DNA of 42,372 nucleotides. It comes from Bifidobacteriaceae bacterium. Lineage in GTDB: Bacteria; Actinomycetota; Actinomycetes; Actinomycetales; Bifidobacteriaceae. The translations under genes were made by a program, and so were the position numbers. The notes below the pieces were generated by a model, which did no database searches, had not been told where the DNA came from, and was given only the letters and a program-made list of their open reading frames with translations. Within the stretch, counting starts at the first letter, position 1; each line of letters begins with the position of its first letter. The stretch is from contig JAQXZM010000108.1 in the NCBI GenBank assembly GCA_029227215.1, positions 1 to 42,372 on the forward strand, given 5' to 3'. Shown in pieces: positions 1 to 42,372 of the stretch.

Positions 1-60
1 CGCCTGCAGGCGGTCCGCGGTTCATCGTGATGCCGGACGGCATGCCCGGCACCGGAACGG

Positions 61-133
61 TGCCCCGGATGCGATTCGAACGCACGACACCCGCTTTAGG
101 AGAGCGGTGCTCTATCCCCTGAGCTACCGGGGC
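61..133 (-). tRNA. tRNA-Arg (anticodon CCT)
   Basis: Read on the minus strand, the 73 bases fold as a complete tRNA. The acceptor stem GCCCCGG pairs with CCGGGGC, with A as discriminator. The anticodon stem is CCGCT/AGCGG around the loop CTCCTAA, and the T arm contains GTTCGAATC. The loop gives anticodon CCT, which reads the rare AGG arginine codon. CCA is not encoded. The gene appears complete; its promoter lies to the right, between 134 and about 200. No rRNA or second tRNA is nearby. Confidence 0.96.
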
Positions 134-409
134 AACGAATATATATGGTACACCGTCACGGCAGCAGCTCGTGTCGCGCAACCATGCGTTCGCAACGACA
201 GCAATCAAGGTAGTCGCATTGATAGAGCGCAGCATCGGCGTGTCTCAAATTTGCCTCGCGCGGAAGACCTCGTAGACTTCAAGGAAGCGGAAAATCTAGC
301 AATCCGTTGGGGAATTGGATCCCAGGGGACACTGTCAAACATTCCGTTTTCTTTTTACAAACAGCACATCGCCGCGCAGACACGAATTCGTCCCATGTAT
401 CATGATGAC

Positions 410-518
410 CAGACGAAGGCCAGTGCTACTTTCCGTTTCACGGATTGGGCCGAAGTCGAAATGGCAACATGCTGCACCTTTTCTTGCAAGGCCGGGTTCC
501 ACAAGCCCTCGGTCTTTC
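410..518 (+). ncRNA. Candidate small RNA, copy A of a three-copy family
   Basis: This is the first of three related ~110-120 nt elements (A here, B at 940, C at 1195). It opens with CAGACGAAGGCCAGTGCTAC, shared with copy C. A small hairpin CCGT-TTC-ACGG, the block ATTGGGCCGA and a larger 3' hairpin (about 487-517) follow. A -10-like hexamer TATCAT sits at 398-403, six bases before the proposed first base, the same spacing as in B and C. No -35 box is recognisable. No reading frame is conserved among the copies, so a structured RNA fits better than a peptide. The 3' hairpin is bulged and lacks a clean T run, so this copy may be decayed. RNA status and direction are inferences. Confidence 0.45.
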
Positions 519-639
519 AAGATTCCGCGCGATTCCATGTGAGAACCGCGATATTCTCAACTTGCCGCACGGATCTTCACGGCCAAACGAGAGTGATGAG
601 GGCGCGCCCCCGCGAACGGGAACGCGCCCCGCGGACCGC

Positions 640-795
640 CTAACGGCGCCCGCCCCTCCCTGTCAGCCACATCACGGAGACGAGGCAGACGACGTCCACC
701 ACGCCCGTGTCGGCCTTCAGCACCGCCGCGGTCACCAGGACCGCAAGCAGAACGAGGGTAGGGCCGTCATGCGGCCCGCTACTGTGAAAGTGCAT
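640..795 (-). CDS. Small membrane protein, 51 aa, unknown function
   Basis: A short frame starts with ATG at 795, preceded by a good ribosome binding site (GAAGGAG, 6 bases before the start). The product has a polar N-terminus (MHFHSSGPHDG), a hydrophobic segment at about residues 13-26 (TLVLLAVLVTAAVL), a short KADTG break, a second hydrophobic stretch at about 32-44 ending in MWL, and a basic tail GRGGRR. This is a plausible small membrane protein with one long or two short helices and the basic tail inside. A strong 8-bp hairpin, GCCGCGCC/GGCGCGGC (817-840), lies in its leader. It sits alone between small-RNA copies A and B. No family was recognised. It could be chance, but the binding site, hydropathy and basic tail argue for a real gene. 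Confidence 0.5.
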   Translation of the reverse strand: MHFHSSGPHDGPTLVLLAVLVTAAVLKADTGVVDVVCLVSVMWLTGRGGRR

Positions 796-939
796 AGAGC
801 ACTCCTTCGTCATTCTGCCGCGCCGCGCAAACGGCGCGGCTACGGCACGCCCTCCTCATGGATGACGCGGCTTCGGCGAGGGTCGCTACTCCTTGCCTTG
901 GCACGGAAAATTCTACAGGATTCGTGCTAGACTTACGAA

Positions 940-1060
940 AGATCAAGGCCGTCGCTAACATCCGCATATGCGGGTGGTGCCGAGATTCAGGATGGACCGT
1001 GAAAGCCATCCCCTTCGTCAAGGGCCAGGTTCCGTAAGGATCCCGGCCCTGATTTTTCTT
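940..1060 (+). ncRNA. Candidate small RNA, copy B of the three-copy family
   Basis: The second copy is the most diverged in its 5' part, keeping only AAGGCC near the start, but it has the best 3' end. The hairpin AAGGGCC...GGCCCT (about 1020-1050) is followed by GATTTTTCTT, a convincing intrinsic terminator on the plus strand. The small internal hairpin is CCGC-ATAT-GCGG, where copy A has CCGT/ACGG and copy C has CCGC/GCGG: the stem is kept although its bases change. A further hairpin GGATGG/CCATCC occupies the middle. A -10-like TAGACT (928-933), preceded by TG one base earlier (extended -10), lies six bases before the proposed start. The assignment rests on comparison with the other two copies. 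Confidence 0.5.
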
Positions 1061-1194
1061 AACGTCACAACTCCGTGTCGGGCGGTTCTATGCCGTATAA
1101 AAGCCGAATAGGGGGACGACAGACTTTTCGCCACTGACCACGGTCGCGCCCCCAAACAGACCCTCCGGGCCAGACGTACCAGTAAGATGTGCAT

Positions 1195-1312
1195 CAGACG
1201 AAGGCCAGTGCTACTTTCCGCTTGTGCGGATTGGGCCGACGTCCATCTCGGAACATTTTCATCCTGTGTCCAAGGGCTGGGGTCCGCAAGGGCTCCGGCC
1301 CTTGACTTTCCC
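1195..1312 (+). ncRNA. Candidate small RNA, copy C of the three-copy family
   Basis: The third copy shares CAGACGAAGGCCAGTGCTAC, a small hairpin (CCGC-TTGT-GCGG) and GATTGGGCCGA with copy A. Its 3' hairpin is the strongest: CAAGGGCTGGGG pairs with CTCCGGCCCTTG over 12 positions (1271-1304), including G-T pairs, and is followed by ACTTTCCC. A -10-like TAAGAT (1183-1188) lies six bases upstream. The distance from start to terminator hairpin is nearly the same as in copies A and B. It lies just upstream of the 3' end of the convergent TetM-like gene. No peptide of supportable length is conserved. Confidence 0.5.
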
Positions 1313-1439
1313 GCCGCGGAATCTTCACGCTTCCCCCACACGGCATGCTTGCGCCGCCGCGCGCCATGCCGGATGATGGTCTAGAATCGGCACGCAACCA
1401 AGTACGACGCCATCCGCCCAACAACCATCGGTGCAAACG

Positions 1440-3770
1440 TCAAAAATCCCGCATCCCCGCCCACGCATAAGGCACATGCATGTGTGCGGGCACATCTCGC
1501 CACGGCACGGGGTAGCCGGCGCCGTGGGCGCAGAACACGGAATCCGGTGTGTTATCCAGATCGGCGACCGGATCGTAGCCTGCCTCCGCAACCACCGCCT
1601 CCTCATCGTGGCAGGGGCGATACCCGGCGAACGTGCATACCAGGCGGCCGGTGCCGTGGGTGAAGGCATTGACTTCCATCGCATAATCGCGCATCTGACT
1701 GACCGGCGCCTTGCCGACCACCACTGCAGTGCCGACGCCCGCCGCATCAGCGCCCGCCATGCCAGCGCCGCTGCCCGTGCCCGCATCCATCTCGAACTCG
1801 CCGCCCATGCGCTGCACGTCGGACATCACACGCCCCACGCAATCGCCCGGCACCTCGATGCGGAACGCATACCATGGCTCGAGCACACGGCACGCGCCAC
1901 GCTGCTTGAGCTCCATGAGGCCTTGCCGCACCGCGCGGTACGTCGCCTGGCGGAAGTCGCCACCCTCGGTGTGCTTCAGGTGCGCACGACCGGCGACGAG
2001 CGTGAGCTTCACATCGGTGAGCGGCGCTCCGATGAGCACGCCCAGGTGCTCCCTCTCCCCCAAATGCGTCACCACCAGGCGCTGCCAGTTGCGCGACAGC
2101 ACATCTTCGCTCAGGTTCGCGCCCACCAGCACCCCGCTGCCCGGCTCCCCCGGCTCGATGAGGATGTGCGCCTCGGCGTAATGCCGCAACGGCTCGAAGT
2201 GCCCCACGCCTTCCACGGCACGGGTCACGGTCTCCTTGTACAGGATCCCGCCGCGCCCGAAGTCCACGTCGATGCCGAAACGCTCGTGCAGCGCCTGGCG
2301 AATCACATCGAGTTGCACGTCGCCCATCAGCTGCACGTGCACCTCCTGCAGCCGCTCCACCCATGCCACGCGCAGCAGCGGTTCCTCGTCCTCAAGCTCG
2401 CGCAACGCCGCGATGAGCTTGTGCAAGGTGTTCTCGTCAAACTGCGGTGCCGGCTTGGCGTCTGACGTGGTGGAATCCCCGGCGGCTGCTTTCCCTTCAG
2501 CGGTGCTATCGCTTTCTGTACCGGATGATTGCTGCGCCGAGCCATCCGCACCGCCGCGATGCCCTTCATGCGCGGGCTTGGCCTCGCCAGCGCCAGGCGG
2601 CAGCACCGCGTAGGTAAGCACGGGCTGGAGCACAGGCGCCCCCGCATCCGGCTCGAATCCCAAGCCCTGCCCAGGGAACGTGTGCTCCGGCCCGGCAATC
2701 GCGCACACCGCGCCAACGGGCACCTGCGTCGCCACCTCGAACTTGGCTCCGTTGTAGATGCGGACCTGGTCGATCTTCTCGCACATCGCATCATCACGTT
2801 CCGCGGAATCATCCGCGGAATCATCTGGTGCATCGAGACCATCTCCCCCGCCGGGCACTTCGCGCAGCATCTGCTTGGCGAACAGACCGCCGCCCGTCAC
2901 ACGCAGCCAGGTGAGCCGATTGTGCCGTTCGTCATGCGAGATGCGATACACCCGCGCGCCAAAACGCCGCGGGCGCGGCACCTCGACCATCCACCGGTCG
3001 AGCCCATCAAGGAATTCCGCCACACCCTCCATGCGCAGCGCCGAACCGAAATACACGGGGAACACGCGCCGCTTCGCAATGAGCCCGCGCACCGTTGCCT
3101 CGCCCAGCGTGCCGGTCTCGAGGAACTCGTCCATCGCTTGCTCGCTTTGCATCGCCATGTCCTCGACGCACGCCGCAATGCCAGCATCAAAAGCGGCATC
3201 CGCGCCATCAGCCGAAGCAGTTGCTGCAGCCAGAGCACCGCCTCCCAGCGGCATCATCGCGTCAGACAGCCGCGAGCGCAGCTGCGCCAGCACCGCATCG
3301 CGGTCGGCTCCGGGCGCATCCATCTTGTTGACGAACACGAACACCGGTACCTGGTACCGCGCGAGCAGCCGCCACAACGTCTCGGTGTGGCCTTGCACGC
3401 CGTCCGTGCCGGAGACCACCAGGATCGCGTAGTCAAGCACGCGCAGCACGCGCTCGGTGTCGGCGGCGAAATCCACATGCCCCGGGGTGTCGAGCAGCGT
3501 GAGGTCGAGCCTGCCGTGGCGGATGCTCGCCTGATGCGCGTGGATGGTGATGCCGCGCTTCTTCTCCATCGCCTCAGGGTCCAGGAACGCATCGCCGTGG
3601 TCCACGCGCCCCACGGCGCGCAACTGCCCCGCCGCGTAGAGCAGCGCCTCGGAGAGCGTGGTCTTGCCGGCATCCACATGCGCCACGATGCCCGCCACCA
3701 CATGCTTGATGCCCGCATGGTCGGTGGCGGAAGGGGAATTCACAGAGGCGGAATCAGTCATACGCCCCAT
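1440..3770 (-). CDS. TetM/TetO-like ribosome-binding translational GTPase
   Basis: This is an EF-G-like GTPase of the tetracycline ribosomal-protection superfamily, expected to bind the ribosomal A site in the cytosol. The G motifs are intact: AHVDAGKTT (G1), DTPGH (G3) and NKMD (G4). EF-G domains II-V follow. The protein is about 776 aa, longer than the ~640 of Tet(M), mainly through a low-complexity Ser/Gly/Asp-rich linker before domain III and another Gly/Ala-rich insert near the C-terminus. The ATG at 3770 is chosen because GGTGGGG precedes it at good spacing and because a hairpin (3781-3798) lies just upstream. In domain IV the tip reads HLKHTEGGDFRQATYRA, not the YSPVSTPADF-like loop of Tet(M). 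Tetracycline resistance should therefore not be assumed; another ribosome-rescue or stress role is possible. Confidence 0.85.
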   Translation of the reverse strand: MGRMTDSASVNSPSATDHAGIKHVVAGIVAHVDAGKTTLSEALLYAAGQLRAVGRVDHGDAFLDPEAMEKKRGITIHAHQASIRHGRLDLTLLDTPGHVDFAADTERVLRVLDYAILVVSGTDGVQGHTETLWRLLARYQVPVFVFVNKMDAPGADRDAVLAQLRSRLSDAMMPLGGGALAAATASADGADAAFDAGIAACVEDMAMQSEQAMDEFLETGTLGEATVRGLIAKRRVFPVYFGSALRMEGVAEFLDGLDRWMVEVPRPRRFGARVYRISHDERHNRLTWLRVTGGGLFAKQMLREVPGGGDGLDAPDDSADDSAERDDAMCEKIDQVRIYNGAKFEVATQVPVGAVCAIAGPEHTFPGQGLGFEPDAGAPVLQPVLTYAVLPPGAGEAKPAHEGHRGGADGSAQQSSGTESDSTAEGKAAAGDSTTSDAKPAPQFDENTLHKLIAALRELEDEEPLLRVAWVERLQEVHVQLMGDVQLDVIRQALHERFGIDVDFGRGGILYKETVTRAVEGVGHFEPLRHYAEAHILIEPGEPGSGVLVGANLSEDVLSRNWQRLVVTHLGEREHLGVLIGAPLTDVKLTLVAGRAHLKHTEGGDFRQATYRAVRQGLMELKQRGACRVLEPWYAFRIEVPGDCVGRVMSDVQRMGGEFEMDAGTGSGAGMAGADAAGVGTAVVVGKAPVSQMRDYAMEVNAFTHGTGRLVCTFAGYRPCHDEEAVVAEAGYDPVADLDNTPDSVFCAHGAGYPVPWRDVPAHMHVPYAWAGMRDF

Positions 3771-3780
3771 ATTCGCCCCA

Positions 3781-3912
3781 CCCGCCGATTTTGGCGGGCT
3801 CACATGCCATGTTTGACAACAACAGACATTCCCATATGATTGTCAGCTTCCATTCTGATAATCAGATTATTCTTACGGGTATAATACTCATGAGAATAAT
3901 ACTCATAAGAAT
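3781..3912 (-). promoter_or_regulatory. Operator-rich leader of the TetM-like gene
   Basis: The AT-rich leader has three recognisable parts. The unit AATACTCATGAGAAT at 3883-3897 is repeated immediately as AATACTCATAAGAAT at 3898-3912, and a related inverted unit, ATTCTTACGGGTATA, lies at 3869-3883. A 13-bp palindrome TCTGATAATCAGA lies at about 3855-3867. Next to the start codon, a CCCGCC-GATTTT-GGCGGG hairpin (3781-3798) could affect initiation or attenuate transcription. AT-rich -10-like sequences such as TATTAT occur within the repeats on the minus strand. Leader-mediated control is known for tet(M)-type genes; whether it applies here is inference. Confidence 0.45.
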
Positions 3913-3949
3913 AATAAATAGATTCAATCAGCGCGGATGCCCGACCGCT

Positions 3950-4140
3950 CAACTTGGCATTCCGACCAGCATTCACAGCGAAATCCATCACAATGCCGCA
4001 CACAATGCCAAGTTCGGCAGGGATCTATTCGCCCAGCTTGGCATTGTGGCCAGCAATTTTCGCGAAATTCCGCCCGAATGATGTCCACAGCCCCAAGCTG
4101 GGTGAAAGGCGGATCGCCCAGCTTGGCATTCAGACCAGCG
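3950..4140. repeat. Mosaic palindromic repeat (CCCAGCTTGGCATT family), left copy
   Basis: The stretch from the leader to the NADAR stop codon is built from repeated forms of CCCAGCTTGGCATTnnGACCAGC. Direct copies lie at 3950, 4031 and 4116, and inverted copies at about 4003-4013 (AATGCCAAGTT) and 4093-4103 (CCAAGCTGGG). On the minus strand, just after the NADAR stop, CCAAGCTGGG and CCCAGCTTGG form a perfect 10-bp stem that could end transcription. The last ~110 bp (4030-4140) closely match 5814-5926 at the far end of the cassette. No gene was found in 3803-4140. Confidence 0.7.
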
Positions 4141-4623
4141 TCAGGCGCCCAGCCGTCCGCGCACTTCCATGAGCGCATAACCCAGCAGGTTCTGCCCGCG
4201 CCAAGCCGTGGGATCAAGCCGCTCAGGATCATGCATCGACAGCCCGATGCCCCAGACGCGATCCTTCACCGCACACTCGGCGAGCAGTGCGTCGCCGGTC
4301 GCCGCAAGCCGCTCCCCCAGCTCCTTGTTCTGCTCGAACTTGGCGACAAGGCCTCGATAGACCTCGATCTGCCGCACTCCGTTCCACATATGGTCGTCGT
4401 AATCTGTCACAAGGCGCCCCAGTGCCTTGATGCGCGCCACGTCATCGGTGCCGAGAATCTCCTGCGCCGTCTTGGCATCGTGGAAGCACACCGCCTTGCG
4501 GTACATCATGTACTGCTCCATCGAAGAGAACTCCACGCCATCGACCACGAATTGTGAGGAGTACCAGTTGCTCAGATACCCGTTCTCCTCATCCGGGTTA
4601 TGGAAGCACATGACCTCACTCAT
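4141..4623 (-). CDS. NADAR (YbiA-like) ADP-ribose hydrolase
   Basis: The product is a full-length 160-aa NADAR-domain protein. Family hallmarks run throughout: LSNWY near residue 17, FSSMEQYMMYRKA, KALGR, GLVAKFEQN, CAVKDRVWGIGLS and GQNLLGYALMEVR. NADAR proteins cleave the N-glycosidic bond of ADP-ribosylated small molecules and, in characterised toxin-antitoxin pairs, remove ADP-ribose from guanine bases of DNA. Its start overlaps the preceding stop (ATGAGTGA, 4616-4623), so it is translationally coupled to the upstream gene. It is third in a minus-strand operon that begins with an ADP-ribosyltransferase-fold protein. An antitoxin or reversal role is inferred from that pairing; a riboflavin-intermediate clean-up role is the alternative. 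Confidence 0.88.
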   Translation of the reverse strand: MSEVMCFHNPDEENGYLSNWYSSQFVVDGVEFSSMEQYMMYRKAVCFHDAKTAQEILGTDDVARIKALGRLVTDYDDHMWNGVRQIEVYRGLVAKFEQNKELGERLAATGDALLAECAVKDRVWGIGLSMHDPERLDPTAWRGQNLLGYALMEVRGRLGA

Positions 4624-5080
4624 CCCGCACGCCTTTCGTCAAATTCGCATCCGGCACCCCAACCTTCTGTACCGCAAGATCGAGATCCAGATCATGAAGA
4701 CCGAAGTACGCCTTCTCCAAGAAGGCAACAGGCACCAAACGAATCACCTCAGCGCTGGGAATCGCGTAATACCATTGGTAATACGCATAGAATTCCCCCA
4801 TCCAGTCAGGCATGAATCCCTCGAGGGCCTTGCCTGGTTTCACACGATAGTCCTCAGTCCGAGTGAAATACTCCCAGAGCTCACGAGCGGTCATCGTGGA
4901 AACGTATGCCTGCGCATGGTCGATATCCGCACGCGTGTGGCTCTTCATGTAGGCTTCGATGAAATCTTCGGTGCTTCCAGCAGGAAAGGACTGCGCAACA
5001 AAATCGAACAGTTTGCCCTGCGCTTCCACCACTGCGTCTCGGTAAACCTCTGGATACGCCCGTATCATCACAGTTTGCAT
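4616..5080 (-). CDS. Unknown helical protein between the ADP-ribosyltransferase and NADAR genes
   Basis: The 154-aa product has no family I can name with certainty. The ATG at 5080 is chosen because AAGGAGG lies five bases before it; an upstream in-frame start at 5113 lacks such a site and would overlap the previous gene. The sequence looks alpha-helical and soluble, with aromatic-rich segments (ELWEYFTRTEDY, YAYYQWYYAIPS) and an acidic C-terminal part (GLHDLDLDLAVQKVG). There is no signal peptide, membrane segment or obvious DNA-binding motif. It is separated by 10 bases from the upstream gene and overlaps the downstream one by 8, so all three are co-translated. It may be an adaptor, partner or neutraliser of the ADP-ribosyltransferase-like protein, which would make this a three-part system. 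Confidence 0.75.
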   Translation of the reverse strand: MQTVMIRAYPEVYRDAVVEAQGKLFDFVAQSFPAGSTEDFIEAYMKSHTRADIDHAQAYVSTMTARELWEYFTRTEDYRVKPGKALEGFMPDWMGEFYAYYQWYYAIPSAEVIRLVPVAFLEKAYFGLHDLDLDLAVQKVGVPDANLTKGVRDE

Positions 5081-5090
5081 CCTGCCTCCT

Positions 5091-5732
5091 TCACAGCAAT
5101 GTGCTGAACACATGCGTCACGGTGTTTGCATCGGAATTGATGAGGTCGTGCATGCGTTGACGCGCCGCAACATCCCGAGTGTTGTACAAATCATTGAATT
5201 CGCGATAATCGACCGGCATCAGACCTTGCGGGACCTCAGACAGCTGGTCATATGCGCGCTGCGACTTGACGCAATACTGAATTCCCAACCCGCCTAAGGA
5301 GAGCAGCTCTTCGAGGATGTCCACATCCACATTGTCGCGCACGAATTCCTTCGCAATGTAAAAATACGAAGCGTTGGCCCGCCATCCCTTGATGACATCC
5401 GCGCCACTGGTGTCGATGCCATACTTGGCGATGAACTTTTTCGAGAGCACTCGGTATCGCTTGGAATCATCCGCGTCGCGATGCTTCATGAGCTCCGCAA
5501 GCCAAACGAGCACATCATGGTCCTGAAAATCCAGGACCGTAAGCCCATCGGTATCGAGCTCATATTCATGCACCCATCCATTGGATTCATCGGGCCGGCA
5601 CACTGCCCATTCCTTCGCAAGCTCGATATCCGCGGTCAGATAGAACCCACGGCCATAGTCGTGCTTGTCCTTGCCCAGGCCGAACTGTGGAGTCACCACT
5701 TTGTTGGGCGAACCATGGAACAACGTAATCAT
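5091..5732 (-). CDS. DUF3990 protein, ADP-ribosyltransferase fold (putative toxin)
   Basis: The 213-aa product opens with ITLFHGSPNKVV and continues DYGRGFYLTADIELAKEWA. These are the DUF3990 signatures and match the first two catalytic segments of ADP-ribosyltransferases: His in FHGS, and Tyr in GFYLT followed by a helix. DUF3990 belongs to the ADP-ribosyltransferase clan; its substrate is not established. A NAD-binding enzyme that modifies nucleic acid or protein is inferred. The ATG at 5732 has TAGGTG upstream; a GTG two codons earlier is possible. It is the first gene of a tight operon ending in an ADP-ribose hydrolase, a toxin-first, antidote-last order. The region upstream (5739-5934) holds a repeat rather than an obvious strong promoter. 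Confidence 0.8.
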   Translation of the reverse strand: MITLFHGSPNKVVTPQFGLGKDKHDYGRGFYLTADIELAKEWAVCRPDESNGWVHEYELDTDGLTVLDFQDHDVLVWLAELMKHRDADDSKRYRVLSKKFIAKYGIDTSGADVIKGWRANASYFYIAKEFVRDNVDVDILEELLSLGGLGIQYCVKSQRAYDQLSEVPQGLMPVDYREFNDLYNTRDVAARQRMHDLINSDANTVTHVFSTLL

Positions 5733-5813
5733 GCGCACACCTACCGGAGCATCGTGCCTCGCAAGGCTTCTGATTGTTACTGCTCTCCAAGCTTACGCCG
5801 CTAGGAGTTGGCT

Positions 5814-5926
5814 TTGCCCAGCTTGGCATATTGGCCATCATTCGTTCGAATTTCCGCCCGCATGATGTTCACAACCCCAAGCTGGGCAGAAAACGGATTG
5901 ACCAATTCGGATTCCCGAACCGACTA
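5814..5926. repeat. Mosaic palindromic repeat (CCCAGCTTGGCATT family), right copy
   Basis: This segment matches 4030-4140 in the same orientation over about 110 bp with only small gaps. Shared blocks are GCCCAGCTTGGCAT, TGGCCA, TTCCGCCCG, ATGATGT, CACA and CCCCAAGCTGGG. The inverted pair CCCAGCTTGG/CCAAGCTGGG encloses a ~50-nt loop. It ends within about 10 bases of the HxlR stop codon, just as the left copy abuts the NADAR stop codon. It may mark a cassette boundary, or be an intergenic terminator-like repeat downstream of minus-strand genes. Confidence 0.65.
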
Positions 5927-5934
5927 GTGCCGTC

Positions 5935-6330
5935 TCACTTGACGAGGCGGACCTGTTGGAAGTCGCACTTCTGGCAGAGCCTGGGCGCCTCGGTGGTCAC
6001 ATCGCGATGGGTCTGGCCCGCCCACAGGCAGATGCTTTGCAGGATCGGCACCACGGACTTGCCGCGTTCGGTGAGGGAATATTCCACGCGCGGCGGGATC
6101 TCGTCGAAGCTGCGCCGTTCGATGAGACCGTCCGCCGCAAGCTCCTTGAGCGTGGACGAGAGCACCGCGTCGGTGATGTTGACCATCTCGTCACGCAGCT
6201 GGCTGTAGCGCAGTGCGCCTTTCGCGTTGAGCACGCAGATCACGCGGCTCTTCCATTTGCCCCCGAAGACGTCCAGGCCGTAATCCAGAGGGCAACGGAT
6301 GTCCTTGGCGAGTTTCCTGCGATGCGTCAT
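5935..6330 (-). CDS. HxlR-family winged-helix transcriptional regulator
   Basis: The 131-aa product is a typical HxlR protein: RCPLDYGLDVFGGKWKSRVICVL at the N-terminus, the winged-helix core RYSQLRDEMVNITDAVLSSTLKEL, then the wing ERRSFDEIPPRVEYSLTERG. The Cys in the N-terminal CP (residue 13) is the conserved redox-sensing position of HypR/YodB-type members, and a CQKC pair near the C-terminus adds two more thiols. The ATG at 6330 follows GGAAGAAG; a GTG start 12 codons earlier is less likely. It is divergent from an ABM-type monooxygenase gene and probably regulates it and itself through the palindromes at 6411-6447. Sensing of quinones or electrophiles is inferred from family and partner. 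Confidence 0.88.
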   Translation of the reverse strand: MTHRRKLAKDIRCPLDYGLDVFGGKWKSRVICVLNAKGALRYSQLRDEMVNITDAVLSSTLKELAADGLIERRSFDEIPPRVEYSLTERGKSVVPILQSICLWAGQTHRDVTTEAPRLCQKCDFQQVRLVK

Positions 6331-6410
6331 GATGCGCTTCTTCCGCCGGCGCTTCACAGACACCACGCCGGCCCTGCACGCTACGGTATGCGCGGTTCGA
6401 TGGTTTCACA

Positions 6411-6447
6411 AGTAACTATGGAAAAGATAAGTTACTCATCTTTTTCC
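6411..6447. promoter_or_regulatory. Overlapping inverted repeats in the HxlR/ABM divergent region
   Basis: Two inverted repeats overlap here. One is AGTAAC (6411-6416) with GTTACT (6431-6436). The other is GGAAAAGAT (6420-6428) with ATCTTTTTCC (6438-6447), one extra T in the second arm. They lie between the divergent hxlR-type gene and the monooxygenase gene and are the best candidates for the HxlR operator. The plus-strand gene has AAAGGAG six bases before its ATG. Confidence 0.55.
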
Positions 6448-6571
6448 CCATGTCTTCACAATCCCAAGTCACGCGGTTATTGTCAGTGGCGTTCCAATCG
6501 GGAAGCGAAACAACCGCTTCCCCGCCGCGCGGCATACGCCGGGCAGCGACACCCAAACAAAGGAGCACATC

Positions 6572-6877
6572 ATGGCAGACACGAAGAACCAGGTCAAGGC
6601 ATACCTGCAGGTCACGATGAAGGTGAGCCCCGCCAACCGCGCCGCGGCAGCGAAGGTCTACAACGACTACCGCCAGCCGTTCCTCGACACCATCGAGGGC
6701 GCCCTGACCAAGGAGCTGCTCGTGCGTGACGAGGACGTGCAGGTCTCCCACGGCTTCGATAGCATGGAGCACGCGAAGGCGTACCTGACCTCCGAGCTGT
6801 TCACCAAGCACGTCTTCCCCGGCCTCAAGCCGACGTGGGACGCCGACCCGGACATCCGTTTCTACAACGTCGCGTAA
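6572..6877 (+). CDS. Putative quinol monooxygenase (ABM/YgiN-like)
   Basis: The 101-aa protein has the length and layout of antibiotic-biosynthesis-monooxygenase (ABM) dimeric ferredoxin-like proteins: an initial beta strand (KAYLQVTMKVSP), a helix (RAAAAKVYNDYRQPFLDTIEGAL), a second strand pair (KELLVRDEDVQVSHGFDS), the helix with AKAYLTSELFTKHVF and a terminal strand. Such proteins oxidise quinols or related aromatics without a cofactor, or are stress-linked. It has a clear ribosome binding site (AAAGGAG) and is followed by a terminator. Its divergent HxlR partner suggests induction by electrophiles or quinones. The substrate is unknown. Confidence 0.7.
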   Translation: MADTKNQVKAYLQVTMKVSPANRAAAAKVYNDYRQPFLDTIEGALTKELLVRDEDVQVSHGFDSMEHAKAYLTSELFTKHVFPGLKPTWDADPDIRFYNVA

Positions 6878-6932
6878 TAGACCAGAAACCATTACATCGG
6901 AAACCATCAAACATCGATAACCTCGGAATGAC

Positions 6933-6970
6933 AAGGCCGGCTCCGCGCTGCAACGCGGGGCCGGCCTTTC
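6933..6970. terminator. Bidirectional intrinsic terminator
   Basis: AAGGCCGGC-T-CCGCG pairs with CGCGG-G-GCCGGCCTT around the six-base loop CTGCAA, followed by TTCC. It lies between the convergent ABM gene (ends 6877) and the GH3 gene (ends 7012), so it can serve both strands. Confidence 0.85.
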
Positions 6971-7011
6971 CTATTGTCTGCGCTGGGTTTTCTTGTATCA
7001 CGTCGTGGCTC

Positions 7012-9330
7012 TCAAGCGTCAGGATGAGCATGCTGAGTGAGCCTGGCGTATGCGTCGAGCATGAAAGCGGTGATCTGCTTGCCATCCGCCGCCATGAGCA
7101 TCGGCATCGAATTGATGGGCATGGATTTGAGGAACATGCGCATCATGTCGGTGTCGGGCAGCTTCGGCAGCGTGCCCTCCTCACCCGCACGTTCCACGGC
7201 GGCGACGACCTGCGCGCCGAACGGATCGGCTTCCCATTCGCCGAAGCTTGACCATTCGGTGAGCGGCAGCGTCTTGCCGTCGCCATCGAGGTTCACAGGC
7301 ACAGTGGCGGCGATGTCACGGCTCGAGGTACCCACCTCGATGCCGTACTCCCCAGCCTCCACATGCCAGTCGTTGTATTTTTCGGACCAGTAGGCGAATG
7401 CCCGCTCATCCAGGTCGATGGCGACCTGCGCCGCCTCGCCCGCCTTGAGGAACACCTTCACAAAGCCTTTGAGCTCGTGCGCGGGGCGTGCCACCGCCGC
7501 CTTGCCTGGGGCAACGTAGACCTGCACGGTCTCGGCGCCGTCCACACCGGACGTGTTGCGCACGGTGGCGGTCACACGTGCCGTGTTCGCGCCGGTCTTG
7601 GCGACCTGCACGTCGGAAATCGCGAAACGCGCGTAGCTCATGCCGAAACCGAACGGGTAATCGACGGCCTTGCGGTAGGTGTCGTAGTAGCGATAGCCGA
7701 CGAACACGCCTTCGCCGTAATCCACATGGCCTTCCTCGCCAGGCCAGTTGACCATGCTCGGGTCGTCGTTGATATCCAAGGGAATCGTCTGGGCGAGCTT
7801 GCCCGACGGGCTCACGTCACCGAAGATCACGTCCGCGAGCGCCGCTCCCCCGGCCTGCCCCAGCAGCCAGGATTCGAGGATCGCCTTGGCATGCTGTGCC
7901 CATGGCGCGATGGAGACGACGGAGCCGTTGGAGAGCACGACCGCGACGTTTGGATTCGCCGCAGCGACCTCGCGGAGCAGTTCGATTTGCTTGGCGGGGA
8001 TGTCGAGGCTCGTGCGGTCGAAGCCTTCGGATTCGGCGGCTTCGGGCAGCCCCAGGAACATGAGCACCACGTCGGCGCCTCGCGCTGCGGCGACCGCCTG
8101 CTGCTCGAGCGCAGGATCGGCGGGCTCGAGGTCGAGCGTGAAACCGGGCGCGAAGTCGGCGGCGATGCCACGCTCGGCGAGCGCGTCGAGGAAGCTCGTC
8201 ATCCGCGTGGGCGTGATATGCGAGGAGCCGCCGCCCTGGTAGCGCGGCGTGCGGGCGAATTCGCCGATGACGGCGATTGAAGCACCGGGCTTCACCGGCA
8301 GGATCGCGTCGCCGTCCGCCCCGTCATCGTTCTTGAGCATAACGATGGATTCGCGGGCCGCCTCGCGGGCGACCTCATGGTGCGCCGCCACGTCGTAGCG
8401 GTAGCCCTCGCGGCTCATCGCGGGCCGTGCCTTGGAGACCAAGTCAATCATGCCCTGCGCCATGCGGTCGAGCTGCTCGGGGCGGATGCGCCCGTCGCGC
8501 GCCGCGTAGACGATTTCGTCGTCGGTGCCGCTGGGCGGCATCTCGAGGTTGAGACCGGCATTGAGGGAGGCGACGCGGTCGTGGTCGGCGCCCCAGTCGC
8601 TCATGACAATGCCTTGGAAGCCCCATTCGCCGCGCAACACGTCGGTGAGCAACCACTGGTTCTGCGCCGAGTGCACGCCGTTGATGCGGTTGTAGGAGCA
8701 CATGACCGTCCATGGCTGGGCGGTCTTGACAATGTGCTCGAACGCGGGGAAGTAAATCTCGCGCAGCGCGCGCTGCGACACGTTCGCGCTGATACGCAGG
8801 CGGTCGGTCTCCTGGTTGTTGACGGCGAAATGCTTGAGAGACGTGCCGATGCCCCGGGACTGCACACCCTCGACGATGCCCACCGCCTCATGGCCGGCGA
8901 GGTACGGGTCCTCCGACCAGTATTCGAAGCAGCGGCCGCCCAGCGGGTTGCGCTTGATGTTGACGCCCGGGCCCAGGATCACGGCGACCTTCTCTTGGAT
9001 GCACTCCTCGCCCATCGCCACGCCGACGCGGCGCACGATGTCCGGATTCCACGAACTCGAGAGCCCCGCCGCGGGCGGGAAGCAGGTGGCGGGCACCGAG
9101 TCCCCCAGATCGGTCTCGCCCGTACTGGTCTCTTCCTGGTCGGCGCCGCGCGCCTTACGCAGGCCATGGGGCCCGTCGGTGATCATGTAGCCGGGGATCC
9201 CCTTGCTTTCCACGCCTTGCAGGTGCCAGGCATCGGCCCCGGACGTGAGGGATGCTTTCTCTTCGAGCGTCAGGTCCTTCACGCTCGGGTACGTTGATCG
9301 GTCCTGTGTGGATGCGTTGCCGTTGCCCAT
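7012..9330 (-). CDS. Glycoside hydrolase family 3 beta-glucosidase
   Basis: This 772-aa cytosolic GH3 enzyme hydrolyses terminal beta-glycosidic bonds. The N-terminal TIM-barrel shows LTLEEKASLTSG, GPGVNIKRNPLGGRCFEYWSEDP and VMSDWGAD, whose Asp is the family nucleophile. The alpha/beta sandwich domain follows, with a conserved ESEGFDRTSLDIPAKQ segment expected to carry the acid/base Glu. The fibronectin-like domain closes the protein (YVAPGKAAVARPAHELKGF...). No signal peptide or PA14 insert is seen. The ATG at 9330 (or the adjacent one at 9333) follows AAAGGGG; an upstream frame extension is repeat-derived and lacks support. It is a single-gene unit; probable substrates are imported beta-gluco-oligosaccharides or plant glucosides, but specificity cannot be read from sequence. 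Confidence 0.93.
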   Translation of the reverse strand: MGNGNASTQDRSTYPSVKDLTLEEKASLTSGADAWHLQGVESKGIPGYMITDGPHGLRKARGADQEETSTGETDLGDSVPATCFPPAAGLSSSWNPDIVRRVGVAMGEECIQEKVAVILGPGVNIKRNPLGGRCFEYWSEDPYLAGHEAVGIVEGVQSRGIGTSLKHFAVNNQETDRLRISANVSQRALREIYFPAFEHIVKTAQPWTVMCSYNRINGVHSAQNQWLLTDVLRGEWGFQGIVMSDWGADHDRVASLNAGLNLEMPPSGTDDEIVYAARDGRIRPEQLDRMAQGMIDLVSKARPAMSREGYRYDVAAHHEVAREAARESIVMLKNDDGADGDAILPVKPGASIAVIGEFARTPRYQGGGSSHITPTRMTSFLDALAERGIAADFAPGFTLDLEPADPALEQQAVAAARGADVVLMFLGLPEAAESEGFDRTSLDIPAKQIELLREVAAANPNVAVVLSNGSVVSIAPWAQHAKAILESWLLGQAGGAALADVIFGDVSPSGKLAQTIPLDINDDPSMVNWPGEEGHVDYGEGVFVGYRYYDTYRKAVDYPFGFGMSYARFAISDVQVAKTGANTARVTATVRNTSGVDGAETVQVYVAPGKAAVARPAHELKGFVKVFLKAGEAAQVAIDLDERAFAYWSEKYNDWHVEAGEYGIEVGTSSRDIAATVPVNLDGDGKTLPLTEWSSFGEWEADPFGAQVVAAVERAGEEGTLPKLPDTDMMRMFLKSMPINSMPMLMAADGKQITAFMLDAYARLTQHAHPDA

Positions 9331-9370
9331 CATCTGCCCCTTTCGGCATTCATCGCTGCAAGAATCCTCA

Positions 9371-9427
9371 ATGATTCCCACATCGCTTCTCATGATGATC
9401 ATTGCGATGATTCCCGCGATGATTCCC
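9371..9427. repeat. Tandem 12-bp repeat in the GH3 leader
   Basis: GCGATGATTCCC occurs twice in tandem (9404-9415 and 9416-9427), and ATGATTCCC recurs at 9371-9379. On the gene strand these read GGGAATCATCGC. They lie 40-100 bases upstream of the GH3 start, so they may be operator half-sites for a sugar-responsive regulator. No clear -35/-10 pair was found. Confidence 0.5.
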
Positions 9428-9493
9428 ATCGGCATTCTTCGTCGAACCATTGCATGCCATCATTCGAAGCTTACCAAATCCAGGAAATAGCAA

Positions 9494-9530
9494 ACGCCGC
9501 CACCCCCGCAGATCACAGGGGTGACGGCGT
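9494..9530 (-). terminator. Terminator of the ABC exporter operon
   Basis: ACGCCG-C-CACCCC pairs with GGGGTG-A-CGGCGT around a short loop. On the minus strand the hairpin is followed by T-rich sequence (TTTGCTATTTCC). It lies about 65 bases after the stop of the second ABC gene. A separate perfect palindrome, TGCAGATATCTGCA, lies at 9549-9562, of unknown role. Confidence 0.75.
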
Positions 9531-9595
9531 CACACAGCGGCGTCCAGCTGCAGATATCTGCAACGCAGGCCACCGTGCTACGGCCTCAGCGCGGC

Positions 9596-11653
9596 CTACT
9601 CGAGTTCGAGCGCGCCGGTGTAGAGCTGGTAGTACTCGCCCTTCTGCGCGATGAGCTCGTCATGGTTGCCGCGTTCGATGATGCGGCCATGGTCGAGCAC
9701 CATGATCACATCGGAGTTGCGCACCGTGGAAAGCCGGTGGGCGATGACGAACACCGTGCGGCCCTTCATGAGGTTGTCCATACCCTTCTGCACCACTTCC
9801 TCGGTGCGGGTGTCGATGGAGCTCGTCGCCTCGTCGAGGATCATGCACGGCGGGTCGGCGACGGCGGCGCGCGCGATGGAGATGAGCTGCCGCTGGCCTT
9901 GCGACAGGCCCGAGCCATCGCCGGAGAGCACGGTCTGGTAGCCGTTGGGCAGCATGCGGATGAAGCCATCGGCGTTCGTGAGCTTCGCCGCCTCGATGCA
10001 CTCCTCGTCGGTGGCGTCGAGCCTGCCGTAGCGGATGTTGTCCATCACGGTGCCGGTGAACAGGTTCACGTCCTGCAGCACGATGCCCAGCGAGCGGCGC
10101 AGGTCGGGCTTGCGGATGTTCTTCACATCGATGCCGTCATACAGGATCTGCCCCTCCTGCACGTCGTAGAAGCGGTTGATGAGGTTGGTCACCGTCGTCT
10201 TGCCCGCGCCGGTGGCGCCCACGAGCGCCATCTTCTGGCCAGGCTTGGCGAACCAGGTGATGTCGTGGAGCACCGGCTTGCCCGGCACGTAGCTGAAGGT
10301 CACGTCGGTGAAGCGCACGTCGCCGCGCAGCAGCGTGTAGCGGCCGTCCGGGGAGGTGATGGCCTGCTCCTTCGCCTTCATCGCCACCTCGCGTGCCGAG
10401 CCCTTGAGCTTGGCTGCGGCGGCGAGCGAGCGCGTGCCGTCATCGTCCGCGGCGCGCTTCCACGCCCAGTGGCCGGTCTCGCGGCGTGTCTCAGTCATCG
10501 TGCGGCCATCCTCGCCAAGCTCCACGTTGACGAGCGTCACGGAGCCGTTGTCCGACTCCACCGGCTCGTCCATGAGCGCGAAGATGCGGGAGGCGCCGGC
10601 GAGCGCCATGAGCACCATGTTGAACTGCATGGAGACCTGGCCCAGGGGGTTGAGGAAGCCCTTGACGAGGGTGAGCAGCGAGACGATGGTGCCCAGCGTC
10701 ATCGTGCTGGCGCCGGTGAGGCCCAGGCTCGGAAGCCCGGCGATGCCGACGGCGGCGCCTGCGACGGCGATGATGACGTAGAGCAGGTAGCCCATGTTGT
10801 TCACGATCGGCATCGTGATGTTGCCATAGGTGTTGGCGCGGGCCGCGGCGTCGAAGAGCTCCTCGTTCTTCTTGTCGAACTCGCGTTCGGTCGCCTCTTC
10901 GTGGTTGAAGACCTTGATGACCTTCTGCCCGTTGACGGCCTCCTCGACGAATGCGTTCACGTCGCCCAGCGACTTCTGCTGGCGCATGAAGTGGATGCCG
11001 CTGCGCTTGATGAGCTGGTTGACCATGAGGAACAGCACGATGGCGAAGACGAGCGAGAGCAGCCCGAAGGGCACCGAGAGGATGATCATGGCCACGAGGG
11101 ACGCGAACGAGCTGATGAGCGACGAGATCATCTGCGGGATGGACTGGGAGATCGCCTGGCGCAGCGTGTCGGTGTCGTTCGTGTAGCGGCTCATCACGTA
11201 ACCATGCTCATGGGTGTCGAAGTATCGGATCGGCAGACGTTGCTGGTGGGCAAACATGTCGTCGCGGATCGTCTTGAGCACGCCCTGCTCCACCTTGACG
11301 ACCATCCAGTTCCACAGCCAGACGCTGAACGTTCCCACCGCATAGAGCACGGCGAGCAGCGTGATGGCGTGGACGAGCGGCTGCCAGTCGGGGTTGGGCT
11401 GCCCCACGAGCGGCAGGATGTAGCGGTCGATGAGCTGCTGGAGGAACGCGATCGACACCGCCTGGCTCACCGCCATGACGATGATGGCGAGGAGGATCAC
11501 GACGACCTGCCACTTGTAGTGGAGGATGTAGCCCATGAGCCGCTTGGCGGTGCCGGGCGCGGGCCGGTCGCTACGCGGCTGTTTCTTCGCTGCATCGTTC
11601 GGATTCCGTGACTGCGAGGCTTGGGATCGCGATGCTGTCTGCGTCTTGCTCAT
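9596..11653 (-). CDS. ABC exporter subunit 2 (membrane plus ATPase, canonical catalytic Glu)
   Basis: The 685-aa half-transporter has a cytosolic N-terminus, a six-helix type IV exporter domain (about residues 40-350) and a nucleotide-binding domain. NBD motifs are GATGAGKTT (Walker A), GLSQGQRQL (signature), CMILDEATSS (Walker B with catalytic Glu) and VIAHRLS (switch His). The signature is LSQGQ instead of LSGGQ. A ~75-residue charged linker separates the membrane and ATPase parts. The start overlaps the previous stop (ATGA, 11650-11653), so the two ABC genes are coupled and the products are expected to form a heterodimer like LmrCD or TM287/288. Drug or lipid export is inferred from family and the MarR gene upstream. 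Confidence 0.92.
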   Translation of the reverse strand: MSKTQTASRSQASQSRNPNDAAKKQPRSDRPAPGTAKRLMGYILHYKWQVVVILLAIIVMAVSQAVSIAFLQQLIDRYILPLVGQPNPDWQPLVHAITLLAVLYAVGTFSVWLWNWMVVKVEQGVLKTIRDDMFAHQQRLPIRYFDTHEHGYVMSRYTNDTDTLRQAISQSIPQMISSLISSFASLVAMIILSVPFGLLSLVFAIVLFLMVNQLIKRSGIHFMRQQKSLGDVNAFVEEAVNGQKVIKVFNHEEATEREFDKKNEELFDAAARANTYGNITMPIVNNMGYLLYVIIAVAGAAVGIAGLPSLGLTGASTMTLGTIVSLLTLVKGFLNPLGQVSMQFNMVLMALAGASRIFALMDEPVESDNGSVTLVNVELGEDGRTMTETRRETGHWAWKRAADDDGTRSLAAAAKLKGSAREVAMKAKEQAITSPDGRYTLLRGDVRFTDVTFSYVPGKPVLHDITWFAKPGQKMALVGATGAGKTTVTNLINRFYDVQEGQILYDGIDVKNIRKPDLRRSLGIVLQDVNLFTGTVMDNIRYGRLDATDEECIEAAKLTNADGFIRMLPNGYQTVLSGDGSGLSQGQRQLISIARAAVADPPCMILDEATSSIDTRTEEVVQKGMDNLMKGRTVFVIAHRLSTVRNSDVIMVLDHGRIIERGNHDELIAQKGEYYQLYTGALELE

Positions 11654-13638
11654 CGTGCGGCTCCTTCCTGGGTGTTCTGCGCATCCTGTGTGTTCTTCGC
11701 ATCCTGTGCGGTAGCTTGCTCGGCCTCGGCGGCTTCCGCGTGGTTCTTCGTCTGCAATTCGTAGATCGCGCGGTATTCGTCGCAGGTCTTGAGCAGTTCG
11801 TCGTGCGTGCCCTTGGCTGCGATCTTGCCATCCTGCATGACGAGGATCATGTCGGCGTCCTGCACGGAGCTCAGGCGCTGGGCGATGATGATCTTCGTGG
11901 TCTGCGGGATGTCGTGGCGCAGGCCTTCGCGGATCAGGTAATCGGTCTTCGTATCCACGGCGCTCGTCGAATCATCGAGGATGAGGATCTTCGGCTTCTT
12001 GAGCAGCGCGCGGGCGATGCACAGGCGCTGGCGCTGGCCGCCGGAGACGTTCGTGCCGCCCTGCTCGATCCACGTGTCGTACTTGTCGGGGAATTCCTGC
12101 ACGAAACCGTCCGCCTGCGCGATCTGCGCGGCGCGGCGCACCTCTTCGTCGGTGGCGCGGGGATTGCCCCAGCGCAAATTGTCGGCGATGGTGCCGCTGA
12201 ACAGCACGTTCTTCTGGAGCACCACGGCGACCTGGTCTCGCAAGAGCGTCAAATCGTAGTCGCGCACATCATGTCCACCGACCTTCAGCGAGCCTTCGCT
12301 CACGTCGTACAGGCGTGGAATCAGCTGCACAAGGCTGGATTTCGACGAGCCGGTGCCGCCGATGATGCCCACGACGGCGCCGGAGGGGATCGCGAGGTCG
12401 ATGTCGTCGAGCACCGGCTTCTCGGAACGCTTCGAATAGCGGAACGTCACATGATCGAAATCGATGGAGCCGTCCGGCACCTCGGTGAGCGGGTGCTCGG
12501 GGTTCGTCACTGTGCTCTTCTCCTGCAGCACCTGGGCGACGCGCTCGGCGGATGCCTGCGAGATGATGACGAGCACGAAGATCATCGAGATCATCATGAG
12601 TGCCATCATGATCTGCAGCGCATAGGTCACGAGCGCCGTCAGGTCGCCGGTCGTCATGCCGAGCGCCGCATTGTTGCCGGACGCCACGATCTGCTTGGCG
12701 CCCAGCCACGAGATGAGCAGCAGCGTCACGTAGATGCAGCCGTCCATGAGCGGCGCGTTGAAGCTCAGCGTGTGCTCGGCCTTGACGAAGTTCTTGTAGA
12801 TGAGCTGCGAGATGTGGCTGAACTTGGCGATCTCGTGGTTTTCGCGATTGTAGGACTTCACCACGCGGATGCCCTGGAGGTTCTCGTCCACGTCGTTGTT
12901 GAGCGCGTCGTACAGGTGGAACGTGCGCTCGAAGATCGGGTGCACGTAGGCGGCGATGGCGATGAGGCCGCCGCCCAGGATCGGCATGGCGATGAGGAAG
13001 ATGAGCGAAATCGGGGCGCTGATGCGGAAGCTCAGGATCCATGCGACGATGATGAGCATCGGGGCGCGCACGCCCACGCGGATGATCATCTGGTAGGCGT
13101 TCTGCAGGTTCGTGATATCGGTCGTGCAGCGCGTGATGATGGAGCCGGTGGAGAACCGGTCGATGTTGGTGAAGCTGAAGCCCTGCACCTTCTTGAACAC
13201 GTCATGGCGCAGGTTCTTGGCGAATCCCGCGGACGCGACGGCGGCATAGCGGCCCGCCAACGTGCCGGCGATGACCGAGACAACGGCACACACGAGCAGG
13301 ATCACGCCGTAACGCCACACCTTCGGCATGGAGGCTCCGGTGATGCCCTGGTCGATGAGCAGCGCCATCACGGTGGGGATGACCATCTCGACGATGGCCT
13401 CGACCGCCACGGTGACCGGCGTGAGGATCGTCTCCTTCTTGTATTCGCGCAGGCTCTTGAGCAATGTGCTCAGGACGTGCGTAGGCTTGGCGATCTCGTC
13501 ATCGCGGCTCTTCTGGTCGGCGGCGACGAGCGCCATAGCGGCTTTCTCGGCGGCTTCGCTCACCGCGGTGCTGCCGACTGCCGCGTCGGTGTCGGCTGCG
13601 CCGGTGGCAGCGGCCGCCTGTTTCGGATTACTGTTCAT
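11650..13638 (-). CDS. ABC exporter subunit 1 (membrane plus ATPase, degenerate catalytic site)
   Basis: The product is a ~662-aa half-transporter with an Ala-rich N-terminal extension, a six-helix exporter domain and an ATPase domain. Motifs are GGTGSSKSSL (Walker A), NVSGGQRQR (intact signature) and LILDDSTSA (Walker B). The residue after the Walker B Asp is Asp instead of Glu, and the switch position reads IIAQRLS, Gln instead of His. This is the degenerate-site subunit of a heterodimeric exporter; its partner supplies the matching atypical LSQGQ signature. The C-terminus has a near-repeat (AKNTQDAQNTQ) from repeated DNA. The start may be ATG 13638 (AGGAG) or GTG 13644 (AAGGAG). It is second in the MarR-ABC-ABC operon. 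Confidence 0.92.
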   Translation of the reverse strand: MNSNPKQAAAATGAADTDAAVGSTAVSEAAEKAAMALVAADQKSRDDEIAKPTHVLSTLLKSLREYKKETILTPVTVAVEAIVEMVIPTVMALLIDQGITGASMPKVWRYGVILLVCAVVSVIAGTLAGRYAAVASAGFAKNLRHDVFKKVQGFSFTNIDRFSTGSIITRCTTDITNLQNAYQMIIRVGVRAPMLIIVAWILSFRISAPISLIFLIAMPILGGGLIAIAAYVHPIFERTFHLYDALNNDVDENLQGIRVVKSYNRENHEIAKFSHISQLIYKNFVKAEHTLSFNAPLMDGCIYVTLLLISWLGAKQIVASGNNAALGMTTGDLTALVTYALQIMMALMMISMIFVLVIISQASAERVAQVLQEKSTVTNPEHPLTEVPDGSIDFDHVTFRYSKRSEKPVLDDIDLAIPSGAVVGIIGGTGSSKSSLVQLIPRLYDVSEGSLKVGGHDVRDYDLTLLRDQVAVVLQKNVLFSGTIADNLRWGNPRATDEEVRRAAQIAQADGFVQEFPDKYDTWIEQGGTNVSGGQRQRLCIARALLKKPKILILDDSTSAVDTKTDYLIREGLRHDIPQTTKIIIAQRLSSVQDADMILVMQDGKIAAKGTHDELLKTCDEYRAIYELQTKNHAEAAEAEQATAQDAKNTQDAQNTQEGAAR

Positions 13639-13644
13639 GCTCAC

Positions 13645-13798
13645 TCCTGTGCTCCTTCCATCATGGCGTTCATCATGGCGTTTGCTGCTTCCTTGATCGC
13701 CGCGGTCCGTGCTGCGTTCACCATGCAGTGCGTACTGTGTGGACTATGCGTGCTGTGTGCGCTGTGCGAACTGTGTGCGCGATACGTGCCTGGTTGCG
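13645..13798. repeat. Low-complexity spacer between the MarR gene and ABC subunit 1
   Basis: The 154-base gap within the operon is rich in GTG/TGTG words (repeats of CTGTG, GTGCG and TGCGNACTGTG between about 13720 and 13790). I see no gene, promoter or terminator in it. Replication slippage is a plausible source. Confidence 0.5.
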
Positions 13799-14305
13799 TC
13801 ACATCACCCTCGGTTCGTCCGGCGTCGTCGAATCATCATGCTCCTCCGGTTCGAGCCCCGCGCCCGGTGGCATCGCACGCTCGATATTGGCACGCATGCG
13901 GTGAAGGTAGTGGGTGAATCGGTCGATGTCGTCGGCGGAGAACCCGTCGAACACGCGCCGTTCCATCGCCGCGGCATTGGCGTTGAGGTCATCGACCACC
14001 GCTCGCCCCCGGTCGGTGAGCACGAGTCGTTTGAGACGTGCGTCGCGCGCCACGGCAAGCCGGTCGATCATGCCATTGGCCTCTAGCAGGCTCAGTTCGC
14101 GGGAGGCGGTGGAGCGGGTGATGCCGAAGGCATCCTCGATGTCACGCTGGTAGACCTCGCGGTCGGGATGGTGCGCAAGGAACATGAGCACGCGCATGTT
14201 GCCGCCGGTGGACCGGCGTGCGCTGTCGGGAAGGGTGAGGCGCAGGTAACGCCAGATGCGTTTGCTCAGTACCTGCATCTGCAATACCGGACTGTCGATT
14301 TTCAC
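13799..14305 (-). CDS. MarR-family regulator of the ABC exporter operon
   Basis: The 168-aa product has the MarR winged-helix layout: an N-terminal dimerisation helix, MRVLMFLAHHPDREVYQRDIEDAF, recognition region GITRSTASRELSLLEANGMIDR, wing RLAVARDARLKRLVLTDRG, and a C-terminal dimerisation helix ending in an acidic tail. The GTG at 14305 is preferred: it starts at the natural MarR N-terminus and has AGAAAGAAG upstream. A longer in-frame ATG (14371) adds a basic stretch without homology. It is the first gene of the exporter operon and probably represses it through the palindrome at 14427-14451. Ligand unknown. Confidence 0.88.
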   Translation of the reverse strand: MKIDSPVLQMQVLSKRIWRYLRLTLPDSARRSTGGNMRVLMFLAHHPDREVYQRDIEDAFGITRSTASRELSLLEANGMIDRLAVARDARLKRLVLTDRGRAVVDDLNANAAAMERRVFDGFSADDIDRFTHYLHRMRANIERAMPPGAGLEPEEHDDSTTPDEPRVM

Positions 14306-14426
14306 ACGCCGCTTCTTTCTGGGTGGATGGGGGCGCCAGGCGCGGCTTGGGCGTGCGAACCGACACCCCATGCGGCGCTACCGGCGTCCCATCCACCAGT
14401 CATTCCGGCAGTTCACCCTACTATGC

Positions 14427-14451
14427 GTCACATACAACTGTTGTATGTGAC
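14427..14451. promoter_or_regulatory. Near-perfect MarR-type operator
   Basis: GTCACATACAAC and GTTGTATGTGAC form a perfect 12-bp inverted repeat around one central T. The flanks ATGC/GCAT extend it with a two-base offset. It lies about 120 bases upstream of the marR start and about 190 upstream of the divergent DUF1805 gene, with CATAGT as a possible -10 for marR. It is very likely the binding site of the adjacent MarR protein. Confidence 0.8.
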
Positions 14452-14643
14452 ACGCATTTCCCCTCTGCGCGAAATGCGTACGAAGCGCAGAATGTGGAAC
14501 GGATACGCTATTCAGGTTCCTGCGGTGGTATCACAGTAGATATCCGCAGCCCTGACGGCTGCGACGGTGCAGGCATGTGCCTCGCTATCCGCGCAATCCA
14601 CCATTGCAAACCACGGATGCCAATGATTCCACAGGGAGGAATA

Positions 14644-14943
14644 ATGATCCAGATCGAAGAGCTGCAGGCAGAGGGCAAGACGGTGCAGGGCACGATGTTC
14701 GTGGCACCCGGCGGCGAAGGCCATCCGAACATGATCATCGTGCAGGGCAGCAAGGGCTACCTCATGTGCGGTTACCTCAACCTCGCAGCCGCCGAGAAGT
14801 TCGGCGATGCCGCGGTGCTCGTGGGTGGCGCGGACTTCGCCGCGGTGCTTGCCAACCCGATCAAGGGCTGCACCGAGGCCGCGAAGAAGGCCGGTGTGAC
14901 CGAGGGCATGACCGGCGCCCAGGCCGCCGCCGTGCTCGCGTAA
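14644..14943 (+). CDS. DUF1805 (YunC-like) protein
   Basis: This is a 99-aa protein of the DUF1805/YunC family, matched by its core GYLMCGYLNLAAAEKFGDAA, the GADFAAVLANPIKGCTEAA segment and the C-terminal GVTEGMTGAQAAAVLA. Length equals the family norm. The function of the family is unknown. The ATG at 14644 has GGGAGGA three bases before it; an upstream open frame lacks a binding site. The leader contains a CGCAGCC-CTGAC-GGCTGCG hairpin (about 14545-14563). It is divergent from the MarR operon and shares the intergenic region holding the MarR operator, so co-regulation is possible. Confidence 0.85.
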   Translation: MIQIEELQAEGKTVQGTMFVAPGGEGHPNMIIVQGSKGYLMCGYLNLAAAEKFGDAAVLVGGADFAAVLANPIKGCTEAAKKAGVTEGMTGAQAAAVLA

Positions 14944-15051
14944 CGCAGCGCCTCAGCATGGCGCTGTAACACGATGCCGAACAGGCGCGACATCCGCCAT
15001 AGCGCACAGACACAGTGTTCGGGCGCAACATGCTTCTCGCACAACCAATGC

Positions 15052-15079
15052 AAGCCCAGCGATTCTCGCTGGGCTTTTT
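15052..15079 (+). terminator. Intrinsic terminator after the DUF1805 gene
   Basis: AAGCCCAGCG pairs with CGCTGGGCTT around ATTCT and runs into a short T tract. It is a classic intrinsic terminator, about 110 bases after the stop codon. Confidence 0.92.
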
Positions 15080-15172
15080 CATGCCATGGATCCCGCCCCA
15101 CTGCCACTTCACCAGGTCTCACCGACCAACTCCTCGATCCATCAATCCATGATTTGTCAAACATAAATTGTC

Positions 15173-15234
15173 AAATCGTGATTTAGTAAATCGTAATTTG
15201 ACAAATCGTAATTTGTAAAATTACGATTTTATAT
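15173..15234 (+). promoter_or_regulatory. 15-bp-period operator array with a leaderless promoter
   Basis: Four 12-bp units start at 15173, 15188, 15203 and 15218, exactly 15 bp apart: AAATCGTGATTT, AAATCGTAATTT, AAATCGTAATTT, and AAATTACGATTT (the reverse complement of units 2 and 3). Weaker related sequence continues upstream (15150-15170). A promoter is embedded: TTGACA (15198-15203), an 18-bp spacer and TACGAT (15222-15227). Only seven bases separate the -10 from the ATG at 15235, and there is no ribosome binding site, so the mRNA is probably leaderless. A bound oligomer would cover the promoter. Confidence 0.8.
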
Positions 15235-16644
15235 ATGACATTCATCGGTCGGAAGAACGAACTCGACTTCCTCGAATCCTGCTATTCCAGCGCTTCGGCA
15301 CAACTTGTGGTCGTGTACGGCCGCCGGCGCGTGGGCAAAACGGAGCTGCTCACGCACTTCGCCCACGACAAGGAGCACGTGTTCTTCGCCTCCCCCGCCG
15401 CCACGAAGGCCGAGCAGCTCGCGGCGTTCTCCCGTCAGATGTTCGAGGCCGGGTCCCCCGCATCCCGGTACGTCACGCAATACGCGGATTGGGAATCCGC
15501 CCTCGGCGACGTCGTGAACCTGCCGGTGAAAGGTGACGGCAAGCGCCTTGTCATCATCGATGAATTTCCCTACCTCGCCAAGGCCGACCCTTCGCTGCCC
15601 TCGGTGTTGCAGAACCTGTGGGACCACACGCTCAAGAACGCCAATGTGATGCTTGTGCTGTGCGGCAGCGCAATGAGCTTCATCGAGAAGGAGGTGCTCG
15701 CCGAGAAGTCGCCGCTGTATGGACGCGCCACGGGGGTGCTCAAGGTCGACCCGATGCCGTACTGGGATGCTGCGCAGTTCTTCCCCACCTACCCCCCCGC
15801 CGACAAGGCGCTGAGCTACGCGGTGCTGGGCGGCGTGCCGCACTACCTGGCACAATTCGACCCCTCCGACACGGTGGAGACGAACATCAAGCAGCGAATC
15901 CTGCGTCGCGGCACCGCGCTGTATAGCGAAACGGAGTTCCTCATGCATCAGGAATTCCGCGAACCCGCCACCTACAACACCATCTTGAACGCGGTAGCGC
16001 TCGGCTCGACGCAGCTCAACGACATCGCGCAGCGCACGATGCTCCAACCCCAGGCGGTGAGCACGTATCTGAAAAACCTCATCGAGGTCAATATCGTGGA
16101 GCGCGAGTTCCCCGTCGCCACCAAGCAAACGGTGAAGGCAAAGGCTGCGCGCGGCCTGTACGAGATCAGCGACAATTTCTTCCGCTTCTGGTATGCGTTC
16201 GTGGCGCCGAATCGCTCCGACCTGGAGATGGGCGACATCGATGGCGTCTACGAGTACGAGATCGCACCGAAGCTTCATGATTTCGCGGCGCACCCGTTCG
16301 AACGCATCTGCGCGGACTGGCTGCGGCGCGAGAACATGCGGCGGGTGCTGCCCTTCCATGCTCAAGACATCGGAAGGTGGTGGAGCAATTCCACCGAGAT
16401 CGACGTGGTGGCGGTCGACACAACGAAACGGCAGGTGATCGCTGGCGAATGCAAGTTCCGCAACAAGCCGATGGATGTCGCGATGCTGCGGGAATTGCAG
16501 GAGAAGGCCACGCAGATTCCCTCGAGCAACACACGCTTCATGCTGTTCTCGCTGAGCGGCTTCAGCCCGGAGCTCGAGAAATTGGCACAGGATGACGATT
16601 CCGTGCGACTCGTGGATGTGGCGGCGTTGTACAAGGCGGAGTGA
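15235..16644 (+). CDS. AAA-family ATPase with DUF234/PD-(D/E)xK-like C-terminus
   Basis: The 469-aa protein begins with MTFIGRKNELDFLE and has Walker A YGRRRVGKTE (about residue 30), Walker B LVIIDEFPYL (about 103-112) and sensor-like VLCGSAMSF. A winged-helix region follows (TQLNDIAQRTMLQPQAVSTYLKNLIEVNIVERE). The C-terminus shows a nuclease-like pattern: STEIDVVAVD, then VIAGECKFRN, the D...E-x-K arrangement of PD-(D/E)xK enzymes. This is the AAA_ATPase_2 plus DUF234 architecture, common in archaea and many bacteria and of uncertain role. It is a single-gene unit with its own terminator. The winged helix and the operator array directly upstream suggest it may control its own promoter. Confidence 0.87.
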   Translation: MTFIGRKNELDFLESCYSSASAQLVVVYGRRRVGKTELLTHFAHDKEHVFFASPAATKAEQLAAFSRQMFEAGSPASRYVTQYADWESALGDVVNLPVKGDGKRLVIIDEFPYLAKADPSLPSVLQNLWDHTLKNANVMLVLCGSAMSFIEKEVLAEKSPLYGRATGVLKVDPMPYWDAAQFFPTYPPADKALSYAVLGGVPHYLAQFDPSDTVETNIKQRILRRGTALYSETEFLMHQEFREPATYNTILNAVALGSTQLNDIAQRTMLQPQAVSTYLKNLIEVNIVEREFPVATKQTVKAKAARGLYEISDNFFRFWYAFVAPNRSDLEMGDIDGVYEYEIAPKLHDFAAHPFERICADWLRRENMRRVLPFHAQDIGRWWSNSTEIDVVAVDTTKRQVIAGECKFRNKPMDVAMLRELQEKATQIPSSNTRFMLFSLSGFSPELEKLAQDDDSVRLVDVAALYKAE

Positions 16645-16695
16645 TGGGCAAGGCCGCGACGATAGCGAGAACGCAATAACGCCACGAAAACGAAT

Positions 16696-16735
16696 GGGGC
16701 GGGGCCTGCAATCACTGGGATTGTAAGCCCCGCCC
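16696..16735. terminator. Bidirectional terminator between the ATPase gene and ileS
   Basis: GGGCGGGGC pairs with GCCCCGCCC, and inside it TGCAATC pairs with GATTGTA around a short loop. The genes converge here (ATPase ends 16644, ileS ends 16781), so it can serve both. Confidence 0.85.
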
Positions 16736-16780
16736 TATTATTCAGCCGAACAAGCGACCCGATCGGACTGCGTCAGTCCA

Positions 16781-19700
16781 TCAGGCCTTGGCGACGTCGA
16801 CCGTGATCTCGTCGGAGCCGTCGGCGGTGACCGTGACGGAGTCGGCGAGGGTGTCGGAGGCGACGAGGTCCTTGAACTGCTCGACCTTGGCGGCATCGGC
16901 AGCGCTCGGCACATGCACGGTGAGCGTGATGCGGTCGGTGATCTGCAGATTGGCGTCCTTGCGGGCGTCCTGGGTGGCGCGGATCACGTCGCGGGCGTAG
17001 CCTTCGGCCTCGAGGTCGGCGTCGAGCGCCTTGTCGAGGAGCACGAAGCCGCCGGTGGGCAGCGAGGCGGAGACCACATCGTCGGTGTCGGAGGCGTTCT
17101 TCTCCTCCACGCGATTGATGAGCTCGTATTCGCCATCCTGCAGCGGGATGTCGCCGTTGGGACCTTCGCACACCACGGTGCCGTCGGCGTCCTGGTGCCA
17201 GGCGCCGGATTTGGAGGCCTTGATGGCGAACTGCACCTGCTTGCCCAGGCGCGGGCCGGCGGCGCGTGCGTTGACGCGCAGCTCGTGCACCACGCGCAGG
17301 CCGTGGGCATCGGCATCCTCGAGGGTGGTGAACTCCACGTTCTTCACGTTGAGCTCGGACTTGAGGGTGTCTTCGTAGGGCTCCACGGCATCCACATCCT
17401 CGGCGACCACGGTGAGCAGGCGCAACGGCTGGCGCACGCGGATCTTCTCGGCCTTGCGCAGGCTGAGCGTGGCGGAGACGATCTCGCGCACCTTCTCCAT
17501 CGCGGCGACGAGCGCATCGTCGGCGACGAGCGTCTTGCCTAGCTCGGTGGCGGGTGCATCGGCCTTGCCGCCTTCGGTGAGGAACGGCCAGTCGGCGAGG
17601 TGCACGGATTCGCCGCCCGTGAGGCCCCTCCACATCGACTCGGCTTCCATCGGGGCGAGCGGCGCGATGACGCGGCCGAGCACTTCGAGCGCCGTGTACA
17701 GCGTATTGAGCGCGTTCGTGTCGTGCGCGGCGAAGCGGTCGCGGTTGTTGCGGATGTACCAGTTGGTGAGGGTGTCGATGAAGTCGCTCACTTCGCCGCA
17801 GGCGTCGGAGATGGCGAATTCGTCGAGGTCCTTCTCCACGCCCAGCACGAGCTTGCGGGTGCGGGCGAGCAGGTAGCGGTCCATGCGCGGCAGGCTGGCG
17901 ACTTCCTCGGGCTTGACGTGGCGCGCGTCATAGCCGGCGGCGTTCGCGTACAGCGTGAAGAAGTAGTACGAGCTCCACAACGGCAGCATGACCTGGCGCA
18001 CCGTGTCGCGGATGCCCTCGGAGGTGACGATGAGGTTGCCGCCGCGGAGGATCGGCGAGCTCATGAGGAACCAGCGCATGGCGTCGGAGCCGAACTTGTT
18101 GAACACGCCGTTGACGTCCGGGTAGTTGCGCAGGTGCTTGCTCATCTTCTGGCCATCGGAGCCCAGCACGATGCCGTGGCAGATGACGTTCTTGAAGGCG
18201 GGCTTGTCGAACAGCGCGGTCGCCATCACATGCAGCAGGTAGAACCAGCCGCGGGTCTGGCCGATGTACTCGACGATGTAGTCGCACGGGAAGTGGGTCT
18301 CGAACCATTCCTTGTTCTCGAACGGGTAATGGCACTGGGCGAACGGCATGGAGCCGGATTCGAACCAGCAGTCGAGCACGTCGGAGATGCGGTGCATGTG
18401 GCTCTTGCCGGTCGGGTCGTCGGGGTTCGGGCGCACGAGGTTGTCGATCCACGGGCGGTGCATGTTGATCTCGCCCTTGTCGTCGCGCGGGTAATCGCCG
18501 AAATCGGCCTTGAGCTCCTCGAGCGAGCCGTACACATCCACACGCGGGTACTTCGGGTCGTCGCTCACCCACACGGGGATCGGGCTGCCCCAGAAACGGT
18601 TGCGGGAGATCGACCAGTCGCGCGCGTTGGCGAGCCACTTGCCGAACTGGCCGTCCTTGACGTTCTCGGGGATCCAGTTGATCTGCTGATTGAGCTCGAG
18701 CAGGCGCGGCTTGATCTTGGTGACGGAGACGAACCAGGAGCTCACCGGCTTGTAGATGAGCGGGGTGCCGCAACGCCAGCAGTGCGGGTAGGAGTGCATG
18801 TAGCTCTTCTCCTGGAAGAGCAGCGCGCGACGCTCCTCGGGAACAGCGGCGAGCGGACCGGTGCTGTTGCGCAGATCGCGCAAGATCGGCTTGTTGGAGT
18901 CGAAGACGTACAGGCCCTCGTAATCCGGCACCAGGGAGGTGAACACACAGCCCTCGTCGAGCACGTCCACCGACTTGATGCCCTTGGACTGCAGGGTGTT
19001 CATATCGTCCTCGCCATAGGGAGCCTGGTGCACGATGCCGGTGCCCTCGACGGTGTCGACGTAATCGGCGGTGAAGATCTGGAACGCCTCGGGGCCGGGC
19101 ACGTCACTCTTGGGGTTGCCGTTCTCATCGGCGAAGTACGGGAACACCGGCCAGTAACGCCAGCCCTCCATCTCGGTGCCCTTGAGCTCGCGCAGCACCT
19201 GGTAGCCCTCGCCCAGCTCCTTGGCGAACGAGCCAAGCAGCGCCTTGGCGAGGTAGAGCTTCTTGCCAGCGAACTTGCCCTCGGCGGGCTCCACCTCCAC
19301 GTAATCGATGTCCGGGCCGACCACCATCGCGAGGTTGGACGGGACGGTCCACGGCGTGGTCGTCCAGAACACCACGTAGGCATCCTCGTCACGCAGCTTC
19401 ACGGCGACGGCGAGCGAAGTGTCCTGGCGATCCTGGTAGACGTCGGCATCCATGCGCAGCTCGTGCGCCGACAGCGGCGTGCGGTCCTTGGGGCAGTACG
19501 GCAGCACGCGGTAGCCCTGGTAGGCAAGGCCCTTGTTGTACAGGGTCTTGAACGCCCACATGACGGATTCCATGTAGGGGATGTTGAGCGTCTTGTAGCC
19601 GTGGTCGAAGTCCACCCAACGGGCCTGGCGGTGCACATAGGCGCGCCATTCGTTCGTGTACTTCAACACGGAGGCGCGGCAGGCGTCGTTGAACTTGGCG

Positions 19701-20095
19701 ATGCCCATCTGCTCGATCTGGTCGACGGACTCGATGCCCAGTTCCTTCTGGGCCTCGAGCTCGGCGGGCAGGCCGTGGGTGTCCCAGCCGAACACACGGT
19801 TGACGCGGTGGCCCTTCATCGTCTGGTAGCGCGGGATCACGTCCTTGGCATAGCCGGTGAGGAGGTGGCCGTAGTGCGGCAGGCCGTTGGCGAACGGCGG
19901 GCCGTCGAAGAACACGAACTCATTGCCCGAATGGTCGCCGGAGGGGCGCTCGTTGATGGACTTCTGGAAGGTGTCGTCCTTGTCCCAGTAATCAAGGACC
20001 TTCTCTTCCATGTCGGGGAAGTTGGGATTGGGCGTGACGGTTTTCTCGGAGCCGTCCACGACCGCCTTGGGATACACGCGCGAAGTGTCGCTCAT
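16781..20095 (-). CDS. ileS: Isoleucine-tRNA ligase, eukaryote-like type
   Basis: The 1104-aa class I synthetase charges tRNA-Ile. The HIGH motif is PHYGH (residues 73-77) and the KMSKS loop reads KMSKH. The editing (CP1) domain, tRNA-binding helical domain (about 760-900) and a long C-terminal extension with two DUF5915-like parts are present. The ~1100-aa length with HYGH marks the archaeal/eukaryotic-type IleRS (IleS2-like) rather than the ~940-aa bacterial type. IleRS of this kind is associated with intrinsic mupirocin tolerance, a known trait of bifidobacteria; tolerance here is inference. The ATG at 20095 follows GAGGAG. Expression is controlled by the T-box just upstream. It is a single-gene unit. 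Confidence 0.97.
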   Translation of the reverse strand: MSDTSRVYPKAVVDGSEKTVTPNPNFPDMEEKVLDYWDKDDTFQKSINERPSGDHSGNEFVFFDGPPFANGLPHYGHLLTGYAKDVIPRYQTMKGHRVNRVFGWDTHGLPAELEAQKELGIESVDQIEQMGIAKFNDACRASVLKYTNEWRAYVHRQARWVDFDHGYKTLNIPYMESVMWAFKTLYNKGLAYQGYRVLPYCPKDRTPLSAHELRMDADVYQDRQDTSLAVAVKLRDEDAYVVFWTTTPWTVPSNLAMVVGPDIDYVEVEPAEGKFAGKKLYLAKALLGSFAKELGEGYQVLRELKGTEMEGWRYWPVFPYFADENGNPKSDVPGPEAFQIFTADYVDTVEGTGIVHQAPYGEDDMNTLQSKGIKSVDVLDEGCVFTSLVPDYEGLYVFDSNKPILRDLRNSTGPLAAVPEERRALLFQEKSYMHSYPHCWRCGTPLIYKPVSSWFVSVTKIKPRLLELNQQINWIPENVKDGQFGKWLANARDWSISRNRFWGSPIPVWVSDDPKYPRVDVYGSLEELKADFGDYPRDDKGEINMHRPWIDNLVRPNPDDPTGKSHMHRISDVLDCWFESGSMPFAQCHYPFENKEWFETHFPCDYIVEYIGQTRGWFYLLHVMATALFDKPAFKNVICHGIVLGSDGQKMSKHLRNYPDVNGVFNKFGSDAMRWFLMSSPILRGGNLIVTSEGIRDTVRQVMLPLWSSYYFFTLYANAAGYDARHVKPEEVASLPRMDRYLLARTRKLVLGVEKDLDEFAISDACGEVSDFIDTLTNWYIRNNRDRFAAHDTNALNTLYTALEVLGRVIAPLAPMEAESMWRGLTGGESVHLADWPFLTEGGKADAPATELGKTLVADDALVAAMEKVREIVSATLSLRKAEKIRVRQPLRLLTVVAEDVDAVEPYEDTLKSELNVKNVEFTTLEDADAHGLRVVHELRVNARAAGPRLGKQVQFAIKASKSGAWHQDADGTVVCEGPNGDIPLQDGEYELINRVEEKNASDTDDVVSASLPTGGFVLLDKALDADLEAEGYARDVIRATQDARKDANLQITDRITLTVHVPSAADAAKVEQFKDLVASDTLADSVTVTADGSDEITVDVAKA

Positions 20096-20099
20096 ATTT

Positions 20100-20355
20100 C
20101 TCCTCATAGCCGGTTTTCCTCAGGCGATGCCGCCTGAGGCGCTACGAGGACGATGCCGAAGCACCGCGGTACCACCTCGCTTGCCCGACGCCGCGCCCGC
20201 CCTGCGGCTGCGTGTGCGCCTGGCCACTTGAATGGGGCTATGCGGGCCCCGCCCGCCGGTTCTAGTGAGACTGCATGCGCCGTGCATGGTGAATGCCGTG
20301 CGCCGCAGTCCGTTCTTCCGGAGACTCCCCGTTGATGGCGGATCAAAGTCTTGCT
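20100..20355 (-). promoter_or_regulatory. T-box riboswitch of ileS (translational type)
   Basis: On the minus strand the leader contains the T-box AGGTGGTACCGCGG (20164-20177) that pairs with the uncharged tRNA 3' end. Near its 5' end is CGGGGAGTCTCCGGAAGAACG-like Stem I sequence (about 20311-20331), typical of actinobacterial ileS leaders. ATC triplets just before it could be the Ile specifier. After the T-box, TCCTCGTAG (20142-20150) can pair with CTATGAGGA (20101-20109), which holds the ribosome binding site. This helix encloses a 9-bp hairpin CCTCAGGCG/CGCCTGAGG. There is no T run, so control is by sequestration of translation start. A TAGTAT -10 lies at 20362-20367. Confidence 0.92.
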
Positions 20356-20486
20356 GCCGTCATACTACCACCGCCCCGCCGATTGCGCGTGCAGTGGTTC
20401 AGCTGGCGGCATGACCGGCGGCCGGCGCATGATGACGGTCGGTCAGGGGGAACGCGCGATGGTACATGGTCACGACTGGGAAGCGG

Positions 20487-21848
20487 TCACGACTGGGCTG
20501 AGCATTCGCCGTTATGGATGCGTTGCGCGATCGCGATCTCCGCGTCGCCATAGGCATAGTCATCGTAGCCACTCTGATGCGATCGGTTGCGGGCGGCGTC
20601 CATGCCCATGTAGAGCTGCTCATAGGCGTTCGTCACCGCTTCGTACCGTTCCGCAATCTGTGGTGCCGTTGTGCTGCATGTGTATTGGATCGACCGATGG
20701 GAAAGCTCATGCTTGACGACGTCAAGCGTCCACGGATCGTTCACCAGCGTGTCGATGTTCCGGTCGTTGTCGACCACATAGAAACTGTCCAGGTCCGACG
20801 AGCAGTAGAACCCGACCAGGGAGGCGTTGTCTATCGCGCATTCGGGTAACGTCAGCTGCGACCCGAGCTTCACCTTCACGCCGAGGTCTGCGGCGGTCTG
20901 CTTGATGGCGGCCCATATCTGGTCGCTTGTCTCGCCATCGGCGGCGGTGATCTGGGCTACCTTGCCCTCCCTCGCATGCAGATCATCCATGACCGCCTGG
21001 TAATGCGCCTGCGCATCGTCCATGACGGAACGCAGCTTCAACGCGGCCTCGATCCTATCATCCGAATCGGAGTCCCAGTCACCGGAGGCATCCGCATAGG
21101 CGTCCAGCGCCTGGCTGACCGTCTGATAATAAGGAGTGCCTGCGGCTTCGTATTGCATCCATGTCTCGTTCCGGCTGGAACTCTTGACGTCCATATACCA
21201 TGCGTCCAATGCCGTGATCTGGTCGGAGTGCAGCAGGTCGATGCCGTTGCCGGTCATGCCGTCGGCGCCGGCGGCGCACTTCGTCTGGTCCTGGCGCAGT
21301 GTCTCGATGCCCTTCTTCGTGTAGTCGCCGTTCACAGCCCATCCGTCCACGGCCTGCAGGGTCTTCGTCAGCTGGTCGCAGGCCTCTTTCGCCGTCAGCC
21401 CGTTCGCACCGGTCGCTTCGTCCTGCGGGTCGATCGTTGCCGTCGATCCGCTCGAATACGGCCGGCTGCCGGACGTGCCTGGATACTTGCCCGACCGCGC
21501 CGTCACACCGTGGAGAGCCATCGCCACGACGATCAGCACGACGAGCGCCGCAGCGCCCGCGACGATGGCAAGCGTGCGGCCATGCGACGCGTTGCGCTTC
21601 GTCGCCGAATTCGCGAAATTCGAGGGATTCCCGGGGTTCATGGGAGTGGCATTACTGAAAGGGCCCTCAGGATTGAAGGGACCAGCGGGATTGAAGGGAC
21701 CTGTGGAACTGTCGGGACCCGCTTGGTTCGAAGTGCCCATGGGTTTCATAGGCCACGTGGAATGAGATCCCTCAGAATTCGAGGAATCCCTGAAGTTGGG
21801 CTGCTGGTACACGTTGACTCCATTCCGTGTTCGCGAGACTTGCAGCAT
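20487..21848 (-). CDS. Membrane-anchored extracellular protein with HELSH metallopeptidase-like motif
   Basis: The ~453-aa protein has a disordered Pro/Asn/Ser/Gly-rich cytoplasmic head with a GPFNPAGPFNPEGPFSN repeat, a single membrane helix (about residues 90-113, LAIVAGAAALVVLIVVAMAL) and a ~340-aa extracellular part. The latter contains helical regions, several Cys residues and VVKHELSHRSIQY near residue 380, matching the HExxH zinc-binding pattern. A candidate third ligand is the Glu of YGDAEIAIAQ. Topology and motif suggest a cell-surface zinc peptidase, but the rest matches no family I recognise. The ATG at 21848 follows GGAG at nine bases; an ATG ten codons earlier is less well placed. 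It is a single gene. Confidence 0.72.
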   Translation of the reverse strand: MLQVSRTRNGVNVYQQPNFRDSSNSEGSHSTWPMKPMGTSNQAGPDSSTGPFNPAGPFNPEGPFSNATPMNPGNPSNFANSATKRNASHGRTLAIVAGAAALVVLIVVAMALHGVTARSGKYPGTSGSRPYSSGSTATIDPQDEATGANGLTAKEACDQLTKTLQAVDGWAVNGDYTKKGIETLRQDQTKCAAGADGMTGNGIDLLHSDQITALDAWYMDVKSSSRNETWMQYEAAGTPYYQTVSQALDAYADASGDWDSDSDDRIEAALKLRSVMDDAQAHYQAVMDDLHAREGKVAQITAADGETSDQIWAAIKQTAADLGVKVKLGSQLTLPECAIDNASLVGFYCSSDLDSFYVVDNDRNIDTLVNDPWTLDVVKHELSHRSIQYTCSTTAPQIAERYEAVTNAYEQLYMGMDAARNRSHQSGYDDYAYGDAEIAIAQRIHNGECSAQS

Positions 21849-22277
21849 GGTGCAAATCTCCAGTCGGTAGCAAGGCACTCCGTTCCGCTGATTTCCTTGA
21901 CACGTCTATTTCCACGTACTCCACTTATCTGTGTGGGCACATGTTCCCGCGGACACAGCATCAGCAACACATATGCCCGCAGAGACGTGCGTTTCCAAAG
22001 CGTGCGCAGCACCTTCCATGGGCCACGCATGACTGGTCAATGCCAAGATGGGGAATTGTTGTACCTATTAACAAATCATACAGTTACCTCAACGCCAACG
22101 CACGCATTTCACCACGCGACACGCTTAGGAAATTCATGCCGGGGAAACGCAAGGTCGGCGCTATGCGTAGCCAACAGGAAGCACGCCAACACTCAGCGCA
22201 TCAACAGAAGGTCGTAACGTCGCGGACCGCACCACTGCATCAGCCTGCTCAGCGTCGCCAGCCTCGAGCATCGTGTT
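21849..22277. other. Intergenic region, no gene recognised
   Basis: About 430 bases separate two minus-strand genes. The segment around 22055-22085 is AT-rich (GTTGTACCTATTAACAAATC) and is the likeliest promoter zone for the HELSH gene. No RNA gene, repeat or supportable short frame was found. Confidence 0.4.
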
Positions 22278-23681
22278 TCACGCGCTCAGTGTGCCGATGG
22301 GAATGACGTAGATGCCATCATCGCGCCGGTAGGCGAAATCCCCCACTCCAATGAGCACCGCGAGGAACTCGGGCTCGCGCACCCTCGCGACGCGCGACGC
22401 CTGGGGCGTCTCGCATAGCTTGCCGCGCATGCGCAACAGGTTCTTCGCCGCTTGCTCCACCTTGTCGTGGCTCGTCTTGATTTCGATGCCAGCCCATCGG
22501 CCATCGGCCAGTTCGATGACGGCATCGCATTCCAGGTCGGCGTCGTCGTGGTAATAATGCACTGGTTCGGCTGCGGCGTCCGGCAATGCCCGGGCATAGA
22601 CGAGCAGGTCGCGGATGCACAGGTTCTCGAACAGCAATCCGAATGTCTGCCAGTCCGAGACCAATGCCTGCGGCCCCATGCCCAACGCAGCAGCGGCGAG
22701 GGACGGATCGGCGAAATACCTCCGCGGCTTGGTGCGCAGTCGCTTGGGCGACCTGCGGGGCGGCACCCAGCCGGGAATCTCGTCGATGACGAACATATCG
22801 GCGAAGGCCTGCGCATACTCCGACACAGTGCGGGCCGATACGAAATCCTCAGGGTTGGATTCCGAGCCATACATGTCGGCGAGCAGCGTGGAGTATGTGG
22901 CGGCTTGCGAGACATTGCGCGCCAAGGAGACCAGGAGTCGCCTCGCGATGTGAGGGTCCTTGCCGATGGCAGGGAAACCATTGCGCACCGTGGTGTCGAG
23001 GTATTCACGGGTGAGCGTCTGCGCGTCCGGAGCGCTCATGCCGATGGTCTCGGGCCAGCCGCCGCGGCAGACGGCATCGATGAGCTGCGTAGTGGAAAGC
23101 TGCGACGCGGCAGGCTGGAACTGCCCGCGGAACAGACCGGCGAGACTCACCGTGGCATTGGACTCCCCGCTTTCCGCGAGCGTCATGGGATTCATGCGCA
23201 CGCGCCCGATGCGCCCCGCGCCCGTGTGGTTCGGTCGTTGCTCCCCAAGCGGCGTGGACGAGCCGGTGAGCAGCCAGCTGCCCTTGCTGCTGGCACCGCC
23301 TTCATCCACCGCATGCCGCACGTGGTCCCACAGCGCGGGCACGAGCTGCCATTCGTCAATGACGTGTGGCTTGTCTCCCAGCAGCATGAGGGAGGGATCG
23401 GCATGAGCTGCAGCGAGATTGCCGGCCTCGTCCACGTAGGTGATGGAATTGGCATGGGCGCGGGCCGTCCATGTCTTGCCGCACCACTTCGTGCCGGTGA
23501 TCTCCACCGCTCCGAAAAGCCGCATGTATCGCTCGATCTGGTCATCCACGATGCGCCGGCGATATCCCTGCGGTGCCGCTGCATATGCAGGAGGTGTTTG
23601 AGACATCTGAGGCGACTGGGACGACTGGGGGAACTGGATTGGCTGCGTTTCTTGGAATGCTGGGAAATCCGGCTGCTGCAT
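22278..23681 (-). CDS. AAA_14/DUF4143 ATPase
   Basis: The 467-aa product has a Pro/Gln/Ser-rich N-terminal extension (about 35 residues), then the AAA_14 region with Walker A GTKWCGKTWTA, the VIDEWQLVPALWDHVRH Walker B region and LLTGSSTP sensor. A DUF4143 C-terminus follows, with the FADPSLAAAALG segment and a nuclease-like pattern, ECDAVIELADGRWAGIEIK. These ATPases are widespread in gut bacteria and often occur in several diverged copies; their role is unknown. The ATG at 23681 has GGAGGTG upstream. Five 23-bp repeats lie directly upstream (23762-23876). It is a single gene. The other ATPase in the window (15235) has the same logic: an ATPase with a phased repeat array before it. Confidence 0.85.
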   Translation of the reverse strand: MQQPDFPAFQETQPIQFPQSSQSPQMSQTPPAYAAAPQGYRRRIVDDQIERYMRLFGAVEITGTKWCGKTWTARAHANSITYVDEAGNLAAAHADPSLMLLGDKPHVIDEWQLVPALWDHVRHAVDEGGASSKGSWLLTGSSTPLGEQRPNHTGAGRIGRVRMNPMTLAESGESNATVSLAGLFRGQFQPAASQLSTTQLIDAVCRGGWPETIGMSAPDAQTLTREYLDTTVRNGFPAIGKDPHIARRLLVSLARNVSQAATYSTLLADMYGSESNPEDFVSARTVSEYAQAFADMFVIDEIPGWVPPRRSPKRLRTKPRRYFADPSLAAAALGMGPQALVSDWQTFGLLFENLCIRDLLVYARALPDAAAEPVHYYHDDADLECDAVIELADGRWAGIEIKTSHDKVEQAAKNLLRMRGKLCETPQASRVARVREPEFLAVLIGVGDFAYRRDDGIYVIPIGTLSA

Positions 23682-23761
23682 GGCGCACCTCCATCAAGGA
23701 CTATTGGATTTGGTAGGGATGGGAATCAGCGAAATTCAAGGCCCGGAAAGACCATTTCCAA

Positions 23762-23876
23762 AATCCGAATGTTTCAACTACCAAAATCCGAACTTTTCAA
23801 CTGCACAAATCCGAATCTTCCAACAACAATAATCCGAACTTTCCACCTACCAAAATCCGAATTGCGCAACATCCAT
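23762..23876. repeat. Five 23-bp direct repeats (iteron-like) upstream of the DUF4143 ATPase
   Basis: The core AATCCGAA(T/C) starts at 23762, 23785, 23808, 23831 and 23854, exactly 23 bp apart. The consensus unit is AATCCGAAyNTTNCAACNA with an A/C-rich tail (CCAA). A degenerate sixth copy (ATCCGAA at 23875-23881) is out of phase by two bases. The array lies 80 bases upstream of the minus-strand ATPase start and is markedly AT-richer than its surroundings. It probably contains or covers the ATPase promoter. Plasmid-origin iterons are an alternative reading, but no Rep gene is nearby. Confidence 0.85.
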
Positions 23877-23920
23877 CCGAAGACCGCCGATTGGGACGAC
23901 AGGACCGCCCATCCCGCCCC

Positions 23921-24183
23921 TAACCTCCGCCATCGGCGGCGGATTATTCGCGCGCCGAAGACGGACCTTAGGAGGCCCTAAAACTGGCCACTAACCTCCG
24001 CCATCGGCGCCTCTTTCGTAAGGCGCCGATGGCGGACGTTAGAGCGCCCCCTTTTGCCCTCCTAACGTCCGTAATCGGCGACGGATTATTCCCGCGCCGA
24101 ATCCGGAGCGTACAACCCCCTTTCAGATGGGTTTACCGTCCGCAATCGGCGCTTCTTTCGTAGCGCGCCGAAGACGGACGTTA
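23921..24183. repeat. Four 50-bp palindromes at exact 71-bp spacing (array 1)
   Basis: Units start at 23921, 23992, 24063 and 24134. Each has an 18-bp left arm (TAACCTCCGCCATCGGCG in units 1 and 2), a 14-bp loop and an 18-bp right arm (CGCCGAAGACGGACGTTA in unit 4). Loops alternate: units 1 and 3 share CGGATTATTC, units 2 and 4 share TCTTTCGTA, so the array is a tandem duplication of a ~142-bp pair. The 21-bp spacers hold short complementary flanks of their own, for example GGCC-CTAAAACT-GGCC. No coding frame is conserved. A related array lies at 41481. Confidence 0.88.
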
Positions 24184-24246
24184 GTGCAGCGCGGCGTCGG
24201 GACGACATGACCGGAGGACTGCGATAATGGGCGATAGACACTGACA

Positions 24247-24338
24247 GTCAGGAACGCAGTCAGTGAATGTAGTCAGAAGCGCGGTCAGTCGACCGGCCAG
24301 GCACCGACCTGCACTGACCGAGAATGACAGACAGCACA
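24247..24338 (+). promoter_or_regulatory. Repeat-rich pepC leader with a duplicated start region
   Basis: GTCAG occurs at 24247, 24259, 24272 and 24284, spaced 12, 13 and 12 bp. Further on, ATGACAGACAGCACA (24324-24338) is an exact copy of the first 15 bases of pepC (24373-24387). Followed by TGA, it forms a five-codon frame (MTDST) that repeats the PepC N-terminus. Its ribosome binding site is poor. The GTCAG series may be operator half-sites. Confidence 0.5.
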
Positions 24339-24372
24339 TGATCGACATAATCAACATGATCGAGGAGGAATG

Positions 24373-25932
24373 ATGACAGACAGCACAAGCGCCGCAACCC
24401 GCGACGCCGCCAATATCACGCAGTACACAACCGATACCATGAATTCCACTGGCGAAGTCACGCCGGAGAGCATCGCCGCATTCTCGAAGGACTTCGCGGC
24501 GGACCGCGCCAACCGCGTCGCCGCGAACGCCGCCACGAGCGCCGGCGTGCTCACCGCCGCCACCAGCTACGCCGGGGCACGCGCACTCCCCCGCGATTTC
24601 TCCATCGAGCTCACCCAAGGCAGCATCACGAACCAGCGCCGTTCCGGCCGTTGCTGGATGTTCGCCTCGCTCAATACGCTGCGCTACGAACTCATGCACC
24701 GGTGGAATCTCGACGACTTCGAGTTCTCGGAGGCGTACCTGTTCTTCTGGGACAAGGTCGAGAAAGCGAACGTCTACCTCGAGAACGTGCTCGCCACGCT
24801 CGCCGAGCCAACCGACAGCCGTGTGTTCCAGGCGATCAACGAGGGCCCGGTGGATGATGGCGGTTGGTGGCAGATGTTCACCAACCTCGCCTCGAAGTAC
24901 GGCCTCGTGCCGGCGAGCGCCTACCCGGAGAACGCGAACACGAAGGATTCCGACGCGTTCGTGCAGTACCTCAACACGATGCTGCGCGATTTCGCCGCCA
25001 CGATGCGCACCCGTCACGCGGCGGGCATCGGCATCGACGAGTTGCGTGCTTACAAAGCGGAATGCATGAAGACCGTGTATCGCGTCACCGCGATCAGCCT
25101 GGGCGAGCCGCCCCGGAGCTTCGAGTTCCTGGCACGTACCAAGGACGATGCAAAGGACGAAGCAAAGGACGAGACAAAGGGCGATGGGAAGAGCGACGCC
25201 AAGAGCGACGCAAGGGATGCCGGTAAGGACGCCGAGAAGGATGCCGATACCGCAGCTCCCAAGGACGGTACCGCGAACTACAACGGCACCGATTCCCACC
25301 AGCAGATTCATGAGGCATCCATCACGCCGCTGGAGTTCCTGCACAAATACGTGCCGGTGCAACTCGATGACTTCGTCACGCTGTGCAACGCGCCGATGGA
25401 GCGTACGCTGTACTGGAAGCGCTACGCGATTGATTGGACCACGAACGTGGCGGGCACCGAGCAGATGACGTTCGTGAATGTGCCGATGAAGACGCTGCGC
25501 GACGCGGCGGTGCGCCAGCTGCAGGCTGGGCACCCTCTGTGGTTCGCCTGCGATTGCATGCAGTACGCGCTGCGCGGGGCGGGCGTGTTTGACCCGGCGA
25601 CCGTGCGCGTGGATGAATTGTTCGGCGTCGACATGCATTACGACAAGGCGCAGGCGATCGAGTACCGCGACGCCGAGTCCAACCATGCGATGACGCTCAC
25701 CGGCGTGAACCTCGATGCGAACGGCGTGCCCAACCGCTGGAAGATCGAGAACAGCTGGGGCAAGGATTCCGGCAAGGACGGCTACTTCGTGGCATCCGCT
25801 GAGTGGTTCGACCGATATGTGACCGAGCTCGTGGTGCGCAAGGAATACCTTGACGACGCCACCCGCGCCGCGCTCACCACCGAGCCCGTCCACATCGCCC
25901 CCTGGCAGCCCCTCACCCGCCGCTGCAGGTGA
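24373..25932 (+). CDS. pepC: Aminopeptidase C (C1-family cysteine peptidase)
   Basis: The 519-aa cytosolic bleomycin-hydrolase-type aminopeptidase releases N-terminal residues from peptides, feeding amino acid supply. The catalytic triad is visible: Cys in QRRSGRCWMFASLN (about residue 94), His in ESNHAMTLTG and Asn in KIENSWG. The family insert region holds a hydrophilic low-complexity run of about 45 residues rich in K, D and A (about 236-285), which lengthens it over the usual ~450. Two adjacent ATGs exist at 24370 and 24373; GGAGG is better spaced for the second. The C-terminus ends in LTRRCR beyond the usual end. It is a single gene followed by a very stable hairpin. Confidence 0.95.
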   Translation: MTDSTSAATRDAANITQYTTDTMNSTGEVTPESIAAFSKDFAADRANRVAANAATSAGVLTAATSYAGARALPRDFSIELTQGSITNQRRSGRCWMFASLNTLRYELMHRWNLDDFEFSEAYLFFWDKVEKANVYLENVLATLAEPTDSRVFQAINEGPVDDGGWWQMFTNLASKYGLVPASAYPENANTKDSDAFVQYLNTMLRDFAATMRTRHAAGIGIDELRAYKAECMKTVYRVTAISLGEPPRSFEFLARTKDDAKDEAKDETKGDGKSDAKSDARDAGKDAEKDADTAAPKDGTANYNGTDSHQQIHEASITPLEFLHKYVPVQLDDFVTLCNAPMERTLYWKRYAIDWTTNVAGTEQMTFVNVPMKTLRDAAVRQLQAGHPLWFACDCMQYALRGAGVFDPATVRVDELFGVDMHYDKAQAIEYRDAESNHAMTLTGVNLDANGVPNRWKIENSWGKDSGKDGYFVASAEWFDRYVTELVVRKEYLDDATRAALTTEPVHIAPWQPLTRRCR

Positions 25933-25961
25933 TGCCGACGACCTGCCGACACATCACATAT

Positions 25962-26006
25962 GTTTGATGGGGGATACGACGCTTCGTGTCGTATCCCCCA
26001 TCAAAC
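25962..26006. terminator. Perfect 19-bp hairpin after pepC
   Basis: GTTTGATGGGGGATACGAC pairs without mismatch with its reverse complement around GCTTCGT. It lies 30 bases after the pepC stop. There is no T run on the plus strand, so its terminator efficiency is uncertain; it could also protect the 3' end or mark the boundary of the Fic cassette. Confidence 0.7.
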
Positions 26007-26019
26007 GGTCTCAATTGTC

Positions 26020-26075
26020 CGTTTTGTCTGTTATTGCCGTTTTGTACGTTTTCCGATACACTATTGTTTCGGATA
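26020..26075 (+). promoter_or_regulatory. Promoter and operator of the HTH-VbhA-Fic cassette
   Basis: TTGCCG (26034-26039) and TACACT (26057-26062), 17 bp apart, form a good promoter. GTTTTGT is repeated at 26021 and 26039 (18 bp apart), and an inverted repeat TCCGA...TCGGA (26052-26073) surrounds the -10. These fit autoregulation by the HTH protein encoded next. Confidence 0.6.
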
Positions 26076-26106
26076 CATGCTTACGAAACGGAGAGGATGA
26101 ACGACG

Positions 26107-26553
26107 ATGCAAACAGTCCCCATCTCACGCATCAAAACAGGCTCGCCGTATCTGACAAGCGGCGACGGAACAGCCATTCCTCTGAGTGAAGAGGATCTGC
26201 AGCGTGTCATCCGCGCGATTTCCTCTCCGCAACGCTCAACCTCGGACCTGGGCGATTTTGCAACGACTGTCTCAGATAGCGCGCAGGAACTCATCACCAC
26301 AGGCGCCGCCGCCCGGATTCTCGGCGTTTCCGCAAAAACAGTATCGCGCCTTCTTGATTCCGGAGCGATGCCATTCGTGCGTTACGGGACATCCGGGAGG
26401 CGCAAAGTCAAGCGAAGTGACGTGATGGCGTACAAGAAGCGTTCCGAACGCAACCTTCATAAGGGCGTACAGGAAATCCACCAGTTTGCTGACACAGCGG
26501 CAAGCGCCGACGAGGACGAGAAGCTACACACCTACCTCGCCCATTTCAAGTAA
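26107..26553 (+). CDS. HTH/excisionase-type DNA-binding protein
   Basis: The 148-aa protein has a central MerR/excisionase-like helix-turn-helix (about residues 62-108): TGAAARILGVSAKTVSRLLDSGAMPFVRYGTSGRRKVKRSDVMAYKK, followed by a short helical acidic tail. The N-terminal ~55 residues (PISRIKTGSPYLTSGDG...) look like a separate small domain or linker. The start has GGAGAGG about 12 bases upstream, slightly long. It precedes a VbhA-like antitoxin and a Fic toxin in the same direction with a 104-base gap. It is most simply the autoregulator of the cassette, binding the palindrome over its promoter. A true excisionase role is unlikely since no integrase is present. Confidence 0.75.
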   Translation: MQTVPISRIKTGSPYLTSGDGTAIPLSEEDLQRVIRAISSPQRSTSDLGDFATTVSDSAQELITTGAAARILGVSAKTVSRLLDSGAMPFVRYGTSGRRKVKRSDVMAYKKRSERNLHKGVQEIHQFADTAASADEDEKLHTYLAHFK

Positions 26554-26657
26554 GCATATACACATACGCAGTTCCCTGATGCAGACTCAATAAAGAAGAA
26601 GAAATCCGGCGACAACCCGAATACATTGCTCACTGTTATTAGGAACTTGGAGGAATC

Positions 26658-26849
26658 ATGGACAAGAAAGAACTGATGGAGGAAGCCATCCACACGAACG
26701 AGATGGAAGGCGGATACGTTTCAGCGGAATTCCGCAAGGATGCCGCTGAATATGTTCACGGTGACATCAGCATCGAAGAATTGATGACACGCACGAAACG
26801 CCGCTGGCATATCAATACTGGGAATAGCACTGGAAACACCGATGAGTAA
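26658..26849 (+). CDS. VbhA-like Fic antitoxin
   Basis: The 63-aa protein carries the inhibitory-helix signature of class I Fic antitoxins, (S/T)xxxE(G/N): here THR13-N-E-M-GLU17-GLY18 within IHTNEMEGGY. The motif Glu pairs with the Fic-box Arg and blocks productive ATP binding in known VbhA/VbhT complexes. The rest (AEFRKDAAEYVHGDISIEELMTRTKRRW) matches the small helical VbhA/antitoxin fold. The start has TTGGAGGA four bases before the ATG. Its stop overlaps the Fic start (ATGAGTAA, 26842-26849), so the pair is translationally coupled, which favours antitoxin supply before toxin. Confidence 0.88.
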   Translation: MDKKELMEEAIHTNEMEGGYVSAEFRKDAAEYVHGDISIEELMTRTKRRWHINTGNSTGNTDE

Positions 26850-27522
26850 TGAATTCATCGATCCATACATCGATCCCGACACTGGGATTCTGCGCAATCT
26901 CATTGGTGCGACAACAAGCGCTTCATTCACAACAGCGGAAAGTGAACTCGTATCAATTCGCTTCAATGAAATGCTTGGGCAGGTCACATGGCATATTACG
27001 GGAAGCCTGGATGATCTTAAACGCATCCACCGCTATTTATTCCAGGATGTATTTCCGTGGGCAGGCAATACCAGGACGGTCGAGATACGAAAGAATGCGG
27101 AAGGATCCGCATTTTTCCTTCCATCCGCAAACATTGTAATGGGCACGACCTGGGCGCAACAACAATTGCAACAAGACAATATGCTAAGGGGACTTTCACA
27201 ACAACGCTTCGTCGAACGACTTGCATATCACTATGACAATTACAATTTCATCCATCCTTTCCGCGAGGGAAATGGCCGGACACAACGAGTGATGTGGACT
27301 TTCATTGCGCATGAAGCTGGGTACGATCTCAGATGGCAACAAGTGAGCGGAACGGAAAACGATGCTGCCAGCCGCATAGCTGCAGAAGAGAGCAATCTCT
27401 CCCCGCTTATCAAAATGTTCGGCAAAATCGTCAAACCATGCGACCCGTCGGCTCCAATTGTTTCTCAGGACGCAGGTGCATCACATCTTCGGCAAACCGA
27501 TTCCGCATCACCATTCGACTAG
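26842..27522 (+). CDS. Fic-domain AMP-transferase (putative toxin)
   Basis: The 226-aa protein contains the complete Fic motif HPFREGNGR (residues 138-146), with catalytic His and the Arg that binds the ATP gamma-phosphate. The flap region (KNAEGSAFFLPSANI) and the FPWAGNTRTVEIRK segment are also typical. Such proteins transfer AMP from ATP onto target proteins; class I members are toxins held by a separate antitoxin. The C-terminal ~25 residues (after IVKPCD) are a low-complexity tail. No Fic-inhibiting helix is present in the toxin itself, consistent with the VbhA-like partner. Base composition is more AT-rich than neighbours, suggesting transfer. The target is not deducible. Confidence 0.92.
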   Translation: MSNEFIDPYIDPDTGILRNLIGATTSASFTTAESELVSIRFNEMLGQVTWHITGSLDDLKRIHRYLFQDVFPWAGNTRTVEIRKNAEGSAFFLPSANIVMGTTWAQQQLQQDNMLRGLSQQRFVERLAYHYDNYNFIHPFREGNGRTQRVMWTFIAHEAGYDLRWQQVSGTENDAASRIAAEESNLSPLIKMFGKIVKPCDPSAPIVSQDAGASHLRQTDSASPFD

Positions 27523-27910
27523 CAATCGCATCAAGACTGGAGATATGCTGCCATTCACTGTATGCATAGGGATTCAATGCATAGGGATTCGCACAAGCGA
27601 TTAGGGTCAAACGATACTTGGAATCCTTGCAGGTATTGCAGCGGTGAATGCCATAGGCACCGGCACAGGCTGGTGCCATTGTCTATGATTATGCTCTTCG
27701 ATTTTCGATTATCAGAGATTTTGGTCTCGAAATCAGTGTCTTTTCCTCTGATTCTCTGGAAATCCGGTGTCGATACCTCTGACAGGTGAAAATGCACCTG
27801 CATCATCATCGATTCCTGCACCATGGTGGCTCCGGGATCCACGGTGGTGGATCCACAACAGTATTGCGAATGGCGTAGTCTTCGCGGCACTCGATACGAG
27901 CCGATCATGA
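27523..27910. other. Intergenic region after the Fic gene, degraded-looking
   Basis: I see no convincing gene in these ~390 bases. They hold a 14-bp tandem repeat ATGCATAGGGATTC (about 27562-27590), a short hairpin CAGGTG-AAAATG-CACCTG (27781-27800) and a GGATCCAC/GTGGATCC inverted repeat (about 27834-27857). AT-rich patches around 27690-27760 resemble the Fic cassette more than the neighbouring core genes. Confidence 0.45.
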
Positions 27911-27951
27911 CAATGCGCGGTGGAGGGGTTGATTCCCTCCACCGCGCATTG
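27911..27951. terminator. Perfect 17-bp hairpin, bidirectional terminator
   Basis: CAATGCGCGGTGGAGGG pairs perfectly with CCCTCCACCGCGCATTG around GTTGATT. It lies between the convergent Fic gene and the activase gene. T runs are weak on both sides. Confidence 0.75.
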
Positions 27952-28032
27952 TGCTATCGATCCGCTCGAGGCTGAATCACATCGCAAGCATCACACCACG
28001 CCTCTCGCACCACGCCGCTCACATCACGCCGC

Positions 28033-31000
28033 TCACGCGACGGGGCGGACGGCCTCGCGGAGGGCTTCGCCGGCGCTCTTGCCCTCCTCCACTGCTGCCG
28101 CGGCGCGGGCGGATGCCTCACGAGTGTCGAGCCCTTCGGCGTGCATCTTCTTCGCCGCCGCGATCATGAGCTTGATGCGGTTGAGCTGGTTGGCCTCGGA
28201 GGAACCGGGGTCGTAATCGATGGAGACGATGTTCGCATTGGGGTGCTGGCGGCGGATCTCGTGGAACATGCCACGGCCCGTCACATGGTTGGGCAGGCAT
28301 GCGAACGGCTGCGCGCACACGATGTTCGGCGCACCGGATTCGATGAGCTCGAGGATCTCGGCGGTGAGCAGCCAGCCTTCGCCCGCCTGCACGCCCAGGG
28401 ATGTGACCTCCTGTGCCTTGCGCACAAGCTGCGGCAACGGCATGTCGGGCTCGAAGCGCTCGGATTCGGCGAATGCCTTGTTGACCGGAGCCTCGTACTT
28501 CTCGACCGCCCAGCGCAGGATCTTCTTGCCGGTGGGGCTGCCGCCGGTGCCCAGCGTCTTGCGGTTCCAGTCGAAGGTGTAGAAGTTCTGGGTCATGAAC
28601 TCCATCATGCCGGGCACCACAGCCTCGCAGCCCTGGGACTCGATGACGTTGACCACGTGGTTGTTGGCATCCGGATGGTACTTGACCAAGATCTCACCGA
28701 CGACGCCAACGCGCGGCTTGCGCGGGATGTCGCGCAAGGGCAGCGTGTCGAAGCTGTGGATGATGTCGCGCACGAGCCTGCCGTAATGGTAGGTGCCGTG
28801 GCCGAACCACTCGGCGCCGTGCTCGGTGTGCCCGTGATGCTCGATGGTCTCGCGGATCACCGTGTTCCACTTGCGGTACAGTTCCTCGGTGCTGCCGCGC
28901 TGCAACTCGTAGGGCCGCACGCGGTTCGTGCACTTGAGCAGCACATCGCCCAGGATGAGCGCCTTCACCGCGCGGTGCACAAGCGGCAGCGTGATCTGGA
29001 ATCCCGGGTTGGACTCGATGCCCTGGGTGGACAGCGCGATGACCGGCACCTGCGGGAAACCAGCATCCACGAGCGCCTTGCGGATCAGGCCGAAGTAGTT
29101 CGTGGCGCGGCACATGCCGCCGGTCTGCGTGATGACGAGGGCCGTGTGGTCGGGGTCGTACTTGCCCTGCACGAGCGCGTTGATGAGCTGGCCGATGACG
29201 ATGATCGAGGGGTAGCACGCGTCGTTGTTCACGTACTTCAGGCCGCATTCGATGTCTTCGTGCGAGGCATGGCGCAGAATGTCCGTCTTGTAACCGCCGG
29301 AGCGGAAGACAGCTTCGAGCAGTTCGAAGTGGAACGGGCTCATCTGCGGACCCACGATCGTGTAGTCTTTCTTCATCTGCTTGGTGAAGGCGACCTTGTG
29401 GGCGTATTTCGACAGTCGCGACGTGGTGTGGGATTCGGAACCGACGCCCGTGTTCGTCTCGATGGCGGAGCGGGAGACGACGCCGTGCGCCGCCGCCGCG
29501 GCATCACGCGCCTCCTGGTCGGCCTGCTGCTTGGGCACGATGCGGTCGGCGATGCGCACGGTGCCGGTGCGGCGGAACACCGCGGCGTTCTTGGCGGAGG
29601 TCTTCGCAGCGGCCTCGCGCTTCGCCTCGGCCTCGCGTTCCTCGATGGCTGCCTTGAGCGAACGCAGACGGATCTTGGCGGCACCCAGGTTGCTCACTTC
29701 GTCGATCTTGAGCACCGTGTACACGTCGTCCTCCTCGGCGAGGATCTCCTGCACCTGGTCGGTGGTGATGGCGTCGAGACCGCAACCGAAGGAGTTGAGC
29801 TGCACGAGCTCCAGGCCAGGGTATTCGGAGACGAAGCGCGCCGCCGCGTACAGGCGCGCATGGTACGCCCACTGGTTGCGCACGCGCAGCGGCTCCTCCA
29901 CGTCGCCCCGGCCGTCGAAGAAGACCTCCTGGCGGCTGGCGTGGCTCTTGCCCTTCGCGTCCACGACGCGCTGCACCGGCGACATGGCGCCGCTCACATA
30001 CGGGTTGAAGCCATCGTCCACCTTGCGGAAGCCTTCGGCATCCTTGGAGCCAGGGCGCACCTCGTCCTTGCCGATGAACGGGGTGAGGTTGAGCTTGCGG
30101 CCAGGTTCGAGCCACGAAACCGCGTCCTCGGAGAGCACGACCATGCCCAGCGACGTGATGGCCTCGGGGATGCCGTGGTTGATCTCGGGATCCACGTGGT
30201 AGGGCCGGCCGGCGAGCACGATGCCGCGCAGGTTGTGCTCCTTCATGTAGGCGAGCGCGCGCAGGCCCTCCTGCTGCACGTCGTGCTTGAAGATCTTGTC
30301 TTCCTTGTAGGCGGCGTCCACCGCCTGCTGCGCTTCCTCGCGGGTCACGTTCGCCCAGGCGAATTCCTCGACGATGCGGTCGACCATGAGCTCATGGTTG
30401 GCAAGGTTGAAGTACGGGTGCATGTAGCGGATGCCCGGCTGGTGCAGTTCCGCCATGTTGGCGCCGATCACGCCCGGGTAGTTCGCCACGATCGGGCAGT
30501 TGAAGCGATTGTCCATGCCCTGCACGTCAAGGTCCTCGAAATGCACGCACGGGTAGAAGATCGTCTTGTAGCCCTTCTCGAGCAGGTCCTTGATGTGGCC
30601 GTGGGCGAGCTTCGCCGGGTAGCAGATGTTCTCGGAGGCGATGGAGTCGATGCCTTTCTCGAACAGCTCGTGGTTCGACCGGCCCGAGACGCCCACGCGG
30701 AAGCCCAGGGTGGTGAGCAGCGTGAACCAGAACGGGTAGTTCTCGTACATGTTGAGCACACGTGGGATGCCGATCTCGCCGCGCTTGGCGGCCTTCTCGG
30801 TCAGGCGCCGGTAGGCGAAGGCGCGGCGGTACTTGTAGTCGTAGAGATTGGGCAGCGGGGACTTCTTCTTCGTGCGGTCGCCGCCGCGTTCGCATCGGTT
30901 GCCGGTCACGTACCGCGAGCCATCCTGGAACGTGGTGATCGTGAGCTTGCAATGGTTCTGGCACAGCTTGCACTGATCACGGGACGTGGTCATGCTCAAG

Positions 31001-33063
31001 TGGTCGAGTGCGTCGCCATGCAGCAGCGTGCTCGTGGCGCCGTCCTCGTAATGCATGCGGGCGGTGAGCGCTGCGCCGTAGGCGCCCATGAGTCCGGCGA
31101 TGTTGGGGCGCGTCACCTTGCGGTCCGTCAGCAATTCGAACGCACGCAGCACGGCGTCGTTCAAGAACGTGCCGCCCTGCACCACGATCGTGCTGCCCAG
31201 GTCGCCTGCGTCACGCAGCTTGATGACCTTGTACAACGCATTGCGCACCACGGAGTAGCACAGGCCGGCGGCGATGTCTTCGATGGACGCGCCTTCCTTC
31301 TGCGCCTGCTTGACGGAGGAGTTCATGAACACCGTGCAGCGCGAGCCCAGGTCCACCGGATGCTTCGAGGCGAGCGCCGCCTTGGTGAAGTCCTCGATGC
31401 TCAGGTCCATGCTGGTGGCGAAGGTCTGGAGGAACGAGCCGCAGCCCGAGGAACAGGCTTCGTTGACGGAGATGGATTCGATGACGCCGTCGTTGATGGC
31501 GAGGTACTTCATGTCCTGCCCGCCGATGTCAATGACGGACGTGACGCCGGGGCTCACGAGTTCGGCGCCGCGGTAATGCGCCATCGTCTCCACCACGCCT
31601 TCGTCCACATGCAGGCCGGCGGTGATGAGGCCCTCGCCATAACCGGTGGCGCAGGAACGCGCGATGAACGCATCGTCAGGCAGCTGCGCCTCGATCTTCT
31701 TGACGATCTGGGCAGCGGCGAGCAAAGGACTGCCCTGGTTCGTGCCGTAGCTGGACCACACGATGTCGCGGTCGTCGTTGACGAGCGTCGCCTTGATGGT
31801 CGTGGAACCGGCATCGATGCCAAGGAACAGCGGGCCGTGCGCGTCGGCCATCGTGCGCTGGGCGATGAGCTCGCGGTGATGGCGGTCGTTGAACTCGCGA
31901 CGCTCCTCCTCGTCCTTGAACAGGGGGCGCATCGTCTTGTTCGCCGAGGGCTGGGACTTGAGCTTGTCGAGCCGGGCGAGCAGCTGCTCGATCGTAGAGG
32001 CGACCATGCGGTTCGGCTCGGTGGCATCGGTGGTATCGCTCGCGGAAGCAGCGGAAGCGGCGTCGGCGGAATTGACAGCGTCCGCGGAAGCCTCGCCGTT
32101 CGGGTTTTCCTCGCCAGTGTGGTCGATGCCACGCGATTCATCGGGAAGAGCCTCGTCGTGCGCGTCGAGCTCCAGCTCGTCGTCGCTCACGATCGCCGCG
32201 CCATAGGCGACGTACAGGTGGGCGTTCTCCGGGGTGATGTAGGTATCCACCTTGCCTTCGAGGGTGCGGCGGAACGCTTCGCGCAGCTCGCTCATGAAGA
32301 ACAGCGGGCCGCCGAGGAACACGACGGTGCCCTTGACTGGCCTGCCGCACGCCAGGCCCGCGATGGTCTGGGTGGAGACGGCCTGGAAGATGGAGGCGGC
32401 GAGGTCGGGCTTGGCGGCGCCGTCGTTGATGAGCGGCTGCAGGTCGGACTTGGCGAACACGCCGCAGCGCGACGCAATCGGGTACAGCGTCGTGTGCTGC
32501 TTCGCCATGTCGTTGAGGCCTTGCGCGTCGGTGCCCAGCAGCGTCGCCATCTGGTCGATGAACGCGCCGGTGCCGCCTGCGCACGAGCCGTTCATGCGCT
32601 GCTCGGGCGTGGGCTTCAGATACGTGATTTTGGCGTCCTCGCCACCCAGCTCGATGATGACGTCCGCCTGCGGGTAGGCGTCGTTGATGGCGTCGGTCTC
32701 GGCGATGACCTCCTGCACGAAGGGCACGCCCAGGCCGTCGGCGAGCCCCAGGCCGCCCGATCCGGTGATGGTGAGGCGCACGGGCACGTTGGCGAAGCCA
32801 CGGGATTCGAGCACCTTCTTGATGTCGGTGAGCAGGCCTTCCGCCGTGGCGCGCACGTTCGCATGATGACGGCGGTAATCGCTGAAAAGCACGCGGGCGT
32901 CATCCGCCGTGAGCGGCTCGGCGGGTGCCTGGGGCTTGGGCGCCGCCATGTCGAGCACCACGGCCTTGACCGTGGTGGAGCCTACGTCGAAACCGATGCG
33001 GATGCGCGGGCTCGCCCCGCCTTCCGCTGTTTGGGCCGCATTCGTCGCAAACGAATCCGTCAC
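28033..33063 (-). CDS. Giant 2-hydroxyacyl-CoA dehydratase activase-related fusion protein
   Basis: The 1676-aa cytosolic protein joins several modules. Residues ~20-295 are an activator ATPase of the BcrA/BadF/HgdC type (IGFDVGSTTVKAVVLD, IIELGGEDAK, GSCAGGTG and SRCGVF with Fe-S Cys). After an acidic Ala/Ser linker, a second one follows (~410-690: LGIDAGSTTIKATLV, IDIGGQDMK, ACSSGCGSF, SRCTVF). A Cys cluster (CKLCQNHCK...CERGG) and DUF2229 come next, then a dehydratase-subunit-like region. Activators use ATP to inject an electron into radical dehydratases; the reaction of this fusion is unknown. The start is GTG 33063 behind AGGAGG. Related ~1400-1600-aa proteins occur in Firmicutes and bifidobacteria. 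Oxygen sensitivity is expected. No dehydratase partner genes adjoin it. Confidence 0.85.
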   Translation of the reverse strand: MTDSFATNAAQTAEGGASPRIRIGFDVGSTTVKAVVLDMAAPKPQAPAEPLTADDARVLFSDYRRHHANVRATAEGLLTDIKKVLESRGFANVPVRLTITGSGGLGLADGLGVPFVQEVIAETDAINDAYPQADVIIELGGEDAKITYLKPTPEQRMNGSCAGGTGAFIDQMATLLGTDAQGLNDMAKQHTTLYPIASRCGVFAKSDLQPLINDGAAKPDLAASIFQAVSTQTIAGLACGRPVKGTVVFLGGPLFFMSELREAFRRTLEGKVDTYITPENAHLYVAYGAAIVSDDELELDAHDEALPDESRGIDHTGEENPNGEASADAVNSADAASAASASDTTDATEPNRMVASTIEQLLARLDKLKSQPSANKTMRPLFKDEEERREFNDRHHRELIAQRTMADAHGPLFLGIDAGSTTIKATLVNDDRDIVWSSYGTNQGSPLLAAAQIVKKIEAQLPDDAFIARSCATGYGEGLITAGLHVDEGVVETMAHYRGAELVSPGVTSVIDIGGQDMKYLAINDGVIESISVNEACSSGCGSFLQTFATSMDLSIEDFTKAALASKHPVDLGSRCTVFMNSSVKQAQKEGASIEDIAAGLCYSVVRNALYKVIKLRDAGDLGSTIVVQGGTFLNDAVLRAFELLTDRKVTRPNIAGLMGAYGAALTARMHYEDGATSTLLHGDALDHLSMTTSRDQCKLCQNHCKLTITTFQDGSRYVTGNRCERGGDRTKKKSPLPNLYDYKYRRAFAYRRLTEKAAKRGEIGIPRVLNMYENYPFWFTLLTTLGFRVGVSGRSNHELFEKGIDSIASENICYPAKLAHGHIKDLLEKGYKTIFYPCVHFEDLDVQGMDNRFNCPIVANYPGVIGANMAELHQPGIRYMHPYFNLANHELMVDRIVEEFAWANVTREEAQQAVDAAYKEDKIFKHDVQQEGLRALAYMKEHNLRGIVLAGRPYHVDPEINHGIPEAITSLGMVVLSEDAVSWLEPGRKLNLTPFIGKDEVRPGSKDAEGFRKVDDGFNPYVSGAMSPVQRVVDAKGKSHASRQEVFFDGRGDVEEPLRVRNQWAYHARLYAAARFVSEYPGLELVQLNSFGCGLDAITTDQVQEILAEEDDVYTVLKIDEVSNLGAAKIRLRSLKAAIEEREAEAKREAAAKTSAKNAAVFRRTGTVRIADRIVPKQQADQEARDAAAAAHGVVSRSAIETNTGVGSESHTTSRLSKYAHKVAFTKQMKKDYTIVGPQMSPFHFELLEAVFRSGGYKTDILRHASHEDIECGLKYVNNDACYPSIIVIGQLINALVQGKYDPDHTALVITQTGGMCRATNYFGLIRKALVDAGFPQVPVIALSTQGIESNPGFQITLPLVHRAVKALILGDVLLKCTNRVRPYELQRGSTEELYRKWNTVIRETIEHHGHTEHGAEWFGHGTYHYGRLVRDIIHSFDTLPLRDIPRKPRVGVVGEILVKYHPDANNHVVNVIESQGCEAVVPGMMEFMTQNFYTFDWNRKTLGTGGSPTGKKILRWAVEKYEAPVNKAFAESERFEPDMPLPQLVRKAQEVTSLGVQAGEGWLLTAEILELIESGAPNIVCAQPFACLPNHVTGRGMFHEIRRQHPNANIVSIDYDPGSSEANQLNRIKLMIAAAKKMHAEGLDTREASARAAAAVEEGKSAGEALREAVRPVA

Positions 33064-33493
33064 AGGTTCCTCCTCCTGGGATACGTCACCTACTCAAGGC
33101 GCCCTGCCATGTGCCCGCCCGCCCCGCCTCAGAAGGTTTCGGGCGTCGGTTCGTGCAGCGCACGCGATTCATGCGCTGCCAGTCCCATGCTTCGCAACAA
33201 GCAACATGGCGCAGGTCTTATGGCGCGATACCTGGCCGCGCTGTCCATCTAGATACGCCCGTGGTGCAATTGGCCCACGGATATAGGGAAATTCTGAAGT
33301 GAAGTCTACCCACTGCTCTGCCCGCGCAAGAGCGCGCGGCATGGTGCATCGAGGTGATTTTCCTCACAACGTAATCGTCGCAATCCACGATGCTTCCATC
33401 GCGTTGACTATTCGAGCGGTGCATGCCGTTCGACACGTGCCATCCAAGACGCGCCACGTCAGTGCCGCATCAGCGTGCTGTATCAGCGCTGTA
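33064..33493. other. Intergenic region upstream of the activase gene
   Basis: The ~430 bases contain the activase promoter and the 3' flank of the OppA gene. A CCGTGG-N10-CCACGG inverted repeat (about 33252-33273) and AT-rich patches with TATATC on the minus strand (about 33275-33300) are the best regulatory candidates. GCTGTATCAGC occurs twice near 33477-33500. No gene was recognised. Confidence 0.4.
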
Positions 33494-35176
33494 TCAGCGC
33501 TTCGTCAGCTGGTAGTACGAGAGCAGGCCCATGTAGTTGAACTCGACGTCCTGCATCTGCAGGCTGGAGCCGGCGTTGACGTTCGCGTACCACAGCGGGA
33601 TCACCGGCAGGTCGGTGAGCAGCAGCTGCTCGGCCTTCTGGTAGGTGGCTATCGACTCGTTGAGGTCGGTCTGCTTGGCGGCCTCGTCCATGTATTCGTC
33701 GAACTGGGCGCTCTTGTAATCGCCGTTGTTCAGGCCCTTGCCATCGGCGGACGAGGAGTCGTAGCCCTGCACCAGGTAGCCTTCGGGGTGCGGGTAGTCG
33801 GACTGGATGCCGGAGCGGAACGCCGCGCCGATCGTGCGCTCGTTGACCTGGGTGCTGAAGTCCTTGCTCGTGGCGATGCTCTCGCCCTGCGCGTCGATGC
33901 CGAGCACGTTCTTGATGGAGTTGGCGACGGCGTCGACCCACTGCTTGTGGTCGCCGTCCGCGTTATAGGCGATGCGGAAGGTGCCGCTCCATGGCGAGAT
34001 CGCGTCGGCCTGCGCCCACAGCTGCTTGGCCTTGTCGGCGTTGTAGGTGAGCACGCCGTTCGTGTCGAGCTTGTCGGAGTAGCCCGAGATCGTGGGCGCG
34101 AGGAAGTCGGTGGCGGGCGTGGCGCTGCCGTACATCACCTTGGACGTGATGGACGCGCGGTCGATTGCCATGCTGATCGCCTCGCGGCGCAGCGCGCCTT
34201 CCTGGCCGCTGAAATGCTCGAGGTTCTGCGGGATCGTGATGGACTTGAACGCCGGGCCGTTCTGCGTGTAAGCGTTGATCGTGGAATCGGACTGGTAGGT
34301 GCTCAGCGCGGACGTGGGGATCTGGTCGAGCACGTCGAGGTTGCCCGATTGCAGGTCGGCGTAGGCGGTGTTGAGGTCGGAGTACACGCGGAAGCTGATG
34401 CCGCCGTTCTGCGCGTTGCGCGGACCGGTGTATTTGTCGTTGCGGCGCAGCTCGATGCTCTGGTCGGGCGTCCAGGACTGCAGCACGTAGGGGCCGTTGC
34501 CGATCGGCGCCTTGCCGAAGGCGTCCATGTCGTCATAGGCGACGGACGGCAGCGGCAGGAACGCGACGTCGCCCACCTTGTAGGGGAACGAAGAATCCGG
34601 CTGCTTGAGCGTGACGTCGAGCGTCGTGTCGTCGACGACCTTGAGCCCGGAAAGCTGGGCGTTCTTGTCGCCCTTGGCGTCCTGGAGCTCGTCGTAGCCC
34701 TTGATCGTGGCGAAGATGGCGGCGCCCAGCTGGCCGTTGGCGGCGTTGGCGGCGTAGGACCACGCGCGGGCGTAGCTCGTGGCGGTCACGGCCTCGCCGT
34801 TCGAGAACGTGCGGCCGGACTTGAGCTTGATCGTGTACTCGGTGGCGTCCGAATTGGGCGTGATGGACTCGGCGTCGTCGTATTCGAGGTCGCCGCTCGT
34901 CGAGAACGTCACAAGGCCGTCGAACACCTGCGTGACGATCTTCCAACCGGCGGTGTCGGCGATGTCGCCCGGCAGCAGCTCGGTGGTGGGTTCCACGGAA
35001 TTGACGGAGATGATGGCGTCGGAGCTCACTTCCGCGTTGCCCGACTTCTTGGACGAGCAGGACGCGAGCGGCACGACCACGAGCACGGCGGCAAGGGCGG
35101 CGGCGATGAATCGCGCAAGGCGTGGTGAACGGGCGCGGACGGCGCGCGCGAGGGACGGCAGCGACGGGCGTGACAT
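33494..35176 (-). CDS. Oligopeptide/solute-binding lipoprotein (OppA-like, SBP family 5)
   Basis: The 560-aa ABC-importer binding protein has a lipoprotein signal: basic N-region, hydrophobic stretch RFIAAALAAVLVVVPL and lipobox LASC (Cys 40). The mature part shows family 5 features: EPTTELLPGDIADTAGWKIVTQVFDGLV, YTIKLKSGRTFSNGEAVTATSY, GNGPYVLQSW, REAISMAIDR and the C-terminal LPVIPLWY. It would sit lipid-anchored outside the membrane and deliver peptides or oligosaccharides to a permease. No opp permease or ATPase gene is adjacent, so it is an orphan that must share a transporter encoded elsewhere. The start ATG has AGAGGA upstream. Confidence 0.93.
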   Translation of the reverse strand: MSRPSLPSLARAVRARSPRLARFIAAALAAVLVVVPLASCSSKKSGNAEVSSDAIISVNSVEPTTELLPGDIADTAGWKIVTQVFDGLVTFSTSGDLEYDDAESITPNSDATEYTIKLKSGRTFSNGEAVTATSYARAWSYAANAANGQLGAAIFATIKGYDELQDAKGDKNAQLSGLKVVDDTTLDVTLKQPDSSFPYKVGDVAFLPLPSVAYDDMDAFGKAPIGNGPYVLQSWTPDQSIELRRNDKYTGPRNAQNGGISFRVYSDLNTAYADLQSGNLDVLDQIPTSALSTYQSDSTINAYTQNGPAFKSITIPQNLEHFSGQEGALRREAISMAIDRASITSKVMYGSATPATDFLAPTISGYSDKLDTNGVLTYNADKAKQLWAQADAISPWSGTFRIAYNADGDHKQWVDAVANSIKNVLGIDAQGESIATSKDFSTQVNERTIGAAFRSGIQSDYPHPEGYLVQGYDSSSADGKGLNNGDYKSAQFDEYMDEAAKQTDLNESIATYQKAEQLLLTDLPVIPLWYANVNAGSSLQMQDVEFNYMGLLSYYQLTKR

Positions 35177-35629
35177 GTGATTCCTCTTCTCTCTGGCGGT
35201 TCTTGCCGGCAGTTCTCCTGACAGCTCGGTAGCGGTTCGTTAGCAGCTCGTGCCGGCAGGATGACTGCATTCAAGTCTGTGTTTCGTTTCTTCAGCCACG
35301 GCGTGGATCGCTCTGATGGGATTTCAAGAAGACAGGGGTGGCTGGGATGGGTTTTGTTAGTTACACAATATTGCACGCCGCCAACCACGCTATGCCCAGC
35401 GCGAACCTGACACGCCGAGCGTCGCCGGACGTCGCGACGCCGTCGAATAACACCTTCGAATAACACCACTGTGCGCAATCATGCAATATCATGGAGTAAG
35501 CGATGGCACAAGGCGGCACCCCGATGACGAGGAGCGGCTGCCGCACTGCCATCGGGAGCATCCTCACAAGCATTGCATCCGCGCCACGGGCTGGGAGACA
35601 GGCCGCAGGCGTGGAGAAAGAGAGAAGAC
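35177..35629. other. Divergent intergenic region between the OppA and EEP genes
   Basis: The ~450 bases hold promoters for both directions but no clear consensus pair. A tandem repeat TCGAATAACACC occurs at 35443-35454 and again at 35456-35467. The segment TAGTTACACAATATTGCAC (about 35359-35377) is AT-rich and may hold the oppA promoter. A frame beginning with ATG at 35503 behind GGAG is not convincing because it overlaps the EEP gene out of frame and its remainder is not protein-like. Confidence 0.4.
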
Positions 35630-36721
35630 ATGCAGCCCAGGCATCTTGGCATCAAGATTTTCTTGGGGTTCCTGTGCGCGATCTGCATCCTGGGAACCCT
35701 GTCGTGGTGGACTCCCTATTCCTGGGAGACGCTTCCGTTCATGCCTACACTCAGCGCGATGTCACCTTGGTTCATCGTGCTCATCCTCATCACCGTCATC
35801 ATCGCAGTGTTCGCGCGCCGCGGCGTGGCGCTCATCGTGCTCGCGCTGTGCATGATCGCCCAAACTGCAGCGATCATGCCGTACCTGGGGCACGCCGACA
35901 CCGAGCTTTCCGCCGGCACCCGTGAGATCATGGCGGACATGGCGACCGCCGATTCCAAGGACCCGCAGCTCCAAGGCGGCATTACCGCAAGCAAGAGGGC
36001 GAGCACCACGGACCAATGCGCCCGCATCATGACGCTCAACGTCAAGGGCGGCCTCGCCGACCCCACGCAGATCATCGACACGGTCGCCGACCGCCGCGTG
36101 GAGGTGCTCGCCTTGCAGGATGCGAATGACAGCTTCATCACGCAGCTGCAGGAAGACGGGCTGAACGACTACCTGCCCAACCTCATCAAGTCCGACCCCG
36201 ATGCGTCCGGCAACGTCAATGTGATCTTCACGATGGACACGCTGGGCGACCCCTCCTCCAAGTCCATCTCGTCCTCCTTCCAGCAATACCCGACCGCAAC
36301 CATCTCGTTCAAAGGCGACACAATCCGTTTCATCGACGTCAACACCGTGAAGGCAAACACCAGCAGCGACCTGTGGGGGGCGTCCCTCAATGAGATCACC
36401 GACTGGGCGCAACGGTATGCCATGGGCGACACCGCGTACATCCTGTTGGGTGATTTCAATGCGACGACGAGCCAGCAGCACATGCAGCGCATTCTGGATG
36501 CCGGCTTCCGCGACGCGGCGCGCGTGACGCGCACCGGCATGCAGTTCACCTGGCCGTCCGACGAGACGCTCGTGCCGTCGATGGCGGCCATCGACCACAT
36601 CCTCGTCAACCAAGGCGTGCATGTGGGCGACGCCACGACGATGAAGATCGCAGGCACCGACCACAAAGCCGTGCTCGCCACGATCGAGCCGAGCACCCAG
36701 ACGGATGACAACAAGAGCTAA
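35630..36721 (+). CDS. Membrane-bound endonuclease/exonuclease/phosphatase-fold protein
   Basis: The 363-aa protein has three N-terminal membrane helices (about residues 8-24, 47-61, 66-84) and an extracytoplasmic EEP domain. Motifs in order are IMTLNVKGG (Asn), VLALQDAND, LLGDFNATT, DHILVN and TDHKAVLATI (catalytic His). In the second motif the usual metal-binding Glu (LQE) is Asp. Relatives include secreted nucleases and lipid or sugar phosphatases. A surface nuclease or phosphodiesterase role is inferred. The ATG at 35630 follows GAGAGAAG. It is monocistronic, with a strong terminator. Confidence 0.82.
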   Translation: MQPRHLGIKIFLGFLCAICILGTLSWWTPYSWETLPFMPTLSAMSPWFIVLILITVIIAVFARRGVALIVLALCMIAQTAAIMPYLGHADTELSAGTREIMADMATADSKDPQLQGGITASKRASTTDQCARIMTLNVKGGLADPTQIIDTVADRRVEVLALQDANDSFITQLQEDGLNDYLPNLIKSDPDASGNVNVIFTMDTLGDPSSKSISSSFQQYPTATISFKGDTIRFIDVNTVKANTSSDLWGASLNEITDWAQRYAMGDTAYILLGDFNATTSQQHMQRILDAGFRDAARVTRTGMQFTWPSDETLVPSMAAIDHILVNQGVHVGDATTMKIAGTDHKAVLATIEPSTQTDDNKS

Positions 36722-36798
36722 GAAGCACTTCAAGTAAGCGCTGACGGCTCGGCTCCGATAACGGAGCATGAGCCTCGAGAATGACGCTCGACAATGAC

Positions 36799-36834
36799 AA
36801 TGAGGGGTTGGCCGAAAGCAGCCAACCCCTCATT
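36799..36834. terminator. Bidirectional intrinsic terminator
   Basis: AATGAGGGGTTGGC pairs perfectly over 14 bp with GCCAACCCCTCATT. It lies between the convergent EEP gene and xseB. On the plus strand the arm ends in CATT rather than a long T run. Confidence 0.85.
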
Positions 36835-36874
36835 CATGCCTGGCGTTCATTCATGCCTGGCGCCATGCCGCGGC

Positions 36875-37198
36875 TCAGCCCAGCTGCGTGCCGGCGTGCT
36901 GGGCGCCGGACTGCTGCTGCTCGCGCGCCGCATCGAGCTGCGAGCGCACTTCCTGGAGCAGCGCCTGGGCGCGGGTGGCGAGCGCTTCGCCGATCTGCCA
37001 GTAGCGCAGCGAATCCTCGAGCGAAAGCCCGCCGCGCTGCAGCTTGTCGACGATGGCGGTGAGCTGGTCGCGCGCATCCTCGTAGCTCATCGATGCGATG
37101 CGGGCGCGGTCCTCGTCGGTCATGCCCTTCATCTCCACCTTTTCCAGCGGGCGCGCGGTGTCGGCGGTCTCTTCGTTCGTTTCCTTGATATCGGCCAT
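36875..37198 (-). CDS. xseB: Exodeoxyribonuclease VII small subunit
   Basis: The 107-aa protein has the XseB core SMSYEDARDQLTAIVDKLQRGGLSLEDSLRYWQIGEALATRAQALLQEVRSQL (about residues 37-90), with an acidic N-terminal extension and a Gln/Gly-rich C-terminal tail. XseB binds several-fold to XseA to form exonuclease VII, which degrades single-stranded DNA and aids repair. The ATG at 37198 follows AAGGAG; the frame stays open upstream through the repeat-rich spacer but has no start signal there. It is downstream of xseA in the same operon. Confidence 0.95.
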   Translation of the reverse strand: MADIKETNEETADTARPLEKVEMKGMTDEDRARIASMSYEDARDQLTAIVDKLQRGGLSLEDSLRYWQIGEALATRAQALLQEVRSQLDAAREQQQSGAQHAGTQLG

Positions 37199-37328
37199 GA
37201 TTGGTCTCCTTTTGTATGTGATTGTGTGTGATTGTCTGTGTCTGTCTGATGTGTATTTGTCTGATGTCTGTGTGATTGCCTGAGCGATTGCCTGTGCCTT
37301 GTCGGTGTGGCTCGCATTCGCCTCTGCC
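37199..37328. repeat. TG-rich simple repeat in the xseA-xseB spacer
   Basis: The 130-base spacer is dominated by TGTGATTGTCTG-like words (GTGTGATTGTCTGTG, TGTCTGATGTGTATT, TGTCTGATGTCTGTG, GATTGCCTGAGCGATTGCC). No gene is seen. Copy number may vary by slippage, changing the distance between the two coupled genes. Confidence 0.65.
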
Positions 37329-38711
37329 CTAGGATTCGCGTGCGCTTCCGGCGGTCTTCGTGGCGGTGAGCACGCCACGGCTCACGATGACCGTCACCTC
37401 GCTGCCGTCCGGCACATCGGCAGGATCGGCGATCACATGGCCGTCCGCCGTCTGGGCGATCGCGTAGCCGCGGTCGAGCGTGGACTGGGGACTCAGCGCG
37501 GTGAGCGTCGCCTTGCGTTTGTCGATGCCGGAATCCTCGAAGTCCACCAGGCGCGTCATCGAATTAAGCAGCGTCTCGCGCTGGTGCTTGAGGCTTTCCT
37601 CGAGCGGGTCGAGCATGGACGCGGGGTTGGTGAGCATCGGGTTCGACAGGTAGCCGGCGAGGCGCCCCTCCTCCACCCTCACGGTGCGGTCCATGAGCAT
37701 GTCGATCGCCGAGCGGGCCTGGGCGATGATGTTCCATTGCTCGTTGACGTCCGGCACGACGGCCTGCGCGGCGCCGGTGGGCGTGGTGGCGCGGTAGTCG
37801 GCAGCGAGCTCGATGAGCGTCCAGTCGTCCTCATGGCCGATGGCGGAGACGATGGGCGTGCGGCAGGCGGCGGTGGCGCGCACCACCCCTTCGTCGGAGA
37901 ACCCCACGAGGTCCTCGAAGCTGCCGCCGCCGCGGGCGACGATGATGACGTCCACATCCGGGTCGGCGTCGAGCTGCTCGATTGCCTGGATGACTTCGCG
38001 CGGGCAGTCCGGGCCTTGCACCTTGACGTAGGCGGTCTTGAAACGGATGATGGGCCAGCGCAGACTCGCGTTCGTCTTCACATCGCCTTCGGCGCGGGCT
38101 CCCGGGGCACAGATGAGGCCGATGCAGCGGGGGAACTCCGGCAGCGGCACCTTGTTCGCCTCATCGAACAGGCCTTCGCCCTTGAGCCGGCGGCGCAGCT
38201 CCTCGATGCGCGCAGCAAGGTCGCCTTCGCCGCACCGGCGTATCTGCTCCGCCTTGAACGACAGCGACGTCTGCTTCTCCCACAGGTCCGGCCTGCCGTA
38301 CACAACCACCTTGTCGCCTTGCCGCAGCCCCAGCTGGGCCGCCTGGTTGGCGGGCTCGCCGAAGGCGACGACGCGCATCGAGACGTCCTCGTCGTTGTCG
38401 CGCAGCGTGATGTAGGCGGAGCCGCGGCGGCGCATGTCGATCTGCATGATCTGCCCTGTCATCCAGCATCCCGGCCATTTGCGCACGGCGCCCGCGTACT
38501 GGTGGCTCGTGTAACCCACCGGCCACGGCTCGTCGGGCGTCGTGTCATGCGACCAACGCGGGATCTGCCCCTTGCCCCATGCCACATAAGGGATGTCGCG
38601 CGGCTGCGCCGGCTGGGCCTGCTGTTGCTGCGCGGCTGGCATCCCTGGCTCCCCCGCTGGCATTCCCGCGTCTGGTGTCACGCCTGGCGCGGAGTGTGAA
38701 TTCCACCACAT
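37329..38711 (-). CDS. xseA: Exodeoxyribonuclease VII large subunit
   Basis: The 460-aa catalytic subunit has an N-terminal OB-fold (WMTGQIMQIDMRRRGSAYITLRDNDEDVSMRVV), then the XseA catalytic region: IGLICAPGARAEGDV, DVIIVARGGGSFEDLVGFSDEGVVRA, TPIVSAIGHEDDWTLIELAADYRATTPTGAA. The coiled-coil part is shorter than in E. coli and the C-terminal LDRGYAI segment is present. A Pro/Gln/Ala-rich extension (~35 residues) precedes the OB domain. The ATG at 38711 follows AAGGAGG at eight bases; an upstream in-frame ATG has none. With xseB it forms a two-gene operon. Confidence 0.96.
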   Translation of the reverse strand: MWWNSHSAPGVTPDAGMPAGEPGMPAAQQQQAQPAQPRDIPYVAWGKGQIPRWSHDTTPDEPWPVGYTSHQYAGAVRKWPGCWMTGQIMQIDMRRRGSAYITLRDNDEDVSMRVVAFGEPANQAAQLGLRQGDKVVVYGRPDLWEKQTSLSFKAEQIRRCGEGDLAARIEELRRRLKGEGLFDEANKVPLPEFPRCIGLICAPGARAEGDVKTNASLRWPIIRFKTAYVKVQGPDCPREVIQAIEQLDADPDVDVIIVARGGGSFEDLVGFSDEGVVRATAACRTPIVSAIGHEDDWTLIELAADYRATTPTGAAQAVVPDVNEQWNIIAQARSAIDMLMDRTVRVEEGRLAGYLSNPMLTNPASMLDPLEESLKHQRETLLNSMTRLVDFEDSGIDKRKATLTALSPQSTLDRGYAIAQTADGHVIADPADVPDGSEVTVIVSRGVLTATKTAGSARES

Positions 38712-38905
38712 GCTGTGTGCCTCCTTGTTCCGTTCGTCTTCCGTTCGCATTCCTTGCGTTCGTCTTCCTTGTCAAACCTGCTTGCCAGCTTACCGTGACT
38801 CTCCGCGCCACGCCGGGATGGCGACGCCGCGTGGCGATTCGCAGCGGCAGCACCGTGTGGCCGCGTGCCACTCTAATCGACAAGCATTCTTAACAGCGTT
38901 CATGA

Positions 38906-38960
38906 ATTCATCATCACATCACCCTCCATTCACCTGCAGTCCCGAGTCAATTCACTTGCG
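38906..38960 (+). promoter_or_regulatory. Pho-box-like direct repeats upstream of the alkaline phosphatase gene
   Basis: ATTCATCATCA (38906), ATTCACCTGCA (38928) and ATTCACTTGCG (38950) are spaced exactly 22 bp, two turns of 11 bp. PhoP/PhoB sites in many bacteria are direct repeats with an 11-bp period, and in Streptomyces the unit resembles GTTCACC. The array lies ~165 bases upstream of an alkaline phosphatase start. A GGCGC/GCGCC hairpin (about 39062-39078) and TATTAG follow closer to the gene. Confidence 0.5.
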
Positions 38961-39123
38961 TTCCCTAGCGTTGCTTGTGGCGGCGGAACAGAGCCGGCCC
39001 TCCAACGGCATCCGTGCCGCGCACAGGAGAAAGCCCATTCCCTCCGGGTTTTCAGCATGACGGCGCCCCATCTGCGCCGCGTGCATCTGCAATAGGTATT
39101 AGAGAAGAAAGATCAACGGATCA

Positions 39124-41217
39124 ATGCATACCAATCACTCCATCCGGCGCAAGGTCATGGCCGGATTCACCGCTGTTCTCGCCGGCGCCACCCTTCTGGG
39201 CGCCGTGCCCATGGCTTCGGCAACCGAAACCGCTGACGTACAGTCCCTCAGCCAGCACGGCGGCGCCCAGCGCATCGGCAACACCGGTGCCACCGGCAAG
39301 GCCAAGAACGTCATCCTCTTCATTGGCGACGGCATGGGCGACTCCGAGATCACCATCGCCCGCGATTACCTCTACGGCCCTGGCGGCACGCTCAACGGCA
39401 TCGACAAGATCGGCCAGGCGGGCGCCACCTCTGCCACCGAGACCGGCATTGGCCAATACACCACCTACGCGACCGGCGATGGATCGAGCCGCACCAACCA
39501 AGTGACGGCGGTCACCGATTCCGCCGCATCCGGCTCAGGCTGGGCAACGGGCACCAAGACCTATAACAACGCTGTGTCCGTCAACAACAGCTTCACCCCG
39601 CAGATGAACCTCCTCGAGCTCGCCAAGGCAAAGGGATTGGCAACCGGCAACGTGACCACCGCCGAAGTCCAGGACGCGACCCCGGCAGTCATGGAATCCC
39701 ACTCGACGCAGCGCTCCTGCTACGGCCCGCAGGGCAAGACCGACGGCACCTCCGATGATTCCGAGAAACGTTGCGACGCCGAACAGCTGCTGCAGAACGG
39801 CGGCATCGGCTCCATCTCGGAACAGCTGCTCGACACTCGCGCCGATGTGACGCTCGGCGGCGGCAACAAGTACTTCAACCAGACCGCACAGGCCGGTCAG
39901 TGGGCCGGAAAGACCCTCAAGGAACAGGCCACCGAACGCGGCTACCAGTACTTCGAGGATCCTTCCCAGCTCGCCTCGCTGACCGAAGCGAACCAGGACT
40001 CCCCTGTGCTTGGCCTGTTCTCCTCCGGCAACATGCCGACGCAGTACAACGAGTCGAAGGCACTCGACCATGACACGGCTGAGCAGATGGCACTTGCCGG
40101 CCAGCAGGATGGCAACCAGAGCCTCGTGAGCTGCTCCACCAACTCCGAGTGGCTCGGCAACAAGGGCGCATCCCTGGCTGACATGACGTCCAAGGCCATC
40201 GACCTGCTCTCCAACAACCAGAACGGCAAGGACAACGGCTACTTCCTGCAGGTCGAGGGCGCCTCGATCGACAAGCAGGACCACAACGCCAACGCCTGCG
40301 GTCAGATCGGCGAAACCGATGACCTCGACAAGGCCGTCGCCGCCGCCCTCTCCAAGGTGGACCTGTCCAATACGCTCATCATCGTGACCGCTGACCACGC
40401 TCACACGAGCCAGATCGTGTCGTGGCCGACCTACTACGGTCTGACCACCCCGCTGCGCGCAAAGGACGGCTCCGCCCTCTACGTCGCCTACGCCACGTCT
40501 TCCTCTCCGATGGACCAGGGTGGTTCCATGAGCCACACCGGCACCCAGCTGCGCATCGCAGCCTCCGGTCCCGGCGCCTCCCGTGTGAACGGCCTGACCG
40601 ACCAGACAGATAACTTCTTCACAATCGCCAAAACGCTGGGACTGGCGAGCAGCACTGAAGAAATCGCTGCACAGTCCGACGGCGCCGACGCCACGGTGTC
40701 CAAGGCTGCCGATGGCTCCTACACCGCGAATGTGACTGGTTTCAACGGCGACGCGTCGCTCTCCTACTCGCTCGTCGACAAGGCGACAGGCAAGACGATC
40801 GCTTCGCAGGACGGCTGCACGGTTGACAACGGCCACCAAGGCGTGTGCGGCGTGCGTGTGCGCACCACCCAGACCACCCCGATCGCCTTCCCCGCTGACG
40901 CAGTGGCCGAGGGCGGCACCTACGAGCTGACCGTGACCGGCAAGCAGTCCGGCAAGAAGATCGTCAAGGAATTCCAGGGTGTCGCGAACAACGCCTCTGC
41001 AACGACCGACAACAACGGCGACGTCGCAGTCCCGACGACCGACGGTGAGGCCATCGCCCAGGCCGAGGCACAGGCAGCAAAGCAGAAGGAAGCCGCAACC
41101 CTGGCCAAGACCGGTGTCGCAATCGCCCTCATCGCCATCCTCGCCGCGGTCTGCGCGGCGGCCGGCATCAAGTTGCGCTCCAACGGCATCGCCTTCCGTG
41201 ACGATGACGCCGAGTGA
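39124..41217 (+). CDS. Cell-wall-anchored alkaline phosphatase (PhoA family)
   Basis: The 697-aa secreted phosphomonoesterase starts with a signal peptide (basic HSIRRK, hydrophobic core to about residue 28, ASA cleavage near 33). Active-site motifs are NVILFIGDGMGDSE (metal Asp), TDSAASGSGWATG with catalytic Ser 133, DVTLGGG, VEGASIDKQDHNANA and VTADHAHT. A ~120-aa Ig-like C-terminal region follows. Then comes LAKTG (660-664), a hydrophobic helix and a short charged tail. LAxTG is the recognition pattern of class E sortases in high-GC Gram-positives, so covalent wall anchoring is inferred. It liberates phosphate outside the cell. The ribosome binding site is weak (AAAGATCAACGG). Pho-like control fits the upstream repeats. 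Confidence 0.93.
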   Translation: MHTNHSIRRKVMAGFTAVLAGATLLGAVPMASATETADVQSLSQHGGAQRIGNTGATGKAKNVILFIGDGMGDSEITIARDYLYGPGGTLNGIDKIGQAGATSATETGIGQYTTYATGDGSSRTNQVTAVTDSAASGSGWATGTKTYNNAVSVNNSFTPQMNLLELAKAKGLATGNVTTAEVQDATPAVMESHSTQRSCYGPQGKTDGTSDDSEKRCDAEQLLQNGGIGSISEQLLDTRADVTLGGGNKYFNQTAQAGQWAGKTLKEQATERGYQYFEDPSQLASLTEANQDSPVLGLFSSGNMPTQYNESKALDHDTAEQMALAGQQDGNQSLVSCSTNSEWLGNKGASLADMTSKAIDLLSNNQNGKDNGYFLQVEGASIDKQDHNANACGQIGETDDLDKAVAAALSKVDLSNTLIIVTADHAHTSQIVSWPTYYGLTTPLRAKDGSALYVAYATSSSPMDQGGSMSHTGTQLRIAASGPGASRVNGLTDQTDNFFTIAKTLGLASSTEEIAAQSDGADATVSKAADGSYTANVTGFNGDASLSYSLVDKATGKTIASQDGCTVDNGHQGVCGVRVRTTQTTPIAFPADAVAEGGTYELTVTGKQSGKKIVKEFQGVANNASATTDNNGDVAVPTTDGEAIAQAEAQAAKQKEAATLAKTGVAIALIAILAAVCAAAGIKLRSNGIAFRDDDAE

Positions 41218-41258
41218 TGACACTCCTGTAAGCCTGTAAGCCCTGCGCTCCCCTGAAG

Positions 41259-41316
41259 ACGCGCTGGCTCCTAGGATCGGAATTTCCGATTCCCCGGAGC
41301 CGGCGCGCTTTCTTTT
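41259..41316 (+). terminator. Strong compound terminator after the phosphatase gene
   Basis: CGCGCTGGCTCC pairs with GGAGCCGGCGCG (one G-T pair), enclosing an inner GGA-TCGGAA / TTCCGA-TTCC hairpin. The 3' side runs into CTTTCTTTTG. It lies about 45 bases after the stop codon. Confidence 0.88.
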
Positions 41317-41480
41317 GATTCGGCATGGTTCCTTTGAGTCAGTTCGGTTTCTCAAATTCACCCCGATTTCTCAAAACCAGCGCCTCGTCCCTTCCACATT
41401 CCGGCGGGAGGGATTTCATTATTCTCCGCCCATCATCCGCAATAATTTCTCCTCCCTCCACTCCCGTTTCTCCTCTGGCC

Positions 41481-41672
41481 GAGCCTCCGCCATCGGCGAC
41501 AAATTAACAGGTCGCCGAAGACGGAAGTAACAGATTCCTAAAAAGGATTCCGAACCTCCGCCTTCGGCGACCCATGAACCGCTTCGCCGAAAACGGCAGT
41601 TACACACCCCAAAACAGGTTCCCCGTTCTCCGCCATCGGTGGCAAAAGCAAAACCGCCGGAGACAGAGCCAC
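41481..41672. repeat. Palindrome array 2 of the 71-bp-period family (three units)
   Basis: Units start at 41481, 41552 and 41624, 71 and 72 bp apart. Arms match array 1: left GCCTCCGCCATCGGCG or ACCTCCGCCTTCGGCG, right CGCCGAAGACGGA or CGCCGAAAACGGC. The third unit is degenerate (TCCGCCATCGGTG ... CGCCGGAGACAGAG). Spacers contain GATTCC-TAAAAA-GGATTC-like small palindromes. The rest of 41317-41480 is AT-richer sequence without a recognisable gene. Confidence 0.8.
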
Positions 41673-41715
41673 AGGCCCCGGGAAGGGACCCGGCCCCGCC
41701 TCCGGCGGCACCCGC

Positions 41716-42372
41716 CTACGCGTGGACCGCGTACCAGGCGACACCCTCACGCGTCCAGCCGACACGACCCAGATACTGGTCCTCCGCCCTGTTCAGCGTG
41801 TAATTATGCGCACCAGCCCTGGCATTCGGATTGTACTCACGATACAGCGGCGCGCGGCCCTGGTTCTCGGCGGAATACCAGCCGACGCCCTCGCTCTTCC
41901 AGCCCGCCTTCACGAGCATGTCACGCTCCGCCTTGTTCATCGTGTAATGATGGTCGCCCGCGTTCGGATTGTACAGACGGTAGACGGGCGTGCCGCTCTT
42001 CGCGGGCGCCGTCCAGCCCACGCCCTCGTACTTCCAGCCGACCGCGGCAAGATGGTCCCTCTCCGCGGCGTTCCCCGTATAGAAATGCTCACCGCTGTTC
42101 GGATTGTACAAACGGAACATCGACACCGTCGGCGCGGCAGGCTGCGCCTTCCTCGCCCACCGGGCGTACAACGTCAGGTCGCCCGTGACCGGCTTGCCGA
42201 AATCATACTCCGAGCCTCCGCTCTTCGCCGTGTACCAGCCCGCGAAGACGAAACCGCTCCGCGCCGGGTCGGCGGGACGCGACGCCATCCGGCCCGCCGT
42301 CACCCGCTGCGACGCGACGCCCGACCCGCCTTGCGAATCGAACGACACCGCATACACCTTGGGCGTCGGCGC
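41716..42372 (-). CDS. Secreted/surface protein C-terminus: InlB-type repeat plus three DUF5648 repeats (partial)
   Basis: The frame is open to the right edge, so the N-terminus lies outside the window. The visible ~218 residues begin with an InlB B-repeat/Listeria-Bacteroides repeat (VSFDSQGGSGVASQRVTAG...GFVFAGWYTAKSGGSEYDFGKPVTGDLTLYARW). Three DUF5648 units follow, each with R(L/E)YNPN...H(F/Y)YT...A(E)RD..(V)GW..EGV(G/A)W. Such tails occur at the C-terminus of secreted glycosidases, adhesins and other surface proteins of gut Actinobacteria and Firmicutes and probably bind cell wall or carbohydrate. The enzymatic or adhesive part cannot be seen. The stop codon lies 43 bases from palindrome array 2. 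Confidence 0.88.
   Translation of the reverse strand, partial: APTPKVYAVSFDSQGGSGVASQRVTAGRMASRPADPARSGFVFAGWYTAKSGGSEYDFGKPVTGDLTLYARWARKAQPAAPTVSMFRLYNPNSGEHFYTGNAAERDHLAAVGWKYEGVGWTAPAKSGTPVYRLYNPNAGDHHYTMNKAERDMLVKAGWKSEGVGWYSAENQGRAPLYREYNPNARAGAHNYTLNRAEDQYLGRVGWTREGVAWYAVHA

Follow-up and report, generated by a model that had tools for sequence, protein, structure and literature searches.

A small hydrophobic protein gene on the minus strand of a bifidobacterial contig and the RNA gene that diverges from it, B, likely form a module resembling type I toxin-antitoxin systems, with two further copies of the RNA nearby, A and C, as orphan antitoxin-like copies. The stretch of DNA analyzed (the window, 42,372 nt) is contig 108 of a 2.0-Mb genome in 144 contigs that is 83% complete. 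Our reading builds on the homology and common fold of the RNAs, the homology of the protein and its leader, the divergent arrangement of the two genes, and the complementarity of the RNAs to their own messengers across loci.

Table 1. Features of the module and of the RNA copies in the window
Feature	Positions	Strand	Basis and remarks
RNA gene A	408-519	+	paralogue, partner gene not found; CM R1 104 bits; alignment z 14.2 versus C
RNA gene B	938-1058	+	divergent, antitoxin-like partner of the small protein gene 643-795; CM R1 97 bits
RNA gene C	1193-1309	+	paralogue, partner gene not found; CM R1 126 bits
-10 box TATCAT of A	398-403	+	sequence and spacing
-10 box TAGACT of B, extended (TGC precedes)	928-933	+	sequence and spacing
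-10 box TAAGAT of C	1183-1188	+	sequence and spacing
Terminal hairpin of A	488-516	+	fold
Hairpin GGATGG..CCATCC of B	990-1011	+	counterpart of the GGGGTGG..CCATCCCC hairpin in Bifidobacterium RNAs
Antisense stretch of B, CCUUCGUCA	1012-1020	+	9/9 complementary to 812-804
Terminator hairpin of B, then T run	1021-1050	+	fold
Terminal hairpin of C, without T run	1272-1303	+	fold
Small hydrophobic protein gene, 51 aa	643-795	-	between A and B; member of a bifidobacterial family; overlooked in the sequence-only reading
Structured leader of the small protein messenger	796-905	-	extent deduced from the -10 box
Predicted RNA target UGACGAAGG	804-812	-	overlaps the Shine-Dalgarno sequence GAAGGAG, 802-808
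Conserved leader hairpin GCCGCGCC..GGCGCGGC, beside the target site	817-840	-	leader profile
Candidate -10 box TGTAGAAT of the small protein gene	910-917	-	sequence reading; overlaps the B promoter region
GC-rich terminator-like hairpin 3' of the small protein gene	600-630	-	minus-strand fold; strong

Three homologous RNA genes with a common fold

An earlier interpretation of the window made from its letters alone (the sequence-only reading) had described three related structured elements, and these are indeed homologous: local alignments judged against dinucleotide shuffles gave z values of 14.2 for A and C, 8.7 for B and C, and 5.7 for A and B, and 0 of 500 shuffles reached the observed score for any pair. 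With A as the query against the 2-Mb genome, C is matched at E 9e-12; C alone as the query reveals a fourth copy in Pseudoscardovia suis DSM 24744, the closest relative carrying one (G001:C1:207-323, E 9e-13), which places the window in a Pseudoscardovia genome within the Bifidobacteriaceae. From the start of C onward (1193-1380), the window is 75% identical to P. suis. What is conserved in A, B, and C is the 5' domain and the terminal hairpin; the variable part is the linker joining them.

When folded separately, the three window copies and the P. suis copy adopt one common shape. Of the 13 pairs in the 5' domain, four (7-49, 25-38, 28-35, 29-34) covary while remaining paired in each of the four sequences, compared with a background of 13 covarying among 1128 column pairs (P 7e-6). 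The compensating stem reported earlier (CCGT/ACGG, CCGC/GCGG) is real. The 3' hairpin reported with it is present in every copy and is followed by a T run in B only, and, just as had been claimed, the repeats share no reading frame and no conserved peptide. Wobble changes among the four copies produce G-U eight times and A-C once, so the RNA corresponds to the plus strand.

This strand preference bears on whether the repeats might be a DNA element, such as a transposon end or a recombination site, whose fold is incidental. Three copies do sit together in 900 bp of inserted DNA next to a tRNA gene; yet G-U is kept and A-C is not, as expected if a plus-strand RNA is under selection, the flanks beyond each transcription unit show no relationship as far as the -10 box (9-12 identities in 40 upstream bases), and the genome of the window holds no copies besides A, B, and C. 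We consider a DNA element highly improbable.

The -10 boxes had also been noted for their fixed spacing, and in A, B, C, and the P. suis copy (TAGGGT) the box lies exactly 4 nt upstream of model position 1; a TANNNT of such regularity in the three window copies has P ~1e-5. The sequence-only reading considered these boxes weak because no -35 box was evident. The -35 box is indeed missing, but this doubt was overstated: in Bifidobacterium breve, promoter mapping found strong conservation in the -10 box at T1, A2, and T6 alone and a weaker -35 box (PMC5746004), so its absence from A, B, and C is less damaging than was held. In B. breve, the ends of transcripts also often coincide with GC-rich stem-loops that do not count as rho-independent terminators (PMC5746004), and copies A and C, with a terminal hairpin and no T run, fit this pattern. 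The promoter box that is shared, TTCTACAGGAWTCGTGSTAG, has an 18/20 match located between lexA and a LysM gene, which we set aside as an ordinary promoter; this divergent promoter region of lexA and the LysM-domain gene (L178, G000:C95, 6400-6520) contains SOS-box-like sequences and a promoter spacer that agrees with that of B at 18 of 20 bases.

Searches by sequence added little to this set. Model R1, run against 189 Bifidobacteriaceae genomes and a wide sample of the order, returned nothing beyond A, B, C, and the P. suis copy; the best of its matches at 25-37 bits in Bifidobacterium were, on inspection, ordinary terminators, and what model R2, which covers the 5' domain, matched in nine genomes was a protein-coding repeat. 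At the gathering score, Rfam 15 recognized only tRNAs in the window and in 16 Bifidobacterium loci, and a lax Rfam search of 300-1450 gave chance matches only. We found no match for the three copies in Rfam or in phage, viral, and plasmid collections, and pattern scans of viral and genome collections returned P. suis and chance matches only. We rejected a riboswitch or attenuator, there being no gene downstream of A, B, or C on the plus strand. A covariance model searched across the bifidobacteria, the check proposed in the sequence-only reading, thus reached only the P. suis copy; the wider family surfaced only through the neighboring protein.

A divergent small protein gene and its bifidobacterial family

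The ATG of the gene at 643-795 is preceded by a Shine-Dalgarno sequence, GAAGGAG, at 802-808 on the minus strand. A single-sequence search with its product yielded weak Bifidobacterium relatives that proved on inspection to be true homologues, 51-53 residues long and with the same leader hairpin. A four-sequence protein profile recovered family members from 29 of the 189 Bifidobacteriaceae genomes, several of which have 2-5 copies each. As an independent test, we made protein and leader DNA profiles from the relatives only, with the window excluded. The protein profile ranks ORF 643-795 best of the 809 ORFs in the window (E 1.4e-8), and the top site of the leader profile in the 42 kb is 848-801 on the minus strand (E 1.5e-4).

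The family proteins are 49-58 residues long, the size of type I toxins (usually <60 residues), and their hydropathy peaks are mostly 1.4-2.7. AlphaFold, given the single sequence of the window protein, predicts one long helix spanning residues 10-47 (pLDDT 78). Searches of Pfam, NCBIfam, PHROGs, and PADLOC with this protein and its relatives gave only weak chance matches.

Nearly every family member faces a predicted RNA gene upstream on the opposite strand. RNAalifold on 16 of these loci yields one consensus fold in which 16 of 18 pairs covary; 85.6% of the pairs form, compared to 73.7% in shuffles, 0 of 500 shuffles match either the pairing or the covariation, and the fold outscores all slid versions of the alignment. 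It consists of an outer helix; an inner helix of two pairs, whose internal loop often contains GCTA; a third helix; and then a GGGGTGG..CCATCCCC hairpin. The RNA model also matches loci outside the training set at the divergent position (L218, L223, and L228 at 49-58 bits; L216 and L230 at 33 bits) and five plasmids (73-86 bits); at two loci, G126 and G127, a recognizable RNA is absent from the stretch read.

B has the same order of parts as the Bifidobacterium RNAs: AAGGC, GCTAAC, a hairpin, GCCGA, GGATGG..CCATCC, a short linker, and the terminator. The Bifidobacterium model R3 gives the window copies scores that are not significant (B 7.6, A 6.8, C 1.9 bits), so B is placed in the family by its position, its matching layout, and its complementarity, and A and C by their homology to B.

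These data bear on a view close to that of the sequence-only reading, in which A, B, and C are sibling small RNAs that act in trans on their own and the neighboring gene is incidental. That there are three copies and one partner gene fits such siblings, as do the failure of the Bifidobacterium model to recognize the window copies and the P. suis copy, which stands alone upstream of a zeta operon and near insertion-sequence-like repeats. We nevertheless give this view little credence: B sits where nearly every relative of the protein has its RNA, and it has the same helix order, the counterpart of the CCATCCCC hairpin, a complementary stretch, and a terminator. The LhrC1-5 RNAs come from multiple paralogous genes, differ in their single-stranded regions, and act on unlinked targets. 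Unlike these sibling small RNAs of Listeria (PMC5880928), nearly every bifidobacterial family RNA has a divergent partner gene. The earlier picture of independently transcribed, structured small RNAs is supported by the covariation, by wobble changes that favor one strand, by the spacing of the promoters, and by the terminal hairpin; what it overlooked is that B appears to be half of a two-gene module.

Complementarity between RNAs and their own messengers

In each RNA, the segment that separates CCATCCCC from the terminator includes a locus-specific stretch that complements its own messenger near the Shine-Dalgarno sequence. We compared every RNA region with every start region using a fixed ungapped score that allows G-U. 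Over 22 loci, the complementarity of own pairs totals 209.5, whereas the highest total among 20,000 permuted pairings is 175.5, and the opposite-strand control at the same loci shows no excess; when plasmids are included (26 loci), own pairs reach 250.5 versus 201.5. Examples are matches of 13/13 in pNAC3, 12/12 in G163:C3, and 9/9 in B. A simple duplex-energy scan of RNA against messenger performed no better than shuffles. The pairing sequence varies by locus with both sides changing together, which is intermolecular covariation.

The complementarity of B is just 9 nt long and was spotted prior to its test; a match of this length occurs in 2 of 300 shuffles of B, and the computed duplex energy is -15.5 kcal/mol. 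The reverse complements of the antisense stretches of A (GGCCTTGCAAGAAAAGGTGC) and of the P. suis copy (GGCCCTTCGAATTAGGACG) also appear to resemble family start regions; that of C is less clear. The stretches of A and C seem to point to other targets, so these copies look like orphan antitoxins; no partner gene for either was found in the 83% complete assembly. In P. suis, the expected partner site appears to be taken up by repeats resembling the end of an insertion sequence. The 5' ends of A and C also resemble, in the sense orientation, the region around the gene's Shine-Dalgarno sequence (GACGAAGG, z ~3), which is suggestive only.

These features suggest how the module could work. The gene at 643-795 would encode a 51-residue hydrophobic, putatively toxic membrane protein with a predicted single helix, and the structured leader of its messenger would keep a short stretch open between the strong hairpin and the start codon. 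B, which we infer to be transcribed from the divergent promoter, would present its conserved fold followed by a locus-specific single-stranded stretch before the terminator. Pairing of this stretch over the Shine-Dalgarno region would block ribosome loading and so repress the protein, and the duplex of B with the messenger would probably be marked for cleavage.

Plasmids, known systems and genomic setting

The module is carried by Bifidobacterium plasmids including pNAC1, pNAC3, pDOJH10L, and p1CACC514, where it adjoins replication or mobilization (Rep, Mob) genes and its protein is annotated as hypothetical; pNAC1, pNAC3, and pDOJH10L are small B. longum plasmids. In G163, a chromosomal module has a tyrosine recombinase gene as its neighbor, and ParA-like and zeta genes lie farther along. 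At this locus (L199, G163:C24), the recombinase gene (4473-5336) and the small protein gene are arranged tail to tail, and a gene of the zeta toxin family (8838-9824) follows about 3 kb on, a gene set that suggests a mobile element.

The RNA might instead control, at its start, a small membrane protein that is not toxic and serves the plasmid or mobile element in copy control, transfer, or the exclusion of related elements. The same pairing evidence applies to such a protein, and the genes do occur on small plasmids beside rep and mob and, in G163, near an integrase and a zeta toxin. But chromosomal copies are frequent, with up to five per genome, and type I toxins usually show this layout, in which a divergent antisense RNA accompanies a short hydrophobic product whose messenger has a structured leader (PMC4147584). 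On balance we think a non-toxic protein rather unlikely and favor the toxin-antitoxin-like module, which may help to maintain plasmids or mobile DNA.

Several known systems resemble this module. Like tisB/istR-1, shoB/ohsC, zorO/orzO, and dinQ/agrB of E. coli, it combines a short hydrophobic protein and a long structured 5' leader with a divergent RNA that has a short stretch complementary to the leader (PMC4147584); the RNAs of divergent systems of the tisB/IstR-1 type pair within the 5' leader (PMC4147584). Unlike this likeness in layout, a sequence relation to the E. coli systems was not found in Pfam or NCBIfam. The E. coli antitoxins pair upstream of the ribosome-binding site, at the standby site, whereas the bifidobacterial pairing covers or touches the Shine-Dalgarno region; its stretch, unlike theirs, lies between the conserved fold and the terminator and changes from locus to locus. 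The plasmid par locus (Fst, of pAD1) and hok/sok are plasmid-carried, RNA-controlled small hydrophobic toxins whose RNAs overlap or converge on the toxin gene. Both par (Fst, RNAI/RNAII of pAD1) and hok/sok are listed as type I (PMC4147584); in contrast to theirs, the bifidobacterial RNA diverges from the gene without overlap. In Salmonella, the small RNA TimR binds the timP messenger, which encodes a small membrane protein, and inhibits its translation (PMC7667032). By analogy, we predict the same kind of repression here; unlike the enterobacterial timP/TimR, the bifidobacterial module is plasmid-borne, multi-copy, found in Actinomycetota, and unrelated in sequence.

The literature that we searched describes no type I toxin-antitoxin family for bifidobacteria, and the module is so far unnamed; Rfam, Pfam, NCBIfam, and PADLOC include neither the RNA nor the protein. 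Should the protein be toxic, the module would help to account for the persistence of small B. longum plasmids and would be relevant to building vectors from plasmids like pNAC1, pNAC3, and pDOJH10L. Its loci also supply dozens of naturally occurring RNA-messenger pairs, matched and mismatched, on which pairing specificity could be studied. We raise as a tentative possibility that RNA-silenced small membrane toxins are widespread in bifidobacteria, both in chromosomes and in small plasmids, that the antisense stretch borne by the conserved RNA fold is exchangeable, and that the spare RNAs (A, C, and the P. suis copy) act as orphan antitoxins against addiction to incoming elements whose toxins they match.

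In the window, about 1.3 kb separates the tRNA-Arg(CCU) gene from a TetM-like gene, and this interval contains A, B, C, and the small protein gene; in P. suis, the two flanking genes lie within ~110 bp. The large gene at 1440-3803 on the minus strand encodes a TetM/TetW-like ribosomal-protection GTPase with 74% identity to its P. suis neighbor, beside the same tRNA-Arg. Because this gene is chromosomal in both genomes, its recent acquisition as a resistance gene is improbable.

In P. suis, genes for a putative antitoxin and a zeta-type toxin (L080, P. suis C1, 435-1699) have the RNA copy immediately upstream. A link between the RNA and this operon was rejected, other zeta loci of the family being without the RNA. 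The ~70 bp 3' of the P. suis RNA have a conserved counterpart in the window at 1310-1380, which would fit a loss of the zeta operon there. A second structured element is common only to the window (285-356) and L080 (1831-1902): a long hairpin closed by CGGAA..TTCCG and followed by TTTTCTTTTT, probably a terminator belonging to the same mobile DNA. Further along L080 (4100-5300), a long degenerate repeat array of the type GAGGGTGCAC..GTGCACCCTC lies beside an MFS transporter gene.
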